Program-made: the position numbers and the translations under genes
From: an uncultured delta proteobacterium
GTDB lineage: Bacteria > Myxococcota > Myxococcia > Myxococcales > 40CM-4-68-19
Reading direction: 5' to 3'
Length of the DNA: 64,000 bases
Assembly (NCBI GenBank): GCA_903911145.1
Contig: CAIWCD010000007.1
Location: forward strand, 1 to 64,000
Part shown: positions 1 to 64,000 of the stretch, in pieces
How the letters are laid out: every line of letters begins with the position of its first letter
Numbering within the stretch: position 1 is the stretch's first letter
The notes under the pieces: model-generated
What the model saw: only the letters and a program-made list of their open reading frames with translations
Database searches by the model: none
What the model was told of the DNA's origin: nothing

Positions 1-1
1 G

Positions 2-265
2 AACGCGCAGCACGTCGCTCACACTGGCGCGCCGCTCGATGAGCAGGCCGCTGCCCGCCAGACGGCCTCCCGCATGATCGCGGCGATGGACAAGCTCTCG
101 GCGGACGACCGCGCCGTCATCGCGCTCTTCGCGATCGAGGGGCTCGCGCACAAGGAGATCGCGGAGATCCTCGCGCTGCCAGAAGGGACGGTCTGGTATC
201 GGCTGCATCGCGCGCGCAAGGCGCTCAAAGATCTCGCGGAGCCGCCACCAGTGCGGCCGAGCTGA
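2..265 (+). CDS. ECF-like RNA polymerase sigma factor, C-terminal part (5' end outside the window)
   Basis: Only the last 87 codons are in the window, in the frame that starts at base 2. They hold a sigma region 4 helix-turn-helix: the segment HKEIAEILALPEGTVWYRL, with the GTVWYRLHRARKAL recognition helix, matches the -35-binding motif of ECF sigma factors. ECF factors direct core RNA polymerase to stress or envelope promoters. The N-terminal region 2 is not visible, so the subgroup cannot be set, and no anti-sigma gene follows on this strand. Family is fairly certain; target genes are unknown. Confidence 0.8.
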   Translation, partial: NAQHVAHTGAPLDEQAAARQTASRMIAAMDKLSADDRAVIALFAIEGLAHKEIAEILALPEGTVWYRLHRARKALKDLAEPPPVRPS

Positions 266-379
266 GCGCGCCAGCATCGTCGACCACGCCTGATCGACTC
301 GGCCGCGCATCGCGTGAAGGACGGCCAGATGCGGTTCGCTGCTCACGGTCGACGCAGGTGACCGCTCGCGCAAATCCCA

Positions 380-410
380 TTGACACAAGCATCCCCGCGC
401 CGGCTACATC
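380..410 (+). promoter_or_regulatory. putative sigma-70 promoter of the DUF2214 gene, leaderless geometry
   Basis: A perfect -35 TTGACA lies at 380-385 and a TACATC -10-like hexamer at 405-410, spacer 19. The hexamer ends six bases before the ATG at 417, which would put transcription at or next to the start codon. There is no Shine-Dalgarno sequence. The long spacer makes this tentative. Confidence 0.4.
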
Positions 411-416
411 CCGCGC

Positions 417-866
417 ATGATCTCCTCCGCGCTGATGTCCTCGCTGCACCTCTTGACCCTCGCTCTCGGCCTCGGCGCCATTGTCGCGCGCGGCCGCGCA
501 CTCAAGGGGACGCTCGACGAGGCGGGCCTCAAGCGGCTCTTCACCGCCGACAATCTCTGGGGCGTCGCGGCCGGCCTCTGGATGCTGACGGGACTGCTCC
601 GCGCGTTCGGCGGTTTCGAGAAGCCAACGGCCTACTACGCGCACAACAAGATGTTCATGGTGAAGATGACGCTCTTCACGCTCGTCGTGCTGCTCGAGAT
701 CTGGCCGATGGTGACGTTCATCGGCTGGCGGCGCGCACGCAAGGCCGGAACAAAGATCGACACGTCGAAGGCAAAGGCGCTCTGGGGCGTCAATCACGCG
801 GAGATCTGGCTGAGCGTCGCGTGCGTCTTCGTCGCGTCGATGATGGCGCGCGCGATCGGCTACTAG
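417..866 (+). CDS. DUF2214-type integral membrane protein
   Basis: A 149-residue protein with four predicted membrane helices at about residues 5-25, 43-63, 80-103 and 128-147, and short charged loops. Length, spacing and the NLWG and YAHNKMFMVKM segments fit the DUF2214 family of small inner-membrane proteins, whose function is unknown. The start is the ATG at 417. No ribosome-binding site precedes it, but promoter-like hexamers lie directly upstream, so the transcript may be leaderless. It faces the 5'-nucleotidase gene convergently, and a large palindrome separates them. Confidence 0.75.
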   Translation: MISSALMSSLHLLTLALGLGAIVARGRALKGTLDEAGLKRLFTADNLWGVAAGLWMLTGLLRAFGGFEKPTAYYAHNKMFMVKMTLFTLVVLLEIWPMVTFIGWRRARKAGTKIDTSKAKALWGVNHAEIWLSVACVFVASMMARAIGY

Positions 867-876
867 AAGGTCTGAA

Positions 877-906
877 GCGCGCGTTCGATCGCGATCGAAC
901 GCGCGC
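877..906. repeat. perfect 30-base palindrome between convergent genes
   Basis: The half GCGCGCGTTCGATCG (877-891) is followed at once by its exact reverse complement (892-906). The centre contains GCGATCGC. It sits between the stop codons of two convergent genes and could act as a bidirectional transcription barrier or a protein-binding site. No T-run follows. Confidence 0.7.
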
Positions 907-908
907 CA

Positions 909-929
909 GGAAACGAACTACTCGTTTCC
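909..929. terminator. stem-loop between convergent genes
   Basis: GGAAACGA (909-916) pairs perfectly with TCGTTTCC (922-929) around a five-base loop. The loop includes the stop codon of the minus-strand 5'-nucleotidase gene (918-920). Together with the adjacent 30-base palindrome it probably ends transcription from both sides. The lack of a T-tract makes intrinsic termination uncertain. Confidence 0.45.
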
Positions 930-2714
930 TTCGGCCGCGGTGCCGATGACCGTGATGCGCGCAGCCGCGCCCGCGCTCGCCGCCCCGAGCTGCTTGGCGG
1001 TGAGCGGGTTGTGCTCCTTGACGTAGCCGACGATCGTGTCGCGCGCGAGGACGGGGCCGATCTTGCGCGGCAGATCCTTGAGCGGCGTGAGGCCGTCTCC
1101 GCCGTTGGCGAGGAAGTCGGTGACCGAGAGCGTGAACGTGCCGGCCTTGCAGTCGCTCACGCACGCCGTCGCGGTGCAGCTCTTGGTGATGCAGAGCGGC
1201 TTGCCGTTCTCGTCGTCCATCTCGGTGACCAGCGCGCCAGCGGGTGCCTTCGCGAGATTCTTGTTCGCGCCGAACTTCTCCCAGTCGATCGTGTAGCGCA
1301 GGCCCGAGACGCGCATCGCCGACTTGCCCGAGCGCAGGATCGCCTCGAGGGAATCGCGCACGGTCGCGGCCGGCAGCGTGAGCACGACCTGCGTGTTGTC
1401 GAACGGGTAGAGATCGAAAACCTGGCCGAACTTGATCGGGCCCGCGCCGATTTCGGGAATGCGGATGCCGCCGCCGTTCTGGAAGGCGAAGTCGGCCTTG
1501 AGGCTCCCGCCCGCACCCGAGCGCAGTGAGTCTGCGCAGAGGTTCGCGAGCAGATCGTCCTTGCCGCCCTTCTGCAGCACCACTTCGGAAGCGCCGATCA
1601 CCGACTCGCGCAGCTTCGAGACCTGATCGTCGTAGCCCTTGAGAATCGCCGCGACCTTCGCGTCCGGCGCGACGACGCGCCCGCGATAGAGCGGAGCTGC
1701 GCCATTGACCGCGTGCACGAGCTGCTGCGGCCCGCCCGTCTTCGGCCAGTTGCCTTCATTGACCGAGAACGCCGTCGCGTGGCCGCTCTCGTTGAGCGTC
1801 AGCTCGATCGTCGAGAAGGCCACCAGCTTCGCGCCCGACTGCACGATCGGGATGTTCGCGACGATGAGCGCAGGCGGCCCGATCTGCTCGTGGTGGTGAC
1901 CGGAAACGATGCCGTCGACCTTGCCCGCGACCTGCTCGGCAACGTGCTGGATCTCGTTGTCGTTCTTCGGCCCCATGTGCGCGGTGATGAGCACCACGGA
2001 GCAGCCCTGCGCGCGCAGCTCGTCGGCGAACTTCGCGGCGATCGGTCCGCCGGGGAGGAAGTCGTAGTCGGCGACGTTGACCGGATTCGTCGTGAGCGGC
2101 GTCTCGATCGAGGAGAGGCCGATGACGCCGATCTTGATGCCCGCGGCCTCGATGATCGCGGTGGGCCGCGCCCAGTCTGGCCGCGTGGTGGTTCCCTTGA
2201 GGAAGACGTTGGCCGCGAGGATCGGGTAGTGGGCCTGCGCGATGCGGTCCTTCATCACGGGGAGGCCAAAGTCGAACTCGTGATTTCCCACCGCGGCCGC
2301 ATTGACGCCGACCGCGTCGTAGACCTCGACGACCGACTTGCCGACGAACTGGTTGGAGATCAGCGTGCCCTGGAACATGTCGCCGGCGTCAAGGATGATC
2401 ACCTCGGCGCCCTGCGCTGCAGCGTCGGCCCTGACCGCGTTCATCCAACCTGCGAACCAGTCGGCGCCGCCCACGTCTCCTACGCCGAGCTTGGCGAGCC
2501 ACTTCGCGGCCGGCTGCGCGGTGAGTCCGCCATGCGTGTCGTTGATGCCGACCACCACCAGCTTCTTCGCGACGCCACTCTTCGCAGCGGTGCCCGCTGC
2601 GGCAGTGGCGCTCGTCGGGGCGCTGCTCGAGGCGGCTCCACCCGACGCGCAGCTGGATGCCAGCAGAGCCAGAGAGACGGAGAGCAGAGCGGCAGCGTTG
2701 CGGATCGATCGCAT
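918..2714 (-). CDS. secreted 5'-nucleotidase / metallophosphoesterase lipoprotein
   Basis: A 598-residue exported UshA/NadN-type nucleotidase that probably removes phosphate from extracellular nucleotides. The start at 2714 gives an N-terminus with basic residues, a hydrophobic stretch and a lipobox-like LLASSC, followed by an Ala/Ser/Gly linker. The metallophosphatase domain shows the dimetal motifs INDTHG (about residue 57), DAGDMFQG (about 107), GNHEFDFG (about 141), TAHMG and SGHHHE. The C-terminal nucleotide-binding domain has QNGGGIR and YPFDNTQVV. A four-cysteine insertion (CITKSCTATACVSDC) near residue 515 could form disulfides outside the cytoplasm. GAGGA precedes the ATG. It is divergent from the rubrerythrin gene. 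Substrate is inferred from the family. Confidence 0.88.
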   Translation of the reverse strand: MRSIRNAAALLSVSLALLASSCASGGAASSSAPTSATAAAGTAAKSGVAKKLVVVGINDTHGGLTAQPAAKWLAKLGVGDVGGADWFAGWMNAVRADAAAQGAEVIILDAGDMFQGTLISNQFVGKSVVEVYDAVGVNAAAVGNHEFDFGLPVMKDRIAQAHYPILAANVFLKGTTTRPDWARPTAIIEAAGIKIGVIGLSSIETPLTTNPVNVADYDFLPGGPIAAKFADELRAQGCSVVLITAHMGPKNDNEIQHVAEQVAGKVDGIVSGHHHEQIGPPALIVANIPIVQSGAKLVAFSTIELTLNESGHATAFSVNEGNWPKTGGPQQLVHAVNGAAPLYRGRVVAPDAKVAAILKGYDDQVSKLRESVIGASEVVLQKGGKDDLLANLCADSLRSGAGGSLKADFAFQNGGGIRIPEIGAGPIKFGQVFDLYPFDNTQVVLTLPAATVRDSLEAILRSGKSAMRVSGLRYTIDWEKFGANKNLAKAPAGALVTEMDDENGKPLCITKSCTATACVSDCKAGTFTLSVTDFLANGGDGLTPLKDLPRKIGPVLARDTIVGYVKEHNPLTAKQLGAASAGAAARITVIGTAAEGNE

Positions 2715-2891
2715 GGAGTCCTCTTCGCGCGGAAAAGACGCGCCGGTTCTTCTAACCCAGGCGCGGCGAAAACATGCGCTTCTCGTTCTCGCACGGGTCG
2801 CACCAATCAGCTTTCGCTTGACTGGGGCGAATCCAAATTCGAGAAGAGTTCTCCAATTGCCACCGCAGCATCCAACTTCATGGAGAGTCCA

Positions 2892-3320
2892 ATGGCGCAA
2901 CTCAAGGGAAGCAAGACGCACGAGAACCTCAAGGCCGCTTTCGCGGGCGAGAGCCAGGCGAACCGCCGCTACCTCTATTTCGCCAAGGTCGCCGACGTCG
3001 AAGGCCGCCCGGACATCGCGGGCCTCTTCCGCGACACGGCCGAGGGCGAGACGGGCCACGCGCATGGCCACCTCGACTACATCAAGGAAGTCGGCGACCC
3101 GGCGACGGGCGAGCCGATCGGCGACACCGAGCAGAACCTCGCCTCGGCGGTCGCGGGCGAGACGTACGAGTACACGCAGATGTATCCGGGGTTCGCGAAG
3201 ACGGCCCGAGACGAAGGGCACGCGGAGATCGCGGAGTGGTTTGAGACGCTCGCGAAGGCGGAGAAGGCGCACGCGGGGCGTTTTGCGAAGGGGCTCGCGC
3301 AGGTCAAGGCCGAAGGCTAG
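2892..3320 (+). CDS. rubrerythrin (ferritin-like di-iron protein without rubredoxin domain)
   Basis: A 142-residue cytoplasmic di-iron four-helix protein of the rubrerythrin family, which reduces hydrogen peroxide with electrons from rubredoxin-like donors. Helices carry the iron-binding [13 protein letters not shown] and [11 protein letters not shown] motifs, then [16 protein letters not shown] and EKAHAGRF. The CxxC pairs of the C-terminal rubredoxin domain are absent, so electrons must come from a separate protein. The start at 2892 is preceded by GGAGAG at good spacing; an ATG four codons upstream is less likely. The Fe-S, DUF3501 and Fur-family genes downstream suggest oxidative-stress or iron-linked function. 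Confidence 0.92.
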
Positions 3321-3339
3321 CGAGCTGTCGGCCGACGGA

Positions 3340-3417
3340 CCGGATCGCTTTTCCGTGCTCGCTGCTCGACTCCCGCAAGCGGAGTCTGCGCGGCTGCGCG
3401 CGGCAAAAGCGATCCGG
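3340..3417. repeat. nested stem-loop downstream of the rubrerythrin gene
   Basis: CCGGATCGCTTTT (3340-3352) is the exact reverse complement of 3405-3417. Inside lies a second hairpin, GACTCC...GGAGTC (about 3368-3385). The structure begins 20 bases after the rubrerythrin stop. It may end or protect that transcript. No T-run follows the right arm. The rest of the 334-base gap to 3655 holds the elements listed next and no gene that I can support. Confidence 0.6.
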
Positions 3418-3578
3418 CTCCCGCTCGGCCTGTGTGTTCGCGGTCGCCTGCGTCCTGGACCTCGAGCGAGCTTTCTTCGGAACTCCTCGCGTGCCCCTCT
3501 GCGATGCCAGCGTTGGTCCGGCGAGCGCGATCGTCTCCGAGGGAAGCGCCGGACGGATGGTTCGTCTCGAGGAATGGC

Positions 3579-3602
3579 TTTGCGAAATTATCGATTCGGT
3601 AA
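3579..3602. repeat. dispersed intergenic element, copy 1 (second copy at 54731-54755)
   Basis: This 24-base A/T-rich block starts TTTGCGAAATTA and ends TTCGGTAA. A near-identical 25-base block lies in the kdpB-kdpC gap, with about 22 of 25 positions shared and one base inserted. The TTATCGA/TTCGGTAA halves are an imperfect palindrome. Being A/T-rich in GC-rich DNA and intergenic both times suggests a protein-binding site. Confidence 0.5.
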
Positions 3603-3615
3603 TTTTTGGTAATCG

Positions 3616-3634
3616 TTGGTGTAGCAATCATCTC
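3616..3634 (+). promoter_or_regulatory. shared leader motif, copy 1 (GlpC-like gene)
   Basis: TTGGTGTAGCAATCATCTC lies 20 bases upstream of the GTG start at 3655. The same 19-mer with two changes occurs at 5189-5207, just before the DUF3501 gene. Just upstream, GGTAAT occurs twice at ten-base spacing (3599-3604 and 3609-3614 approximately), in phase with the GGTGTA of this motif. It may be an operator or an RNA-level control element. Confidence 0.4.
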
Positions 3635-3654
3635 GTCGCTTTTGCGAGGCACAC

Positions 3655-5163
3655 GTGAAGCTGCCGCTGGTTCAATCGACTCCGTTGCAGGCGGCAGAGG
3701 GCTCGCCGTCGGCGGCGCAATCGGTGGCGTCGGATCCGCATGGGATGGCGTACGAGAATCCGCTCTTCTGGGACCGCGCGCATGCGGACAAGGAGATTGA
3801 GCGGGTCTTTGAGATCTGCAACGGGTGCAGGCTCTGCTTCAATCTCTGCCCGTCGTTCGACGTGATGTTCAAACGGATCGACGCGCTCGATCCGCATGCG
3901 TCCGAGGCGGAGGGGAAACACCTCGACGCAAGCCACGCGCAGGGGATGATCGAGGAGACCGAGGCGAAGTCGCTGCTCGCGAAGGTCGAGGTCTCGACTG
4001 ACAATCCGGTGCATCTGCTCGCGCAGGCCGACAAGGATCGCATCGTCGGGCTCTGCTACGAGTGCAAGCTCTGCTATCCGAAATGCCCGTACGTGCCGCC
4101 GCATGAGTTCGCGGTCGATTTCCCCAAGCTGATCCTTCGCTACAAGGCGATCGACGCGAAGGAGCACGGCATCGGACTGCGCGAGAAGTTCCTCGGCGCG
4201 ACCGATCTCAACGGCACGCTGATGACGAAGATCGCGCCCATCGCGAACGCGGCGGCGCACAACTCGTTCAACCGGATGCTGATGGAGAAGACCCTCGGCA
4301 TCGCGAAGGATCGGCAGCTGCCGGACTATGCGGATCAGAGCTTCGAGACCTGGTGGTCGCGGCGCGCGCCTGTCGAGGCCAGTGCGCGCACGGATGGAAA
4401 AGAGACGCCGAAGGCCGCGCTCTTTCCGACCTGCTTCGGCAACTACAACGATCCGGAGATCCCCAAGGCGGCGGTCGAGGTGCTCGAGCATGCGGGCTGC
4501 GATCTGACCTGCCCGGAGAGCGTCTGCTGCGGGATGCCGAAGATGGATTGCGGCGACATCGAAGGTGCGCGCAAGCTCGCGCGCCGCAACGCGGAGATCC
4601 TCCTGCCGTCGGTGCGCGAGGGGCGCAAGATCCTCTCTCCCGGACCGTCCTGCACGCTGATGCTCAAACAGGAGTATCCCGAGCTGCTCGGTGCCGAGGG
4701 CAAGGAGCTCGCGGACGCGACGATCGATCTCTCCGACTATCTGCTCCAGCTCGGCCGGGCGAAGATCCTCGCCAAGCCGACCGCGCCGATTGGAAAAGTG
4801 GCGTTCCACGTCGCCTGCCACAACCGGGTGCAGAACTTCGGCTACCGCGGGCGCGACCTGCTCAAGTGGGCCGGCGGCGACGTCACGCTCGTCGACAAGT
4901 GCTGCGGCATGGACGGCACCTGGGGAATGAAGGCCGAGTATTTCGAAGAGTCGCTGAAAGTCGCGGAGGGCGCGGCCCGCAAGGTCGAGGAGACCGCTCC
5001 GGACGTCGTCGCGGCCGACTGTCCTCTTGCTGGTCTGCAGCTCAAGCAGAAGACGGGGCGCACGTCGTTCCATCCCGTCAAGGTCCTGCGCGCGGCCTAT
5101 CGCGGGGAGCCGCTGCGCTCGCCCGCGCCCGGCACGAAGAAGAGCGATTCGCAGATGCGTTGA
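3655..5163 (+). CDS. GlpC/HdrD-like Fe-S electron-transfer protein
   Basis: A 502-residue protein resembling GlpC and the HdrD subunit of heterodisulfide reductase. Two 4Fe-4S ferredoxin motifs are clear: cysteines 55, 58, 61 and 65 (CNGCRLCFNLCP) and 134, 137, 140 and 144 (CYECKLCYPKCP). The C-terminal half has two CCG-type cysteine domains, seen as CPESVCCGMPKMDCG and CHNRVQ...KCCGMDGTWG, which in HdrD-like proteins bind unusual Fe-S centres. The GTG start has GAGG six bases upstream. There is no glycerol-3-phosphate dehydrogenase partner nearby. Its place between rubrerythrin and DUF3501 suggests it supplies electrons to rubrerythrin, which is an inference. Confidence 0.85.
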   Translation: MKLPLVQSTPLQAAEGSPSAAQSVASDPHGMAYENPLFWDRAHADKEIERVFEICNGCRLCFNLCPSFDVMFKRIDALDPHASEAEGKHLDASHAQGMIEETEAKSLLAKVEVSTDNPVHLLAQADKDRIVGLCYECKLCYPKCPYVPPHEFAVDFPKLILRYKAIDAKEHGIGLREKFLGATDLNGTLMTKIAPIANAAAHNSFNRMLMEKTLGIAKDRQLPDYADQSFETWWSRRAPVEASARTDGKETPKAALFPTCFGNYNDPEIPKAAVEVLEHAGCDLTCPESVCCGMPKMDCGDIEGARKLARRNAEILLPSVREGRKILSPGPSCTLMLKQEYPELLGAEGKELADATIDLSDYLLQLGRAKILAKPTAPIGKVAFHVACHNRVQNFGYRGRDLLKWAGGDVTLVDKCCGMDGTWGMKAEYFEESLKVAEGAARKVEETAPDVVAADCPLAGLQLKQKTGRTSFHPVKVLRAAYRGEPLRSPAPGTKKSDSQMR

Positions 5164-5164
5164 G

Positions 5165-5202
5165 TGCCAATCATTGGCATAGCAACTATTGGTACAGCAA
5201 TC
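5165..5202. promoter_or_regulatory. operator-like palindrome and tandem repeat before the DUF3501 gene
   Basis: TGCCAATCATTGGCA (5165-5179) is a perfect seven-base inverted repeat around one central base. It overlaps two tandem 15-base units, ATTGGCATAGCAACT (5173-5187) and ATTGGTACAGCAATC (5188-5202). All lie in the 57-base gap between two co-oriented genes, followed by an AAGGAG ribosome-binding site. The encoded Fur-family protein is one possible ligand; this is inference. Confidence 0.45.
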
Positions 5203-5220
5203 ATCTCAAAGGAGCACCTG

Positions 5221-5799
5221 ATGCAAGCGCTGACGCAGCGAGATCTCTGGCCCCTGCCCGTCTATGAAGGCGTGCGCGACCAGTTCCGGCGTGAGGTGAT
5301 TGCGGCCAAGCAGCATCGGCGCATCACGGTCGGACCGTTCATGACGTTCGTGTTCGAGAACCGGCTGACGGTGAAGTTCCAGGTGCAGGAGATCCTGCGC
5401 GCGGAGAAGATCGCCGCGCCCGAGGCGGTGCAGGAGGAGCTGGTTGGCTTCAACGAGATGCTGCCGACGCCGGGCGAACTCTCGGCGACGCTGATGGTCG
5501 AACTGGTCGGCCCCGAGGCCGAGGTCGCGGCCCAGCTCAAGCAGCTCACGGGGATGGGCAAGCACGTCTTCTTCGAGCTGCAGGGTGTGCGCTTCGCGGC
5601 CCGCTTCGACGGCGATCGAGATGACGGCAAGCGACTCGCGGCGGTGCAGTACGTGCGCTTTCCCGTCGGCGCCGATGGAGAGAAGACGCTCGCGGACCCG
5701 ACGAAGACGGTCGCGCTCGTCATCGATCATCCCAACTACCAGCATCGGCTCGAGCTGAACGAAGCGCAGCGGCGCTCGCTCGCGCACGACCTCGCCTGA
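5221..5799 (+). CDS. DUF3501 family protein
   Basis: A 192-residue soluble protein of the uncharacterised DUF3501 family, which is often encoded beside rubrerythrin and Fe-S oxidoreductase genes. The segment WPLPVYEGVRDQFRREVIA and the FVFENRLTVKFQVQEILRAEKI motif near residue 40 look typical. There is no signal peptide, membrane helix or cysteine cluster. AAGGAG stands seven bases before the ATG at 5221, so longer in-frame starts are unlikely. It lies 57 bases after the GlpC-like gene and 24 bases before the Fur-family gene, almost surely in one transcript. Function is unknown; neighbours suggest redox or peroxide metabolism. Confidence 0.8.
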   Translation: MQALTQRDLWPLPVYEGVRDQFRREVIAAKQHRRITVGPFMTFVFENRLTVKFQVQEILRAEKIAAPEAVQEELVGFNEMLPTPGELSATLMVELVGPEAEVAAQLKQLTGMGKHVFFELQGVRFAARFDGDRDDGKRLAAVQYVRFPVGADGEKTLADPTKTVALVIDHPNYQHRLELNEAQRRSLAHDLA

Positions 5800-5823
5800 C
5801 GCGAGAGGGGAGGAGAGACTCCG

Positions 5824-6306
5824 ATGCGCGCGCGAGGACAAGACGAAGCAGGAGCCAGGAGCCGCGAGGAGCAGCAGGCCTTCGCGAAGCATTGCCGCGC
5901 GCACGGCCTCTCGGTCACGCAGCAGCGGCTCGCGATCTTCGCCGCGCTCGCTGGCTCACGCGCGCACCCGAGCGCCGAGCAGCTGCATGCGCTTGTGCGC
6001 AGGCGATACCCGTCGATTTCGCTGGCGACCATATACAAGAACCTCGAGGCGCTGCGCGCGATCGGTGCGGTGAGCGACGTCAATCCGCTCCACGCGCAGG
6101 GCCGCTACGAGGCCTCGCTGGCGGGAACTGGCGCGGGCGCACCGCACCATCATCTCGTCTGCACCGAGTGCCACGCAGTGCACGATCTCCCTCTCTCGCT
6201 CCTGCCGCCGCCTGCTCTGCGCGACGAGAGCGCGCTCGGCTTCGAGGTGCGCTGCGTTCGCGTGCAGGTCGAAGGAATCTGTCCGAACTGCCAACGGGCC
6301 GCCTGA
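5824..6306 (+). CDS. Fur/PerR family transcriptional regulator
   Basis: A 160-residue metalloregulator. The N-terminal winged helix-turn-helix spans about residues 15-85 (SVTQQRLAIFAAL, then SLATIYKNLEAL). The C-terminal dimerisation domain has HHHLVCTECHAVHDL and a last CPNC. Cysteines 113/116 and 153/156 form the two CxxC pairs that bind structural zinc in PerR-like proteins, and the His-rich stretch at about 107-110 would hold the regulatory metal. Start ATG follows GGGGAGGAGAG. Its position in the rubrerythrin cluster favours a PerR-type peroxide sensor over an iron-uptake Fur, but sequence alone does not decide. Confidence 0.87.
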   Translation: MRARGQDEAGARSREEQQAFAKHCRAHGLSVTQQRLAIFAALAGSRAHPSAEQLHALVRRRYPSISLATIYKNLEALRAIGAVSDVNPLHAQGRYEASLAGTGAGAPHHHLVCTECHAVHDLPLSLLPPPALRDESALGFEVRCVRVQVEGICPNCQRAA

Positions 6307-6361
6307 GTGGCGTTGCCGCTTGCCCCCAAAGTCCAAAGTCCGCCCAGGATTCCCGCCCCCA

Positions 6362-9300
6362 ATGAACACCGTCTCTGACGCGAACAACTCCAGCAGCGCG
6401 ACGCCGACGCTCTCGGTTCCCGGCTTCACCTACGCAGACCTGCACAACCCGCTGCGCCTCGACGCGCTGACGAAAGTATTCGACGCGGAGCTCCTCGCCT
6501 TCGACGCCGCGCTCTTCGCGCGCTACGACGCGCACCGAGCAGGCCGCGAGCGCCAGAGCGGTCCGGCGGAGAGCGAGCTGCTCATCCAGATCGCGACACA
6601 CGTCTCGCGCTTCGTGGGAAAGCTCTTCGGCGTTGGCGCGCAGCTCGAAGCCTTGAGGGACGCGGCCGGGCGCGATGCTCCGCTCTTTCGCGTCAAGCGG
6701 GACTTCGTGCAGCGGCGGGTGTTCAAGAAGGGCACAGCGAACCGGCCAGTCGCGAGCGACTTCTCTTCCATCGATGCGCAGGTGCAGGTGCTGCTGAAGG
6801 CCGCGGCTCTTCTCGACGATCGTGCGCGAGGTGCCGCCGGAGACGAGGAGCTGCTCTGCGCAGTGGTGATCGATGCGCTGCTCGACGGCGAGCGGGCGAT
6901 GTCGATCCGCCTCGACGAGAAGAAGCCAGGCGCGCTCGACGAGATCGCCCTCGCGCGTTTCCGATCGCTCGCGACCGCTCTGGGCGCGGGTCTGCGCAAC
7001 TCAGGTGGCGCCGACGTGATGACCCTTCGCGCGGCGTTTCCCTTCCTGCTCAACGAGCCGCCGCACCAACTCGAGCCGACGAAGGAGGAGCTCGCGCTCT
7101 CGCGTGCGCTGCTTGACCTCTTCGATCGCTTCCTCTTCGCGCTCACGCTGCACGAGGCGGGACACGCGCGCGCTCATCACTGGATGCTTCTGCGCCTGCC
7201 GCACACGCTCGACTTCGCGAACCTGGTCAAGCTTGGGCGCCGCATCGCGCACGGCACAGAACTGCTCGTGGGAGAGCCGGAACACCAGCGCCGCCGCGAT
7301 GGCTTCAAGCTGACCGACACGCGCGGCGACGCGCGCGAGGTGCGCTCGGAGATCGACTACTGCATCACCTGCCACGAGCGGGAAAAGGACTCGTGCAGCT
7401 CGGGATTCAAGGAGAAGCGCGAGGAGAATCCGAAGGCGCAGCTCACTGGCCGCCGCGTCGACCAGGGCGCGCCGTACAAGAAGAATCCGCTCGGCATTCC
7501 GCTCACCGGCTGCCCGCTCGAGGAGCGGATCGGCGAGATGCACAAGATCGCCGGAGAGGGAGATCCGCTCGGCGCACTCGCGCTCGTCTGCCTCGACAAC
7601 CCGATGCTGCCCGGAACCGGACATCGCATCTGCAACGACTGCATGAAGGCCTGCGTCTATCAAAAGCAGGAGCCGGTCAACATTCCGCAGATTGAAACGC
7701 GGATGCTCAGCGAGGTGCTGCGGCTGCGCTGGGGATTCGAGATCTGGAGTCTCCTGACGCGCTGGAATCCGCTCGGGATCTCTGCGGGGCAGCGGCAGAC
7801 GGCGCGGCCCTACGCGGGCGTGAACGCGCTCGTCGTCGGCATGGGACCGGCCGGCTACACGCTCGCACACCACCTGTGCAACCAGGGCTTCGGCGTGGTC
7901 GGCATCGACGGACTGAAGATCGAACCGATCCCCGATGAGCTGCTCGGGCGCGCGCCTGGACAGAGCGCGCCGCAGGCGATCGAGTGGGTGCACGAACATT
8001 TCGGCGCCCCGCTCGACGAGCGCGTTACCTCTGGATTCGGTGGCGTCAGCGAGTACGGAATCACCGTCCGCTGGGACAAGAGCTTCCTCGACATTCTCCA
8101 CTTGAATCTCGCGCGCCGCAGCAACGTGCGCATCTATGGAGGCATCCGTTTCGGCGGCACGCTCGACATCGACGACGCGTGGGCGCTCGGCTTCGATCAC
8201 ATCGCGCTCGCTGCTGGCGCGGGCAAGCCGACGATCATTCCGCTCAAGAACAATCTGATTCGCGGGATCCGCAAGGCGAGCGACTTCCTGATGGGGCTGC
8301 AGCTCACCGGCGCGTTCAAGGAGCGTGCGCTGGCGAATCTGCAAGTGAGGCTGCCTGCAGTGGTGATCGGCGGAGGCCTCACGGGCATCGATACCGCGAC
8401 CGAACTCGCCGCCTACTATCCGGTGCAGGTCGAGAAGATCTACGCGCGTCACGAGGTGCTCGCGCGCGATCTCGGCGAAGAAAACGTGCTCTCCCTCCTC
8501 GACACAGAGGAGCGCGGCATCTACGGCGAGGCGATCTCGCACGGGCGCGCCATTGCGCAGGAGCGTTCGCGCGCAAAGGCCGCAGGAGAGGCACCGGACT
8601 TCGCGAAGCTCGTGAATGCGTGGGGCGGCGTGACGCTCGCGTATCGCAAGGGCCTCAACGACGCGCCCGCGTATCGCCTCAATCACGAAGAGGTCGACAA
8701 GGCGCTCGAGGAAGGAATCGCCTTCGCAGAGGGCTTGAGTCCTCTCGAAGCAGTGCCCGATCAGTTCGGCGCCGTCGCGTCGGTGAAGTTCGCGCGCCAG
8801 AAGCTGGTCGAGGGCAAGTGGCGCGACGCGGGCGAGATCATCGAGCTGCCCGCGCGCACCGTCTGCGTCGCGGCGGGCACGAGCCCGAACGTGACGCTCG
8901 AGAAGGAAGCGCCGGGTCGCATCGAGATGGATCCCGAGTACGGCTCGTTCAAGCCCTACCTCGCGCAGACGCAGAGTGACGGCTCGATCAAGCTGGTGGC
9001 GGCCGCGGTGAACGAGGACCTGTCGGGTGAGGCCGGGTTCTTCACCAGCTACGAGAAGGAAGGTCGACACATCAGCTTCTTCGGAGACAACCACCCGACC
9101 TACGCGGGCAGCGTCGTCAAGGCGATGGCCTCGGCGAAGGATGGCTATCCGCGCATCGCCGAGCTGTTCGAAGCGCGCCTTGGTTCGATCGACGCGCAGG
9201 TCACGCTGGGAGGCACGGCGGCGATCTCCGCGCAGCTGGCGCGAGAGGAGAACTGGGCGAGTCTTGGCGCGCGCCTCGACGACGAGCTGCTCGCGACGGT

Positions 9301-10258
9301 GCACGAGGTGAATCGACTGACGCCAACGATCGTGGAGGTGGTCGTGCGCGCGAAGGCAGCGGCGCGGCGCTTCCTGCCCGGGCAGTTCTATCGGCTGCAG
9401 AATTTCGAATCGCTCTGCGCGCGCGTCGAGGGCACGCCGCTCCTGATGGAAGGCCTCGCGCTGACCGGTGCGTGGACTGATCCGGAACGCGGACTGCTCA
9501 GCATGATCGTGCTCGAGATGGGCGGCAGCTCGTCTCTCTGCGCGGCGCTCAAACCGGGCGAGCGGGTCGTCGTGATGGGACCGACCGGCGCACCGAGCAC
9601 GCTCCCGAAGAACGAGGACGTCCTGCTCTGCGGCGGAGGTCTCGGCAACGCGGTGCTCTTCTCGATCGGCAAGGGCCTGCGCGCCAACGGCTGCCGCGTC
9701 GTCTATTTCGCGGGCTATCGCAACGCGCGCGACGTCTTCAAGCGCGATGAGATCGAGGCCTCTGCAGACGTGGTGATCTGGGCGGTCGACAAGGGCCAGG
9801 AGCCGCCCACGCCGCGCAGGCCGCAGGACAGATCGTTCGTCGGCAACATGGTCGAGGCGATGGTCGCCTACGCCACCGGCGCGCTCGGCGAGACCGCGGT
9901 GCCGCTCACCAACGTGCGCCGGATGATCGCCATCGGCAGTGATCGGATGATGGCCGCCGTCGCGCGCGCCCGCCACAGCAGCCTGCGCGAGCATCTGCCG
10001 CCGGACCACGTCGCCATCGCGTCGATCAACTCGCCGATGCAATGCATGATGAAGGAGATCTGCGCGCAGTGTCTGCAGAAGCATTGCGATCCGAAGACGG
10101 GCAAGGAGAGCTTCGTCTTCACCTGCTTCGATCAGGACCAGGAGATGGATCGACTCGACTGGGAGCACCTGCGCGCGCGCCTGCGCGGGAACTCCCTCCA
10201 GGAAAAGCTCGGCGCGCTCTGGATTGCACGACTCACCAAGGGGGTTGCGCGCGTGTGA
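6362..10258 (+). CDS. large multidomain FAD/NAD(P)/Fe-S oxidoreductase (1298 residues)
   Basis: Residues 1 to about 320 form an N-terminal region of no family I recognise. A cysteine-rich region follows (CITCHEREKDSC near 333, then CPLEER, VCLDNP and CNDCMKACVYQKQ to about 440), comparable to the Fe-S region of the glutamate synthase small subunit. Next comes a pyridine nucleotide-disulfide oxidoreductase core with two dinucleotide folds, ALVVGMGPAGYTLA (about 487) and VIGGGLTGIDTATEL (about 667). The C-terminal third resembles the PyrK/ferredoxin-NADP reductase fold, with FLPGQFYRLQNF, the nucleotide-binding LLCGGGLGNAVL (about 1086) and a last cluster CMMKEICAQCLQKHCD (about 1226). It probably moves electrons between NAD(P)H, flavin and Fe-S carriers. 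The ATG at 6362 is preferred to an upstream TTG. Confidence 0.82.
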   Translation: MNTVSDANNSSSATPTLSVPGFTYADLHNPLRLDALTKVFDAELLAFDAALFARYDAHRAGRERQSGPAESELLIQIATHVSRFVGKLFGVGAQLEALRDAAGRDAPLFRVKRDFVQRRVFKKGTANRPVASDFSSIDAQVQVLLKAAALLDDRARGAAGDEELLCAVVIDALLDGERAMSIRLDEKKPGALDEIALARFRSLATALGAGLRNSGGADVMTLRAAFPFLLNEPPHQLEPTKEELALSRALLDLFDRFLFALTLHEAGHARAHHWMLLRLPHTLDFANLVKLGRRIAHGTELLVGEPEHQRRRDGFKLTDTRGDAREVRSEIDYCITCHEREKDSCSSGFKEKREENPKAQLTGRRVDQGAPYKKNPLGIPLTGCPLEERIGEMHKIAGEGDPLGALALVCLDNPMLPGTGHRICNDCMKACVYQKQEPVNIPQIETRMLSEVLRLRWGFEIWSLLTRWNPLGISAGQRQTARPYAGVNALVVGMGPAGYTLAHHLCNQGFGVVGIDGLKIEPIPDELLGRAPGQSAPQAIEWVHEHFGAPLDERVTSGFGGVSEYGITVRWDKSFLDILHLNLARRSNVRIYGGIRFGGTLDIDDAWALGFDHIALAAGAGKPTIIPLKNNLIRGIRKASDFLMGLQLTGAFKERALANLQVRLPAVVIGGGLTGIDTATELAAYYPVQVEKIYARHEVLARDLGEENVLSLLDTEERGIYGEAISHGRAIAQERSRAKAAGEAPDFAKLVNAWGGVTLAYRKGLNDAPAYRLNHEEVDKALEEGIAFAEGLSPLEAVPDQFGAVASVKFARQKLVEGKWRDAGEIIELPARTVCVAAGTSPNVTLEKEAPGRIEMDPEYGSFKPYLAQTQSDGSIKLVAAAVNEDLSGEAGFFTSYEKEGRHISFFGDNHPTYAGSVVKAMASAKDGYPRIAELFEARLGSIDAQVTLGGTAAISAQLAREENWASLGARLDDELLATVHEVNRLTPTIVEVVVRAKAAARRFLPGQFYRLQNFESLCARVEGTPLLMEGLALTGAWTDPERGLLSMIVLEMGGSSSLCAALKPGERVVVMGPTGAPSTLPKNEDVLLCGGGLGNAVLFSIGKGLRANGCRVVYFAGYRNARDVFKRDEIEASADVVIWAVDKGQEPPTPRRPQDRSFVGNMVEAMVAYATGALGETAVPLTNVRRMIAIGSDRMMAAVARARHSSLREHLPPDHVAIASINSPMQCMMKEICAQCLQKHCDPKTGKESFVFTCFDQDQEMDRLDWEHLRARLRGNSLQEKLGALWIARLTKGVARV

Positions 10259-10264
10259 TGGGGC

Positions 10265-10507
10265 GGCGCCCGGGGCTTTGGTGCGCGGCGGGCAACACGC
10301 TCTGCGCTGTCTCGGGGCGCGGCGAAGATGCGAGTCGTGGAGCTTGCGGAGGCGCGGCGGCTCCTTCGTGACCGGTTCTCCGCAAGCGGTCGCGCCTTTT
10401 GCTCCCGGAGCCGGGCGCTGTCGAAACGAGTGCGCGTGCTAAGCGAAACCAGCTCGTGATGGGCTGAGCGAAATGTTGCCCGTCCGCGCACCAAAGCCCC
10501 GGGCGCC
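10265..10507. repeat. long inverted repeat A (33/34-base arms)
   Basis: Left arm 10265-10297 and right arm 10474-10507 are reverse complements, with 24 bases perfect, one inserted base, then nine more. Arms begin GGCGCCCGGGGCTTTGG. The 176-base interior has a smaller perfect stem, CTTGCGGAG/CTCCGCAAG, and GGCTCC/GGAGCC pairs, so the unit can fold into a branched structure. It starts seven bases after the oxidoreductase stop. No coding potential is convincing inside it. Confidence 0.75.
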
Positions 10508-10558
10508 TCGATCTTTCAGCGCGCGCAAGAGGGGACCGATCAAGAGCGCAGCGGAATA

Positions 10559-10576
10559 AATGACCGGCCGGTCATT
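10559..10576. promoter_or_regulatory. TetR-operator-like palindrome between the two long inverted repeats
   Basis: AATGACCGGCCGGTCATT is a perfect 18-base palindrome. The symmetry continues imperfectly outward to GCGGA/TCCGC. The TGACC...GGTCA form is typical of TetR-family operators. It lies close to the midpoint of the 650-base gap (10259-10908). No TetR gene is in the window. A sister palindrome with the same half-site lies inside kdpB. Confidence 0.55.
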
Positions 10577-10623
10577 AATCCGCGGGTCTCTCCTGTGGCG
10601 CCCCGATTTCCAAGCAGCCGAAA

Positions 10624-10862
10624 GGCGCGCGGGCAGGCGGGGAGCGGTCGGCCGACATTTCGCCGCAACCATCACGGCTCGATCGCTTCGACGCGCCATC
10701 TCCCCGCCAGCGGCCGGTTCCGGGAACCGAGCCGCGCTCGTGCGCAGGAGTTGATTTCTCGGATTTCGCGACGCCTGCGCACTCATCCACGAGCGTCCCA
10801 CGCATCGCGTACCGACCACACCGCTGCGTGTCGGCAGACCGCTCCCCGCCTGCCCGCGCGCC
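10624..10862. repeat. long inverted repeat B (34-base arms, 33 matching)
   Basis: Left arm 10624-10657 and right arm 10829-10862 pair at 33 of 34 positions. The left arm reads GGCGCGCGGGCAGGCGGGG at its outer end. The 171-base interior contains GTGCGCAGG/CCTGCGCAC and GGTTCC/GGAACC stems. Unit length (239 bases) nearly equals unit A (243), but the arm sequences differ. The right arm ends 46 bases before the GTG start of the U32 peptidase gene. Confidence 0.78.
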
Positions 10863-10908
10863 GACCCACCGCTTGACAGACGCCCGCGCCACAAGGCAAG
10901 GCCCGCCC

Positions 10909-13539
10909 GTGTCCACGATGCTTCCGAGACCTGAACTGCTCGCGCCTGCTGGCGATGAAGAGTGCTTGCGCGCGGCTGTCGCCGCCGGAGCTGACGCCGT
11001 CTACTTCGGTCTGCGCGGCGGCTTCAATGCTCGTGCTCGCGCCGACAACTTCGCGGCCGACGATCTGCCGCGCATCTTCGATTTTCTTCACTCGCGCGGA
11101 GTGCAGGGCTTCGTCACGTTCAACACGCTGGTGTTCGATCGTGAGCTGCCGATCGCCGAGGAAGCGCTGGCAGCGCTCGCCCGCGCGGGGGCCGACGCGA
11201 TCATCGTGCAGGATCTCGGCGCCGCACGCCTCGCGCGCGCGATCTGCCCCGAGTTGCCGCTCCATGCCTCGACGCAGATGACCGTCTCGTCTGCGCAGGG
11301 CGCGGCGATCGCGAAGGAGCTGGGCATCACGCGCGTGGTGCTGCCGCGCGAGCTCTCGATTGCGGAGATGGCCGAGTTCGCGCGCAACACCGATCTCGAG
11401 CTCGAGTGCTTCGTTCACGGCGCGCTCTGCGTCAGCTGGAGCGGACAGTGTCTGACCAGCGAAGCGCTGCAGGCCCGCTCGGCCAATCGCGGCCAGTGCG
11501 CGCAGAGCTGCCGGCTGCCCTACGAGCTACTCGTCGATGGAGAGCGGCAGTCGGCACGAGGAGACGAGGAGCTGAAGTATCTGCTCTCGCCGCGCGATCT
11601 CGCGGCCTACGATCTGCTGCCTGAGCTGCTCGCCGCGGGAGTGAGCTGCTTCAAGATCGAGGGCCGCATGAAGGGCCCCGAATACGTCGCGAACGTGGTC
11701 GACAAGTACCGCCGAGCGCTCGACGCCGCGGTTGAACAGCGCGCCTATCCGCTCGGCGCCGAAGACGAGGAGGAGCTGCGCTACAGCTTCTCGCGCAGCT
11801 TCTCGCACGGCTTCATGGACGGCAGCGATCACCAGCAGCTCGTCCACGCGAAGTATCCCGGCCATCGCGGCGTGCTGATCGGCCGCGTCGATGAAGTGCA
11901 GGCACGCACGAGCCGCGTCTTCGTGAGACCGGAGTCCCACGAAGCTCTCGACGCCCCCGCCCCGAAGTCCAAAGCCCAGAGTCCAGAGCCTCTCGTCGGC
12001 GTCGCTCGCGGTGAAGCCGCCGCGCCCACGCTCAAAGCGGGCGATCGCATCCTCTTCGATCAAGGCAAGCCCGAGGACGACGAGCCACGCGGTGGTCTGC
12101 ACGCCTGCGATGTCATGCCCGACGGCCGACTGAAGCTCGTCTTCGGCTCGGGGCACGGAGATGGAAATGGCCCGGACCTGCGCCTGGTGCGGCCCGGCGA
12201 TCTCGTCTGGAAGGCGAAGGACGCGGAGCTGACGCGCAAGGCGAAGCGGATCGCGGCGCAGGAGCGCAAGCTCGATATCGCTCTCGAGGTACGCGGCGCT
12301 GTGGGCGAGGCGCTGCATGTCTCTGCGCGCGATTCGCTCGGGCGAACCGCATCCGCAGAGAGCACGATCCTCCTCGCGCCGGCCCAGGGTGCGCCGCTCG
12401 ACGAGGCGCTGCTGCGCGACAAGCTCGGCGCGTTTGGAGAGAGCCCGTTCGAGCTGCGGACAATTTCATTGGCACTCAAAGGATCTCTCTGGCTCCCGCC
12501 GGGCGAGCTGAAGAAGCTGCGGCGCGCGCTCGTCGAAGCGATCACTGCGCAGCCGACGCCGATTCAGAAGCGCACGGTGACGATCGGCCATGCGAACCCC
12601 GAACTGATCGCGCCGCCGCCTGCGCTCTCTGGTGTCGCGAACTCCGCGCCGGTGCTCGTTCCGCTGCTGCGCACGCTCGAGCAGGTCGAGCAGACGATCG
12701 CGCTCGCGCCCGCTCTGGGCTTGGACGAGCTCGAGCTCGACTTCATGGAACTGGTCGGCCTCGGGCGTGCAGTCGAGGCGGTGCGCGCGGCGGGACTGAA
12801 GGCGACGATCGCGACCCCGCGCGTGCAGAAGCCGGGGGAAGAGGGCTACGACGCGCGCTTCGAGCGGCTGCGTCCCGATGGAATTCTCGCCCGCCATCTC
12901 GGCGCGCTTGAAACCTTCCGCTCGCGCGCTCGCGCAGGCCAGGAGCGGCCGAGCGGCTTCGTCGTGCGCGGAGACTTCTCGCTCAACGCGACCAACGCGC
13001 TCACCGCACGCACCCTGCTCTCTCTCGGGCTCACGACCCTGACGCCGGCCTACGATCTCGATCTCGCGCAGCTGCTCGATCTCACCAAGGGCGTCGAGGC
13101 GGGTCGGCTCGAGGTGACCATCCACCAGCACCTGCCGCTCTTCCACAACGAGCATTGCGTCTACTCGCACCTGCTCTCGAACGGGCACGACTTCAAATCG
13201 TGCGGGCGGCCGTGCGAGTCGCATCTGCTCGCGCTCAAGGATCAGAGCGGCGTCGCGCATCCGGTCATCGTCGACGTCGGCTGCCGCAACACGGTGTTCA
13301 ACGCGAAGGCGCAGAGCGCCGCGAGCTGCCTGCCTGAGCTGCTCGCCGCTGGTGTGCGGAGATTCCGCGTCGAGCTGGTGCGCGAAAACGCGAGCGAGAC
13401 GAAGACGATTCTGCGCTCCTACGCGGCGCTGCTGCGCGGAGAGAAGAAGCCGCGCGAGACGATTCGCGAAGTGGGCGCGCTCGAGAAGTACGGCGTCTCG
13501 GCGGGGACGCTGGTGGTGATTCAGCAGCCGCACGCGTAG
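10909..13539 (+). CDS. U32 family peptidase (RlhA/YhbU-like)
   Basis: An 876-residue member of the collagenase-like U32 family, which includes the RlhA and TrhP enzymes that hydroxylate rRNA and tRNA, and putative proteases. The N-terminal TIM-barrel part has LLAPAGDEECLRAAVAAGA, FVHGALCVSWSGQC and SANRGQCAQSCR with the conserved cysteines, then CFKIEGRMKG. A middle DUF3656-like region follows. The C-terminal part contains EHCVYSHLLSNG, a cysteine pair and a GCRNTVFNAKAQS motif. The GTG at 10909 is favoured because AAGGCAAGG precedes it; the ATG at 10918 is an alternative. TTGACA occurs at 10873. RNA modification is a family-based guess. Confidence 0.85.
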   Translation: MSTMLPRPELLAPAGDEECLRAAVAAGADAVYFGLRGGFNARARADNFAADDLPRIFDFLHSRGVQGFVTFNTLVFDRELPIAEEALAALARAGADAIIVQDLGAARLARAICPELPLHASTQMTVSSAQGAAIAKELGITRVVLPRELSIAEMAEFARNTDLELECFVHGALCVSWSGQCLTSEALQARSANRGQCAQSCRLPYELLVDGERQSARGDEELKYLLSPRDLAAYDLLPELLAAGVSCFKIEGRMKGPEYVANVVDKYRRALDAAVEQRAYPLGAEDEEELRYSFSRSFSHGFMDGSDHQQLVHAKYPGHRGVLIGRVDEVQARTSRVFVRPESHEALDAPAPKSKAQSPEPLVGVARGEAAAPTLKAGDRILFDQGKPEDDEPRGGLHACDVMPDGRLKLVFGSGHGDGNGPDLRLVRPGDLVWKAKDAELTRKAKRIAAQERKLDIALEVRGAVGEALHVSARDSLGRTASAESTILLAPAQGAPLDEALLRDKLGAFGESPFELRTISLALKGSLWLPPGELKKLRRALVEAITAQPTPIQKRTVTIGHANPELIAPPPALSGVANSAPVLVPLLRTLEQVEQTIALAPALGLDELELDFMELVGLGRAVEAVRAAGLKATIATPRVQKPGEEGYDARFERLRPDGILARHLGALETFRSRARAGQERPSGFVVRGDFSLNATNALTARTLLSLGLTTLTPAYDLDLAQLLDLTKGVEAGRLEVTIHQHLPLFHNEHCVYSHLLSNGHDFKSCGRPCESHLLALKDQSGVAHPVIVDVGCRNTVFNAKAQSAASCLPELLAAGVRRFRVELVRENASETKTILRSYAALLRGEKKPRETIREVGALEKYGVSAGTLVVIQQPHA

Positions 13540-13553
13540 GAGTCGCGGCAGGC

Positions 13554-13583
13554 TGGACGCACGCGGTACGGCGCGGTTATACT
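13554..13583 (+). promoter_or_regulatory. putative promoter of the toxin-antitoxin operon, leaderless geometry
   Basis: A TGGACG -35-like hexamer (13554-13559) and a strong TATACT -10 (13578-13583) are 18 bases apart. The -10 ends six bases before the ATG at 13590, and no Shine-Dalgarno sequence is present. Transcription would start at the antitoxin start codon. Confidence 0.5.
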
Positions 13584-13589
13584 CCGGGT

Positions 13590-13826
13590 ATGAAGACTGC
13601 CGTCTCCGTTCCGAGCGATCTCTTTCGCAGCGCCGACGAACTCGCCAGGCAGCTCAACAAGTCGCGCAGCCAGCTCTACAGCGAGGCGATCGCCGAGTAC
13701 GTCGCGCGTCGTGCGCAGAGCGCGGTTACCGAAGCGTACGACAAGCTCGCGGCCGAACTCGACACGCGTCACGAGCGCCCGTTCGCCGGCGCCGCGCGCA
13801 AGCTGCTGCGGAAGAGCGAATGGTGA
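13590..13826 (+). CDS. ribbon-helix-helix antitoxin of a MazEF-type pair
   Basis: A 78-residue protein whose first 45 residues form a ribbon-helix-helix DNA-binding fold: the beta-strand MKTAVSVPSDLF, then ELARQLNKSRSQLYSEAIAEYV. The C-terminal half (about 45-78) would wrap the toxin. It overlaps the downstream MazF-like gene by seven bases, the usual arrangement in which antitoxin and toxin are translationally coupled. The antitoxin probably represses its own operon together with the toxin. Promoter hexamers lie immediately upstream of the ATG. Confidence 0.82.
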   Translation: MKTAVSVPSDLFRSADELARQLNKSRSQLYSEAIAEYVARRAQSAVTEAYDKLAAELDTRHERPFAGAARKLLRKSEW

Positions 13827-14161
13827 TCTCGCAGGGCGACGTCTGGTGGGCCGACCTTCCCGATGCGATCGGCTCAGGCCCGGGCTTTCGCCGCCCCGTC
13901 GTCGTCGTGCAGAACGACGCGCTCAACGCGAGCCGCATCGCCACCGTCATCGTCGTGCCGCTCACGAGCAACCTGCGCTGGGCCGATGCGCCCGGCAACG
14001 TCCTGCTCTCGGCGCGCGCGACGGGGCTGGCGAAGGAGTCGGTCGCGAACGTCTCGCAGGTGGTCACGCTCGACCGCGCGCTGCTCACCGAGCGCAGCGG
14101 GCGGTTGACGAAGCGGCACGCGAATCTCGTGCTCGCGGGGCTGCGCTCGATCCTCGAGTGA
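13820..14161 (+). CDS. MazF/PemK-type mRNA interferase toxin
   Basis: A 113-residue toxin of the CcdB/PemK fold, predicted to cleave mRNA at short sequence motifs. Landmarks are ISQGDVWWADLPDAIGSGPG at the N-terminus with the basic RRPVVVVQND strand, VVPLTSN at about 47, and a C-terminal SQVVTLDR segment. Length matches MazF (about 110). Its start lies inside the antitoxin gene, seven bases before that gene ends. No mobile-element genes are near, so this is a chromosomal pair of unknown role. Confidence 0.88.
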   Translation: MVISQGDVWWADLPDAIGSGPGFRRPVVVVQNDALNASRIATVIVVPLTSNLRWADAPGNVLLSARATGLAKESVANVSQVVTLDRALLTERSGRLTKRHANLVLAGLRSILE

Positions 14162-14336
14162 GCGCCCGTCGGTTGCGCCACGTCGGCGGTTCGTGCGTTC
14201 CGCTCAGAGCGCACCGAGCGATTGAGTAATCGCGCCGGACGCTCGACCCACGGCAAGAAATCGTGCGCTGAACACGAAGCGGCGCCGCGCCCAGAACCGA
14301 AACGGCCTCTCCGCGACAATCCGAGGGGCGCGCGAG

Positions 14337-14933
14337 CTAGAAATTCGCATTCACCGTAACGGAACTCCCAGCATCGGCAGAGAGCAGCGTCGCTGTAAAT
14401 GTTCCGTGCGGAGACAAGTAGTTGCCCACGACGGGTCCCCCGTGCAGAGGGCCGAGGTCATCAATGGTCAGCGAAGCCGTGCCTTGGGTGTCTGTGGCGG
14501 CCCCATCGAAAATCTGCACCCAGGAACCGCTGTCGGCCTCAATCGTACCGTCGGCCGAAAGGGTCTTCAGGGATGATTTGAACGGACGACCATCGCTGGC
14601 CGCATACGTTCCCGCGTCGGGCAAGCTCTCCAGCGACATGCTTGTATCCCAGAGGATCCGCGTGCCTCCGACACTCCCGGACCACTGCATTTCGAACAGC
14701 GTATTCGCAGCGCCCCCGATAACTGTGAACGCCAGAGTAATCGTCGGCGCCCACTCAGCGGTCCCAACGACGGCACCATTCACGGTGAAGCTCCCGCCGT
14801 CCGAACCACCGTCGCTTCCGGCGTCCGTTCCGCCATCGGTTGGCGACTTCGTCCCTCCCCCGCACGCGGCGAGCGCGACGGCACAGGTCAAGGCGGTGAG
14901 CGTCTTTATCCCGAGGATGTTCAATTTGGTCAT
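14337..14933 (-). CDS. hypothetical outer lipoprotein with DGG-repeat linker
   Basis: A 198-residue lipoprotein. Signal peptide and lipobox LAAC place the acylated cysteine at residue 24. The mature N-terminus has a GGTKSPTDGGTDAGSDGGSD linker, typical of myxobacterial surface lipoproteins, then about 150 residues rich in beta-strand, Ser, Thr and Gly. I recognise no domain. The start ATG at 14933 has no ribosome-binding site. A TGAAAT hexamer ends six bases upstream and an A8G8 tract separates it from a TTGACA. Expression could therefore be leaderless and phase-variable. Confidence 0.72.
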   Translation of the reverse strand: MTKLNILGIKTLTALTCAVALAACGGGTKSPTDGGTDAGSDGGSDGGSFTVNGAVVGTAEWAPTITLAFTVIGGAANTLFEMQWSGSVGGTRILWDTSMSLESLPDAGTYAASDGRPFKSSLKTLSADGTIEADSGSWVQIFDGAATDTQGTASLTIDDLGPLHGGPVVGNYLSPHGTFTATLLSADAGSSVTVNANF

Positions 14934-14939
14934 CGGGCG

Positions 14940-14966
14940 ATTTCACCCCCCCCTTTTTTTTGTCAA
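14940..14966 (-). promoter_or_regulatory. promoter with A/G homopolymer as its spacer
   Basis: On the minus strand TTGACA (14966-14961) is followed by A7 and G8 as a 15-base spacer and then TGAAAT (14945-14940). The A run includes the last base of TTGACA, giving A8G8 overall. The -10 ends six bases before the lipoprotein ATG. Slipped-strand change in either run would alter the -35/-10 distance. The rest of the 413-base gap 14934-15346 holds only the weak promoter listed next. Confidence 0.55.
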
Positions 14967-15210
14967 TTTCCAGTCACTCGCCGCTCGTGCTCGCGAACCG
15001 GCACGCGCTGCTGGTGCCGCCCGCGCGACGAGCCGCTGGGCCGCGCCAGGAGCGGATGAATCTCTCTTTCAATTCCTGAATCCAGATTCACCAGCGCGGC
15101 GTCGCCATCGCTCCGCACTTCTTTTCCGAAATTCGTCACGCCCGCTGTCACATCCCCCGCGCACCCGAGTCCACCTCGCGGATTTCGGGTCTGTCCCATG
15201 GTGGGGCATC

Positions 15211-15254
15211 AGTCGGCATCCCGACTTGACGGAGGGGAGCGGCGCGGATACACG
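15211..15254 (+). promoter_or_regulatory. weak promoter candidate for the inositol-phosphate synthase gene
   Basis: A small hairpin AGTCGG-CATC-CCGACT (15211-15226) overlaps TTGACG (15226-15231). A TACACG hexamer stands 17 bases further (15249-15254). The -10 is poor, so this is only a candidate. The start codon is about 90 bases downstream. Confidence 0.25.
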
Positions 15255-15346
15255 CCCTCGCTTCTGTGGACCTTCGGGCGCGGCACCGGCCCCACGACGC
15301 TGTCAAGCGGCCCGCCCAAGCGCGGCGCCAAGAGGAGAAGTTCACG

Positions 15347-16666
15347 ATGAGCGAGTCCAAGCAGACGAAGATCGCGCCCGCATCGGGCAAGCTGGCGGTG
15401 CTCCTGCCCGGTATGGGCGCGGTCGCCACGACGTTCATGGCCGGTGTCGAGGCGGCGCGGAAGAAGATCGCGACCCCCATCGGCTCGCTCACGCAGCTCG
15501 GGCACATCCGCCTCGGCAAGCGCAGCGAGAAGCGCTCCGCGAAGATCAACGAGCTCGTCCCGCTCGCGAAGCTCGACGATCTCGTCTTCGGCGGCTGGGA
15601 TCCGATTGCGGACGACGCCTACAAGGCGGCCGCGCACGCGAAAGTTCTCTCGCCTGAACACCTCGCGCAGCTCAAGCCGTTCCTCGAGCAGATCAAGCCG
15701 ATGCCGGCCGTCTTCGAGCAGAAGTGGGTCAAGCGCCTCGAGGGCAAGAACGTCAAGACGGGCACCAAGCGCGAGCAGGCGACGGCGCTGATGCACGACA
15801 TCCGCTCGTTCATGGACAAGAACAACTGCTCGCGCGCCGTCATGGTCTGGTGCGCGTCGACCGAGGCCTACCAGGAGGTCGGTCCCGAGCACGCGACGAT
15901 CGCGGCCTTCGAGAAGGCCCTCGACGAGAACCACCCGAACATCTCGCCGAGCCAGATCTACGCGTACGCGGCGATCATGTCGGGCGTGCCGTACATGAAC
16001 GGCGCACCGAACCTCAGCTGCGACATCCCCGCGATGATCGAGCTGTCGGAGAAGAAGGGCGTCGCCATCGGCGGCAAGGATTTCAAGACGGGCCAGACGC
16101 TGATGAAGACGATCATCGCGCCCGGACTCAAGGCCCGCATGCTCGGGATGGACGGCTGGTTCTCCACCAACATCCTCGGCAACCGCGACGGTGAAGTGCT
16201 CGACGAGCCGGCGAACTTCAAGAGCAAGGAAGTCTCGAAGCTCTCCGTGCTCGAAGACATCCTCGAGCCGAAGATCTATCCCGAGCTCTACGGCGACCTG
16301 CACCACAAGGTCTCGATCCACTACTACAAGCCGCGCGGCGACAATAAAGAGGGCTGGGACAACATCGATATCGTCGGGTGGATGGGCTACCCGATGCAGA
16401 TCAAGGTGAACTTCCTCTGCCGCGATTCGATCCTGGCCGCGCCGCTCGTGCTCGATCTCGCGCTCTTCGCGGATCTCGCGGGCCGCTCAAAGATGAAGGG
16501 CATCCAGGAGTGGCTGAGCTTCTACTTCAAGAGCCCGCAGCACGCCGCGAGCGTCTACCCGGAGCACGATCTCTTCGTGCAGAAGGTGCGCCTCGAGAAC
16601 AATCTGCGCTACCTCGTCGGCGAGGAGCTCATCAACTATCTCGGCTCGGACTACACGAACGAGTAG
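15347..16666 (+). CDS. inositol-3-phosphate synthase
   Basis: A 439-residue NAD-dependent enzyme that converts glucose 6-phosphate to 1L-myo-inositol 1-phosphate, the first step of inositol and phosphatidylinositol synthesis. The N-terminal dinucleotide-binding segment LLPGMGAVATTFMAG, the PNLSCDIPAM region, DFKTGQTLMKT and the catalytic-domain segment GWFSTNILGNRDGEVL match the family. C-terminal lengths also agree with the bacterial/eukaryotic type. AGGAG stands about nine bases before the ATG. A strong terminator follows at 16727-16768, so it is probably monocistronic. Confidence 0.92.
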   Translation: MSESKQTKIAPASGKLAVLLPGMGAVATTFMAGVEAARKKIATPIGSLTQLGHIRLGKRSEKRSAKINELVPLAKLDDLVFGGWDPIADDAYKAAAHAKVLSPEHLAQLKPFLEQIKPMPAVFEQKWVKRLEGKNVKTGTKREQATALMHDIRSFMDKNNCSRAVMVWCASTEAYQEVGPEHATIAAFEKALDENHPNISPSQIYAYAAIMSGVPYMNGAPNLSCDIPAMIELSEKKGVAIGGKDFKTGQTLMKTIIAPGLKARMLGMDGWFSTNILGNRDGEVLDEPANFKSKEVSKLSVLEDILEPKIYPELYGDLHHKVSIHYYKPRGDNKEGWDNIDIVGWMGYPMQIKVNFLCRDSILAAPLVLDLALFADLAGRSKMKGIQEWLSFYFKSPQHAASVYPEHDLFVQKVRLENNLRYLVGEELINYLGSDYTNE

Positions 16667-16676
16667 CGGCCTACGT

Positions 16677-16721
16677 TCGAGCGTTCGGACGCGGAGAGTC
16701 GCGCCGAGGCTGAACGCTCGA
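16677..16721 (+). repeat. inverted repeat just after the inositol-phosphate synthase gene
   Basis: TCGAGCGTTC (16677-16686) and GAACGCTCGA (16712-16721) are perfect reverse complements around 25 bases. The stem sits 10 bases after the stop codon and directly before the intrinsic terminator, so the 3' end of this mRNA would carry two consecutive hairpins. Confidence 0.6.
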
Positions 16722-16726
16722 GGATG

Positions 16727-16768
16727 AATCGGCGCCTCGGCAAGCTGGCCGGGCGCCGATTTTCTTTT
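16727..16768 (+). terminator. intrinsic terminator
   Basis: AATCGGCGCC (16727-16736) pairs perfectly with GGCGCCGATT (16752-16761) around a 15-base loop and is followed by the U-rich TTCTTTT. It is the clearest rho-independent terminator in the window. It ends the inositol-phosphate synthase transcript before the TolC-like gene. Confidence 0.85.
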
Positions 16769-16804
16769 CTGGTGTCAGCGCAGGTTGCGAGGGAGATCTG
16801 GCGG

Positions 16805-18304
16805 ATGGTGCGAATGAAGATCGCAGCGAACGACAGTGCAGAGACCATGACGCGGATCGCGCGCGTGGGTTCGATTGCGTGCATCGCTTGCGCTCTCTTC
16901 GTCGCGCCTTCAGCTCGTGCAGATGCGGCCGATGCGTCGCATCCGCTGACGCTGCGCGAGCTTCAAGCGATGGCGCGCATGGCCGACCCGCGCGCGCGCA
17001 TCGCCTACGCGCAGCTCGAAGGGGCGCAGGGAAAACGCGACGAGGCGAACTGGATCTGGTTCCCGAATTTCCAGACGACGATCGCTGGCGGTGGCCCCAC
17101 GGCAGAGGCGCGGCTCAAGGGCGGCGACAACGATCCGAATCTGCAGAACGTCACAGACGGCACGAAGAAAGGTCTACTGGGAGGACAGTGGGGGGCGGCG
17201 GTGAACATCGACATCTCGGCGCAGCTGCCGCTCTACACGTTCGGGAAGATCGATGCGGGCAAGCGCGCCGCCGGTCATGGCGTCGAGGCGCGAAGTGCGC
17301 TGCTCGACGGCCAGCGAAACCAGGCGGCCTTCGATGTCGCGCGCGCCTACTGGAGCTACCAGACGACGCGCGATGCGGAGAAGTCGATCGACGAGATGCG
17401 CGATCGCATCGCGTCGGCGCGCAAGCAGGCGCAGGAGATGCTCGACGACAAGAGTGATCAGATCACGGCCGCCGACGCCGCGCGCCTCGACTACATCGCG
17501 GATGAGCTCGAGGCGCAGAGTGCGCAGGCGCTCGCGAACCAGCGTCTCGCTGAGGTGGCGCTCAAGCTGCTCGTGGGGCGCATGCCGGAGGAGCCGCTCG
17601 ACGTCGCGCGCGAGACGGTGCCGATGCCGCCGGAGATGCCGTCGCTCGAGTCTCTCCTCGAGAAGGCGCGCGGGCTGCGCCCCGATCTGCGCGCGGCGGC
17701 CGAGAACGTCGCGGCCCACGAGGCGCTGCTCGATCTCGAGAAGGCGAACTACTACCCGGACCTCGCGCTCGTCGGCGGCTTCAACTTCACCGACACGAGC
17801 AATGCGTCGAGTCCCAACAACGCGCCGTTCGCCTACGACCCGTACCACGCGCTCGGCGGCTACCTGGCCTTCGCGCTGCGGGGGTCGTTCGACATTCCGC
17901 AGAAGATGGCGCGCGTGAGGCAGGTCGCGGCCGGACTGCACGAGGCGCAGGCAACGCAGGTCGGCGCAGAGCGGTTGGTGCGTCTGGAGATTGAGCAGGC
18001 GCTCGGCGATCTGCTCTCGGCGCGCGGCCGTTCGATCCACTACGTGAGCGGCGCGGCGCGGGCGAAGAGGCTGCTCATCAAGGGCGCGCTTGCGCTCGAC
18101 AGCGGACTCGGGCAGGCGTTCGACATGATGATCGACGCCCTGCTCTATTCGCGCGCCGAGGGGGAGCGGCTCAAGTCGCTGCTCGACGCGCAGATCGCGT
18201 GGGCGGGCCTCGAGCGCGCGGTCGGGCAGGAGATCGTCCAGAGCAGGCCTGTCGCGGTCGAGAGCGTTCCGGAGAGTGCGACCAAGAAGGCCGCAACGCA
18301 TTGA
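16805..18304 (+). CDS. TolC family outer-membrane channel protein
   Basis: A 499-residue outer-membrane efflux protein. The chosen ATG at 16805 is nine bases after GAGGGAG and leaves a signal sequence ending SARADA (hydrophobic core SIACIACALFVAP). Two long helical repeats of the TolC fold follow, for example RAYWSYQTTRDAEKSIDEM, and LLDLEKANYYPDLALVGGFN opening the second repeat. TolC proteins form trimeric channels across the periplasm for type I export or efflux. No ABC or RND pump genes flank it. The next gene is an MlaC-like phospholipid-binding protein 55 bases downstream, perhaps in the same transcript. Confidence 0.82.
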   Translation: MVRMKIAANDSAETMTRIARVGSIACIACALFVAPSARADAADASHPLTLRELQAMARMADPRARIAYAQLEGAQGKRDEANWIWFPNFQTTIAGGGPTAEARLKGGDNDPNLQNVTDGTKKGLLGGQWGAAVNIDISAQLPLYTFGKIDAGKRAAGHGVEARSALLDGQRNQAAFDVARAYWSYQTTRDAEKSIDEMRDRIASARKQAQEMLDDKSDQITAADAARLDYIADELEAQSAQALANQRLAEVALKLLVGRMPEEPLDVARETVPMPPEMPSLESLLEKARGLRPDLRAAAENVAAHEALLDLEKANYYPDLALVGGFNFTDTSNASSPNNAPFAYDPYHALGGYLAFALRGSFDIPQKMARVRQVAAGLHEAQATQVGAERLVRLEIEQALGDLLSARGRSIHYVSGAARAKRLLIKGALALDSGLGQAFDMMIDALLYSRAEGERLKSLLDAQIAWAGLERAVGQEIVQSRPVAVESVPESATKKAATH

Positions 18305-18359
18305 TGATCGCAGTGAAGAGAGCGGCGCAGCTCAACGGCGCAGCACGAAGGAGGAGTCG

Positions 18360-19100
18360 ATGACGACCAGCATCGGTGAGCAGCAGAGCCACTCGGCGAA
18401 GTCGAAGCGTGCGTCGCTTGCAACGACGACACGCAGCGCAGTGCAGCGCGCAGCGGGAGTCATCGCGCTGCTCGGGCTGCTCATGATTGCGCATCCTGCG
18501 ATGGCTGCGGCCGGTCCCTCGACGGCAGCGATCAAGAGCGCGAACGATTCGATCCGCGTTGCGCTCAAGAAAATGGTCGCGGCGCGCGGCACGGCTGGCT
18601 GGGCCACGGCCCGCAACGAAGCGCGCGATGCGGTTGGCACGCTGCTCGACTTCGAGGCACTCGCGAAGAGCACGCTGGGCGCGCACTGGGACGAGCTCAA
18701 GGCCCCCGAGCGCACCCGCTACGTCTCGGCGATCCGCAGCGCGATGGAGGCGAACTATCTGACGCGCATGCAGGGCAAGGTCTCGCTCGACGAGGTGAAG
18801 GTCGACTATCTCGGCGAGGAGCCGAAGGGGTCGAGCACGCTGGTCCACACGCACTTCGGCTATGGCTCCGACGGAGCGAAGCTCGACTTCGTGATGGCGG
18901 CCGAGAAGAACAAGAAGCCGCGTGCCATCGACGTGATCACTGAAGAGGTCAGCCTCGCGGAGACGTACCAGGAGCAGATCGCGCAGCTCTGGCCGAAGAA
19001 GGGGATCGACGGCGTGACGGCCGCATTCGAGAAGAAGGCCAAGCGGCTCGAGGCCGATCTCGAGGCGGCGCAGGCGGCAGGCGCGGCGGCGCCAAAGTAG
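18360..19100 (+). CDS. MlaC/Ttg2D-like phospholipid-binding periplasmic protein
   Basis: A 246-residue exported protein of the MlaC family, which carries phospholipids between inner and outer membranes. The signal peptide has a long n-region and a hydrophobic core IALLGLLMIAHPAMAAA near residues 36-52. The mature part contains DFEALAKSTLGAHWDEL, as in MlaC. GAAGGAGGAG precedes the ATG. The C-terminus is a Lys/Ala-rich helix. Partner genes mlaE, mlaF and mlaD are not adjacent, so it may serve a transporter elsewhere or act with the TolC-like neighbour. Confidence 0.8.
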   Translation: MTTSIGEQQSHSAKSKRASLATTTRSAVQRAAGVIALLGLLMIAHPAMAAAGPSTAAIKSANDSIRVALKKMVAARGTAGWATARNEARDAVGTLLDFEALAKSTLGAHWDELKAPERTRYVSAIRSAMEANYLTRMQGKVSLDEVKVDYLGEEPKGSSTLVHTHFGYGSDGAKLDFVMAAEKNKKPRAIDVITEEVSLAETYQEQIAQLWPKKGIDGVTAAFEKKAKRLEADLEAAQAAGAAAPK

Positions 19101-19150
19101 CGCGAATCAATTCTGCGCTTGCTGGGAGCGGCCGCGCGCATGCTGTTCGA

Positions 19151-19178
19151 TTGACACGCGGTCCCAGCGCATTACGTT
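19151..19178 (+). promoter_or_regulatory. putative promoter of the gamma-glutamylcyclotransferase gene
   Basis: TTGACA (19151-19156) is a perfect -35. A TACGTT -10-like hexamer follows after 16 bases (19173-19178). The ATG is 32 bases downstream. The -10 is weak. Confidence 0.35.
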
Positions 19179-19209
19179 GCAAGCCCTTCACTCACTCTCC
19201 GAGGTCACC

Positions 19210-19740
19210 ATGTATCGCTACTTCGCCTACGGCTCGACTCTCTCCAAGCGCCACATCGGTGAGTGGGCTGCCGAGCACGGCGTCGACGCCCGCCTCTTCG
19301 CGCGGGGCGTTCCAGCGGTGCTGCGCGGATACAAGCTGCAGTTTGACGTCGAGAGCCGCTTCTGGGGCGGGCGCGTGGCGAATCTGAAAGAGGACACGAA
19401 AGGCGCCGTGCACGGCGTGCTCTTCGAGATCATGCCGATGGCGAAGGACGGCGTCCTGCGCAAGGAGGGCGTGCCGACGGGCCTCTCGCAGGAGATCGAC
19501 GTGACTGTCGAAGCCGAGGGCAAGCCTGTTGCGGCCAAGGCGTTCGTCGCGCGCGCCGAGAAGCGCGGCGAGCCGGGGCCTGCGAGCGGGCGGCTCTTGA
19601 ACTATCTGATCGAGGGCGCCGAGGAGCGCGGGCTGCCGGCAGAGTGGATCGCGGAGCTCAAGACGCACCAGGCGGCCGCGACGGTGAGCGCGCCCGCGCC
19701 GGGTCCGGTCGGTCTGAAGATCGACGTCAAGCGCACGTAG
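19210..19740 (+). CDS. gamma-glutamylcyclotransferase-like protein
   Basis: A 176-residue protein of the GGCT/AIG2 fold, which forms 5-oxoproline from gamma-glutamyl peptides. The substrate loop YFAYGSTLS at the N-terminus, GYKLQFDVESRFWGGRVANL, the HGVLFEI strand and the probable catalytic Glu in NYLIEGAEERGLP fit the family. The start ATG at 19210 follows GAGGTCACC. A perfect TTGACA lies 53 bases upstream, so it probably has its own promoter. The exact substrate is not evident. Confidence 0.8.
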   Translation: MYRYFAYGSTLSKRHIGEWAAEHGVDARLFARGVPAVLRGYKLQFDVESRFWGGRVANLKEDTKGAVHGVLFEIMPMAKDGVLRKEGVPTGLSQEIDVTVEAEGKPVAAKAFVARAEKRGEPGPASGRLLNYLIEGAEERGLPAEWIAELKTHQAAATVSAPAPGPVGLKIDVKRT

Positions 19741-19748
19741 CGCCTGCA

Positions 19749-19792
19749 CCTGTTGCGCGCGAGTTGCCCCGCGCCTGTTGCGCGCAGGTTGC
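19749..19792. repeat. short tandem direct repeat
   Basis: CCTGTTGCGCGC followed by a variant of GGTTGC occurs at 19749-19767 and again at 19774-19792, a 25-base period. It lies in the gap before the Big-domain lipoprotein gene. No function is apparent. Confidence 0.4.
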
Positions 19793-19918
19793 GGCGAGCG
19801 GCGGCGATCGTCCGTCCGCCCACAGACCGACTCTCAACCGCACTGCCGCGTGACAGCGTTCATCGCGCGCGCAGGCCGTCTACGCGCGCACGTTCACTGC
19901 AGCCCAAAGAGGTTCTCC

Positions 19919-22894
19919 ATGCGACAGCTCGCGACTCTCTCCGCTCAACGCACGCGCATCCTGCCCTTGCTGCTCGCGGCGCCGCTGCTCTTCGCCTGCA
20001 CTTCGCACCTCTCGATCTTCAATCCCGGCGGCAGTGACGGCGGCGTCGATGGAGGAACCGACGGCGGCACGGACGGTGGAGCGGGAGATGGTGGCAGCGG
20101 CGCGGTATCGATCCGCATCGAGGAGCTGAGCGCAGATGCAGGCCTCGTCACATTGTCGGTCGGCAACCACCTCTCGCTGCACGTCCTCGCGCGCGACAGT
20201 GCGGGCGGCGAGAGCGATGTCACCGCGCACTCCACGCTGGCCAGCAGCAACACGGCAGTGGCGTCGATCGTCGGCGGCCAGCCACCGCAGCTGCTCGGCA
20301 ACGCGCCCGGCATCGCCATCGTCTCGGCCTCGCTCCCCGTCACCGGAGGCAGTCCGCTTACGGCGCAGGGATCGATTCGGATCCTCTCGGGCATCCCGCT
20401 CACCACCACGGCCGTCCAGATCGCGCCCGCCACGCTGACGCTCGCAGCGGGCCTCCGCGCACAGCTCTCGGCGAACGCGACCGAGTCGGACGGGTCGCAG
20501 CTCACCGTCACGTCGCTCGCGGATTGGAGCACGAACGACAGCGCGCACTGCACGGTCGACAACAGCTCGGTCAAGGGACTCGTCACCGCAGTCGCGGCAG
20601 GAAGCTGCACCATCACCGCGAGCTACGGCGGGCAGTCGGGGACATCGGCGGTCACGATCAGCGCACTCACGGCCACCGCGCTCTCGGTCTCGCCCTCGAC
20701 GGCGCAGGTGCCCAAAGGCGCAACCACGCAGCTCGCGGCAACAGCGACGCTCTCGGATGGAAGCGCCGTCGACGCGACCAACTCCGCCGTGTGGAGCAGT
20801 GGAGCAACCGCGACCGCGACAGTGGCGAACGGGCTGGTCACTGGGGTCGCGACCGGGCAGACCACCATCACCGCTGCGCTCTCCTCGCTCTCGGCAACCG
20901 CCCAGCTCACCGTCTCTGCTGCGACGCTCACGACGATCTCAGTCTCGCCTGCGCAGGCCTCGGTCGCGGCGGGGGAAGCCGCGCAGTTCGTCGCCACTGC
21001 CGTCTACAGCGACTCGACCACGTCCGACATCACGGCCCACGCGACCTGGACGAGCAGCAATGCCTCCGTCGCGCAGCAGGCCAGCAACGTGAACGCCAGC
21101 GGACCCGCGAGCCCCGGCCTCATCGACGCGCTCACCCCTGGCCAGTCGACCATCTCGGCCACGCTGGGCGCGGTCTCGGGCAGCGCGCTCATCACCGTCA
21201 CGAACGCAACCGCAAAGCAGATCACCATCTCGCCATCTCCCATCACGCTGCCCGCTGGCGTCTCGCAGCAGATCTCGGCGAACGCGACCTTCAGCGACGG
21301 CACGTCACGCGACGTCACCAGCAGTGTGACCTGGCACCTCGGCAACGCGACCTACGCGACCATCAGCGGCGCAGGCCTGCTCACCGGGACTGCCGCCGGC
21401 TCGACCACCCTGACCGCGACGCTCTCGGGCGTGAGCGCCACCGCGAACGTGACCATCACCCAGGCGCAGCTCGTGCAGATCCTCATCTCGCCGCAGAACT
21501 CGGCCATCGCCGTCGGCAGCACGCAGCAGCTCAGCGCGACGGGAATCTATGGTGACAATTCACTGCAAGATGTCACATCGCTCGCGACCTGGACGACGAG
21601 TTCGAGCGCGATCGCGGGCATCTCGAATGCCGCCGGATCGCGCGGAGTGGCCACTGGCGCGGGCGCGGGCACTGCCCAGATCACGGCAGCGCTTGCCGGC
21701 ATCACCAGCGGCCCCGCGTCGATCACCGTGAGTGCAGCAACGCTCAGCTCGATCTCGATCAATCCGCGGCAGATGCTGACGACCGTCTACATCACGCAGC
21801 CGCTGCAAGTGATCGCGCGCTACGCCGATGGGAGCCAGGTCGATGTCACCACGCAGGCGCTCTACTCCTCGGCCGATGCGACCGTGGCCTCGGTGGTCGC
21901 GGCGGGAGCCGGTGCTGGCCAGGTCACGGGAGTGGGCTCCGGTCGCACGACGGTCACCGCGAGCTTCAGCGGGCAGAGCGCGACGACGCAGGTAAACGTG
22001 GTCCCCGCGACGCTCCAGTCGATCACGGTCGATATCGCAGGCAACCGCGGCGGAGGCCCGGGAGGTCCCGGCGGGCCTGGCGGCGGCACCTCGAACATCG
22101 AGGTCGGGCAGAGCGTGCAGCTGCGCGCGACCGCACAGTTCCAGGGCGCGCCGCGCGGCATCGACGTGACGACGCTGGTGACTTGGAGCAGCAGCAACAC
22201 CGCCGTCGGGCAGTTCATCGCGACGCCGAGCGGGCTCTTCACCGCGCTGGCCACGGGCACCAGCACGGCCACGGCCACGCTCAACGGAGTGTCGGGAACG
22301 CTCGACCTCACGGTCACGTCGGCGACGCCCGTGAGCATCGCGGTGGTGCAGAGCGCAGTCTCGCTGCCGACGGGAGTCACGCACGCGCTCATCGCGGTCG
22401 CAACCTATGCGGACCAGAGCACGCAGGATGTGACCTATGCGGCGACCTGGACGAGCGACAACAACGCGGCCGCGATCGTCAGCGACACAGGCACGCAGAA
22501 GGGTCTCGTCACTGCAGTGGCAGCGGGAACGGCGCACGTCACGGCGACGCTCGGAAACATCTCAGGCCATTCGACGGTCACCGTCGCGGCTCTCACCGCC
22601 ACCGCGATCTCGGTCACGCCGGTCAACCCGGTCGTCAATGCGGGCGGCCAGGGTGGCGGTCCGGGCGGTCCTCGCGGCACACAGACGCCGTTCTATGCGA
22701 CGGCGCAGTTCAGCGACGGAAGCCTCCAGGACGTGACGCAGTCGGCGGTCTGGACGTCGAGCGATCCATCGGTTGCGACCATCAGCGATCGGACTGGCAC
22801 GCGAGGTGTCGCAAGCATCGTCGGGACCGGGAGCACGACGATCACGGCGACGTTCCGAGGACTGACGGGGGATTCGCAGCTCACCTCGCGCTGA
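19919..22894 (+). CDS. large surface lipoprotein with about ten Big (bacterial Ig-like) repeats
   Basis: A 991-residue exported protein. Lipobox LFAC follows a short signal peptide, then a DGG-repeat linker (about residues 38-60). Ten tandem Ig-like units of about 90 residues follow, each opening with a strand such as ISVSPAQASVAAGE, a variable W(S/T)S segment, and a closing VTGVATGQTTITA-type strand. The seventh and ninth units carry collagen-like Gly-Gly-Pro insertions (about residues 709-722 and 910-922). Such proteins act as surface spacers or adhesins. The ATG at 19919 is chosen because it opens directly on the signal peptide. A GPP34 gene begins 11 bases after the stop. Confidence 0.82.
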   Translation: MRQLATLSAQRTRILPLLLAAPLLFACTSHLSIFNPGGSDGGVDGGTDGGTDGGAGDGGSGAVSIRIEELSADAGLVTLSVGNHLSLHVLARDSAGGESDVTAHSTLASSNTAVASIVGGQPPQLLGNAPGIAIVSASLPVTGGSPLTAQGSIRILSGIPLTTTAVQIAPATLTLAAGLRAQLSANATESDGSQLTVTSLADWSTNDSAHCTVDNSSVKGLVTAVAAGSCTITASYGGQSGTSAVTISALTATALSVSPSTAQVPKGATTQLAATATLSDGSAVDATNSAVWSSGATATATVANGLVTGVATGQTTITAALSSLSATAQLTVSAATLTTISVSPAQASVAAGEAAQFVATAVYSDSTTSDITAHATWTSSNASVAQQASNVNASGPASPGLIDALTPGQSTISATLGAVSGSALITVTNATAKQITISPSPITLPAGVSQQISANATFSDGTSRDVTSSVTWHLGNATYATISGAGLLTGTAAGSTTLTATLSGVSATANVTITQAQLVQILISPQNSAIAVGSTQQLSATGIYGDNSLQDVTSLATWTTSSSAIAGISNAAGSRGVATGAGAGTAQITAALAGITSGPASITVSAATLSSISINPRQMLTTVYITQPLQVIARYADGSQVDVTTQALYSSADATVASVVAAGAGAGQVTGVGSGRTTVTASFSGQSATTQVNVVPATLQSITVDIAGNRGGGPGGPGGPGGGTSNIEVGQSVQLRATAQFQGAPRGIDVTTLVTWSSSNTAVGQFIATPSGLFTALATGTSTATATLNGVSGTLDLTVTSATPVSIAVVQSAVSLPTGVTHALIAVATYADQSTQDVTYAATWTSDNNAAAIVSDTGTQKGLVTAVAAGTAHVTATLGNISGHSTVTVAALTATAISVTPVNPVVNAGGQGGGPGGPRGTQTPFYATAQFSDGSLQDVTQSAVWTSSDPSVATISDRTGTRGVASIVGTGSTTITATFRGLTGDSQLTSR

Positions 22895-22905
22895 GAGGGA
22901 TGGCG

Positions 22906-23508
22906 ATGCAGCCGACGACAGAGACCCTGCCCGAGGCGCTCGTGCTGCTCGCGTGGCGGAACGGAAAGCGTCTGCCGATCGCCTCGGTCGGAATCCAGAC
23001 CGGGTGCGCGCTGCTGCTTGAGCTCTCGTTGCGCGGGAGGATCCGCATCACGGACAGCGTCGAATTGCTGCGTCCAGAGCCGACGCGGCACGAGGCGCTC
23101 GACGAGGCGCTTCACGAGATCGTCAGCGCACCGCGCGCAACCACTCTCTCGTGGATTCGCAATCTATCGATCCTCGCGGAAGCGGGAGCGATGCGTCGTC
23201 TTGAAGCGGCGGGTGCGCTGCCAAGCGAGCTTCTTCCGGTTGGCGTCGAGCGGCGAACCCAACTCGAAGCGCAGCTGCGCGCGGTGCTGTTTGGTGGCGC
23301 CGCACCCGACGCACGAGTTCTCTACCTGCTCGGCATCCAGCACGCGTTCTCGAGCGAAAAAGCGCTCTGGAACGACGAGGCGGCGCAAGCGAGCACGCGC
23401 AGCGAACAGCTGCTTCGACACGAGCTGCTCGCGGCGCTGATCGGCGAAGAGAACGCCCAGTCGCTTGCCAGCATCGTCGCGGCGGCGAAGCTGATCGTGA
23501 ATTCGTAG
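22906..23508 (+). CDS. GPP34 (GOLPH3/Vps74-like) family protein
   Basis: A 200-residue mostly helical protein. The opening segment LPEALVLLAWRNGKRLP and the GCALLLELSLRGRIRI motif match the GPP34 family. Its eukaryotic members bind phosphatidylinositol 4-phosphate at the Golgi; bacterial roles are unknown. No membrane segment or signal is present. GAGAGGG six bases upstream favours the ATG at 22906 over the one at 22900. It follows the Big-domain gene by only 11 bases. Its end abuts the convergent vWA gene without a gap. Confidence 0.72.
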   Translation: MQPTTETLPEALVLLAWRNGKRLPIASVGIQTGCALLLELSLRGRIRITDSVELLRPEPTRHEALDEALHEIVSAPRATTLSWIRNLSILAEAGAMRRLEAAGALPSELLPVGVERRTQLEAQLRAVLFGGAAPDARVLYLLGIQHAFSSEKALWNDEAAQASTRSEQLLRHELLAALIGEENAQSLASIVAAAKLIVNS

Positions 23509-25833
23509 CTACGCGTAGCCCCAGCGCCTTCGCAGCAGCCACTCGCTGCCGACGACCAGGCAGAGCGCAAGCAGCACCAGCCAGGTGTCCCAGAGCGGAC
23601 GCGTCGTGCGCTGGCCGACCTCGACGCGATTCGGATCGTGGAACGGCAAAGCGGTGAGCGAGTCACTCTCCGAAATGCGCGCGCCGCCCGTCGCCTTCGC
23701 AAGAGCCTCAAGCAGCTCGGGCCGCGGCGAGACATCCTCGAGTTCTGCTCCCGACGGCGCAACGACAAACGCCTCTTCCGCCGTGCCCGCGACCTGTCCG
23801 TTCGCCCCGCGTGCGATGACCTGCGCGCGATACGCTCCCGCAGGAAGCGCAGGCAGCTGCACGGTCGCGTTTCCATCCGCACCCGCGATCGGCCCCGCGA
23901 ACGGAGCCGAGGCACCGCTTGCACCAGAGAAGAGCTGGACCGAAAGCGCTGCACCCGCAGAAGCTCCGTAGTCGCTGCCACGCACCTGCGCATCGAGCTG
24001 GATCGGCTCGCCGGGTTCGTACACTGCGCGCTCCGCATGCAGCCTCATCGGCGTCAATGCCGGATCGCGCACCAGCCAGCGAATCGCCGCATGCCAGAAG
24101 CTCTCGTACGCGCGCGGCCCGAGCTCCTCTCCCGCCGCGACGAGACTCCACATCCAGCTCGAATCGGTGAGCAGCGCCATCGATCGCCCCTGCCCTGCTT
24201 CGCCGACCACCAGCGCGGGCCGACCATCGCTCGACTGCAGCAGCACCTGCGCGTTCGCGCGCAGACCCGCGATGGTGTTGAGCCCCGGCAGCTTCGGCAG
24301 GCCCGCCCAGAGCGCCGCGTTCTGCGCCGCTCCCGGCAACAGCTCGGTGATCGGGTGGCGCTTTCCCGCATCGCCGAGCTGCAGCTGCAGCGGCATTTCA
24401 TCGATGGTCGGCTCGCCCGGCGCAGGCAGCACGACCGGAAGAATCTCCTCGAGCGGACTTCCCGAATAGTCGCCCGCACCGAAGCTCTGGTCGCCACCGA
24501 TCATCGCGAACGCACCGCCCTCGCGAATGTAGGAAGCGATGCCGTCGAGGTATTGCGACATGCGATAGGGCCGGTGATTGAAGTTCTGGAAGATCACCAG
24601 ATCGAACGTGCGCAGCTGCTCCTGGAAGATCTCGTTGGTCGGAAAGGGAATCAGCGAGAGCTCGTCCTGCGACGAGTGGGAATCGTCGCCCGGCGTGCGC
24701 AAGATGAAGAAGCTGATCAGATCGACGTTCGGATCCTTCTTCAAGAGCTGGCGCAGAAAACGCTCGTCCCACGAGGGACGGCCGACCACTTGAAGAACGC
24801 GGACGCGATCGCGGATGACGTTGAGCACGAACGACTTCGCGTTGTTCTCGACGATCGCTTCGCCATCGTAGACCGGCACGGAAACGGTGAACGCGAACTT
24901 GCCGGTGCGGTCCGGAACGAAGGTGAGCTCGGCCTCGGTGAAAGGAACTTTCTCGTCGATGAGCACGCGCTGCTCGGCGATCACCTGCCCTTCGCGCTTG
25001 AGCGTCAGCGGAACCATCTGGTGCGCAAAGCCGCGCGCAGCAAGGCGCACAGCGATTTTCACCGGACTGCGCACGAACGCGAAATCGTCGACGCGCACGC
25101 GCTCGAGCGCGAGATCCTTGATCGCAGTCGCGCCGATCGGCAGCGCGAAGACCGGCGCCGCGAGCTGCTGCAACTGCTCCTGCGCCTTCTTGTTCATCCC
25201 CTCAGCGAGCGACGCGTTGTCGGCACCATCGGAGGCGATCACCAGACCCGCGAGAGGACGACCACCGCTGCCCGATTTCGCAGCCGCAGCCAGAGACGAG
25301 AGCAGATCGGTCGCGTTGCCTGCGGCGAGTTGCTCGAGTTGCTGCGCGTGGGCAGCGCCCGTCGTCGCATTCAGAGCAAGCAGCTTGGGCGCATCCTGCG
25401 GCTCAATCTCCTTGTCGAATCCGTAGAGATCGATCTGGAAGCGCGACGAGAGTTCACGCAACTCGGGCTGCTTCGCGGCGAACCAGCGCAGGAGCGCGTC
25501 CATGCGCGAGACCTGTGCGCTTCCACTCGAGGCGGGCTGCGCGGCGAAGCGCATCGACTTCGACGTGTCGAGCAACATCGCGATCCGCGCACGCACGCGC
25601 GTCTCCGCCCGCAACTCGAGACCTGGCTCGAGCACCAGCGCGAAGACGAGCAGGCACGCGAGCGCGCGCAAGGTCGTGAGCAGCGCGCGTTTGCCGCGCG
25701 AGGGTTCACCGACGGTCCCGCGCGTGCTCAGCCAGAGCGCGGCGAGCAGCGCAAGGCCGATCAGGCCGAGCGCGTACGAAGGAAGATTCGTCAGCGCAGT
25801 CAGGCGCCACGCGTTGTAGGCGGGCCCGTTCAT
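23509..25833 (-). CDS. membrane-anchored von Willebrand A-domain protein
   Basis: A 774-residue inner-membrane protein. Two N-terminal helices (about 16-36 and 47-66) precede a vWA domain with the metal site DTSKSM (DxSxS) near residue 90 and VIASDGADN at about 195. Beta-sandwich segments follow, then a glutamine-amidotransferase-like domain (about 390-580, with VIFQNFNHRPY and GGAFAMIGGDQSFG). One last helix precedes a basic tail at 750-770. This order is seen in BatA-like proteins that follow MoxR ATPase and DUF58 genes, though those are not here. Its ATG overlaps the stop of the DUF4159 gene by four bases. Binding partner unknown. Confidence 0.78.
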   Translation of the reverse strand: MNGPAYNAWRLTALTNLPSYALGLIGLALLAALWLSTRGTVGEPSRGKRALLTTLRALACLLVFALVLEPGLELRAETRVRARIAMLLDTSKSMRFAAQPASSGSAQVSRMDALLRWFAAKQPELRELSSRFQIDLYGFDKEIEPQDAPKLLALNATTGAAHAQQLEQLAAGNATDLLSSLAAAAKSGSGGRPLAGLVIASDGADNASLAEGMNKKAQEQLQQLAAPVFALPIGATAIKDLALERVRVDDFAFVRSPVKIAVRLAARGFAHQMVPLTLKREGQVIAEQRVLIDEKVPFTEAELTFVPDRTGKFAFTVSVPVYDGEAIVENNAKSFVLNVIRDRVRVLQVVGRPSWDERFLRQLLKKDPNVDLISFFILRTPGDDSHSSQDELSLIPFPTNEIFQEQLRTFDLVIFQNFNHRPYRMSQYLDGIASYIREGGAFAMIGGDQSFGAGDYSGSPLEEILPVVLPAPGEPTIDEMPLQLQLGDAGKRHPITELLPGAAQNAALWAGLPKLPGLNTIAGLRANAQVLLQSSDGRPALVVGEAGQGRSMALLTDSSWMWSLVAAGEELGPRAYESFWHAAIRWLVRDPALTPMRLHAERAVYEPGEPIQLDAQVRGSDYGASAGAALSVQLFSGASGASAPFAGPIAGADGNATVQLPALPAGAYRAQVIARGANGQVAGTAEEAFVVAPSGAELEDVSPRPELLEALAKATGGARISESDSLTALPFHDPNRVEVGQRTTRPLWDTWLVLLALCLVVGSEWLLRRRWGYA

Positions 25834-26603
25834 ATGCGCCGCCGCTTCATGATGAACGGGATGTGAACCTGGTCCTCCTTGTAGTCGAGGCACATCGAGT
25901 ACATCACCAGATTCACGCCAAGCCGGATCGCGTGCTCGCGCTGCGGCTCGCCGCCCGGCGTCGCATCGAACTCCCAGCTGCCGTAGGGATCGCGGGCGAG
26001 TGCGCCGAGCAGATCGTTGCCGCAGAGCACGACGGCGAGGCGTCCGCCGAGCTCGATCCCGAAGAGCTCCGGCGCAACCGCCGCGCGGCCCACCGGCTCG
26101 CTGAGCAGATAGAACGATTTGTAGAGCACGTGATCGCGCGGGATGGCCTTGAGCTGCGCGCCAGGAAGGGCCGCCGCGACGAGCGCGCGGGCTGACTGCT
26201 CGAACGGACCTTGCGGAGTCGCGCTGGCATCGTCGATGAAGAGAAATCCGCCGTAGCTCAGGTAGCGGCGCAGGCCTGCGAGCTCCGCGTCGGACGGCAT
26301 CGGCACAGCCTGGTCGCTCGAGAGCACCGCGAAGGGATGATGGAACAGCTCCGGATCGGCGAGCCCGAGCGGACGCACCTGCGGCGAGGTGTCGATCGAC
26401 GTGCGGCGCGAGATCTCCCACGACAGGCGCGGCAGACCTTCGGGGCGGACATCCCAGCGGCCGCCGTGCCGCAGGAGCGCAAACGAGAGACGCGAGGCCT
26501 CGCCGAAGGCTTCGGCCCGACGCGGGAGAGCCGCCACCAGAGCGGTCGCGAGCACGCCCTGGAGGAATCGCCGCCGCGAGGGCGTGGGGGAGTCGTCGTT
26601 CAC
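25830..26603 (-). CDS. DUF4159 family exported protein (Tat signal)
   Basis: A 257-residue protein with the twin-arginine motif SRRRFLQG near the N-terminus and a hydrophobic stretch ending RRAEA, so it is probably folded before export by Tat. The body has the DUF4159 pattern: FALLRHGGRWDVRP, LRRYLSYGGFLFIDDA, DHVLYKSFYLL and VMYSMCLDYKEDQVH. The GTG at 26603 places the Tat motif close to the start; an ATG at 26657 would add 18 residues. No clear ribosome-binding site is seen. It is translationally coupled with the vWA gene through a four-base overlap. Function is unknown. Confidence 0.75.
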   Translation of the reverse strand: MNDDSPTPSRRRFLQGVLATALVAALPRRAEAFGEASRLSFALLRHGGRWDVRPEGLPRLSWEISRRTSIDTSPQVRPLGLADPELFHHPFAVLSSDQAVPMPSDAELAGLRRYLSYGGFLFIDDASATPQGPFEQSARALVAAALPGAQLKAIPRDHVLYKSFYLLSEPVGRAAVAPELFGIELGGRLAVVLCGNDLLGALARDPYGSWEFDATPGGEPQREHAIRLGVNLVMYSMCLDYKEDQVHIPFIMKRRRI

Positions 26604-26685
26604 GGGGCGCGCACCATACCAGTGGGTCAGCGGCCGGGAGCGGCCTTTGCATCGCATCGAACGGGAGAGAACAGCGCGGCGGTGC

Positions 26686-26714
26686 TGGAACTTCCCGGCC
26701 GCGCGCGCTATCGA
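26686..26714 (+). promoter_or_regulatory. putative promoter of the membrane protein gene, leaderless geometry
   Basis: TGGAAC (26686-26691) and TATCGA (26709-26714) are 17 bases apart. The second hexamer ends seven bases before the GTG start at 26722. There is no Shine-Dalgarno sequence. Both hexamers are imperfect. Confidence 0.35.
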
Positions 26715-26721
26715 TGCGCCC

Positions 26722-27486
26722 GTGTTTGCCCCGAGTGCGCCACCTGCTGCGTCTCTGCCCGACTTCGACCTCGACGCCGCGCTATCGCTGGTGCAGGGCG
26801 GCCTCGATCAGACGCTCTTCTGGCCGCGCTGGACAGCGCTGCTCTTCATCGCGTTCGCGATCGCACTCACGATGCTCGGTCGCCACGGGCAGCGACTTCT
26901 CGCCGGGACCTCGCTCGGCGGAATCGTCGCGGGCGCGATCCTCCTCGGCTTGCGCCCGCACTTTCCCGACGCGGAGTGGCCGGGATTTCTCGCCGTCCTC
27001 GGCGGCGGCGCAGCGCTCGGACTGGGCATCGCGACGCCCGGATGGACGACGGCGATCGTCTCCGCGACCGCTCTGTGCGCGGTCGGGATGTTCCTCGCCG
27101 TTCGCATCGCGCACGTGTCACTGCTCGTCGGCGCGATTCCGGGTGCGCTGCTCGGACTCTTTCTCGGCCTCGCCAACCATCTCTTCTGGGGCCTCTGGAT
27201 GCCGCCGATCGCAGCGGCCTTCTCGCTCTCGATCGCCGCCGCCCGTCTCCTCGGTGCGGCCGACACCGGCCCCATCGTCAGCGAGCTTGCGCAGGCGCCC
27301 TATAGCCTTGCGCTCTTCGTCGGCCTCTCCATCGCCCTCATCGTCGTCTCTCACGAGCGGGAGCATCGCAAGCGGCTGCGCGCTGCGGCCCGCACCCAGG
27401 CGATGAGCGACCGCGAACTGCAGAGCAAGGTCAAGCGCGAGCGGGAGCGGCACGAGAGGTTTCTCGGCAACAGCGGCGAGAGCTGA
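26722..27486 (+). CDS. hypothetical polytopic membrane protein
   Basis: A 254-residue protein with about seven predicted hydrophobic helices between residues 30 and 205. They are rich in Gly and Ala (for example GGIVAGAILLGL and VLGGGAALGLGIA). A strongly basic, charged C-terminal tail of about 45 residues (HEREHRKRLRAAARTQ onward) probably stays in the cytoplasm. I do not recognise a family. The GTG start is chosen because the hydrophobic part follows directly and promoter-like hexamers lie just upstream. It is divergent from the DUF4159 gene, and a PaiB-like gene follows 30 bases later. Confidence 0.65.
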   Translation: MFAPSAPPAASLPDFDLDAALSLVQGGLDQTLFWPRWTALLFIAFAIALTMLGRHGQRLLAGTSLGGIVAGAILLGLRPHFPDAEWPGFLAVLGGGAALGLGIATPGWTTAIVSATALCAVGMFLAVRIAHVSLLVGAIPGALLGLFLGLANHLFWGLWMPPIAAAFSLSIAAARLLGAADTGPIVSELAQAPYSLALFVGLSIALIVVSHEREHRKRLRAAARTQAMSDRELQSKVKRERERHERFLGNSGES

Positions 27487-27516
27487 AGATCAGCTTTTCC
27501 CGCGCGGAGAGTGCGC

Positions 27517-28158
27517 ATGTATACGCCGCAGATTTTTGATTGGTCAGACGTCCAATCTATCCACACGCAGATGCGTCGCCATCCGTTCGCGCTGCTCCTC
27601 ACGCAGCATCAAGGCGCGCTGCACACCAGCCACCTGCCGTTTCATCTCGACAGCAGGAGGGGTCCGAACGGGACGCTCTCCGCGCACCTCGCCCGCGCCA
27701 ATCCTCACTGCGAGGCGCTCATCGCGGGAGCTGCCAGCCAGGTCGTCTTCACTGGCCCCAACGCGTACATCTCGCCGCGCTGGTACAGCGAGCCTTCGCG
27801 CAACGTGCCGACGTGGAACTACGTCGCAATCCACGCGTTCGGCAGACCGGTGATCGCGCGCGAACTCCAGACCGTGCTGCGCAACATCGCGACGCTCACC
27901 GACGCGCACGAGCAGGGCCGCGCGCAACCTTGGAGCATCGGAGAAGCGCAGGCCCTCAGCGAGAAGCTCGCGGCGCATGTGCTCGCGTTCGAGATCCCCA
28001 TCGAGAGAATTGAGGGCAAACGCAAGCTCAGCCAGAACCGCAGCGAGACCGATCGGATCGGCGTGATGAATGCGCTGAGGGAGGACGAGAGCGCCGACGC
28101 GCAGGAGATTGCCCTGCTGATGGAAGCGCTCTACGCGCCCGAGGGGAAGCTGGCCTGA
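27517..28158 (+). CDS. FMN-binding negative transcriptional regulator (PaiB-like)
   Basis: A 213-residue split-barrel flavin-binding protein. The opening MYTPQIFDWSDV, the LPFHLD segment, SAHLARANPH and the signature ISPRWYSEPSRNVPTWNYVA are diagnostic of PaiB. In Bacillus, PaiB represses sporulation and degradative-enzyme genes; other members may act on flavin or heme. The C-terminal KRKLSQNRSETDRIGVMNAL is also conserved. GGAGAG six bases upstream sets the ATG at 27517. No PaiA acetyltransferase is adjacent. Confidence 0.88.
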   Translation: MYTPQIFDWSDVQSIHTQMRRHPFALLLTQHQGALHTSHLPFHLDSRRGPNGTLSAHLARANPHCEALIAGAASQVVFTGPNAYISPRWYSEPSRNVPTWNYVAIHAFGRPVIARELQTVLRNIATLTDAHEQGRAQPWSIGEAQALSEKLAAHVLAFEIPIERIEGKRKLSQNRSETDRIGVMNALREDESADAQEIALLMEALYAPEGKLA

Positions 28159-28245
28159 GTGCGGTGAAGGAGGATCGCTGCGTGCGCAAATCCGCTCTGG
28201 GCAAGGCCGCGCGCGATCGTTGGCCGAGATGCGGTTGCGAGGTCT

Positions 28246-29097
28246 CTACTTCGCCGCGAGCGGCGTGATCGAAAGATTCCTGCACGCGACGGGAGCTTCC
28301 CAACCCTCGAACGCGAAGCGATCGTGCCCCGGCCCCTCGAGCGGCTGCGGGTCGTCCCAGGCGAGGAACGATTTTCCGTCGAGCTGCCAGTCGAGATGCG
28401 CTGCGGTTGGCGAGTTGGTCCGCGTGATCGTCCAGTGGTAGCTGCGGCCCGGCTCGACATGCACGTCGGTGCGGCGCGGGACGGTCTTGTCGTACTGCCA
28501 CGCATGCTCGCGCTGCTTGACGATCGTCGAGAGCTGGTTGCGCCAGCCGCCGAAGATGAAGACGTAGCCGGTCGTCGTGTACTGCACGTCCCGCTGCACA
28601 TCTTCGTCGCTCTCGAAGGCGCGCCCATCGCCGAACAGCTCGACCTTCACGTCCCCGTCGGCGCTCTGCCCCGTGCAGTCGAACTCGACCCGCACGTCGC
28701 GCGGCAGCGAACGCTCGAGCCAGAGCGGGTGGTTGTGCGCCATGCTGAACGTGAGCTGCCCGTGCTGAAGACGGTAGGGCCCGCCGCTGTTGAACCAGTC
28801 CGCTCCGAGCTCTGCGCGATCGAATCGATCGACGAATCCCTTCGGCCCGATCGCAGGGACGGCGGCTGCGCTCTTGGCGGCCGGGACAGCTGCAGGCGTG
28901 GACGGCACTGGCAACGCAGGCGGCGCGCGCGGCGTTTCGATCGGAACGATCTGGCTCGATTGCCCCGGCAGCAGCTTGCGCGGAGGAGGCGGTGGCGCGG
29001 AACAGGCGAGCAGCGCAGTCGTCAGCAGCGCGGAGCAAGCGATGCGGATCGATCGCGCTCGTCCACGCCCAGCAAGGCTTTGCGGCGACGCGACCAC
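28246..29097 (-). CDS. beta-sandwich (concanavalin-like) lipoprotein, paralog 1
   Basis: A 283-residue exported protein. From the GTG at 29097 the N-terminus has a basic region, a hydrophobic core and the lipobox LLAC, followed by a Pro-rich linker. The body resembles the protein encoded just upstream: FVDRFDRAELGADWFNSGGP, HNHPLWLERSLP and GDGRAF segments, then a C-terminal GHDRFAFEGWEAP. This pattern suggests a jelly-roll lectin or glycan-binding fold like LamG or 3-keto-disaccharide hydrolase domains, but I cannot name the family. The gene starts four bases after the stop of its paralog and is surely co-transcribed with it. Confidence 0.68.
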   Translation of the reverse strand: MVASPQSLAGRGRARSIRIACSALLTTALLACSAPPPPPRKLLPGQSSQIVPIETPRAPPALPVPSTPAAVPAAKSAAAVPAIGPKGFVDRFDRAELGADWFNSGGPYRLQHGQLTFSMAHNHPLWLERSLPRDVRVEFDCTGQSADGDVKVELFGDGRAFESDEDVQRDVQYTTTGYVFIFGGWRNQLSTIVKQREHAWQYDKTVPRRTDVHVEPGRSYHWTITRTNSPTAAHLDWQLDGKSFLAWDDPQPLEGPGHDRFAFEGWEAPVACRNLSITPLAAK

Positions 29098-29101
29098 GAC
29101 G

Positions 29102-29950
29102 TCAAATCCCTTCGATCTGGAGATTGTCGAAGTAGGTGTAGCCCTGCCAGCTCGAGAAGCCGAAGCGATCGTGGCCCGCATGGAACAGATTTTCGCTGCC
29201 CGAGAGCGGCCGGGGATCGTTGAGTTCGAGCACCAGCTGTCCGTCGATCTCCCAGCGAATCGAGCCACCCTTCTTGGTGATCGTCATGTGGTAGCGCTGG
29301 CCGCGCACCACGCGCAGATCTCCGCGGCGCACCGCGAACGGCGTGTCGGACTCGAAGTAGTTTCCGGCGGCGAGACGATCGAGATCGCGCTGGGCGCTCC
29401 AGGCTTGAATCGGCTGCGCGATCGTATCCCACGCCCCCTCGATGCCCGTGGTGCGCACCGGGAACGGCCGGGCCTGCGCTGCGAGCCGGGCGCGCTGATC
29501 GTCGATGGTGAGAGCGCGCTCGTCGAACTTGGTGATGCGACTTTCCGTGTTGCGCGCGATGCCGAGGAGGAACTGGTAGCCGGTGCCGTGGCTGCGGCCA
29601 TCTCCCCACGCCTCGAACTCAATGTCGCCGCCGGCCGCGTCGCTCCAGGCGTCGAACGAGATGCGCGCGTCGTCGGGCAGGCGGGCCTTGAGCCAGAGCG
29701 GGTTGTGCCCGACGCCCGGCGAGAAGAGCTTGCCGTCGACGAGCCGCCAGAGTCCGCCGTTGGACCAGTAATCGTCGCCGAGAGCGGTCCGATCGAACGT
29801 GTCCTGGAAAGGCACGCCCTGCGTCACCTCGCGCGCACCGCGCAGGTAGTGATGCAGGAACGGCAGCTGCACGGCGAGGATGAGCGCCGCGAGCGGAACC
29901 CAGTAGCGCGTCTGCCGCAGCGGATGATTTTGCAAGGCTTGGATGGACAT
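29102..29950 (-). CDS. beta-sandwich (concanavalin-like) membrane-anchored protein, paralog 2
   Basis: A 282-residue protein with one N-terminal membrane anchor (YWVPLAALILAVQLPFLHHY) and an extracytoplasmic beta-rich domain. Shared landmarks with the neighbouring lipoprotein are FQDTFDRTALGDDYWSNGG, HNPLWLKARLPDDARISFDA, WGDGRS and GHDRFGFSSWQGYTYFDN at the C-terminus. It has an extra insertion of about 60 residues (NTESRITKFDERAL and after). The ATG at 29950 follows a weak GAGAG; an ATG 18 codons further upstream is possible. It lies 71 bases downstream of the RpoH-like sigma gene on the same strand. Carbohydrate binding is inferred from the fold only. Confidence 0.65.
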   Translation of the reverse strand: MSIQALQNHPLRQTRYWVPLAALILAVQLPFLHHYLRGAREVTQGVPFQDTFDRTALGDDYWSNGGLWRLVDGKLFSPGVGHNPLWLKARLPDDARISFDAWSDAAGGDIEFEAWGDGRSHGTGYQFLLGIARNTESRITKFDERALTIDDQRARLAAQARPFPVRTTGIEGAWDTIAQPIQAWSAQRDLDRLAAGNYFESDTPFAVRRGDLRVVRGQRYHMTITKKGGSIRWEIDGQLVLELNDPRPLSGSENLFHAGHDRFGFSSWQGYTYFDNLQIEGI

Positions 29951-30021
29951 GCGGGGCTCTCGATACTCCGAACTCGCGTCTGCTGTCTCGGTCATCCTGC
30001 GCACGAGAGAACGCGGCCGAT

Positions 30022-31221
30022 CTAGTCGTCGTTCACCGAGAGCTGCGCGAAGTCGGGCATGCGCTCGCGCAGGAACTCGCGCAGCTGATCGGTCAGGCGC
30101 GCCTCGAGCTGGCGCGCGCGCTCGCGGGTGAAGCCATATTTCTCGCCAATCTGCTGCAGCGTCAGCGCCTCTTTCCCCTCGGGGACCGCGATCCGGTTCT
30201 CGAAGAAGAAGCGATCCTTCTCGGTGGTCAGCGTCTTGCCAAACGCGGTGAGATTCTCCTTGAAGACCCGCCGCAGCTCCTCGTCGCCAAGCTGCTCCTC
30301 GGCGTTGCGCGAGCGCTCGCTCAAGCGATCACCGTGCGTCTGCTTGGACTCATCGCTCGAGCCGACCGGCGCGTCGATCGACAGCTCGTCGTTGCCGAGC
30401 CGCTGATCCATCTCGCGGATGTCCTGCTCGCTGACGTCGAGCTTCTCGGCCAGCAGTCTGGGCGCGGCATCGAAGCCTTGTGCGAGCAGCTTCTCCTGCT
30501 CCTTGCGCAGATTGAAGAAGAGCTTGCGCTGCGCCTGGGTGGTGCCGAGTTTCACCATGCGCCAGTTGTCCATCAGGTATCGGAGGATATAGGCGCGGAT
30601 CCACCAGGCGGCATACGAGGAGAGCTTCACGCCGCGCAGCGGATCGTACTTCTGCACCGCCTGCATCAGCCCGACGTTGCCCTCCTGGATCAGGTCGAGC
30701 ACGTTGAAGGCGGCCCGGCGGAACTCCATCGCGATCTTGACGACGAGCCGCAGATTGGCCGTCACCAGCCGATAGGCGAGCGCCGGGTCTTGCGTCTCTT
30801 TGAACTTCACTGCGAGCGAATGTTCCTCCTCGCGCGTCAGCAGCGGGTGGCGCGAGATCTCCGAGAGGTAGCGCGTGAGCGCGTCGGCGCGAGAGAGATC
30901 GGCACCGGCGCCGCGCACGACCGCAAGCGCGGGCGCATCTTCGTCCGAGGCGCTCTCGGCGGCCTCCTCTGTCTCGGCCTCCTCCTCATCCTCGTCGAGC
31001 GGCTCGATCGGCAAGAGCGCAGTGTGCGCCGCCTTGCCCTTGCGCTCCTCGGGCGCACCCACCACCTCGGCGGCGACGACCTCCGGCTCAAGCGGCGTCT
31101 CGTCGGAAGCGTGCTCGTCAGCGTCCAGCACCGGCGCGTCAACGCCCTTGCCCTTCGCGGCACTCTTCGCGCGCGGGGCAGGCGCCTTCTTGCGGCCAGC
31201 TTTGCGCGGCTCTTTGCTCAT
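30022..31221 (-). CDS. RpoH-type (sigma-32-like) RNA polymerase sigma factor
   Basis: A 399-residue sigma factor. Residues 1-110 are a low-complexity extension: a Lys-rich start, then a strongly acidic Glu/Asp stretch. Region 1.2/2 begins near 110 (ALTRYLSEISRHPLLTREEE), with the core-binding NVLDLIQEGNVGLMQAVQKY and the -10-binding SSYAAWWIRAYI. The diagnostic RpoH box QRKLFFNLRKEQ is near 225, and the region 4 helix-turn-helix is EALTLQQIGEKYGFTRERARQLEARL. Myxobacteria carry several sigma-32-like factors used in heat shock and development, and this is probably one of them. A good promoter precedes it. Confidence 0.92.
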   Translation of the reverse strand: MSKEPRKAGRKKAPAPRAKSAAKGKGVDAPVLDADEHASDETPLEPEVVAAEVVGAPEERKGKAAHTALLPIEPLDEDEEEAETEEAAESASDEDAPALAVVRGAGADLSRADALTRYLSEISRHPLLTREEEHSLAVKFKETQDPALAYRLVTANLRLVVKIAMEFRRAAFNVLDLIQEGNVGLMQAVQKYDPLRGVKLSSYAAWWIRAYILRYLMDNWRMVKLGTTQAQRKLFFNLRKEQEKLLAQGFDAAPRLLAEKLDVSEQDIREMDQRLGNDELSIDAPVGSSDESKQTHGDRLSERSRNAEEQLGDEELRRVFKENLTAFGKTLTTEKDRFFFENRIAVPEGKEALTLQQIGEKYGFTRERARQLEARLTDQLREFLRERMPDFAQLSVNDD

Positions 31222-31244
31222 CTCGACTTCCCAGAGGGGCGGGT

Positions 31245-31273
31245 GCTATACAGCCAACCTTTTCAGCATTCAA
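31245..31273 (-). promoter_or_regulatory. sigma-70-type promoter of the RpoH-like sigma gene
   Basis: On the minus strand TTGAAT (31273-31268) and TATAGC (31250-31245) are exactly 17 bases apart. The predicted transcript start is about 17 bases before the ATG at 31221. The region is shared with the divergent helicase gene. Confidence 0.6.
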
Positions 31274-31309
31274 GCCGCTCCGATCCCCTGCGGCAGAACC
31301 ATTGGTCCA

Positions 31310-33172
31310 ATGAGCGATTACGTCGCAACAAGAACGTTTGCCGAACTCCCCCTCTCCGAAGAGCTGCGCCGCGCCATCGCCGAGAAGGGCTACACCGCGC
31401 CCACGCCTGTGCAGGCCGCCGTGCTCGAGCCGATCCTCGCCGGCCGCGACCTGATCGTCCGCAGCAAGACCGGCACTGGCAAGACCGCCGCGTTCGGCAT
31501 CCCGCTCATCGAGCGCATCCCGGTCGGCACCAAGCACGTCGCAGCCGTCGCGCTCTGCAACACGCGCGAGCTGGCCATCCAGGTCGCCGAGGAGCTTGCG
31601 TCTCTCTCGAAATACAAGGGTCTCGAGGTGGTCACCATCTACGGCGGCGCCTCGGCCGACGACCAGATGCGCGCGCTCGATCGCGGCGCGGCGATCGTCG
31701 TGGGCACACCCGGCCGCGTGCAGGACCTCTTCGATCGCGGACGTCTGAAGTTTGATCAGGTGCAGACCTGCGTGCTCGATGAGGCCGATGAAATGCTCGG
31801 CGCGGGCTTCTTTGAAGACGTCACGCGCATTCTCAACAGCCTGCCCAAGAGCCGCCAGACGCTGCTCTTCTCCGCGACGGTCCCGCCGGACATCGAGCAG
31901 CTCGTCCAGACCTATCTGCGCAATCCCGAGACGATTCTCCTCTCGGGCGATGTCTTCACGGTCGACCATATCGACAACGTGATTATCGACGTCGTCGATC
32001 AATATCCCAAGCCGCGCAATCTTCTCTATCTGCTCGAGAGGGAAAATCCCGATAGCGCGATCATCTTCTGCAATACGCGCACGGATACCGAGTTGATTGC
32101 CAACGTGCTCAATCGCCACGGCCTCGACGCCGAGATGCTCAATGGCGATCTCCCGCAGAAGGAGCGCGAGCGGGTGATGGGCCGGATTAAAAAGGGCGAG
32201 CTCAGATTCATGGTCGCCACCGATCTCGCGGCGCGCGGAATCGATATCAGCGACTTAACGCACGTGATTAACTATTCACTGCCCGAAGACCCCGCGGTCT
32301 ATCTCCACCGCGTCGGCCGCACGGGGCGTATCGGTAAGAAGGGTACGGCTCTCTCGCTCGTCACGGGCGCGGAGATCATGACGCTCTCCACTCTGCAGAA
32401 GAAGTTCGGGATTAAATTCCGCCAAATGACACTGCCCTCGCCTGAAGAAGCCAAGAGCCTCTGGACCGACCGCGCGATTAAAGAGCTTCGCGATGCCATG
32501 TCGACGGGAATGGCGTTCGAGGCCTATCTCCCGCTGGCGAAGGATCTCGCGGGCAAGGACGAGCGCCACTCGCTGCTCGCCTATGCATTAAAATATTTCT
32601 TTACGCATCACCGGATGGAGCGCGCGCAGGTCCGCTCGGCTGCCGAGGAGAAGCTCGACGCCAAGGCCGATGCGCAGGCCGCGCACGACTTCCATGCGAG
32701 CCACGCGGAGCGTCCGCGCAAGGGTCGTGATGGAAAGTCGAGCGAGCGTGGAGCGCGCGGTGAGCGCGGCGCGCGCGATGCGGCCCGCGGTCCTCGTGAA
32801 GGTGCGCCAGCACGCGAGAAGCGCCCGCCGCGGGAGGCCGCGGCACCAGCAGCCAATGGCGCCACTGATTCAGCGCAGGCCGCAACGCCGGTCGATCCGA
32901 ATGCGCCACCCGCGCAGACTGCGCCAATCGATCGCGTGAAGCTCTTCGTCACCGCCGGCAGCGAGCAGGGCTGGGACAACGAAAAGCTCGCGCAGGCCAT
33001 CAGCGCCCTCGCTGGGCAGCCGCGCGACTCAGTGCTCGCGCTCGATGTGAAGCCACGCCACGCCTACGTCGTGGTGAAGCCCGACGCGCATACCGCCTAT
33101 GTTGCGAAGAACGGCGCGATGCTCGGCGAGGCGGCGGTCTCGATTGAAGTTGCCCGGCCGCGTCGCCGGTAA
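31310..33172 (+). CDS. DEAD-box ATP-dependent RNA helicase (DeaD/DbpA-like)
   Basis: A 620-residue helicase. It shows the Q motif (TPTPVQ), Walker A SKTGTGKT near 52, GGAS, TPGR, DEAD within VLDEADEML near 158, SAT, then domain two with IIFCNTRTDTE, ARGID and HRVGRTGRIG near 340. A linker of about 110 residues rich in Arg, Gly and Ala (about 430-540) resembles RGG-type RNA-binding tails. The last 75 residues look like the DbpA RNA-recognition domain (DRVKLFVTAGSEQGW). It probably works in ribosome assembly or cold adaptation. Start ATG at 31310 lacks a good ribosome-binding site. A PROTEIN-neutral codon shift begins within this gene near 31.95 kb. Confidence 0.92.
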   Translation: MSDYVATRTFAELPLSEELRRAIAEKGYTAPTPVQAAVLEPILAGRDLIVRSKTGTGKTAAFGIPLIERIPVGTKHVAAVALCNTRELAIQVAEELASLSKYKGLEVVTIYGGASADDQMRALDRGAAIVVGTPGRVQDLFDRGRLKFDQVQTCVLDEADEMLGAGFFEDVTRILNSLPKSRQTLLFSATVPPDIEQLVQTYLRNPETILLSGDVFTVDHIDNVIIDVVDQYPKPRNLLYLLERENPDSAIIFCNTRTDTELIANVLNRHGLDAEMLNGDLPQKERERVMGRIKKGELRFMVATDLAARGIDISDLTHVINYSLPEDPAVYLHRVGRTGRIGKKGTALSLVTGAEIMTLSTLQKKFGIKFRQMTLPSPEEAKSLWTDRAIKELRDAMSTGMAFEAYLPLAKDLAGKDERHSLLAYALKYFFTHHRMERAQVRSAAEEKLDAKADAQAAHDFHASHAERPRKGRDGKSSERGARGERGARDAARGPREGAPAREKRPPREAAAPAANGATDSAQAATPVDPNAPPAQTAPIDRVKLFVTAGSEQGWDNEKLAQAISALAGQPRDSVLALDVKPRHAYVVVKPDAHTAYVAKNGAMLGEAAVSIEVARPRRR

Positions 33173-33184
33173 TCGGCAATCCCA

Positions 33185-34024
33185 ATGAAGACCGTTGCGG
33201 CCAACGGCCTTACGTTCGCTTATCTCGAGGAGGGCGCAGGCCCCCTCGTGCTGCTCCTGCACGGCTTTCCGGATACGCCCCATACCTGGGACGGCGTGAT
33301 ATCGCCGCTCGCGCGCGCCGGATATCGCGCCGTCGCTCCATATCTGCGCGGATATCACCCGACCGAGATTCCCGGAGACGGGAAATATGACAGCGATACC
33401 CTCGGCCGCGATGTATTGGCGCTGATTGAAGCGCTCGGCGAAGAGAGTGCCATCGTTGTCGCGCACGACTGGGGAACCGCGGGCGCGTTCACGGCCGCAG
33501 CGATGGATCCGAAGCGAATCCGCTTCCTGATCACCGTTGCAATTCCCCACGCCGGCGCCGTGCTGCCCTATCCACGCATCATCTGGGGCGCGCGCCATTT
33601 CCTGACCTTTCAATCGAAGCGCACTGAGGCGTGGATTCGCGAGAACAACCTCGCGGGGATCGACGCTCTCGTGCGCCGCTGGTCGCCGACGTGGAACTTT
33701 CCGGAGAGCGAGACGGCGCGCGTGAAGGAGTCGTTCCGCCATCCCGGCTCGCTCGAAGCAGCGCTTGGTTATTACCGCGCGCTGACACTGCCTTCGAAAT
33801 CAATGCGCGCTCCAGTCCAGATGCCGAGCGCCGCGTTCTACGGCTCGGAGGATCCGGCGCTCCGGCGCAGCGATTTCGAGCGCGCGCGGCGGCATTACCA
33901 GCGGAGCTACGAAATCATCGAAACGCGCGGAGGACATTTTCTCCAGCGCGAAGACCCGGATCGATTTCGCGAGGAGCTGCTGCGCGCCCTGCGCTCCTTC
34001 GAGCGAGACATCCATGGCACTTAG
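33185..34024 (+). CDS. alpha/beta hydrolase (epoxide hydrolase/haloalkane dehalogenase-like)
   Basis: A 279-residue cytoplasmic hydrolase. The oxyanion motif HGFPDTPHTWD near 26 and the nucleophile elbow AHDWGTAGA near 94 place an aspartate as nucleophile, as in epoxide hydrolases and haloalkane dehalogenases rather than serine esterases. The closing segment SYEIIETRGGHFLQREDP supplies the catalytic histidine. A cap region lies between about 130 and 215. It begins 12 bases after the helicase stop and overlaps the next gene by 11 bases, so the genes may be co-transcribed. Substrate unknown. Confidence 0.82.
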   Translation: MKTVAANGLTFAYLEEGAGPLVLLLHGFPDTPHTWDGVISPLARAGYRAVAPYLRGYHPTEIPGDGKYDSDTLGRDVLALIEALGEESAIVVAHDWGTAGAFTAAAMDPKRIRFLITVAIPHAGAVLPYPRIIWGARHFLTFQSKRTEAWIRENNLAGIDALVRRWSPTWNFPESETARVKESFRHPGSLEAALGYYRALTLPSKSMRAPVQMPSAAFYGSEDPALRRSDFERARRHYQRSYEIIETRGGHFLQREDPDRFREELLRALRSFERDIHGT

Positions 34025-34568
34025 GTGCGCTCCCATTGATGTGACCTGGGCGGTCGACGTCCGCGAGGAACAAAGCCGAATCAGGCGCTCAATGGCGCTT
34101 TTGGCGGGGCTCTCTCTCGTCGCGCTCGTATGCAGCATCGCGTTCGTCTGGAAAGTGATTCACCGCGACTCCGCGATCCCCCAATGGATCCTCTGGTTCG
34201 CGCTGCTGTTCGCCTGGCTTCCCCTGGACGCGGCGAGAGTCTGGTACCGCCTCCGCAAGAAGCAGAAGGTCGAGATCGATCCGGAGCGCCCGTTGCAGCT
34301 GAGCTTCAACGATGCGGGCGTTCACGGATGGGCATTGGAAGACCTGCAGTTGCAATGGGAGCAGGTCAACAGCGTGCGCGTCGGCAAGCAGTTCGTCGAT
34401 ATCAACCATTGGCCGACTCCCAACGACGAGCTGCACCTCACCAGCGTTCCCTTGCGCGCATTTTCCGACGAGCAGCTGCGACGCTTTACGGACCTGATCG
34501 AGCGCGTCACGCCTCGCTTCCAGATTGGCGAAGGGCTGGCGGTGCGCCACCCGAAGCGCGACCATTGA
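34014..34568 (+). CDS. hypothetical membrane protein with PH-like cytoplasmic domain
   Basis: A 184-residue protein. Two adjacent helices (about 28-47 and 56-76) form a short hairpin in the membrane. The rest (about 85-184) is a soluble region with alternating strands such as LQLSFNDAGVHGWALEDL and WEQVNSVRVGKQFVDI. The strand pattern recalls bacterial PH-like domains, but I cannot name a family. Its start overlaps the end of the hydrolase gene by 11 bases, indicating translational coupling. Confidence 0.62.
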   Translation: MALRCAPIDVTWAVDVREEQSRIRRSMALLAGLSLVALVCSIAFVWKVIHRDSAIPQWILWFALLFAWLPLDAARVWYRLRKKQKVEIDPERPLQLSFNDAGVHGWALEDLQLQWEQVNSVRVGKQFVDINHWPTPNDELHLTSVPLRAFSDEQLRRFTDLIERVTPRFQIGEGLAVRHPKRDH

Positions 34569-34605
34569 TCATTGCAGAGCCCCGCTGCCCGAGGAGGAGA
34601 CGTTC

Positions 34606-34896
34606 TTGACCGCGCAACTTCAATACACAGCAGCAGGAGACGGCCATGTCGTCTTACTCGGTGACGAGGTTGTGCTGATTGGTCGCGCCCGGGATTGCGA
34701 TCTCCGCTTCCGCGACGATGCGACGATGTCCGCGCACCATGCGCGCATCGTCCGCGAGAACGAACGCCACTGGGTCGAAACCCTCGACGGCAGCGATGAG
34801 ATGCTCGTCAACGGCACGGCAACACAGCGCCATCACCTCCGACATCGCGACCGGGTTCAGTGCGGCAAGACGGTGTTCGAATACTTCGACGAATAA
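34606..34896 (+). CDS. FHA domain protein
   Basis: A 96-residue protein that is little more than one forkhead-associated domain, a fold that binds phosphothreonine peptides. The pattern VVLIGRARDCDLRFRDDATMS, with the Arg and Ser of the binding loops, then HHARIVRE and MLVNGTATQRHHLRHRDRV, is typical. The start is a TTG at 34606 preceded by GAGGAGGAG at seven bases; no ATG in frame fits. It probably works with a Ser/Thr kinase, possibly the PrkA protein encoded nearby on the other strand, but nothing here proves that. Confidence 0.8.
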   Translation: MTAQLQYTAAGDGHVVLLGDEVVLIGRARDCDLRFRDDATMSAHHARIVRENERHWVETLDGSDEMLVNGTATQRHHLRHRDRVQCGKTVFEYFDE

Positions 34897-34905
34897 CGTC
34901 GCGAT

Positions 34906-36420
34906 CTACTCCAGCTTCCGCTCGCTGTGCTCCTTCCCATCAAACCGAAGGATGAGTTTCTTCCCCTCCCCCATCGTCTCGAGCGCCACTGGCCTGCGCC
35001 ACATCGCCGCGAGATTGGCGAGAGTATCGTTCGCATAGTCCGGTCTGAGATCGACGCCATCGTGACGATGCGTCAGCAGCAACTCGCCGCGGTTCTCGTA
35101 ATTGCCGTCGGTGACATCGATTAACGGCTGCCCGAAGTTGGTCAACTGCTGGAGCAGCTTGCCCTTCACCGCCGCGAACTCGCGCGTGAGGATCTGCCAG
35201 CTCGCACCCTTTTCATTAAAGTCATAGACGAAGAGCTGCTGCTGCATTGCGAATTCGGGAGTTAGAAACTCGTCGATGAACGTGATGTCATTGCAGTGCT
35301 TGCGCACCTCGAAGATCTTCTGCCGGCCCAATCCCGTCTTCTTGTCCCAGGCCCGGCGCGCGCGCAGATCATCGCATTCGTCCCACTCTTTACCGAACTG
35401 GCCCTTGTTCCACCGCTCTTCGATATGGCGCCAGAGTTCGATACCAAGTTTATATGGGTTTAATGAACCCGGCCGCGTCGCCATCGTGCCCGAATGATGG
35501 TCCGCGTAATCAATGATCTCCGAATCGCGCAGCGCCTTCTCGGTCATGATCTTCGAGTGCCAGTAACTCGCCCAGCCCTCGTTCATGATCTTCGTTTGGC
35601 CTTGCGGTGCGAAGTAATAGGCCTCTTCGCGAATCACCGAGAGGACATCAGCCTCCCAGCGCTCAAGCGGCGCGTGCTCCAAGAGGAACAGGAGAACATC
35701 GCGCTCCGGCCGCTCGGGGAACTTCTTGAGCTTCGCCCGCTCATCGACCAGTTTCTTGCGCTGCTCGTCGAGAAACGACTGCGGGTTGATGAACTGGTTC
35801 ATATATTCGCGGTCGTTCTTGAACCCGTGCACCTCAATCGCGCGTTTCTCCTCCTCCTCGCGTGCCGCCGTCTTCTCCCGCTCGCTCGGATTGCGGAAGT
35901 GCGGCCGGTGCTGATCGATCAGGTTCTCCAGCGAGAGCGCGCGGTCGATGAACGTCTCGACCTTCTCAATCCCGACCCGATCGACAATGCGCCGCACGCG
36001 CGTGGCGTGATTGGCCATCTCATCGATCATCTTCCGATTGGTGTGCGCGAACGAGAAGTTGTTCTTGAAGAAGTCGACGTGCCCGAATACGTGGGCCATG
36101 ACGAGCTTCTGATCCACATCCATATTCGCTTCGAGCAGATAGGCGTAGCTGGGGTTGTTGTTGATCACCAGTTCGTAGATCTTCGAAAGTCCATACTCAT
36201 AGCCCTTCGAAAGCTGCTCGTAATCCATTCCCCAGCGCCAGTGGGGATATCGATTGGGAAAGCCGCCATAGGCGGCCACCATATTCATCTCGTCGAAGCC
36301 GACCACCTCGAAGATGGTCTCGAAGAAATCGAGGCCATACCCACGCGCATATCCCTCAATCTCCTTGCGCAGGGCCGCCAGATGGGGCGGCAACAACCGC
36401 GCGGTCTCGGCGCTGGGCAC
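34906..36420 (-). CDS. spoVR: SpoVR family protein
   Basis: A 504-residue member of the SpoVR/YcgB family. Typical segments are [59 protein letters not shown] and [20 protein letters not shown], rich in His and aromatic residues, followed by [11 protein letters not shown]. Length matches E. coli YcgB (about 510). Its biochemical activity is unknown; in Bacillus SpoVR is needed for spore cortex formation. The GTG start follows GGGGAAG within the end of yeaH, two bases after that gene's stop. It is the last gene of a prkA-yeaH-spoVR operon, which in enterobacteria responds to nitrogen starvation and stationary phase. Confidence 0.93.
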
Positions 36421-36422
36421 GG

Positions 36423-37535
36423 CTACTTCCCCTTTCCGAGGAAATCCTTGATCGATTGATAGATCGCATCCTTGTTGGCAATCTCCGAGAGCGCGACGGT
36501 CTCCGTCTTTCCAAACGACTCGCGCAGGTCCTTGATGAACTGCCCCGACCCATACGGACTCTCGACCTGCCCATAAGCAAACTGGTTGGCCTTGGGAACG
36601 ATCTGGTCGCGCAAGAGCGAGATACAGGCGCGCGTATCATCCGCGCTCCAGTTGTCCCCGTCGGAGAAGTGGAACGGATAGATATTCCACGAGCCCGAGT
36701 CGTAATCCTTGTCCATCATCTCCTTGCAGAGCTTGTAGGCCGACGAGATCATCGTCCCGCCCGACTCCCTCGTATGGAAGAAGGTCTCACGATCCACCTC
36801 GCGCGCGACGGCATCGTGAATGATATAGCGCGTCTCGAGTCCCTTATAGTTGGCGCGCAACCAGGTATCGATCCAGAAGCTCTCGATCCGCACGATCTCC
36901 TTCTGTTCGTCGCCCATCGAACCGGATACATCCATCATATAGATGACCACCGCGTTGCTCTGCGGCTGCGGATCGAGGCGCCAGGTACGGTAACGCTTGT
37001 CCTCGCGCGTCGGCACCACGAGCGGATTCTCCGGATTGTACGTCCCGTTGGCGATGCTTCGCTTTAATGCCTGCTTATAGGTCCGCTTGAAGTGGCGCAG
37101 CGATTCAGGGCCGGTCGTATGAACGCCCGAATACTTCACCTTGGGCGTGGTGAGGTTCTTCCTCCCGCGCGTCTCGATGCGAGGCAGCGCCAGCTCCTCG
37201 CCGAGGATCTCCGCAAGCTCATCGAGCGAGAGATCGACCTCGAGGGTGTGCTGGCCTTCACCCTCGCCCGCCTTGCCCGTCCCCTCGCCCTCCTGCTGCT
37301 CCTTTCCCAGCGAGTCACCCGGCTCGCCCGGACCTTGCCCGACGCCGCCCTTCTTGCGCGAACCGAACTGAAAGTGCGGGATATCAATCGAAGGGACAGG
37401 AATCGAAATGACGTCCTTGCCCTTCTTTCCGAGCATCTCTCCCTTCTGCACATATTTGCGCAGGTTCTCTTTAATCTTCCCGCGCACGATCTCGCGGAAG
37501 CGATTGTGATCCTGCTTGATGCGAAGGGGGCTCAC
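36423..37535 (-). CDS. yeaH: YeaH/YhbH (DUF444) family protein
   Basis: A 370-residue protein of the DUF444 family. The N-terminal [20 protein letters not shown], a central Gly/Glu-rich low-complexity stretch (about 75-105) and a vWA-like C-terminal domain with the metal-site motif MDVSGSM (DxSxS) near 200 are all visible. YeaH acts together with the YeaG/PrkA kinase, though its mechanism is unclear. The start is a GTG, four bases after the prkA stop. It lies between prkA and spoVR in one tight transcription unit. Confidence 0.93.
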
Positions 37536-37539
37536 GGAA

Positions 37540-39588
<2,049 letters not shown>

Positions 39589-39632
39589 ATGATGCCTCCC
39601 GTGCAGACAGCGTAAGGCCGAGAGTGAATCAG

Positions 39633-39648
39633 AGCAATCTTCCCGCCA
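39633..39648 (-). promoter_or_regulatory. sigma-54-like -24/-12 promoter of prkA-yeaH-spoVR
   Basis: On the minus strand TGGCGGGAAGATTGCT matches the sigma-54 consensus (TGGCACG-N4-TTGCT) at 10 of 12 fixed positions, with exact GG-N10-GC spacing. The predicted start is near 39622, about 34 bases before the prkA ATG. The E. coli counterpart operon yeaGH is known to use sigma-54 and NtrC, which supports the reading. Confidence 0.6.
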
Positions 39649-39697
39649 AGGATGGGGCTTGCTGCCAGAGGCAAAAGGTGCTTGTGACCGCAGCGCA

Positions 39698-41338
39698 ATG
39701 AAACGCTCCCTCGACCGATTCGCGCCCTGGCTGGCGCTGCTGCTCTGCCTGCTCGGCCGTCTTCCGGGACTGCTCCTCGGGGTCGAGCATTACGGGGATG
39801 CGCCGGTGCGCGTCGAGATCGCCGAGCGATGGATCGCCGCGCCCCATCTGTTCCGCGGCTTCTCGGAGACGTACCAGTACGGCCCGCTCCATCTCGCGAT
39901 GCTCGGCGGCGCGCTCAAGCTCTGGCCCGATCGGCTCGTCGCTCCCCGACTGCTCTCGCTCTGCTTCGCCATGCTCGGCGTCTGGATTCTCTACTGGCTG
40001 GCGAAGCGCGTGACGAGCACGGCGGGCGCGCTCTTCGCGGCCTGCGCGCTCGCGCTCGATACCGTGCATATGCAGGCAGGGAGCTCGGCCGCCTCGGAGG
40101 CGGTCTTCCTCGCGATGCTCCTCGCCTCGCTCTGGCTGCTCTTCGACGCCAATGAGCGGCTCACGCTGCTCGCGAATTCAAGCGCGCCCTCGGCTGGCGC
40201 AGGCGCAATCGCAGCGCCGGTTCAAGATGCAACCCTCCCGCTGGCGCAGCTCGCGGCCTCTGGCGCGATCCTCGGAGCCGCGTGCCTCGTGCGGTACGAC
40301 GGACTGATCTACGTCGCACTCCTCGGTCTGCGGATGACGATCGATCTCATCCGCTCCTGGCGCAGTCGCGCACGCTTCACGCAACTTGCGGCGCTCCTCT
40401 GCTTCTGCGTTCCCGCGCTCCTGCCGACACTCTGGTGGATGACGCGAAACCAGCTCGATGTCGGCGACGCGATGGCGCCGTTCCATCACGTCGACCTCGA
40501 TCACCGTGGGCTCGCCGATCAAGGCCTGCGCTGGTTCGGGCCGATTGGATATCGCCTCTATTGCCTCTTCTATTGGCCGGTGAATGTATTGGTCTTGAGC
40601 TCCCCGATCGTCGGCATCTTCTCGATGGCGGGAGCCGCGCGAGCACTCTGGAAGCGCACTCCCGGCTGGGGCTTCGTCATCGCCGCCTGGATACCCGCCG
40701 CATACTTCACCTATCGCGGTGCTATCCGCGCCGACTTCCGCCCGATGTCCCGTTTCGTGCTGGTCGCCGCGACACTCTCGCTCCCGTTCGCGTGGAACGA
40801 GCTGCTCCTCTTCAGCTCGTTTCTCTCGTCGAGAGTTCGCGCCCTCAATGCTTACGAACTTGTGTTGCGCCGCGTTCTCGTCACGCTCTCGATTGCGCTC
40901 GCTGTTGCCACCCCGCTCTTCTTCTTCACGCTCTCCTACGGCAAGAACAGCAACACCGCTGAGTGGGCGCGCCCGCTCTCGCCCGTCTCGTCGGTGCCAC
41001 CCGGAATCGCGCAGGCCGCGAGATATCTGCGCGAGCACGCCACGCCGGGCGATCAGATCATCCTCGACGGGGTCTGGGACTATCTCGAGATCCCGCTCGC
41101 ATTCGAGAGCAAGCTGCCTGAATCGCAGTTCACGCGGCTCGCGTATGACAACTTCGAGGCGAAACTCAAGCGGGTCACGCCGACGATGGCGGTGCTGCTC
41201 TATCAAGGCAATCTGCAATTTCTCGCTGGCACGACGGGCGCGGCCTGGCAGAGCCCGGCGTTTGATTTCCGCGGAATTCATTTCTGCCGCGAGGCTGAGT
41301 TTATCTATGCGGGCGTCTATCGAGTCTGCCCACGATAA
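39698..41338 (+). CDS. PMT/ArnT-like (GT-C) membrane glycosyltransferase
   Basis: A 546-residue polytopic protein with about eleven hydrophobic helices. Near the N-terminus [18 protein letters not shown] carries an acidic residue in the first periplasmic loop, as in dolichyl/undecaprenyl-phosphate mannosyltransferase-type GT-C enzymes. [15 protein letters not shown] and LARRV-type intracellular loops also fit. The last 120 residues are mostly periplasmic. Such enzymes move sugars from lipid carriers to proteins, lipid A or polysaccharide. It is divergent from prkA, and its 5' flank contains the prkA promoter. Acceptor and sugar are unknown. Confidence 0.72.
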
Positions 41339-41363
41339 CGGCACCGCATGTTGGCCTGACCCG

Positions 41364-42047
41364 TCAGAGCTGCTCGAGCACGCGTGTCGCGAAATTAATC
41401 GAGCCGCGCGCGCGGATCAGCGACTCCTCTCCCGTCATGCAGGCCGCAAGCTTGACTTGGATTCCTCGCTCAATCAGTTCCCGCAGGCGCGTGCGAGTCT
41501 CCTCGTCGGGCAGGAGCGACTCAGGCGTGGCACGCAGTCCGCTGCGGAATGTCAGTACGTATGGATGGATCTCCCCCATGGCCGGGCGCCCCGGAAGGTC
41601 CACGCTGATACCCCAGCGATATCCGTTCGCCGATTCGAACGAGACGTGAGCGGAGCCCACGCCGTTGATCGTCTGTTCATCGGTGAAGATCCACGCCGGC
41701 CCGCGCTGGCCTGACCCCGCGTCGCTGAGGGCGCGGAGGTCGGTTGATACCCAACGACCATGCTCGGCGAGGCGATGGCTGCCGCTGCGCGAGCGTCCGC
41801 AGGATTCACAAGCGCTCTGCCAGCGGCCCTCTCGGAATTTCACGTCCGTATCAATTCGCGGAACGCGGCAGTCACACACGACCAATGGGTCGGCAGGTAT
41901 TGACGATGATGGAGCCGGCGCGAAGCAGTTGGCGCAGATCACGGTCTGCTCTTGCGCGAGTCGCTTCGTATCGTACGGGCAGATCGCGTGTCGCGAGTCG
42001 ACGGGAATCGCCGCGATCTCATCTTCCGCAGACCATCCCACGATCAT
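41364..42047 (-). CDS. hypothetical Cys-rich protein (possible zinc ribbon)
   Basis: A 227-residue soluble protein of no recognised family. The N-terminal 110 residues hold about seven cysteines: CPYD near 23, the pairs CANC and CDC around 38-60, and CESC near 82. This suggests one or two zinc-binding sites. The C-terminal half contains WGISVDLPGRPAMGEIHPYV and ends in a helical ELIERGIQVKL segment. GGAGGAGAG before the ATG at 42047 fixes the start. It lies convergent with the glycosyltransferase gene and 32 bases downstream of mltG on the same strand. Confidence 0.6.
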   Translation of the reverse strand: MIVGWSAEDEIAAIPVDSRHAICPYDTKRLAQEQTVICANCFAPAPSSSIPADPLVVCDCRVPRIDTDVKFREGRWQSACESCGRSRSGSHRLAEHGRWVSTDLRALSDAGSGQRGPAWIFTDEQTINGVGSAHVSFESANGYRWGISVDLPGRPAMGEIHPYVLTFRSGLRATPESLLPDEETRTRLRELIERGIQVKLAACMTGEESLIRARGSINFATRVLEQL

Positions 42048-42079
42048 GAACTCTCCTCCGATTTGATCGCTGCTTGATA

Positions 42080-43120
42080 TCAATGCTTCTTCTTGAAGTA
42101 TTCGACCTGCCACTTCTGCACGGCCGCATCGTGGCATTTCCAATCAGGACAGAAGACCGTCGTATGGTCGTTCCTCGAGACGAAATAGAGGTCGTTGCAC
42201 TCCATCGGATGCACCGCCGCCTCGATCGCCGCCTCGCCCGGATTGGAGATTGGTCCCGGCGGTAATCCGATATTCAGATACGTATTATAGGGATGCGGCC
42301 GCTGCAGATCCGACTTGTGGATATTGCCGTCCCACTTGAAATCATTCTCGAGGAGGATCGCGTAGACGACCGTGGGGTCGGTCGCGAGCTGCACGTGCTT
42401 GCGCAAGCGATTGTGGAAGACGCAGGAGACGTGCGGCCGATCCTCGGGAAGGCCCGTCTCCTTCTCGATGATCGACGCGAGCGTGACGGTATCGGCGGGG
42501 GATAGCTTCACGTTCGCCGCGCGATGCGTCTGCGCTTGATTATAGGCCGCGAGAAAGCGCGCGTGCATCGCTTGAGCTATCCCCTTGCAGCCAATTCCCT
42601 TCGGCACCGAATAGGTATCGGGAAAGAGATATCCCTCGAGCGATTTGCCGGGAATGCCCAGCGCGTGGGCCTCCGCGGGATCGCGGGCGAGCGCGAGGAA
42701 GTCGCTCGCGGTGCAGAGGCCCGACTCGCCGATGAGCGTCGCGATCTCATCGGCGCGCAGGCCTTCGGGGATGGTGAAATGATGCAGCTTCACCTCTGCG
42801 CGCACGAGCTTCTCGATCACCTGATCGGGAGTGAGCGGCAGCGTGAATTCATATTCGCCCGCCTTGGTATGGGCCGAGCGACGGAAGTAATGGAGATGCG
42901 TGTAGAGCTGATCTGCCGAGGAGACCGCGCCCCCCTGCGCGAGCAGATGCGCGAGCTTCTGCGGACCCGAGCCTGGCGGAATATCGATTGTCACTGATCC
43001 TTTGCCGAACGGCGTGCGCGCGAAGGCCTGTTCGCGCTGGTAGAGAACGCCCGCGATCGCTACCGCGACGAGGAGAGCCACGCCCAGCACGGCCGCAATC
43101 ACCAGAACGATTCGCTTCAT
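42080..43120 (-). CDS. mltG: endolytic murein transglycosylase MltG
   Basis: A 346-residue inner-membrane enzyme of the YceG family that cuts nascent glycan strands and so ends peptidoglycan chain growth. One N-terminal helix (about 4-25) anchors it. A LysM-like region (ITIPPGSGPQKLAHLL type) follows, then the catalytic domain with SIIEKETG near 216, where the Glu is catalytic, and VFHNRLRKHVQLATDPTVVYA and NTYLNIGLPPGPISNPG. Length matches E. coli MltG (340). Unusual extra cysteines occur in the C-terminal tail (FCPDWKCHD). Confidence 0.93.
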   Translation of the reverse strand: MKRIVLVIAAVLGVALLVAVAIAGVLYQREQAFARTPFGKGSVTIDIPPGSGPQKLAHLLAQGGAVSSADQLYTHLHYFRRSAHTKAGEYEFTLPLTPDQVIEKLVRAEVKLHHFTIPEGLRADEIATLIGESGLCTASDFLALARDPAEAHALGIPGKSLEGYLFPDTYSVPKGIGCKGIAQAMHARFLAAYNQAQTHRAANVKLSPADTVTLASIIEKETGLPEDRPHVSCVFHNRLRKHVQLATDPTVVYAILLENDFKWDGNIHKSDLQRPHPYNTYLNIGLPPGPISNPGEAAIEAAVHPMECNDLYFVSRNDHTTVFCPDWKCHDAAVQKWQVEYFKKKH

Positions 43121-43184
43121 CGATCATCTCCAGCGCGCATTCCGCGGCGCGCGACACAACGAACGGGGGCGCGCTCGCACTCAA

Positions 43185-45224
43185 TCACAGCGCGGCTTCC
43201 GCGCGCGACAGCTCGTCCTGCTTTTCCGTCCAGCGCTCGAACAGCGTCTCGAGTTCGCGCTCGGCCGCACGATAGCGCGCCACCAGCGGCGTCGAGCGCG
43301 CGCTGTCCGCGAAGGTCGCCGGATCCGCGAGCTGCGTCTCGGCGTCCTTCTTCTCGATCTCGAGCGCCGCGATCTTCTCTTCGAGCTGCGTGACTTCCTT
43401 CTTCAGCGGCCCAAGCAGCTTTGACTTTCGCTCGCGCTCAACAGCACGCTCGCGGCGCGCGTCCTTGCCCTGCCCCGCGGCCTCGCGCGCATCGCCCTTG
43501 CTCTCGCGCCCCGCCTCTGCGGCCGCACGCGCAGTTGCCGCGAGTTCCGCGAGCCGCGCCTTCTCCTCCGCGCGTCGCCGCTCCCAATCATCGAGATTGC
43601 CCGGCTGCGGATCGATCTTCCCGTCTTTGACTTCCCAGACCTGCGTCGCGAGCCCATTCACGAACGAGCGGTTGTGCGAGACGAACAGCAGCGTGCCTTC
43701 GTAGCCGGTGAGCGCCTCGATCAGCGCTTCAGCAGAATCGAGATCGAGATGGTTCGTCGGCTCGTCGAGAAGCAGCAGATTGGTCGGCACGACGAGCAGC
43801 TTCGCCAGCGCCACGCGCGCACGCTCGCCGCCTGAGAGCACCGCGATCTTCTTGTCGACGTCGTCGCCGCTGAAGAGAAACGAGCCGAGGATCGAGCGGA
43901 CCCACGACTGCGGCTCGGTCGGCACCAGCGCGTGGACCTCTTCGAGCACCGTCTTCTCGCGCGCGAGCGCCTCGGCGTGATGCTGCGCGAAGTAGCCCAG
44001 TTCGACATTGTGCCCGAGCTCGATCTCGCCCGCGTCCTGCGCGAGTTCACTCGCGATCAGCTTGAGCAGCGTCGTCTTGCCCGTGCCATTGAGCCCGACG
44101 ATCGCGATCCGTTCTCCTCGCAAGACCTGCCCGCTCAACTCCCGATAGACGACGTTGTCGCCGAATCGCTTGCTGACCTTCTCGAGCTTGATGACCTCGC
44201 GCCCCGAGCGCGGCGCCGGAGGAAAACGGAACTGCACCGTCTTGCGCTCCTCGATCCGCTCGATCTTCTCTTCCTTCTCGAGCGCGCGCAGCTTGCTCTG
44301 GGCCGCCTTGGCCTTCGTCGCCTTCGCGCGGAAGCGATTGACGAACGCCATCACCTCGTCGTGCTTCTTCTGCTGCCGATCCGCGCGCGCTTCGAGCTGC
44401 TCGAGCTCATCGGCGCGCTGCACCAGATAGCTCTCGTAGTCGCCCTTGTAGCTGCGCAGCCCATCGACCTCGAGCGAGAGCACGCGATCGATCTGCCGAT
44501 CGAGAAATTCGCGATCGTGCGAGACGAGCAGCAGCGCCTTGCGCGATCGCTTGAGGAACGCGTCGAACCACTCGAGCGTCGGCACATCGAGATGGTTCGT
44601 CGGCTCGTCGAGAAGAAGCAGCTCGGGGTCTTGCAGGAGCAACCCCGACAACGTCGCGCGCATGCGCCAGCCGCCGGAGAGCGACTTCGCGGGCTCGCCA
44701 AGCTGCGCGGGCTTGAAGCCGAGACCGAGCAGGATCTCCTCCGCGCGATGCCGTCCGTAATGCTCCTCGTGATGCGCGAGCTCCTCGTGCAGCGTCGCGA
44801 GTTCTCCCGCGAGCTCGACTTGCAACGCGTGAAGATCGCTCTCCGCGTCCGCACGGGTCGTGTCCTTGAACGTCGCCTGCTGCAGCTCGTTCGGATTCGC
44901 GAGCTGCCTTTCGATCGCCTCGATGCGCTGCTCGAGCGCGCGCCGACCCGGCACCGACGCGAGCACGCCATCGATGAGCGGCCCGTCAGGCATCTCGCCC
45001 ATCTCCTGCGGCAGATATCCGGCCCGCGCACGGCGCACCATCTGCACCTCGCCCGCATCGGCCTCTCGCGCGCCCGCGAGCACGCGCAGGAGCGTCGACT
45101 TGCCCGAGCCATTCGGTCCGATGAGACCGACGCGATCATGCGCGCCGAGCGTGAAGCTCGCCTCGTCGAGAATGACCTTCTTGCCGAAGCGGACCGAGAG
45201 CCCGCGCGCGTGCAGGAGCGACAT
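43185..45224 (-). CDS. ABC-F family ATPase (Uup-like)
   Basis: A 679-residue cytoplasmic ATPase with two ABC domains and no membrane part. First domain: Walker A GPNGSGKST near 36, signature LSGGWRMRATLSGLLLQ, Walker B LLLLDEPTNHLD. Linker: about 60 residues, highly charged. Second domain: Walker A GLNGTGKTT near 365, LSGGERARVALAKLL, LLLLDEPTNHLD. A C-terminal charged coiled coil (about 545-679) is as in Uup. ABC-F proteins bind the ribosome E site or act on Holliday-like structures (Uup). Its start is three bases after the end of the TPR lipoprotein gene, in a long minus-strand operon. Confidence 0.9.
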   Translation of the reverse strand: MSLLHARGLSVRFGKKVILDEASFTLGAHDRVGLIGPNGSGKSTLLRVLAGAREADAGEVQMVRRARAGYLPQEMGEMPDGPLIDGVLASVPGRRALEQRIEAIERQLANPNELQQATFKDTTRADAESDLHALQVELAGELATLHEELAHHEEHYGRHRAEEILLGLGFKPAQLGEPAKSLSGGWRMRATLSGLLLQDPELLLLDEPTNHLDVPTLEWFDAFLKRSRKALLLVSHDREFLDRQIDRVLSLEVDGLRSYKGDYESYLVQRADELEQLEARADRQQKKHDEVMAFVNRFRAKATKAKAAQSKLRALEKEEKIERIEERKTVQFRFPPAPRSGREVIKLEKVSKRFGDNVVYRELSGQVLRGERIAIVGLNGTGKTTLLKLIASELAQDAGEIELGHNVELGYFAQHHAEALAREKTVLEEVHALVPTEPQSWVRSILGSFLFSGDDVDKKIAVLSGGERARVALAKLLVVPTNLLLLDEPTNHLDLDSAEALIEALTGYEGTLLFVSHNRSFVNGLATQVWEVKDGKIDPQPGNLDDWERRRAEEKARLAELAATARAAAEAGRESKGDAREAAGQGKDARRERAVERERKSKLLGPLKKEVTQLEEKIAALEIEKKDAETQLADPATFADSARSTPLVARYRAAERELETLFERWTEKQDELSRAEAAL

Positions 45225-45227
45225 CGA

Positions 45228-46502
45228 CTAGTTGACTCGCGGTGCCGGAGCCGCGCCGGGAGCGGCGGCGTGAGGCTTCTCTTCGATCAGCATCGCGCGC
45301 ATGCGCTCCAGCGCCTCATGCGTCTTGCGCACATAGTCGCTCTGCGCGTTCACGCGCTCGGCAGTGGCCAGCGTCTGCTCGTAGATCTTCATCGCCTTCT
45401 CGATCAGCACGCGGACCTTCTTCTTGAGCTCCTCCCGATAGACCGCGACCTCGTCGTGCGTCAGCTTCGGCATTGGCGCATCGATCATCTGCTGGTGGAG
45501 CGACTCGTAGAGTTCGCCGATTCGGTAACCGGACGCCGTCGCCCACTCGCCATCGCCGCGGCGGATCGCGCGCAGATAGTGACCTTGTGCGGAGAGGAGA
45601 AACTGCGCCTTTGTCTCCAGCGCAGCGCCGAGCGCCTTCTCGTTCTGGGTTCCGGGGTCGAGCGTCGTCTCATCGAAATAGCTTCGGTAGATCTCGCCAA
45701 TCCAGAACTCGGCCTGCGCGAGCAGCGCGGGGTCGGCCTCGCCGTCCGTGCCGGCCTTGGCGTAGAGCTCCAGCGCTGCGCGCAGCAGATGCTCGGCATC
45801 GCCGCGACCCGCCAGCAGCGCGGGATCGCGCTCGCCCGCCTTGCGCGCATGCTCCGCCCTCTCGACCAGACAGACGGCCTGCTGCACGAGAGCCTCGCCC
45901 TTGCGGCTGTCGGGAATTCCCGGCCGCTCGCTCAAGGTCTTCAAGCGCGTTGCTGCCGCGTCGAGGCGGCCTAATTCGTGCTCGGCAAATGCGGCGTGGA
46001 ACGTCGCATCGATCTCATCGCTCGTCGGCTTGAGCGCAGCATCCTTCGGCGCACGGCTCTTCTCCGCCGCGACGATGAGCGCGATGTCCGCTTCCCAGCG
46101 CGCGAGCGCATCGCCGTAGCGCTGCAGACGCTCGAGAGAGAGCGCGCTGTTGAACGTCGCGGCACCGACGCGCTCCGACGCTGGAAAGGCGTCGGCGAGA
46201 CGCGAAAAGCAGGCCGCCGCGCGATTCCAATCGGCGGCGTCGAACGCACGCACGCCGCAGTCGAACAGCTGCGTCTCGTCGAGTTCACCGAGCGCGCGCT
46301 CTTCGAGCGGACTGGCCACCACGACCACTTCAGGAAGATCGATGTCCGCGTGTTTCGGAGGCGGCGGCACATGCGCGGCACTGCGATCGCGAAGAGCGTT
46401 TTCGCCACGCCCAGCCTGCTCGCGCGTTGCTGCCGCACACGCCGAGAGCAGCGCGAGCGAGACGAGAGCTGCGACGTGCGCGCTGCGGCAAGTGATCGTC
46501 AT
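45228..46502 (-). CDS. TPR-repeat lipoprotein
   Basis: A 424-residue exported protein with lipobox LLSAC at residue 21-22 after a clear signal peptide. The mature part is almost all alpha-helical with TPR-like repeats, for example FDAADWNRAAACFSRLADAF then ATFNSALSLERLQRYGDAL, and later a helix pair near 225-260. It was probably anchored to the outer membrane as a scaffold. I do not recognise a more precise family. It is packed between yjbQ (three bases) and the ABC-F gene (three bases). Confidence 0.72.
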   Translation of the reverse strand: MTITCRSAHVAALVSLALLSACAAATREQAGRGENALRDRSAAHVPPPPKHADIDLPEVVVVASPLEERALGELDETQLFDCGVRAFDAADWNRAAACFSRLADAFPASERVGAATFNSALSLERLQRYGDALARWEADIALIVAAEKSRAPKDAALKPTSDEIDATFHAAFAEHELGRLDAAATRLKTLSERPGIPDSRKGEALVQQAVCLVERAEHARKAGERDPALLAGRGDAEHLLRAALELYAKAGTDGEADPALLAQAEFWIGEIYRSYFDETTLDPGTQNEKALGAALETKAQFLLSAQGHYLRAIRRGDGEWATASGYRIGELYESLHQQMIDAPMPKLTHDEVAVYREELKKKVRVLIEKAMKIYEQTLATAERVNAQSDYVRKTHEALERMRAMLIEEKPHAAAPGAAPAPRVN

Positions 46503-46505
46503 TGG

Positions 46506-46916
46506 CTACCCCACGACAGTAATGTTGAGCTTGCGATTGCGCGGACCATCGAACTCGCAGAAGTAGATCGCCTGCCAGGTGCCGAGGACGAGCTTCCCGC
46601 TCTGCACCGGGAGCGTCACCGAGAAGCCGGTCATCGTCGCCTTGGCGTGCGCGGCGGCGTTGCCCTCCTCGTGCTTGTAGTAGGTCGCCGTCGAGGGCAC
46701 TGCGCGCTCAAGCGCATTGAGGATGTCGGTCTGCACATCGGGGTCGGTGTTCTCATTGACCGTCAGCCCGCCCGTGGTGTGTCCCGACGAGACGACGCAG
46801 AGACCGTTCTCGATCCCGCTCGACTTCACCTCGGCGCGCACGCGCTTGGTGACGTCGACCATCTCCGCCTTCTTGCTGGTGAGCAGCTCCAGCGAGCTGA
46901 AATGCGCAGGCATCAT
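46506..46916 (-). CDS. YjbQ/UPF0047 family protein
   Basis: A 136-residue protein of the UPF0047 family, reported to have weak thiamine-phosphate synthase activity. The metal/phosphate site residues are visible in SSGHTTGGLTVNENTDPDV and HEEGNAAAHAKATMTG, and the closing LGTWQAIYFCEFDGPR is family-typical. Two ATG codons stand side by side at 46916 and 46913. AGGAGAG spacing fits the second slightly better. It follows an ArsA-like gene after 48 bases. Confidence 0.88.
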   Translation of the reverse strand: MMPAHFSSLELLTSKKAEMVDVTKRVRAEVKSSGIENGLCVVSSGHTTGGLTVNENTDPDVQTDILNALERAVPSTATYYKHEEGNAAAHAKATMTGFSVTLPVQSGKLVLGTWQAIYFCEFDGPRNRKLNITVVG

Positions 46917-46964
46917 CTCTCTCCTGATTCAAGGCCCATCGCCGAGGCGAGGTGCACTGCTGAT

Positions 46965-48200
46965 CTAGAACGCACCAAGGCTCTCGTGGATCTGCCAGAG
47001 CCCCGATAGATCGTGGATGTCGCGGCGCAGACGGGGCGCGACGTAGAGCGGCACACCTGGCAGCGCAGCCGTGAGACGCGCGACTTCGCGGTGGTCGACG
47101 TCGGCGAGCGCGGCCTGCTCGAGCAGCGTGCGCGCAAGCCGCGCCGAGAGCAGCTCGCCGCCCTTCGCGTCGAGCGCCGACGACTCGACCGCGCCCAGTT
47201 CGTGGAGGGCCGCTGGAGCCGCTGGAGCATCGGGGATCTGCGCGCGGGAGAGCGCCTCGACAAGATCCGCAGCGAGCTCTGCGCCGCCCACTGCGCGGGG
47301 ATCCCGCTGCATGCGGTTGACGATCACCGCCGCCGTCTTGATGCGCGCATCGGAGAGTGCGCGATGAAAGAAGAGCGCCTCATCGATGGTCAGCGCCGAC
47401 GGCGAGGTCACCAGGACGAACGCGGATTCGGGCGAAGCGAGCAGTGCCTTCACCTGCGCTGCACGCTGCGTGAACCCTTCGTACATGCCCTCGAACGCGA
47501 CGAAGAAATCCGCGACGTCGCGCAGGAAGTCCGCGCCAGTAAAGCGTGCGAGCGTCTTGAGGATGATGCTCGACGGCAGCGCGAAGAGCTTGAGTCCGAA
47601 CGATCCCGCCTTGAGCATCGGCCCGAGCACGAAGCGCATGGCGTCGTTGTCGAGCATGTCCATCAAGCGATCGGGCGCGCCGAGGAAGTCGAGTGCATTC
47701 GAGGTGGGAGGCGTGTCGAGGACCACCACGTCGTAGCGGCCGCTCGCGGAGATGCGCTGCACCTGCTCCATCGCCATGTATTCGAGGCTGCCGGCGAGCA
47801 CCGTCGAGACGGTCTGGTAGAGGCGGTTCTTGAGGATCGCTTCGGCCTGCGCGGGAGAGCGCGAATCCTTGCGCACCAGCTCGTCCCACGCGGTCTTCAA
47901 ATCGAGCATCATCGCGGAGAGCTGTCCGCGCGGCTCGATGCCACGCGCGCGCAGCGAGGAGAGATCGATCGGCGTCTCCTTGTTGCCAAGAGCAGAGAGC
48001 CCGAGCGAGTTGGCGAGGCGGCGCGCAGGATCGATGGTGAGCACGAGCACGCGCTGCCCATCGACGGCAAGGCGCAGCGCAAGCGCCGCAGCGCTGGTGG
48101 TCTTGCCGACGCCGCCCGAACCGACGAGCGCAACCACCTTGCGGCCGCGCACCAGCTCGCGCAGAGGGAGTTGTGAATTCTGCGCAGCGCTCGCGGTCAC
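46965..48200 (-). CDS. ArsA-like anion-transporting P-loop ATPase, second of a pair
   Basis: A 411-residue SIMIBI-class ATPase. The deviant Walker A VGSGGVGKTTSAAALALRL near 20 and VVLDTPPTSNALDFLGAPDRL near 165 match the ArsA/GET3 family. Full-length ArsA has two such domains; here they are on two genes. The GTG start overlaps the stop of the first gene (GTGA). Arsenite-efflux partners ArsB, ArsC and ArsR are absent, so a role in tail-anchored protein handling or cell organisation is as likely as arsenic resistance. Confidence 0.82.
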   Translation of the reverse strand: MTASAAQNSQLPLRELVRGRKVVALVGSGGVGKTTSAAALALRLAVDGQRVLVLTIDPARRLANSLGLSALGNKETPIDLSSLRARGIEPRGQLSAMMLDLKTAWDELVRKDSRSPAQAEAILKNRLYQTVSTVLAGSLEYMAMEQVQRISASGRYDVVVLDTPPTSNALDFLGAPDRLMDMLDNDAMRFVLGPMLKAGSFGLKLFALPSSIILKTLARFTGADFLRDVADFFVAFEGMYEGFTQRAAQVKALLASPESAFVLVTSPSALTIDEALFFHRALSDARIKTAAVIVNRMQRDPRAVGGAELAADLVEALSRAQIPDAPAAPAALHELGAVESSALDAKGGELLSARLARTLLEQAALADVDHREVARLTAALPGVPLYVAPRLRRDIHDLSGLWQIHESLGAF

Positions 48201-49171
48201 AGCGCGCCCTCGAGAGCATGTGCGACCTTCTCGATCGCATTGAGGCCGAACTGCCTTTCGAAGAGCTGCGGCACACAGAGCAGCGGCCCTTGCGCAGCCT
48301 GGCCGGGAGCACTCTGCGCGGCGATCGCATCGCGGAGCACCTTCTCGTACTGCACCGACATCTGCGCGCGCGCCTCGTGGCCGTCGGCTGCGTCCGCGGC
48401 GGCCGAGAGCATCGGCCCTCCGCGCGCGACCGCCGTGCGCTCGGCTTCGGTGAAGCGCGGCTGGAAGACCGCGTTGAGCACGAGCGGCCCGAGCGGCAGC
48501 TTCTCCTTGCAGAGCGCGGCCCGCAGCTCGATCGCCTCATTCACCGGCATCTCTTCAGGAAGCGAAGCGACCAGCACCTGCGTGCGCGTGGGATCTTGCA
48601 GGAGCGTCTGGATCCAGGTCATGTCCGCCGCCAGAGGACCGTCCGAGACAAGCGAGAGAAAGACGCGCGGAACCGTGAGCAGCGCGAGCGCGTGGCCCGT
48701 CGCGGGCGCATCGAGCACAACCAGATCCCACTTGTGGACGCCCCGATCGAACTCCTTCTCGGCGTGCCAGGCGATCTTCCCGAGCATCACGATCTCGGCG
48801 AGCGACGGCGCCGCGCGCAGGAAGTAACGCACGACTTTTCTCTCGAAGACGAGGTTGTAGAGCGTCTCCGAACGCAGCGTCATGATGCCGTACTCGCGCA
48901 TCGCCTCCGGTGGACGGACGTGCACCGAGTAGACGTTCTTCGCGAGCTCGCGGATCTCCGGGCCACTCGGCGGCTTGCCGAACAGCTCGCTCACCCGCTC
49001 TCTGGCCGAGACTTCGCAGACCAGCACGCGCTTGCCTCGGCGCGCAGCCGCCAGCGCCAGCGCGGCAGAGATCGTGCTCTTGCCGGTTCCACCTTTTCCA
49101 GTGACGACGAGAAGTCGCCGCGAGAGCAGATCGGTGTGCAGCCCTCGCTCGCTGATGTCGCCCTCTGACAC
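48197..49171 (-). CDS. ArsA-like P-loop ATPase, first of a pair
   Basis: A 324-residue ATPase with the deviant Walker A TGKGGTGKSTISAALALA near 24 and LVVLDAPATGHALALL near 150. The following LTVPRVFLSLVSDGPLAADM is also typical of ArsA-like proteins. It starts at a GTG 12 bases after the GT87-like gene and overlaps its partner by four bases. The two proteins probably form a heterodimer that corresponds to the two halves of ArsA. Cargo is not evident. Confidence 0.82.
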   Translation of the reverse strand: MSEGDISERGLHTDLLSRRLLVVTGKGGTGKSTISAALALAAARRGKRVLVCEVSARERVSELFGKPPSGPEIRELAKNVYSVHVRPPEAMREYGIMTLRSETLYNLVFERKVVRYFLRAAPSLAEIVMLGKIAWHAEKEFDRGVHKWDLVVLDAPATGHALALLTVPRVFLSLVSDGPLAADMTWIQTLLQDPTRTQVLVASLPEEMPVNEAIELRAALCKEKLPLGPLVLNAVFQPRFTEAERTAVARGGPMLSAAADAADGHEARAQMSVQYEKVLRDAIAAQSAPGQAAQGPLLCVPQLFERQFGLNAIEKVAHALEGAL

Positions 49172-49183
49172 GGGGCGCGGACC

Positions 49184-50545
49184 CTAGTCTGCGGGCTGCG
49201 GATCGGTCAATGCGAGATCACCGCTCTGTGCATCGCGTTCATTCGCCGGTGTTGGCGTAAGCGCGGCAGCGGCGGCGCAGGCGAGCGCGAGAACGAGAAA
49301 GTGATAGTTCGCGAAGGCCTGCTTGCCGATGTCGAAGAAGCCCGCGAAGGCGAAGGCGAGCGCCGCGAGAGCGCCACCAACGTTGCGCGGCGAGAATCGC
49401 CAGCCGAGGGCGAGAGCGGGCGCGAGCACGAGGAACGAGGTGAATCCAGGCAACTGCGGACCTCCAGCGCGAGCGAGCAGAGCGGCGAAGCTGAGCGCGT
49501 CGAAGCGAAACGGCTGGCGCAACTGGAAGAGCAGAACAGAGTCGACAAAGTCGCTCGGCGCGAAAAGCGCGAGCGGCAGGCTGATGAGCAGCGCAAGTGC
49601 GCACGCACGCAGCGCCCGCCCCGCAAGTTGCGCGCGACGCTCCTCGGAAAACAGCAGCGGCAGCAGAGGAAGAATGAAGCAGCCGTACTGCTTGACCGCG
49701 ATGAGACCGGCGAGCAGCCACGTCGACAGACGCGGCGCGCGCGGAGCAGCGAGAGCCAGCGCGCAGACGAACGCGACCATGAGCGGCTCGGTCCATCCCT
49801 GCTCGAGCACGAAGAACGTGCGCGGAGAAAAGAGCAGGAGCAGCGCGCAGAGTTCACCGATGCGTCCGCGTCCGAGTTTCGCGATGCAGGCAGCGCTCAC
49901 GGTCAGTGCCGCGACAAGAGCGATTCGATAGTCGCCGCAGAGAAAGTGCGCGAGGAACGTGAGCGCCAGAGAGAGCGGCGGATAGGGATGGCCGACGTGC
50001 ACAATTCCATCGCGCACCAGTCCCTCGCCGTAGAAGCGCGCATCACCGTAGAGGAGCGGGATGGTCGTCGCGTACGGACTGTGACCATCGAGGAGCGCGG
50101 CGAACCCGGCGCGGTGGAAGAGGAAGACATCGATCGCGGGAGAGGGCGACGCGCGCAGAAGCCAGAGCACGAGCGCCGCGTGAGTAGCGAGCAGGAGCGG
50201 CCAGCGCAGACGCCCGAGCGGCGGTGAAGGAAACATCCCGGCGACCGCCAGCGCGATCGCAACGAGCAGTCCGCCCCAGAACGGCCACGGACCGCCCGGA
50301 ACCGGATGCAGATCGATCCCCGGAGGCCGGACGAACTGCGCCGCCATCGAGAGCAGCACGAGCGCAGCGGCGGCGAGCGAGAGCAGCGCGACCGCGACCA
50401 GAGCGAGCGCGACAGGATCGAAGGCCCCGTCGCGCAGCCAGATCGCCCATCCGGTCGCGACCGCTGCGAGCGCCGCGAAGGTCGTCCGCGCGGCGCTCAA
50501 CGCACCGCTCGGACCGATGTTCGCTGCCGCTGTTGGCGTCGACAT
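49184..50545 (-). CDS. DUF2029/GT87-like membrane protein
   Basis: A 453-residue polytopic protein with about eleven to twelve hydrophobic helices. A large first loop has DVFLFHRAGFAALLDGHSPY near 140, which resembles the Asp-containing loop of DUF2029/GT87 mannosyltransferases. HVGHPYPPLSLALTFLAHFL and the VLEQGWTEPLMVAFVCAL segment also fit. It is probably a polyprenol-phosphate-sugar glycosyltransferase. It is the first gene of a minus-strand run and is divergent from the kdp operon, with 189 bases between. Confidence 0.68.
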   Translation of the reverse strand: MSTPTAAANIGPSGALSAARTTFAALAAVATGWAIWLRDGAFDPVALALVAVALLSLAAAALVLLSMAAQFVRPPGIDLHPVPGGPWPFWGGLLVAIALAVAGMFPSPPLGRLRWPLLLATHAALVLWLLRASPSPAIDVFLFHRAGFAALLDGHSPYATTIPLLYGDARFYGEGLVRDGIVHVGHPYPPLSLALTFLAHFLCGDYRIALVAALTVSAACIAKLGRGRIGELCALLLLFSPRTFFVLEQGWTEPLMVAFVCALALAAPRAPRLSTWLLAGLIAVKQYGCFILPLLPLLFSEERRAQLAGRALRACALALLISLPLALFAPSDFVDSVLLFQLRQPFRFDALSFAALLARAGGPQLPGFTSFLVLAPALALGWRFSPRNVGGALAALAFAFAGFFDIGKQAFANYHFLVLALACAAAAALTPTPANERDAQSGDLALTDPQPAD

Positions 50546-50600
50546 AGAGGGGTTCGCTTCTCATCGCCGCGCAGCTTCCGCAAGCTGCTCGTCGCCGCCC

Positions 50601-50644
50601 GTGCAATTCGCAACTCGACCGCCGCCTCCATTTGCAAATTGCAC
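50601..50644. promoter_or_regulatory. inverted repeat, probable activator-binding site upstream of kdp
   Basis: GTGCAATTCGCAA (50601-50613) and TTGCAAATTGCAC (50632-50644) are reverse complements at 12 of 13 positions, with 18 bases between. The pair is A/T-rich compared with its surroundings. It is centred about 85-90 bases before the predicted sigma-54 transcript start, the usual position for an NtrC-type activator site. Confidence 0.55.
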
Positions 50645-50684
50645 GGCTCCTCGAGAAATCCCCGCGTCGCACGGCCCTTCGCGC

Positions 50685-50700
50685 GGGCACGCCCGATGCA
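50685..50700 (+). promoter_or_regulatory. sigma-54 promoter of the kdp operon
   Basis: GGGCACGCCCGATGCA matches the sigma-54 consensus TGGCACG-N4-TTGCA at 10 of 12 fixed positions, with exact GG-N10-GC spacing. The expected transcript start is near 50711. A CGGAGGA ribosome-binding site (50724-50730) precedes the first start codon at 50735, giving a short, coherent leader. Confidence 0.65.
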
Positions 50701-50734
50701 CTGCCGCCTCTCGCTTCTTTTCGCGGAGGACTTT

Positions 50735-50818
50735 GTGCTCGATCTCATCGTCGTCGGTGTCACCCTCGCCTTCTTCACCGCGTGCGGCCTCTACGCCTAC
50801 GCGCTCGAGCGTCTCTGA
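50735..50818 (+). CDS. 27-residue membrane microprotein upstream of kdpF
   Basis: A tiny open frame starting at GTG, with CGGAGGA four bases upstream. Its product is one hydrophobic helix (LIVVGVTLAFFTACGLYAYA) followed by LERL. Its TGA shares one base with the ATG of kdpF, so translation is coupled. From memory, similar short proteins precede kdpF in other bacteria. Its position makes a role in Kdp assembly or stability plausible, but no activity is established. Confidence 0.6.
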   Translation: MLDLIVVGVTLAFFTACGLYAYALERL

Positions 50819-50919
50819 TGGAGGCGACTCTCTCCGTCGACTATGCGGTGGGTCTCGCGCTCTGCGTGCTCATCACCGGCTACCTCGTCTACGCGCTTCT
50901 GCGCCCCGAGCGGTTCTAG
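50818..50919 (+). CDS. kdpF: KdpF, small subunit of the potassium-transporting ATPase
   Basis: A 33-residue single-helix protein ending GYLVYALLRPERF, the signature end of KdpF (compare E. coli LGYLVYALINAEAF). KdpF stabilises the KdpABC complex. It overlaps the preceding microprotein gene by one base and ends two bases before kdpA. Confidence 0.85.
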   Translation: MEATLSVDYAVGLALCVLITGYLVYALLRPERF

Positions 50920-50921
50920 CC

Positions 50922-52643
50922 ATGACGACTTCAGGCTGGATTCAACTGCTCGTCTTTGCCGCGCTGATCCTCGTCTGCACGAGGCCCGTCGGCGGCTATC
51001 TCTTCCGCGTCTTCGAAACCGAGACGCCACCGCTCAAGAGCACGCTGGGCGCGGTCGAGCGACTCCTGCTGCGTCTGGTTGGCGTCGATCCGAAGAAAGA
51101 GCAGACGTGGGTGCAGTACGCGATGGCGCTGCTCGCCTTCAGCGCGTTCTCGATGCTGGTCACCTACGCGATGCTCCGCATGCAGCACGGACTTCCGCTC
51201 AATCCGCAAGGGTTCGCCAACGTCGATCCCGCGCTCGCGTTCAACACGGCCGCGAGCTTCACGACCAACACGAACTGGCAGTCCTATTCAGGCGAGCAGG
51301 TGATGAGCCACCTCTCACAGATGGCGGCGCTCGCCTGGCACAACTTCACCTCGGCCGCAGCGGGCATCGGCGTCGCACTCGCGCTCTCACGCGGACTTGC
51401 ACGTCGCCCCGGCCCCGACGGAGCGAAGACGCTCGGCAACTTCTGGGTCGATCTGATCCGCGCGCACGTCTATGTGCTCATTCCCGCGAGCATCATCACC
51501 GCGTTGATCTTTGTCTCGCAGGGAGTGACCCAGACGTTTGCGGGCCCGCAAACCGTGACCACGCTCGAAGGTCTGCAGCAGATCATCGCGCTCGGTCCGG
51601 TTGCGTCTCAAGAAGCGATCAAGATGCTCGGCACCAATGGCGGCGGCTTCTTCAACGCCAACAGCGCGCATCCGTTCGAGAACCCGACGCCGTTCGCAAA
51701 TCTCCTGCAGATGTTCCTCATCTTCATCATCCCCGCAGGCCTGACCAACACGTTCGGACGGATGGCGCGCGACGCTCGCGAGGGCTGGGCGCTGTTCGGC
51801 GCGATGAGCGCGCTGTTCCTGATCGGCGCGCTCGTCTGCTGGGGCGCAGAAGCGCGGCCCAACGCTGCGCTCGCAGGTCTCGGCGTCGATCAATCGATGG
51901 GAAACCTCGAGGGCAAGGAGTGCCGATTCGGAGTCGCCGGCTCGACGCTCTTCGCCACCGTCACGACCGACGCGTCGTGCGGCGCAGTCAACTCGATGCA
52001 CGACAGCTTCAATCCCATCGGCGGCCTCGTCCCGATGCTCAACATCCAGCTCGGCGAGCTCGTCTTCGGCGGCGTCGGTGCGGGCCTCTACGCGATGCTG
52101 ATCATGGCCATTCTCACCGTCTTCATCGCGGGCCTGATGGTCGGCCGCACGCCCGAGTATCTCGGCAAGAAGATCGAAGCGCGCGAGATGAAGCTGGCGG
52201 TGCTCTACACGCTGATCTTCCCCCTCATCATCCTCGCGCCGGCAGCGTGGGCCGCAATCGACAAGGGCGCACTTGCTTCATTGAACAACGGCGGCCCGCA
52301 CGGGCTCAGCGAGATCCTCTACGCCTTCACCAGCGCGGCCGGAAACAACGGCTCGGCATTCGCGGGGCTCAACGCCAACACGAACTTCTGGAACTTCTCA
52401 CTCGGCATCTCGATGCTCGCCGGCCGCTTCTTCATGCTCCTGCCCGCGCTGGCATTGGGCGGCGCGATGATCGGCAAGAAGGTCGTGCCGCAGAGTCTGG
52501 GCACCTTCCCGACCACCGGCGCGCTCTTCTCCGCCCTGCTGTGCGCCGTCATCCTCATCGTCGGCGCGCTCACATTCTTCCCGGCGCTCGCGCTCGGGCC
52601 TGTCGTTGAAGCGCTGCTCGCACAGAGCGGAAAGGTGTTCTGA
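50922..52643 (+). CDS. kdpA: KdpA, potassium-binding channel-like subunit
   Basis: A 573-residue membrane protein with ten or more helices, related to the SKT family of potassium transporters. Selectivity-loop landmarks are seen: [19 protein letters not shown] near 110, [20 protein letters not shown] near 240, [22 protein letters not shown]-type sequence near 355, and [17 protein letters not shown] near 475. These four glycine-rich filters coordinate potassium. Length is that of E. coli KdpA (557). The ATG at 50922 begins two bases after kdpF. It forms the high-affinity uptake complex with KdpB, KdpC and KdpF. Confidence 0.96.
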
Positions 52644-52644
52644 T

Positions 52645-54723
52645 ATGGCCGCCAAATCAAAGCGGCTGTCGCTGTTCGATCCGTCGATCATCCGCGCCGC
52701 CCTCTGGGACAGCATCAAGAAGCTCGATCCGCGCGCGGTCGCGAAGAACCCGGTCATGTTCGTCGTCGAGATCGGCAGCGCAATGACCACCGCGCTCTAC
52801 ATCCGCGATCGAATCCACCCCGAGCACGCGGCCGCGCCGACCTGGTTCACGTTCGCGATCTCGCTCTGGCTCTGGTTCACCGTGCTCTTCGCGAACTTCG
52901 CCGAGGCAGTCGCGGAGGGTCGTGGCAAGGCGCAGGCAGACACGCTGCGACGGATGAGGCAGGAGACGAGCGCGCGCAAGGTACGGACCTGGCCCGCACC
53001 CGAGGGTGTGCCGAGCGTGGCGAACGAGGAGCGAATCCCCGCCTCGCGCCTGAGGAAGGGAGATCTGATCGTCGCCTGGGCCGGCGAGATCATCCCTGGC
53101 GACGGCGAGATCATCGAGGGGATCGCGTCCGTCGATGAGTCGGCGATCACGGGCGAGTCGGCACCGGTCATTCGCGAGAGCGGCGGCGATCGCAGCGCGG
53201 TCACCGGCGGCACCAAGGTCTTGAGCGATCGCATCGTCGTGCGCATCACGGCCGATCCCGGCGAGTCGTTCCTCGACCGGATGATCCGCCTCGTCGAGGG
53301 CGCGGCCCGCCAGAAGACGCCCAACGAGATCGCGCTGCACATTCTCCTCGTCGGCCTGACGATGATCTTCCTGCTCGCCTGCGCGACGCTGGTTCCGCTC
53401 GGGATCTACTCGGGCGTGGCGATCCCCGCGGCCACAGTGGTCGCGCTGCTCGTGTGTCTGATTCCGACGACGATCGGTGGCCTGCTCTCCGCGATCGGCA
53501 TCGCGGGAATGGATCGGCTGCTGCAGAAGAATGTGCTCGCGATGAGTGGCCGCGCAGTCGAAGCGGCGGGCGACGTCGACGTGCTTCTGCTCGACAAGAC
53601 CGGCACGATCACCCTGGGCAATCGGATGGCGACAGCATTCCTGGCCGCTCCTGGCGTGGCCGCGCGCGATCTCGCCGATGCCGCACAGCTCGCGAGCCTC
53701 GCCGATGAAACCCCCGAAGGACGCAGCGTGGTGGTGCTCGCGAAGGAGCAGTTCGGCATGCGCGAGCGGGCGCTCAACGAGGGCGAGCACACCTTTGTTC
53801 CCTTCACCGCGATCACGCGCATGAGCGGCTGCGATCTCAACGGGCGCATCCTGCGCAAGGGCGCAGTCGAGGCGATCGGCCGGCACGTCGTCGCGCTCGG
53901 CGGCACGCTGCCCGACGAGGTGCGCACAGCGGCGAACCAGATCTCGGATCAAGGAGGCACTCCGCTCGCCGTCGCAGAGGGCGCGCGCGTGCTCGGCCTC
54001 ATCCAGCTCAAGGACGTCGTGAAGGGCGGCATCCGCGAGCGGTTCGACCGATTCCGCGCGATGGGCATCCGCACCGTGATGATCACGGGAGACAACCCGC
54101 GCACGGCGGCAGCGATCGCGGGCGAAGCAGGCGTGGATGATTTTCTCGCCGAGGCGACGCCCGAGATGAAGATGCAGCTCATCCGCGACGAGCAGGCGAA
54201 GGGCAAGCTCGTCGCGATGACGGGCGACGGCACCAACGATGCGCCCGCGCTCGCGCAGGCCGACGTCGGCGTCGCGATGAACACCGGCACGCAGGCAGCC
54301 AAAGAGGCCGGCAACATGGTCGACCTCGACTCGAATCCAACCAAGCTGCTCGAGGTGGTCGAGGTCGGCAAACAGCTATTAATGACCCGCGGGTCATTAA
54401 CGACCTTCTCGATCGCCAACGACGTCGCGAAGTACTTCGCGATCCTGCCGGCACTCTTCGCGACGGCCTATCCGGAACTCAAGACGCTCGACGTGATGCA
54501 CCTGGCGTCACCGCTCTCGGCGATCCTGAGCGCAGTGATCTTCAACGCGCTGATCATCGTCCTGCTCATCCCGCTCGCACTGCGCGGCGTGACGTACCGT
54601 CCACTCGGCGCATCGGCGCTGCTGCGGCGCTCGCTGCTCATCTACGGAGTCGGCGGCGTGATCGCGCCGTTCGTGGGCATCAAGCTGATCGACCTGCTCA
54701 TCTCGTCGATCGGTCTCGTCTGA
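52645..54723 (+). CDS. kdpB: KdpB, P-type ATPase catalytic subunit
   Basis: A 692-residue P-type ATPase that drives potassium uptake through KdpA. Diagnostic motifs: [12 protein letters not shown] (actuator domain), [12 protein letters not shown] with phosphorylated Asp near 317, TPEGRSVV (TPEGRS, KdpB-specific), [18 protein letters not shown] (hinge) and the final [23 protein letters not shown]. Length matches E. coli (682). It starts one base after the kdpA stop. Rare codons CTA, TTA, TCA and TTA around 54376-54397 create a perfect 22-base palindrome inside the gene, listed separately. Confidence 0.96.
54379..54400. promoter_or_regulatory. perfect 22-base operator-like palindrome inside kdpB
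   Basis: The core ATGACCCGCGGGTCAT is flanked on both sides by TTA/TAA so that all 22 bases are symmetric. It shares the half-site TTAATGACC with the palindrome at 10559-10576. It encodes conserved KdpB residues LMTRGSL, but with codons (TTA, TCA) that are rare here, so the symmetry is not forced by the protein. Confidence 0.5.
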
Positions 54724-54730
54724 CAGCCGT

Positions 54731-54755
54731 TTTGCGAAATTACCGAATTCGATAA
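54731..54755. repeat. dispersed intergenic element, copy 2 (kdpB-kdpC gap)
   Basis: The block begins TTTGCGAAATTACCG and ends TTCGATAA. It matches the copy at 3579-3602 at about 22 of 25 positions. TTACCGAATTCGATAA (54740-54755) is a palindrome with one mismatched pair. The 72-base gap is otherwise featureless. Confidence 0.5.
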
Positions 54756-54795
54756 CGCACGTTTGTAAAAGCCGTCGAGCACCGAGGAGTCGAAG

Positions 54796-55401
54796 ATGAT
54801 CCGCGAACATGTTCTCCCCGCAGCCCGCGCCACGCTCTGCACGCTGCTCATCACCGGAGTGGCCTATCCGCTCCTCTGCACCGGGCTGGCCCTGGTGCTC
54901 TTTCCGCAGCGCGCGAGAGGCAGCTTCGTCACCGACGACGCCGGCCACACCGTCGGCTCCGAGTTGATCGCGCAGCCGTTCGCGAGCGCGGCCTATGTGC
55001 AGCCTCGACCCTCGGCGGCCGGAGACAAAGGATGGGACGCGAACAACTCGGGCGGCTCGAACCTCGGCGCGACGTCGAAGAAGCTCCGCGACCGCGTTCA
55101 GGCCGACGTTTCGCGACTCAAGACCGAGAACCCAGACGCGCTTGCAGAGATTCCGGCGGAGCTGGTCACCACCTCGGGAAGCGGACTGGATCCGCACTTG
55201 TCACCCGCCGCGGTGCGGTGGCAGATCCCGCGCATCGCGCGCGCTCGCCAGGTCGCACCGGATCGCATCGAGCGGCTCGTGGCCGACCAGATCGAAGGTC
55301 GCGATCTCGGCTTTCTCGGCGAGCCGCGCGTGAATGTGCTCTTGCTCAATCTGGCGCTTGATCGGTTGCTCGGGAAGCCAGTAGCGCCGCCGGGAAAGTA
55401 G
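54796..55401 (+). CDS. kdpC: KdpC subunit
   Basis: A 201-residue subunit with one N-terminal helix (about 10-34, ATLCTLLITGVAYPLLCTGL) and a periplasmic domain. GSELIAQPFASAAYVQPRPSA, WDANNSGGSNLGATSK and the closing DPHLSPAAVRWQIPRIA with NVLLLNLALDRL are family-typical. KdpC joins KdpA and KdpB and increases potassium affinity. GAGGAGTCGAAG precedes the ATG. It is 72 bases after kdpB, unlike the tight spacing of the other kdp genes. Confidence 0.95.
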   Translation: MIREHVLPAARATLCTLLITGVAYPLLCTGLALVLFPQRARGSFVTDDAGHTVGSELIAQPFASAAYVQPRPSAAGDKGWDANNSGGSNLGATSKKLRDRVQADVSRLKTENPDALAEIPAELVTTSGSGLDPHLSPAAVRWQIPRIARARQVAPDRIERLVADQIEGRDLGFLGEPRVNVLLLNLALDRLLGKPVAPPGK

Positions 55402-55421
55402 CGCGCAGGGGAGGACGATTG

Positions 55422-56558
55422 ATGCCGGCAAGCCGCGTCGAAGATTTTCTCGAACTCGTCGAGCGCGCCCGGCGCGGGCGGCTGAAGCTCTATCTCGGCT
55501 TTGCAGCCGGCGTCGGCAAGACGTTCCGCATGCTCGAGGAGGCGCACGCACTGCAAGTGCGCGGCGTCGATGTGGTGGTCGCGTTCGTCGAGACGCATGG
55601 CCGCATCGAGACCGAGCGACTCGTCGATGGCCTCGAGGTCATCCCGCGACGCCGCATCGACTACCGCGGCGTCACGCTCGAGGAGATGGACATCGCCGCT
55701 GTCATCGCGCGCGCTCCCGCCATCGCCATCGTCGACGAGATCCCGCACACGAATGTGCCGGGAAGCGAGCACCGCAAGCGCTGGCAGGACGTGATCGATC
55801 TGCTCGATCGCGGCATCAACGTGATCGGCGCGATGAACGTGCAGCACCTCGAGTCGCTCGGCGGACTGCTCGAGCGCGAGACGGGCGTGCTCGTGCGCGA
55901 GACGGTTCCCGACACATTTCTGCGGCGCGCCGATCAGATCGTGAACCTCGATCTCGCGGTGGAAGATCTCCAAGAACGTCTGCGCGCGGGAAAGATCTAT
56001 CCGGCCGACAAAGTGCCGTGGGCGCTCGAGCACTTCTTTCAGATGAACAATCTGACGACGCTGCGCGAGCTCGCGCTGCGCGAAGTGGCCGAGAGCCTTG
56101 ATCGCTCCGCGACCGCCACCAGCGCGGCCGCGGCGCCCGAGAAGGGTCATCGCGGCGAGCGCGTGATGGTGGCGATGTCGTCGAATCCGCCGCACGGGAT
56201 GACGCTGCTGCGGCGCGGCTCACGCATGGCGGGACGTCTCAACACCGACTGGTTCGTCGTCTATGTCGAGACGCCGGATGAAGACGCGCTGCGCATCAGC
56301 GCGGAAGCGCAGCGGGTGCTCCTGGCCAATCTGGACAAGGCCCGCGAGCTCGGCGCCGAGGTGGTTCGACTGCAGTCGCGCGATCCGGTGACTGCGCTGC
56401 TCGACTTCGCCCGCTCGCACGGCGTCGGTCATGTCATCGTTGGTCGCAGCACGCGGGCGCGCTGGAAGCGGCCTTTCTCGCGATCTCTGATCGAGCGGCT
56501 GATCGATGATGCGGAAGGTCTCGATGTGCACGTGACCGCGCTCGAGGAGAGCACATGA
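55422..56558 (+). CDS. KdpD sensor module (KdpD N-domain plus USP domain, no kinase)
   Basis: A 378-residue soluble protein equal to the N-terminal cytoplasmic half of KdpD. The KdpD domain (about 12-225) has Walker A GFAAGVGKTFRML near 26 and the Walker B-like VDEIPHTNVPGSEHRKRWQD. The universal-stress-protein domain (about 245-375) starts GERVMVAMSSNPPHG. The four membrane helices, GAF and kinase domains of full KdpD are missing. The next gene supplies a histidine kinase, overlapping by four bases (ATGA). It probably senses potassium, ATP or c-di-AMP for that kinase. An adjacent TTG could add one codon. Confidence 0.9.
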   Translation: MPASRVEDFLELVERARRGRLKLYLGFAAGVGKTFRMLEEAHALQVRGVDVVVAFVETHGRIETERLVDGLEVIPRRRIDYRGVTLEEMDIAAVIARAPAIAIVDEIPHTNVPGSEHRKRWQDVIDLLDRGINVIGAMNVQHLESLGGLLERETGVLVRETVPDTFLRRADQIVNLDLAVEDLQERLRAGKIYPADKVPWALEHFFQMNNLTTLRELALREVAESLDRSATATSAAAAPEKGHRGERVMVAMSSNPPHGMTLLRRGSRMAGRLNTDWFVVYVETPDEDALRISAEAQRVLLANLDKARELGAEVVRLQSRDPVTALLDFARSHGVGHVIVGRSTRARWKRPFSRSLIERLIDDAEGLDVHVTALEEST

Positions 56559-58378
56559 GTCTGCGCTCCAAACTTCTGCTCGCGCTGATTCCTCTTGCCG
56601 GCGCGCTGCTGCTGCTCGGTGGACAAGCGGTGCGCGTGATCGCGCAGCAAGGCGAGCTCTCGCAGCGCATCCTCAAGGACAATTATCGCAGCGTGCTCGC
56701 GGCGCAGCGGATGAAGGAGGCGGTCGAGCGCATCGACAGCGCGATGGCCTTCCGCGCGGCCGGGCGCGCAGACAAGGCCGCGCCGCAGGATGCGCAGAAC
56801 CGCACCCGGTTCTCTTCCGAGCTTTCGATCCAGGAGCACAACATCACCGAGGCGGGCGAAGCGGAGGCGACGCGGGAGCTGCGCGCGCGCTGGCAGAGCT
56901 ACCTCACCGAGGCCGACCGCTTCGTCGCGCTCGCGCCGGAAGTACAGCGCACCGACTACTTCGCGACGATGGAGCCGGCGTTCCTGCGCGTGAAGACGGC
57001 GGCCGATCGAATCCTCGAGCTGAACCAGGACGCGATGGTGCGCAAGAGCGAGCAGGTGCGCATCGCGGCGGAGAAGCAGAACGCGATGATGCTGGCCGCG
57101 ACGCTCGCGGCCGCGCTCTCGGGCGTGCTCGCGAGCGTCTGGATCACCGGGCAGCTCCTGCGGCCGCTCTCGGTGCTGACCCAGGCCGTGCGGCGTGTGG
57201 CCGAGGGAGATCTCGCCGCGCGCGCGGATCTGCGCGGCAGCGACGAGATCGCGCAGCTCGCTGGCGAGTTCAACACGATGGCCGCGCGCATCGCGGAGTA
57301 TCGGCGCAGCTCTCTTGGTGAGCTGCTTCAGGCACAGCATGCTTCGCAAGCGGCCATCGACAGCCTGCCCGATCCGGTGGTGATTCTCGGAAACGAAGGC
57401 GCGGTGCTCAACGTCAATCACGCAGCAGAGGCGCTCTTGCAGATCGGCTCCGGAGCGCGCGCCGATCCGCTCGCGCTCGCGACTGCGCCCGTGCGCGAGT
57501 TGCTTGAGAAGGTTCGCGCGCACGTCATCTCCGGCAAGGGTGCGTATGAGCCGAAAGGATTTGAAGAGGCGCTGCGCCTCGAGGGAAATGGCGGCACGCG
57601 CTACCTCTTGCCCCGCGCGGAGCCGGTCTACTCGGAGGAGGCCGGGATCGTCGGCGCGGCGATCGTGCTGCAGGACGTGACGCGGCTGTGGCGCTTCGAT
57701 GAGCTCAAGAACGATCTCGTCGCGACAGTGGCGCACGAGTTCCGCACGCCGCTCACGTCGTTGCGCATGGCGATCCACCTCTGCGTCGAGGGCACGGTCG
57801 GGCCGGTGACGGAGAAGCAGAGCGAGTTGCTCCACGGCGCACGCCAGGATTGCGAGCGGCTCCAGGACATCGTCGATGATCTGCTCGATCTCGCGCGCAT
57901 CCAGGCTGGGCGCGGCGAGGTCGTGCCGCAGCCGTGCGCGACGCGGGAGCTGATCGACAAGGCGCTCGCGGCGCAGAAGGAGAGCGCGCACAGCGCAGGC
58001 GTGCGGCTCATCGATGCACTTGTCGAGCCCGTGCCTTCCGTGCTCGCGGACAGAGAACGCATCGGGCTGGTGCTCGGCAACATGATCGTCAATGCGCTCA
58101 GGCACGCGCCGCGCGGCAGCAGCGTCGAGCTGCGCGCAGAGCGGCAGAGCAAAGAAGTCCGCTTCAGCGTGCGCGATCAGGGACCGGGCGTGCCGCGCGA
58201 ATACCAGCAGCGGATCTTCGAGAAATTCTTCCGCGTGCCCGGAACAACTGGCGAGGGCGTGGGCCTCGGCCTCTACATCTCGCGCGAGATCGTCCGCGCG
58301 CACGGCGGCGAGATGGGCGTCGAGACTGCCGAAGGCGGCGGCGCGCGCTTCTGGTTCACGCTGCCCGCAAGCGCGTAG
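56555..58378 (+). CDS. membrane sensor histidine kinase, probable partner of the KdpD module
   Basis: A 607-residue kinase. Membrane helix 1 lies at about 6-27 and an extracytoplasmic helical region at about 28-175. Helix 2 is near 176-200, with HAMP to about 250 (LLRPLSVLTQAVRRVAEGDL), PAS at about 265-385, and the H-box VAHEFRTPLTSLRM with phospho-His near 395. The catalytic domain shows the N-box NMIVNALRHAP and G-boxes DQGPGVP and GVGLGLYI. The extracellular domain differs from KdpD, which has almost none. Coupling by ATGA overlap to the KdpD module suggests one signalling complex. It ends nine bases before the convergent NtrC-type gene. Confidence 0.92.
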   Translation: MSLRSKLLLALIPLAGALLLLGGQAVRVIAQQGELSQRILKDNYRSVLAAQRMKEAVERIDSAMAFRAAGRADKAAPQDAQNRTRFSSELSIQEHNITEAGEAEATRELRARWQSYLTEADRFVALAPEVQRTDYFATMEPAFLRVKTAADRILELNQDAMVRKSEQVRIAAEKQNAMMLAATLAAALSGVLASVWITGQLLRPLSVLTQAVRRVAEGDLAARADLRGSDEIAQLAGEFNTMAARIAEYRRSSLGELLQAQHASQAAIDSLPDPVVILGNEGAVLNVNHAAEALLQIGSGARADPLALATAPVRELLEKVRAHVISGKGAYEPKGFEEALRLEGNGGTRYLLPRAEPVYSEEAGIVGAAIVLQDVTRLWRFDELKNDLVATVAHEFRTPLTSLRMAIHLCVEGTVGPVTEKQSELLHGARQDCERLQDIVDDLLDLARIQAGRGEVVPQPCATRELIDKALAAQKESAHSAGVRLIDALVEPVPSVLADRERIGLVLGNMIVNALRHAPRGSSVELRAERQSKEVRFSVRDQGPGVPREYQQRIFEKFFRVPGTTGEGVGLGLYISREIVRAHGGEMGVETAEGGGARFWFTLPASA

Positions 58379-58387
58379 CGGGAGAGT

Positions 58388-59716
58388 CTAGCTGCCGTCG
58401 TATCGCTTGCGCTTGCGCCAGAGCGTCGAGACATCGACGCCGAGAACCTTCGCCGCCTCCTCGAGCGTTGATGAGCGCGCGAGCACGCTGAGGATGTGCT
58501 CGCGCTCGACCGAGTCGATCGAGAAGTCGCCGCCGAGCACGGGCTTGGTCGCTCCCGTCGGCACCATGCGCTCAGGCAGCGCCTCCGGCCCCAACCGCTC
58601 ACCCGGCGAGAGGATCACTGCGCGCTCGAGCGTGTTGCGCAGCTCGCGCACATTTCCCGGCCACGCGTATGCGGTGAGAATCTCCTCCGCCTCGCGCGTC
58701 AACTCCGGCACACCTCGCTTCGCCGCGCGGGAAAACTGCGCGAGCAGGCGGTGGGCGAGCGGGACGATCTCACTCTTGCGATCGCGCAGCGGCGGCACCG
58801 CGACCGCGACGACGTCGAGACGAAAGAGCAGATCCTCGCGAAAGCGGCCCGCCTTCACATCGGCGTGGAGATCGCGATTGGTCGCGGCGACGATGCGCAC
58901 GTCGGCAGTGCGGGTCTGCGCGTCGCCGATGCGCTCGAACTGTTTGTCCTGCAGGAAGCGAAGCAGCTTCGCCTGCAGCGCGAGCGGCAGCTCGCCGATC
59001 TCGTCGAGGAAGAGCGTGCCTCCCTGCGCCTGCTCGACACGCCCCGGCTTGTCGCGCAGCGCGCCCGTGAACGAGCCGCGCGCATGGCCGAACAGTTCGC
59101 TCGCGAGCAGCTCCTCGGAGAGCGTCGGGCAGCTCACCTGAGCGAACGGCTTTCCGCGCCGCGGACTCTTCTCGTGCAGCAGGCGCGCGAGCATCGTCTT
59201 GCCCGTGCCGCTCTCTCCCGTCAGGAGAACGGGAGCGTCGTGCGGCGCGGCCCGCTCGATGATCTCGACGGCGGCACGCATCGGCGGACTCGCATGCGAG
59301 AGATCGATCTCCGGTAGCGCATCGCGCGTCTCGCCCGCGCCAGGAGCGGCTCCGCGCGTGCGTCGCTCTTCCACGCGATCGAGCACCTGGCGGATCTGCG
59401 CGGGGGTGAACGGTTTGGGAAGATAGTCGCGCGCGCCGAGTTTGATCGCCTCGACGGCAGTCTCGATTGTCGCGTACGCGGTGATCACGATCACGTCGAG
59501 GCCGGGCCGCACAGCGAGCAGCTTCGGCAGCAGCGCGAGTCCGTCTTCGGTGCCCAGGCGGAGATCGAGAAACGCCAGGTCGCACGCGCTGCGCGCGAGC
59601 TGCTCCAGCGCCAGCGCGCCGTTCGCCGCCTCGCTCACTTCGCAGTGAAGTCCTTCAAGGCAGAGCACCAGCGCGCGCCGGATGTTCTTCTCGTCATCAA
59701 TCACCAGCGCCCGCAT
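58388..59716 (-). CDS. NtrC-family sigma-54-dependent response regulator
   Basis: A 442-residue regulator. The receiver domain (1-118) has phosphorylatable Asp 51 (AFLDLRLG) and KPFT near 103. The AAA+ domain (about 143-375) has Walker A GESGTGKT near 166, a GSFTGA variant of the sigma-54-contacting GAFTGA loop near 212, Walker B GTLFLDEIGEL and NVRELRN. A Fis-type helix-turn-helix closes the protein (LEEAAKVLGVDVSTLWRKRK). It faces the kinase gene convergently, nine bases away. It probably activates the kdp promoter at 50685-50700. GAGGAGA precedes the ATG. Confidence 0.93.
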   Translation of the reverse strand: MRALVIDDEKNIRRALVLCLEGLHCEVSEAANGALALEQLARSACDLAFLDLRLGTEDGLALLPKLLAVRPGLDVIVITAYATIETAVEAIKLGARDYLPKPFTPAQIRQVLDRVEERRTRGAAPGAGETRDALPEIDLSHASPPMRAAVEIIERAAPHDAPVLLTGESGTGKTMLARLLHEKSPRRGKPFAQVSCPTLSEELLASELFGHARGSFTGALRDKPGRVEQAQGGTLFLDEIGELPLALQAKLLRFLQDKQFERIGDAQTRTADVRIVAATNRDLHADVKAGRFREDLLFRLDVVAVAVPPLRDRKSEIVPLAHRLLAQFSRAAKRGVPELTREAEEILTAYAWPGNVRELRNTLERAVILSPGERLGPEALPERMVPTGATKPVLGGDFSIDSVEREHILSVLARSSTLEEAAKVLGVDVSTLWRKRKRYDGS

Positions 59717-59752
59717 TTCGTCTCCTCACAGGCCGACAACTGAAACGACGAA

Positions 59753-59790
59753 CGGTGCGCTCCCGCGTTGATCACGCGAAGGGCGCACCG
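59753..59790 (-). terminator. stem-loop after the M16 peptidase operon
   Basis: CGGTGCGC (59753-59760) pairs with GCGCACCG (59783-59790), and an inner CGCGT/ACGCG stem adds five pairs. It lies 20 bases after the minus-strand M16 gene ends and before the response-regulator gene. The following TTCGTCGTTTC is only moderately U-rich. Confidence 0.5.
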
Positions 59791-59809
59791 CTCGTGGACC
59801 ACGACGTTC

Positions 59810-61531
59810 CTACTTCTTCGCGGGGGGCGTCTCTCCCTTGCCCGCGTCGCTCTTGCCCACGTCGCCCTTCGCCGCGCCGCCCTTGACTGCAGCGTCCTTC
59901 GCCGCGTCGGTCTTCGGCGCCGCGACCTGCGCTGCGTCCGCCTTTGCTGCATCAGGCTTCACCGCATCGCTCTTCGCGGCAGCAGCAGGCGAACCCATCG
60001 CGCCCTTGACGACGAGCGTACCGAGCTTCATCGCGTTGAGCTTCTCCTCGCTCGCCGCGCGCGGCCCGACGATCACGATCGACCATGCGTCCGGCCGGTC
60101 ATACTTCGCCGCGACGCGCGCCACCTCGGCCGCATCGACCTTCGCCACTGCGGCCGGCAGCGTCCGGTAGTAGTCGAGCGGCTGGCCGTTGAACGCGAGC
60201 GAGGCCATCGAAGCTGCGACCGCGTCGTTCGTCTCCAGCGTCGACGGCAGCGAGCGCACGAGCGCCTCCTTCGCGTTCGCGAGCTCGCCATCCTTCAGCG
60301 CACCGGTCGCAAATCCCGCCAACTCCTTCTCGAACTCGGTGAGCGCCTCGGCCGTCACGTTGGCCTTGATGCCACCCGCCGCCAGCCACGTCCCGTGCTC
60401 GCGCATCAGACTCGCGCTCGCGCGCACGCCGTAGCTGTAGCCCTTGTTCTCGCGGATGTTCATGTCGAGGCGCGCGAACGGTCCACCGAGGATGTAGCTC
60501 GCGATCCGCAAGGGAATCGCATCGGGATCCTTCGCGGCGACGGCGTGCCCGAACGTCCAGACCTGGCTCTGCGATGCACCCGGCTTGTCGACGAGCACGA
60601 AGCTGCGCGTCTTCTGTTCGGGCAGCTTCGGCAGCCTCACGGCGATGCGCGGCTGCTTCTTCCACGACGCGAATTTCTCCTCGATGAGCTTGCCGATCTC
60701 GGCGTCCGTCACGTCTCCCGAGACGGAGAGAATCGCGTTGCTCGGCCGGAAGTAGCTCGCGTGGAACTGCACGAGATCCTTCTGCGTGATCGCCTTGAGC
60801 GTCTCGGGCGTGCCGCCCGCGGGCTGTCCCCACGGGTGCTTGTCGCCGTAGAGAATCCGCGACATCTCATCGCGCGCGAGTGCATTCGGACTCGCGAGCT
60901 TCTGCGCCTGCTCGGTCGAGAGAAGACCGCGCACGCGCTCGACGTCGTCCTTGTTGAACGCCGGATTCACCACCATGTCCGCGAACAACTCGAGCGCCTC
61001 GGGCAGCGTCTCCTTCAGGCAGTTCAGGTGGACGCGCATCGTCTCCTGTCCCGCGAACGAATTGATGTGCGCGGCGAGATCTTCGATCTTCTCCGCCTGC
61101 TGCGTGGCGGACACCTTCTTCGTGCCTTCGTCGAGCATGTTGGCGACGAAATTGGCGATGCCCGCTTTCCCCGCAGGCTCACCGTCCGTGCCGGTCTCAA
61201 TCAACAGATCGACCGAGACGAGCGGCACCGCGTGGTTCTCGACGACGAGCAGGCGCGCGCCGTTCTTGAGCATGCGCGACGACGGCACCGGAGCCGTGAA
61301 CGTCGCCGCGCCGGCGGCAGGCGCGGGCTTGGCAGCGCGGAACTCCGCGTCAGGTGTGGTCGGAGGAGGGGGCGGTGGCGGCGGTGGCGCGGGAGGAGCC
61401 GGCGGCAGCGGCTTCGCGGGCGCCGCGGCGATCTGCTGCGCGGGCGGATTCGGCTTGCGCTCTTCGCCGACGATGCAGCCCGAAAGAGTGAGAGCCGCGA
61501 GGGACAGGATCTGATTTCGCGAGATGGTCAT
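59810..61531 (-). CDS. M16 peptidase-like lipoprotein lacking the zinc motif
   Basis: A 573-residue protein with lipobox LSGC near residue 19 and a Pro-rich linker that includes nine consecutive prolines. The two M16 halves are recognisable (MLKNGARLLVVENHAVPLVS, then RPSNAILSVSGDVTDAEI). The place of the zinc motif HxxEH holds FVANMLDEGT, so it is probably catalytically inactive. The C-terminus is a tail of about 60 Ala, Lys and Asp residues. It starts 15 bases after the active M16 gene. Active/inactive M16 pairs usually form a heterodimer, so this is probably the regulatory subunit. Confidence 0.88.
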   Translation of the reverse strand: MTISRNQILSLAALTLSGCIVGEERKPNPPAQQIAAAPAKPLPPAPPAPPPPPPPPPTTPDAEFRAAKPAPAAGAATFTAPVPSSRMLKNGARLLVVENHAVPLVSVDLLIETGTDGEPAGKAGIANFVANMLDEGTKKVSATQQAEKIEDLAAHINSFAGQETMRVHLNCLKETLPEALELFADMVVNPAFNKDDVERVRGLLSTEQAQKLASPNALARDEMSRILYGDKHPWGQPAGGTPETLKAITQKDLVQFHASYFRPSNAILSVSGDVTDAEIGKLIEEKFASWKKQPRIAVRLPKLPEQKTRSFVLVDKPGASQSQVWTFGHAVAAKDPDAIPLRIASYILGGPFARLDMNIRENKGYSYGVRASASLMREHGTWLAAGGIKANVTAEALTEFEKELAGFATGALKDGELANAKEALVRSLPSTLETNDAVAASMASLAFNGQPLDYYRTLPAAVAKVDAAEVARVAAKYDRPDAWSIVIVGPRAASEEKLNAMKLGTLVVKGAMGSPAAAAKSDAVKPDAAKADAAQVAAPKTDAAKDAAVKGGAAKGDVGKSDAGKGETPPAKK

Positions 61532-61546
61532 GGCTTTCCTCGTCCT

Positions 61547-62917
61547 CTACTTCGCGCTCGCCTGGGGCGTCTTCGCCGCAGGCACGATGGAGAGCTCGAG
61601 CCGCTTGTCGTCGAGCAGATACTTGTTGGCAAACGCCTTGACCGCGTCCGGTGTGACGGCGCGATAGCGGGCGAGATCGCGCGGCAGATAGCCGGGATCG
61701 CCGAGATAGGTTTCGTACTCGTTGAGGATGTCGGCCTTGCCGCCGAATCCGCCGAGCAGCTCGACCGCGCGGACCTTCTGCGCGATGAACTTGCGCTGCG
61801 CACGCGCGACCTCGGCCGCGCTGGGCGCCTCTTTCTTGATGCGATCGATCTCGGCCTGGATGAGCGGCTTGAGCTCCGCGAGTTCGTGGCCCGCGTTCAC
61901 CGTCGCGCTGATCTCGAGGTATCCGCCGAGGCCGAGCGCGTCGTCGCCAGCGTCGACTTCGCTCGCAACTTTCTTGTCAAAAACAAGTGTTTTGTACAAC
62001 CGAGAGGTCTTGCCGCCGCCGAGGATCTCGCTGAGCACATCGCCCGCGGCCTCATCGTCGGAGAACTGCTTCACGCCGTTCCACACGAGGGAGAAACGCG
62101 GCACTTCGGCCACCTTGTCCTCGACGTTCTCGACGACAACCTTGTCGAGCTTCGGCTGCGCCACGTCGGGACGCGCCGGCATCTTGTCGTTGACGATCGG
62201 CCCGAAGTACTTCTCGATCAGCGCCTTCGCGGCCGCCGGATCGAAGTCGCCGACGATCGCGAGCGACGCGTTCTGCGGCCCGTACCAGGAGCGGAAGAAG
62301 CCCTTGAGGTCGTCGATGCTCGCCGCCTGGATCTCGGGGATGCTGCCGATCACGCACTCGTAATACGGGTGCGGCGACGGGTAGAGCACGTCGCAGAGCT
62401 TGAGTTGGCCGACGCCGTACGGCCGGTTCTCGTAGCTCTGGCGCCGCTCATTCGAAACGACATCGCGCTGCACCGACAGCTTCTTCGCGTCGAGGGTGTC
62501 GAGGAGGAACGCCATCCGATCGCTCTCGATCCAGAGAGCAGTGCCCAACTCGGGCGCGGAGACGACCTCGAAATAGTTGGTGCGATCGAAGCTCGTCGTC
62601 CCGTTTGCCATCGCGCCCGGGATGGTGCCGATCGACTGCAGAACGTTGAACGGCGCAGGCTGCACGTGCTTGCTGCCCGAGAACATCATGTGCTCGAACA
62701 GGTGCGCAAAGCCGCTCTTGCCGGGCGTCTGGTTGGCCGCGCCGACGTGGTACCAGATGTTGACCGCGACCTGCGGGAGCCGGTGGTCCTCGCTGAGAAT
62801 GACGGTGAGGCCATTCTGGAGTTTGTACTTCTCGAACTTGATCTCGGGGTCCGACGCACGCGCAGGAAGCGCGAGCGAAAGTGCGGCAACGGCCGCAAGG
62901 GAAACGAGGCGATTCAA
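61547..62917 (-). CDS. M16 family zinc metallopeptidase, catalytic member
   Basis: A 456-residue exported peptidase. The zinc motif HLFEH (about 72-76) in GFAHLFEHMMFSGS is intact, and a conserved ERRQSYENRPYG follows near 147. The second half begins QASEIEKLF-like and includes YLPRDLARYRAVTP. The TTG at 62917 is chosen because GGAGG stands five bases upstream and the signal peptide (LVSLAAVAALSLALPARA) follows directly. The ATG at 62929 has no ribosome-binding site. It probably degrades peptides or processes proteins in the periplasm with its paralog. Confidence 0.9.
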   Translation of the reverse strand: MNRLVSLAAVAALSLALPARASDPEIKFEKYKLQNGLTVILSEDHRLPQVAVNIWYHVGAANQTPGKSGFAHLFEHMMFSGSKHVQPAPFNVLQSIGTIPGAMANGTTSFDRTNYFEVVSAPELGTALWIESDRMAFLLDTLDAKKLSVQRDVVSNERRQSYENRPYGVGQLKLCDVLYPSPHPYYECVIGSIPEIQAASIDDLKGFFRSWYGPQNASLAIVGDFDPAAAKALIEKYFGPIVNDKMPARPDVAQPKLDKVVVENVEDKVAEVPRFSLVWNGVKQFSDDEAAGDVLSEILGGGKTSRLYKTLVFDKKVASEVDAGDDALGLGGYLEISATVNAGHELAELKPLIQAEIDRIKKEAPSAAEVARAQRKFIAQKVRAVELLGGFGGKADILNEYETYLGDPGYLPRDLARYRAVTPDAVKAFANKYLLDDKRLELSIVPAAKTPQASAK

Positions 62918-62967
62918 AGGGGCCTCCATCGATGCTGTGCGGGTGGATAGGACGAGGCGGCGCGCTA

Positions 62968-63417
62968 TCACGGGGAAAGCGGTGCGGCAAGCCGGCTATT
63001 GCTGTAGGCGGGGTCGGTCGTGACCTCCTGCCCAAGCCAGTCGGGCCTATCGAACGGTTCGTCTTCGGAGGCGAGTTCGATCTCCGCCATCCAGAATTCT
63101 CCTCGAGGGAGATCGAGAAATTGATCGAGTTCCCAGCGGCCGATTCGATAACGAAGTTTCGATAACGACGATTTGCAGAGCGCGAAGAGCGTGGGTCCGT
63201 CCTCGAGGGGAATTGGATATTCCAGCTCGGTGCGCGACATCAGGCCCGGCCCTTTGATCGTCAGTCGCAGCGAGCGGACACCGTCGGGATCAGTCGTCTC
63301 GCGCACCCGCACCGACGGCTTCGAGGAGAGATAGCCTTGTCGCAACGCGAACGGCGCGGGCAGCACAGGCAGCCGCTCACGCAGCACGAGAAATTTCCGC
63401 TCGATCTCGATCGCCAT
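62968..63417 (-). CDS. CYTH domain protein (triphosphatase/adenylyl cyclase-like)
   Basis: A 149-residue protein with the CYTH signature EIERKFLV at residues 4-11 and further family residues SVRVRETTD, LTIKGPG and EVEL-like segments in the triphosphate tunnel. CYTH enzymes hydrolyse inorganic triphosphate or thiamine triphosphate, or make cAMP; which reaction applies here is not clear. The ATG at 63417 puts EIERK at the usual distance. It lies 10 bases after the hydrolase gene. CGATAACG occurs twice within the gene at a 14-base period (63146-63167). Confidence 0.86.
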   Translation of the reverse strand: MAIEIERKFLVLRERLPVLPAPFALRQGYLSSKPSVRVRETTDPDGVRSLRLTIKGPGLMSRTELEYPIPLEDGPTLFALCKSSLSKLRYRIGRWELDQFLDLPRGEFWMAEIELASEDEPFDRPDWLGQEVTTDPAYSNSRLAAPLSP

Positions 63418-63427
63418 TGGTTGCTTT

Positions 63428-64000
63428 CTACAACTGATGCTTCGCGACGAACGCTCGCAGATCCTTGAGCTCGTCATCGCAGATCTCGTGGCCCATCGAG
63501 TAGGTGTGCCAGTCGACCGAGCAGCCGCTCTCCTCGAGCGTTGCGCGCGTGGTCTGCCCGTAGACGATGGGGAGGATCTCGTCGCGCGTGCCGTGTGCTG
63601 CGAAGATCGGCAGGCGCGCGAGCGTTTCGCGGGGAGCCCGCTGCGCGAGCGGAATCATCGGCGGGACGGCCGACAGCGAGATCACCGCGCGCGCGAGGTC
63701 GGGTCGCAGCAGCGCAAGCGAGAGCGCCACGCCGCCTCCCTGCGAGAAGCCGAGCAGGATCGGCGCCCGCCCATCCCGCTTCGCAATCGCCGCGACCGCC
63801 TCCGTCGCTGTCGTCACCGCTTCGGCGACGTCATCGGGATTGAAGTCGATGCCCTCTCCGCGCGGCACCAGCGGATACCAGGCATATCCGCCCCACGGCA
63901 GTGGCAGCGGCGCGCGGATCCCGACGCAGGCGAGGCGCGGATCGATCGCCGCACCGAGCGAGATCAGATCGTCTTCACTCGCGCCGTACCCGTGGAGCAT
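63428..64000 (-). CDS. carboxylesterase/phospholipase-like alpha/beta hydrolase (5' end outside the window)
   Basis: At least 190 residues of an alpha/beta hydrolase that runs off the window edge. LHGYGASEDDLISL supplies the oxyanion motif. The nucleophile elbow is LGFSQGGGVALSLAL with Ser as nucleophile, and GTRDEILPI and MGHEICDDEL supply the acidic residue and catalytic His. The pattern matches the YpfH/EstB-type carboxylesterases. A few residues upstream of LHGYG are probably missing. It is followed after 10 bases by the CYTH gene. Confidence 0.88.
   Translation of the reverse strand: MLHGYGASEDDLISLGAAIDPRLACVGIRAPLPLPWGGYAWYPLVPRGEGIDFNPDDVAEAVTTATEAVAAIAKRDGRAPILLGFSQGGGVALSLALLRPDLARAVISLSAVPPMIPLAQRAPRETLARLPIFAAHGTRDEILPIVYGQTTRATLEESGCSVDWHTYSMGHEICDDELKDLRAFVAKHQL

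What the first reader, a model, noticed from the sequence alone, without database searches (positions are those of the whole stretch)
10259..10908. 650-base non-coding region with two long inverted repeats around a palindromic operator
Unit A (10265-10507, 33/34-base arms with one inserted base) and unit B (10624-10862, 34-base arms with one mismatch) are 243 and 239 bases long but have different arm sequences. They flank a perfect 18-base palindrome whose centre (10567/10568) is within a few bases of the midpoint of the whole structure. Both interiors can form smaller stems. No gene is evident. It could be a structured RNA, a MITE-like element or a chromosome-organising site.
Basis: seen in the sequence. 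Interest (0 to 1): 0.7.

Follow-up and report, generated by a model that had tools for sequence, protein, structure and literature searches.

The report
Tail-to-tail pair of mobile hairpin repeats
The region holds two copies, tail to tail, of a family of small repeated DNA hairpins that has spread through one uncultured bacterium's genome, mostly just behind genes, and whose long stems differ from copy to copy yet stay almost perfectly paired.

Summary
In detail: units A (10265-10507) and B (10624-10862) have 33/34-bp near-perfect arms around an 18-bp palindrome. They are not one structure but two members of a dispersed family: 32 copies in this genome by a covariance model. The palindrome is best read as unit B's version of a tail motif (GACCGRWCAARAGC) that follows many copies. 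All 8 neighbouring pairs of copies lie tail to tail, as A and B do. 31 of 53 copies examined start within 25 nt after a stop codon, in the gene's direction. In a same-genus genome none of 24 orthologous gene ends carries the element, so copies were gained. The interior has covarying helices. The arms are 94% complementary within a copy but 70% between copies; arm similarity does not follow interior similarity, and arm mispairs show no G-U bias. A second family (about 130 bp) behaves the same way. Best reading: REP-like non-autonomous mobile palindromes, acting as structured 3' UTRs, with stems kept complementary at DNA level, probably by template switching. No REP transposase was found. Against renewal at each jump: in the related species arms are conserved between copies. 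How they move is unknown.

The parts
10265..10507 (+). Unit A: one copy of the class-1 hairpin element, whole hairpin, in the direction of the upstream gene
   Evidence: covariance-model match 10288-10482 +, 182.8 bits, E 1.3e-40 (this copy is in the model's training set)
10265..10297 (+). Unit A 5' arm (variable, complementary to 10474-10507)
10474..10507 (+). Unit A 3' arm (one extra base)
10288..10482 (+). Unit A conserved interior module with covarying helices
10534..10547 (+). Unit A tail motif GACCGATCAAGAGC, 26 nt after the hairpin
   Evidence: exact match; tail distances
10559..10576 (.). 18-bp perfect palindrome AATGACCGGCCGGTCATT; read as the tail motif variant of unit B (on the minus strand ATGACCGGCC; the copy on contig C31 has ATGACCGGCGGGTCAG at a similar place)
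   Evidence: the assignment is inference: B's downstream stretch scored only 8 of 14 against the motif consensus
10624..10862 (-). Unit B: second copy of the element, inverted, its 5' end facing the start of the downstream gene
   Evidence: model match 10649-10838 -, 120.7 bits (also in the training set)
10829..10862 (-). Unit B 5' arm (in element orientation)
10624..10657 (-). Unit B 3' arm (in element orientation)
6362..10258 (+). Upstream gene (pyridine nucleotide-disulphide oxidoreductase domain); its TGA stop lies 6 nt before unit A
10918..13539 (+). Downstream gene (U32 peptidase family with DUF3656); its predicted start lies 55 nt from unit B
3330..3430 (+). A third long hairpin in the window, from a different (shorter, about 100 bp) family with the same habit, 9 nt after a TAG; homologues at L049 416-518 and contig C13 about 225987-226095

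Best explanation
A and B are two independently inserted copies, tail to tail, of a lineage-specific family of non-autonomous, REP-like palindromic repeats. Shown: dispersal (32 copies), gain relative to a same-genus genome, fixed anatomy (long arms, conserved interior, tail motif), tail-to-tail pairing, preference for the position just after stop codons in the gene's direction, covarying interior helices, arms complementary within but not between copies. Inferred: the element is read as part of the upstream gene's transcript and forms a stable structured 3' end that protects the mRNA or limits read-through; the stem is needed but its sequence is not, so it drifts; the two arms are kept matched by a DNA-level process, most likely intrastrand template switching during replication, rather than by slow one-base compensatory changes. 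How the copies move is not known; no REP-associated tyrosine transposase was found in the genome.
For: 32 model matches in the own genome, the weakest at E 2.5e-7. In the 59 relatives searched, only two stray 23.8-bit matches, neither with the family's landmarks. Of 29 upstream genes used as probes, 24 have an orthologue with its stop codon in same-genus genome G001; no class-1 or class-2 element follows any of them. Own arms 94% complementary versus 70% across copies in class 1 (26 copies) and 92% versus 68% in class 2 (26 copies). Arm identity is uncorrelated with interior identity (rho -0.05, p 0.35 in both). Arm mispairs are not G-U biased: G-U 5 and 7 against A-C 8 and 10, unlike selection on the RNA of one strand. 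Interior covariation. Placement: 31 of 53 copies examined have a co-directional stop within 25 nt of the 5' end, 2 of 53 a stop within 25 nt of the tail side. Tail motif: 16 of 26 class-1 copies match at least 12 of 14 positions within 110 nt downstream, 0 of 26 upstream; class 2: 5 of 21 against 1 of 21 (the consensus was taken from some of these copies). Neighbour pairs: 8 of 8 tail to tail. Template switching as a maker and keeper of perfect stems is published (PMC8794818: abstract, opening text and one section read). REPs share the 3'-end placement and opposite-orientation pairs (PMC3733652: abstract and one section read).
Against: In G001 five class-2 copies have similar arms (88% identical) with a less conserved interior (79%), and complementarity only 89%, so arm hypervariability is not general. 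The missing arm-interior correlation could be simple saturation of fast-evolving arms. No transcript data. No T-run after the hairpins by eye, so classical intrinsic termination is unlikely. Not all copies follow a gene: B itself precedes one. Skewed composition inflates apparent similarity (shuffled arms still 59% identical). No mobilising enzyme identified. A and B interiors are only 65% identical, so family age is uncertain.
Confidence: 0.6

Rival explanations
1. A family of free-standing structured RNAs (for example trans-acting or ribozyme-like), with arms kept paired by selection on the RNA of one strand.
For: Strong interior covariation; conserved stretches (ACACGC...TCCCGGA...GCGAAATGT); interior standard pairs on the plus strand include many G-U.
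Against: No Rfam match near threshold. Arm mispairs show no G-U excess (12 G-U against 18 A-C over both classes). Many copies sit a few bases after stop codons, which suggests read-through from the gene rather than a promoter of their own. The interior G-U count is partly circular, since the structure was derived on that strand.
Confidence: 0.15
2. MITE derived from a DNA transposon whose transposase recognises the terminal inverted repeats.
For: Dispersed, non-coding, terminal inverted repeats, gained copies.
Against: The terminal repeats are among the least conserved parts between copies, the opposite of a transposase site. No target-site duplication: own flanks share words no longer than mismatched flanks do (mean 3.0 against 3.4, 24 copies). 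G+C about 0.66-0.70.
Confidence: 0.08
3. Retro-element of SINE type: the RNA is copied by one of the genome's reverse transcriptases, and self-primed second-strand synthesis re-makes a perfect stem at every jump.
For: Three reverse-transcriptase genes in the genome. Would explain perfect stems, decoupled arms and a 3' tail motif.
Against: None of the three genes has a class-1 hairpin beside it. G001 copies share similar arms. No mechanistic link.
Confidence: 0.07
4. DNA-level chromosome site (cruciform, gyrase, IHF-like or nucleoid-protein binding) for which only an extrudable stem matters.
For: Strand-symmetric pairing of arms; inverted pairs; such roles are published for PU-BIME repeats (passage in PMC2267715).
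Against: Strong orientation relative to the upstream gene and the G-rich 5' arm (462 G to 252 C) are not expected of a symmetric DNA site.
Confidence: 0.1

Closest known systems
REP / BIME repeats (GTAG and CGTC super-families)
   Same: Intergenic palindromes, often in opposite-orientation pairs, mostly close to the 3' end of upstream genes, with a TAG stop often next to the repeat (PMC3733652, abstract and section 15 read)
   Different: Here three to ten times longer; no tetranucleotide tag belonging to the element; complex interior; no RAYT transposase found in the genome; stem sequence varies from copy to copy
ERIC/IRU, NEMIS/Correia, RUP, RPE small mobile repeats
   Same: Roughly 100-155 bp non-coding dispersed repeats, several predicted to fold into long stems (passages of PMC2229807 read)
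   Different: Those mostly carry terminal repeats with TA ends and target-site duplications; here the terminal arms vary, no duplication is seen and the element is GC rich
Caulobacter CIR repeats
   Same: Intergenic repeats with long inverted arms and conserved predicted RNA structure (passage of PMC2229807 read)
   Different: CIR has two arms joined by a linker and a GANTC motif at a loop; those features were not looked for here
Template-switch-maintained RNA stems
   Same: Multi-base compensatory changes restoring perfect stems (PMC8794818, abstract and one section read)
   Different: Described there for RNA genes such as rRNA, with short stems and small loops; here stems are 25-34 bp around a 75-170 nt interior in a repeat family

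Membership tests
REP (GTAG/CGTC) | Length 20-40 bp | tested here: not met
   Class 1 about 240-250 bp, class 2 about 125-135 bp
REP (GTAG/CGTC) | Unpaired GTAG or CGTC tag at one end, part of the repeat | tested here: not met
   25 of 29 copies behind a gene have a TAG stop just before the hairpin (background 54% TAG, p 2.5e-4), but the G001 orthologue without the element also ends in TAG in 16 of 24, and copies not behind genes lack it next to the hairpin in the flanks printed
REP (GTAG/CGTC) | RAYT (Y1_Tnp) transposase in the genome (for GTAG REPs) | tested here: not met
   PF01797: no match in the own genome; control rings in 5 of 14. The assembly is a 53-contig draft, 98.96% complete
REP (GTAG/CGTC) | Intergenic, near 3' ends of genes, opposite-orientation pairs | tested here: met
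MITE | Conserved terminal inverted repeats | tested here: not met
   Arms pair within a copy but differ between copies
MITE | Target-site duplication | tested here: not met
   24 copies
MITE | A+T rich, under 200 bp | tested here: not met
   G+C 0.66-0.70 for the class-1 model matches listed; length 240-250 bp (class 2 is under 200 bp)
Known Rfam RNA family | Score at or above a family's gathering threshold | tested here: not met
   best 24.4 bits against a threshold of 168
Structured RNA | Covariation above shuffled and slid controls | tested here: met
   (paralogous copies; structure derived from the same alignment)
Structured RNA | Transcript | not testable with these tools
   no RNA data
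Intrinsic terminator | GC hairpin followed directly by a T-run | tested here: not met
   Flanks of 26 copies read by eye; the terminator scanner was not run
Retron / DRT non-coding RNA | RNA gene beside a reverse transcriptase | tested here: not met
   R1 finds nothing convincing at any of the three reverse-transcriptase loci

The most novel reading that the evidence does not exclude
A class of bacterial mobile hairpins that copies itself through a folded single strand and uses one arm as template for the other, so that the stem is a freely mutating, self-symmetrising barcode while the interior is the part recognised by the mobilising enzyme. The arms would then have a history of their own, as the missing arm-interior correlation suggests; the conserved arms in the related species speak against it.
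Probability: 0.12. Interest if true: 0.85.

Novelty: new variant of a known kind. Interest (0 to 1): 0.55.

Why it matters
Long near-perfect stems with copy-specific sequence are a natural experiment on how compensatory change happens. With dozens of paralogous stems in one genome, strain-level sequencing could show directly whether stems are repaired in multi-base steps by template switching or base by base. It also adds a repeat super-family with REP-like habits in a genome where the REP transposase was not found, so something else must move it.

Tried and rejected
Operator reading of the 18-bp palindrome: set aside because tail motifs of other copies lie at similar places, though unit B itself fits the consensus poorly. 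Inverted duplication making the pair: not supported, pair partners are usually not each other's nearest relatives (A7-B7 identity 0.65, rank 24 of 24). Of six pairings compared, only C44a/C44b are mutual best, and they lie about 6.6 kb apart and are not a tail-to-tail pair; C7d/C7e rank 2 and 5. Tail motif as a pre-existing target site: 0 of 24 G001 orthologous gene ends have it. Arms as copies of other genomic sites: apart from family members and short fragments, the own-genome search showed no matches to the arms. Class 1 elsewhere: the pattern scan of 84,980 genomes gave two stray hits that the model does not support; exact-pattern scans are insensitive. Two 23.8-bit model hits in relatives (G020, G004) lack the family's landmarks. 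Rows left out: the complementarity test used 26 of the 32 class-1 copies and the arm-interior test 25 (300 pairs); degraded or overlapping copies and those found last were left out. One search used 26 class-2 copies; L108 was dropped because its 3' landmark did not match. One search used 29 of the 31 upstream genes found within 25 nt (L120 and the C13:377 kb copy were left out). Organism name: not established; Myxococcota is only my inference from relatives' genome sizes. Names for the upstream genes were not searched and are not claimed.

Literature: searches; none listed a paper on such repeats in this lineage. No claim beyond those searches is made.

Full report
What is there. The two inverted repeats and the palindrome are real and at the stated coordinates. 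In the whole window only three hairpins of this quality exist, and five simulated windows gave one between them.

What it is. Searching the own genome (5.3 Mb, 53 contigs) with the 650 bases gave 50 matches. Fetching the places showed units of about 245 bp with near-perfect arms of about 30-36 nt. A covariance model of the interior (25 copies) finds 32 copies, 25 of which trained it. Units A and B are two of them, in opposite orientation. Rfam has no match near threshold.

Anatomy in element orientation: a variable arm; a more conserved inner arm end leading to ACACGC; a multi-helix interior with a conserved TCCCGGA hairpin; GCGAAATGT; the matching arm; then, in the class-1 copies that have it, after a linker of 6-79 nt, the tail GACCGRWCAARAGC. 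The tail occurs exactly 12 times in the genome (with up to one mismatch 36 times, against 5 for the reversed pattern). Nine of the 12 exact sites lie beside class-1 copies. The other three lie beside two further families of long hairpins with the same habit: class 2 (about 130 bp; 38 listed matches, some of them the same copy or arms only) and class 3 (about 100 bp, including window 3330-3430). In a 396-kb stretch of contig C13 a hairpin scan found four such hairpins, one of class 1, two of class 2 and one of class 3. A faster version of the scan found none in 200 kb of a genome from another genus of the family (G004) and three others in 200 kb of G016, which I did not analyse further.

The odd thing about the arms. 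Within a copy the arms are 94% complementary (class 1, 26 copies) and 92% (class 2, 26 copies). Pairing the 5' arm of one copy with the 3' arm of another gives 70% and 68%; composition alone gives about 59% identity between shuffled class-1 arms. Across copies, arm similarity is unrelated to interior similarity (Spearman -0.05, p 0.35, both classes): A7 and C23, the nearest pair, have interiors 89% identical and arms 59% identical. Arm mispairs are rare and not skewed to G-U (12) over A-C (18), so pairing looks maintained on both strands, as a DNA process would do. By contrast the interior contains many G-U pairs on the plus strand, though that structure was derived on that strand. Saturation of fast-evolving arms could also remove the correlation. 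In the same-genus genome G001 class-2 copies exist; five of them have arms 88% identical to each other with interiors at 79% and only 89% self-complementarity. So arms are shared between copies there, which speaks against renewal at every jump.

Structure. On 25 copies the consensus structure pairs 95.5% of cells (shuffled 81.8%), with 132 double-change cells (shuffled 45) and covariation 0.388 (shuffled 0.148; slid versions at most 0.089). The shuffles do not keep relatedness, and the structure comes from the same alignment. Class 2 folds likewise, 21 of 39 pairs having double changes. Unit A with its tail folds as RNA at z -4.15.

Place in the genome. A home-made codon-usage gene caller puts a co-directional stop codon within 25 nt of the 5' end in 31 of 53 copies examined (32 class 1, 21 class 2), and a stop within 25 nt of the tail side in 2 of 53. 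For 29 of those 31, stops are TAG 25, TGA 3, TAA 1, against 54% TAG in the background (p 2.5e-4). Class-1 neighbours within 1.2 kb form 8 pairs, all 8 tail to tail, though in the five of these compared the interiors are not mutual nearest relatives. A and B are such a pair: A follows the oxidoreductase gene by 6 nt, and B lies before the U32 peptidase gene.

Gain. Of the 29 upstream genes used, 24 have an orthologue with stop codon in G001. None is followed by class 1 (the two weak model scores in those loci are 15.6 and 12.4 bits) or class 2. For three of the 24 only 26-153 nt after the stop are available. At two of them (C24c and C16b, loci L218 and L207) another hairpin family of G001 follows the gene, and seven of the 24 show some inverted repeat in the next 450 nt. 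The family was not found convincingly in 59 relatives.

How it works, and what is inferred. The habit is that of REP repeats (PMC3733652), which are also found just behind genes, in opposite pairs, often next to TAG. Membership fails on length, tag and transposase. The best reading is a REP-like non-autonomous mobile repeat acting as a structured 3' UTR. Its stems are kept matched by template switching, a mechanism described for RNA stems in PMC8794818. Steps shown: dispersal, gain, orientation, covariation, within-copy complementarity. Steps inferred: transcription, mRNA effect, template switching, any mobilising enzyme. Three reverse transcriptases are present, but none has a copy beside it.

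Verdict. Real, more than chance, not a single symmetric structure, and the palindrome is probably not a separate operator. A new variant of a known kind (REP-like repeats), with an unusual stem evolution worth testing.

Noticed in passing
L197 2467-3229 (G000:C51, about 13605-14367): A divergent reverse-transcriptase gene (L197 1099-2622, minus) is preceded by three tandem repeats about 307 bp apart, each with a ~150-nt hairpin (CGACCGGGTCCCGGAAGG...CCTTCCGGGACCCGGCCGC); looks like a tandem array of RNA templates. PADLOC's best hit is only a generic RT model.
   Followed up: partly
window 3330-3430: Third hairpin family (class 3), 9 nt after a TAG, arms starting GGCCGACGGACCGGATCGCTTTT; homologues with other arm sequences elsewhere in the genome.
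   Followed up: partly
L134 1853-2077, L174 696-846 and 1271-1418, L207, L218 (genome G001): The same-genus genome has its own hairpin family (GCGGTCCCGGGGCGTGGGG...), also found behind stop codons.
   Followed up: partly
L203, L202, L211 (genome G001): A further palindromic repeat, about CACCGCAGAGGCGCCGAAGCGC, just behind the stop codons of three orthologues.
   Followed up: no
L020 765-1075: One class-1 copy has a partial tandem duplication of its 5' arm.
   Followed up: no
L195 (G000:C6:6021) and L196 (G000:C23:175767): Two further reverse-transcriptase genes of unclear type.
   Followed up: no

Follow-up and report, generated by a model that had tools for sequence, protein, structure and literature searches.

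In the window (the whole stretch of DNA analysed here, 64,000 nucleotides of a myxobacterium-like genome), the operon of the emergency potassium pump Kdp appears to depend on a sigma-54 promoter at 50685-50700, preceded by two operators that are candidate dimer sites of the NtrC-type regulator encoded beside the operon. We consider it very probable that this regulator acts on both operators, in response to low-potassium signalling, to drive the sigma-54 kdp operon. Judging from the sequences compared, sigma-54/NtrC control of kdp is a conserved module common to several bacterial phyla.

Gene content and promoter region of the kdp locus

The locus includes the following features (positions are those of the window):

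50601..50613, no strand: distal operator GTGCAATTCGCAA, with palindrome core TGCAATTCGCA at 50602-50612; centre at about -104
50632..50644, no strand: proximal operator TTGCAAATTGCAC, with palindrome core TGCAAATTGCA at 50633-50643; centre at about -73
50685..50700, + strand: sigma-54 -24/-12 element GGGCACGCCCGATGCA, two mismatches, top score in the window, kept in relatives
about 50711, + strand: predicted transcription start, about 12 nt past the -12 GC
50735..50818, + strand: 27-aa hydrophobic mini-protein VLDLIVVGVTLAFFTACGLYAYALERL, GTG start, GCGGAGG upstream
50818..50919, + strand: kdpF, 33 aa (Potass_KdpF 5e-8; TIGR02115 8e-9)
50922..52643, + strand: kdpA (TIGR00680)
52645..54723, + strand: kdpB (TIGR01497)
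54796..55401, + strand: kdpC (domain/family match)
55419..56558, + strand: short KdpD, with KdpD sensor and Usp domain and without kinase (PF02702, PF00582)
56555..58378, + strand: separate membrane histidine kinase (HAMP, PAS, HisKA, HATPase_c), overlapping the short kdpD gene
58388..59716, - strand: NtrC-type response regulator, its gene convergent with the operon; it consists of a receiver, a sigma-54 activation domain (GSFTGA) and a Fis-type HTH

A single KdpA is encoded in the genome. The KdpD is not a full-length KdpD histidine kinase, as it stops after the Usp domain, and its match to NF038185 (KdpD-like non-kinase potassium sensor) is below the family cut-off. No OmpR-type KdpE was found beside the operon, where the sole adjacent response regulator is of the NtrC type. 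The mini-protein gave no match in Pfam or NCBIfam. Of 136 kdp loci from different phyla, at least 56 have a similar mini-ORF (M.DLxFVxxTxxFFALxxxYxxGCERL) ahead of kdpF/kdpA, and these include loci without the NtrC-type regulator.

Within GGGCACGCCCGATGCA, GG at 50686-50687 and GC at 50698-50699 have the exact GG-N10-GC spacing that the first-pass annotation had pointed out. This spacing occurs 1157 times in the window and was dropped as evidence. Compared with TGGCACG-N4-TTGCA, the element has two mismatches and is the sole site with at most two in the 64 kb; it also obtained the highest sigma-54 score of the window in a position-weight scan, the matrix being an approximation of the published consensus. 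Shuffled windows contain about 1.5 sites per 64 kb scoring as well. Given these equals and the abundance of the spacing, the sigma-54 element alone proves little. In the genome, PF00309 (sigma-54, rpoN) has one match over the cut-off. By the geometry of sigma-54 promoters, transcription should begin about 12 nt past the -12 GC, from which we infer a start at about 50711, 24 nt before the first ORF (50735).

The two operators, GTGCAATTCGCAA and TTGCAAATTGCAC, are each a near-palindrome of the form TGC-N5-GCA, and their starts are 31 bp apart, i.e., about three helical turns; the positions of their centres are counted from the inferred start. An A/T-rich inverted repeat had been proposed here earlier: the repeat exists, but two tandem palindromes describe it better than a single inverted repeat, since what the relatives conserve is each palindrome together with the 31-32 bp spacing, and not the arm-to-arm symmetry. 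The window holds no second such pair, and none as good as the kdp pair was found in 30 shuffled windows. Chance could produce the sigma-54 match alone; it could not produce the operator pair. In classical NtrC promoters of the glnAp2 kind, the -24/-12 element is preceded by two tandem dimer sites with a spacing of about three helical turns. The layout of tandem dimer sites ahead of a -24/-12 element is the same here, whereas the signal, the operator sequence and the targets differ.

Recurrence of the promoter module in related kdp loci

We defined a composite module as two TTGCA-N3-TGCAA operators 31-32 bp apart, followed by a sigma-54 element at a distance of 75-111 bp, counted from where the distal operator starts, and applied this strict criterion to as much as 2.6 kb of the sequence ahead of kdpA. 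The sample included 80 KdpA relatives and the kdp/regulator regions of further relatives; the motif was derived from the window's own family before being tried on other groups. Scanning both strands of the window returned exactly one module, the site at 50601-50700.

The comparison of kdp promoters in relatives, which the first-pass annotation had suggested as a check, found the module upstream of kdp in 33 of the 50 loci linked to an orthologous regulator (Myxococcota, Desulfobacterota-type genomes, and Riflebacteria) and, under the same strict criterion, in none of the 38 loci whose KdpD is of another type. The Fisher value was 4e-15, which is indicative only, because the loci are related and thus not independent. 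The module was also present in 5/11 split-KdpD loci whose regulator is off the fragment and in 2/35 kdp loci without regulator information, and it occurred in none of 1340 shuffles and never in reversed sequences. This supports the earlier proposal of a sigma-54 promoter served by an upstream site at which the neighbouring NtrC-type regulator acts. Among the 17 regulator-linked loci that fail the strict criterion, some are truncated and some carry a module further upstream or just below the threshold, which accounts for part of the 17.

The position of the module varies among groups. In the window's family, the palindrome pair 31-32 bp apart and a GGCACG-N4-RTGC-like element directly precede the mini-ORF or kdpF. 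In Desulfobacterota-type genomes, the module is mostly between the regulator and kinase genes, and the Riflebacteria genome (L014; G061 contig C152) has three modules around kdp. The Myxococcaceae, lacking a module within 700 bp of kdpA, at first appeared to be a counter-example. This was dropped: their operon begins with a porin gene, and the module precedes that gene, about 1.3-1.5 kb upstream of kdpA. A MAFFT alignment of the promoter DNA was uninformative. The Riflebacteria contig C152 of G061 also encodes two tandem regulator copies, with 60 and 61% identity to that of the window.

Textbook kdp control consists of KdpD/KdpE and sigma-70. A sigma-70 kdp promoter under an OmpR-type KdpE encoded elsewhere in the genome, with the sigma-54-like site and the palindromes being fortuitous, would correspond to this arrangement, and the sigma-54 element by itself is within chance expectation. 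Moreover, the textbook pair exists in the same order: in three loci of another family (L134, L136, and L137), a full KdpD of about 900 aa is followed by an OmpR-like KdpE (231 aa in L137), recognised by reading the ORFs. In these three loci, however, the module is absent, and more generally the full module is kept with the NtrC-type regulator and missing where KdpD is of other types. Furthermore, the KdpD of the window has no kinase, and a consensus scan of 50500-50950, which may miss myxobacterial promoters, found no sigma-70-like promoter. We therefore regard sigma-70/KdpE control of this operon as highly improbable.

The palindromes would also suit many dimeric regulators, and they could serve a repressor, or act as a DNA structure, without any link to sigma-54 activation. 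Against this, the 31-32 bp spacing and the position upstream of the sigma-54 element are fixed, on the promoter's strand, across phyla, which leaves such a role with a negligible probability. Activation at a sigma-54 promoter is the reading that we retain.

The NtrC-type regulator and known kdp control systems

The first-pass annotation had described the nearby regulator as an NtrC type with a GSFTGA loop, and the domains of the 58388-59716 protein agree with it, the GAFTGA-type loop being present as GSFTGA. The same variant is listed also for D. vulgaris DVU3220 (Kazakov 2015, PMC4641369). In a midpoint-rooted tree of 71 regulator proteins, the window regulator and 65 others were separated from five paralogues with support 100/99. 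The recognition helix is near-constant among the orthologous regulators (LGIDASTLWRKRKKY type), and the paralogues differ. Of the 195 genomes in the window's phylum, 84 gave an orthologue (at least 47% identity, E <1e-120); for the phylum around L033 the figure is 30 of 297. Two genomes, G043 and G001, gave no regulator match above E 1e-100. G001 belongs to the window's genus and carries a more distant kdp operon (L112; kdpA 55%), which is on a short contig, so that a regulator there is not visible. Two copies of the regulator are present in genome G378. One of them (L295) is aligned without an intact GAFTGA loop; this copy may have lost the ability to act with sigma-54, unless the alignment is faulty at that point.

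Another enhancer-binding protein could occupy the operators of the sigma-54 promoter, with the adjacent regulator serving other genes. Indeed, myxobacteria have many such regulators, the first regulator search returned 119 candidate stretches in the window's own genome, which fits many paralogues, and kdp of D. vulgaris is the target of two additional regulators (PMC3333781). Nevertheless, the presence of the operators follows this orthologous regulator group, in most loci the regulator is encoded beside the operon, and in several relatives the operators are found also ahead of the regulator's own gene. A different activator is thus very unlikely, and we continue with the adjacent NtrC-type regulator.

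A sigma-54/NtrC-controlled Kdp had been put forward in the first-pass annotation as an unusual regulatory design, but it is not unprecedented. In D. vulgaris Hildenborough, the NtrC-type regulator DVU3334 was mapped to kdpFABC (Rajeev 2011, PMC3333781), and the sigma-54 regulome lists it among the GAFTGA regulators, with potassium uptake as its function (Kazakov 2015, PMC4641369). Both systems have an NtrC-family two-component regulator adjoining kdpFABC and kdp as a sigma-54-dependent target, and in both KdpD is divided between a sensor/Usp protein and a histidine kinase of its own; the regulator gene is inside the operon in D. vulgaris, while it is convergent here. The window thus presents the linked NtrC-family regulator, the split KdpD and, judged by sequence and conservation, the sigma-54 promoter of the DVU3334 type, and the finding joins a known type of system. 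The regulators of L287 and L290-L292, which have a DVU3334-like gene order, fall in the group of the window regulator (100/99) in the tree, which was built without the DVU3334 sequence. Three of these loci (L287, L291, and L292) carry sigma-54 sites and related but rearranged half-sites (e.g., ATGAAATTTGCAT and TGCATTTTGAAA), and the operator spacing therefore seems to have changed in that branch.

The E. coli KdpD/KdpE system, together with L134, L136, and L137, also controls kdpFABC and shares the KdpD sensor and Usp domains; unlike the system described here, it has a full-length KdpD kinase, an OmpR-type winged-helix KdpE and no sigma-54 module. In the available part of the report on Deinococcus radiodurans kdp (PMC5716572), KdpD-N is naturally truncated and the sensor kinase and response regulator are separate genes, as in the window. 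By contrast, its regulator is 23.9% identical to KdpE and binds the promoter in a T-rich region; that part reports no sigma-54 link.

Taken with the D. vulgaris precedent, the domains and the conservation suggest how the system could work, from the signal and the order of phosphotransfer to operator binding and sigma-54 use. The mini-ORF, kdpF, kdpA, kdpB, kdpC, the short kdpD and the histidine kinase gene would form one operon. Low potassium or turgor would be sensed through the short KdpD and the histidine kinase encoded next to it, leading to phosphorylation of the NtrC-type regulator, whose dimers would bind both TGC-N5-GCA operators (centres at -104 and -73), form an AAA+ ring and remodel the sigma-54 RNA polymerase. 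As the sensor genes are within the operon, a self-reinforcing induction is expected.

In Myxococcus xanthus, kdpAB shows a strong osmotic induction (log2 8.7-10.3), attributed by the authors to KdpDE (PMC5857379), for which NtrC/sigma-54 control offers a likely explanation. In the same species, removing sigma-54 has been reported to be lethal (PMC12316311). Among the open-licence literature, we found no paper on a sigma-54/NtrC kdp design in myxobacteria. The textbook KdpD/KdpE and sigma-70 picture would not be general: the sigma-54 alternative, mapped in one sulfate reducer, would be a widespread parallel solution, with both types occurring in one bacterial order.

Further candidate targets of the regulator

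The specific operator can now be used for potassium regulon prediction. On balance, we favour, with moderate confidence, a cross-phylum potassium regulon in which an NtrC-type regulator with the tandem TTGCA-N3-TGCAA operator would coordinate Kdp in the inner membrane with a BBP2 porin in the outer membrane and, in some genomes, a KimA-like transporter and the regulator itself. If this is true, potassium limitation would be handled across both membranes via sigma-54. We found no report of the porin link in open-licence papers, and both this link and the cross-phylum operator appear unreported.

Genome-wide operator counts rest on pattern searches: by exact search, paired TGC-N5-GCA sites at 31 bp occur at four places in the 5.3-Mb genome, two of which have A/T-rich cores (kdp and contig C13:485488), and the 32-bp spacing occurs at one place, which is G/C-rich. 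The C13:485488 pair and a sigma-54 match (score 13.3) point at a BBP2 porin gene (L179:2967-4508), and the porin heading the Myxococcaceae kdp operon belongs to the same BBP2 Pfam family. From these sites, the same regulator probably also drives the BBP2-family porin in this genome.

In four loci (L118:2459, L119:2378, L146:5298, and L183:5980), the regulator gene itself is preceded by an operator pair, which suggests autoregulation. In several relatives, the operator before the regulator gene adjoins a gene for an amino-acid-permease-family transporter, resembling KimA in our reading of the sequence; in L118 the adjoining gene is divergent.
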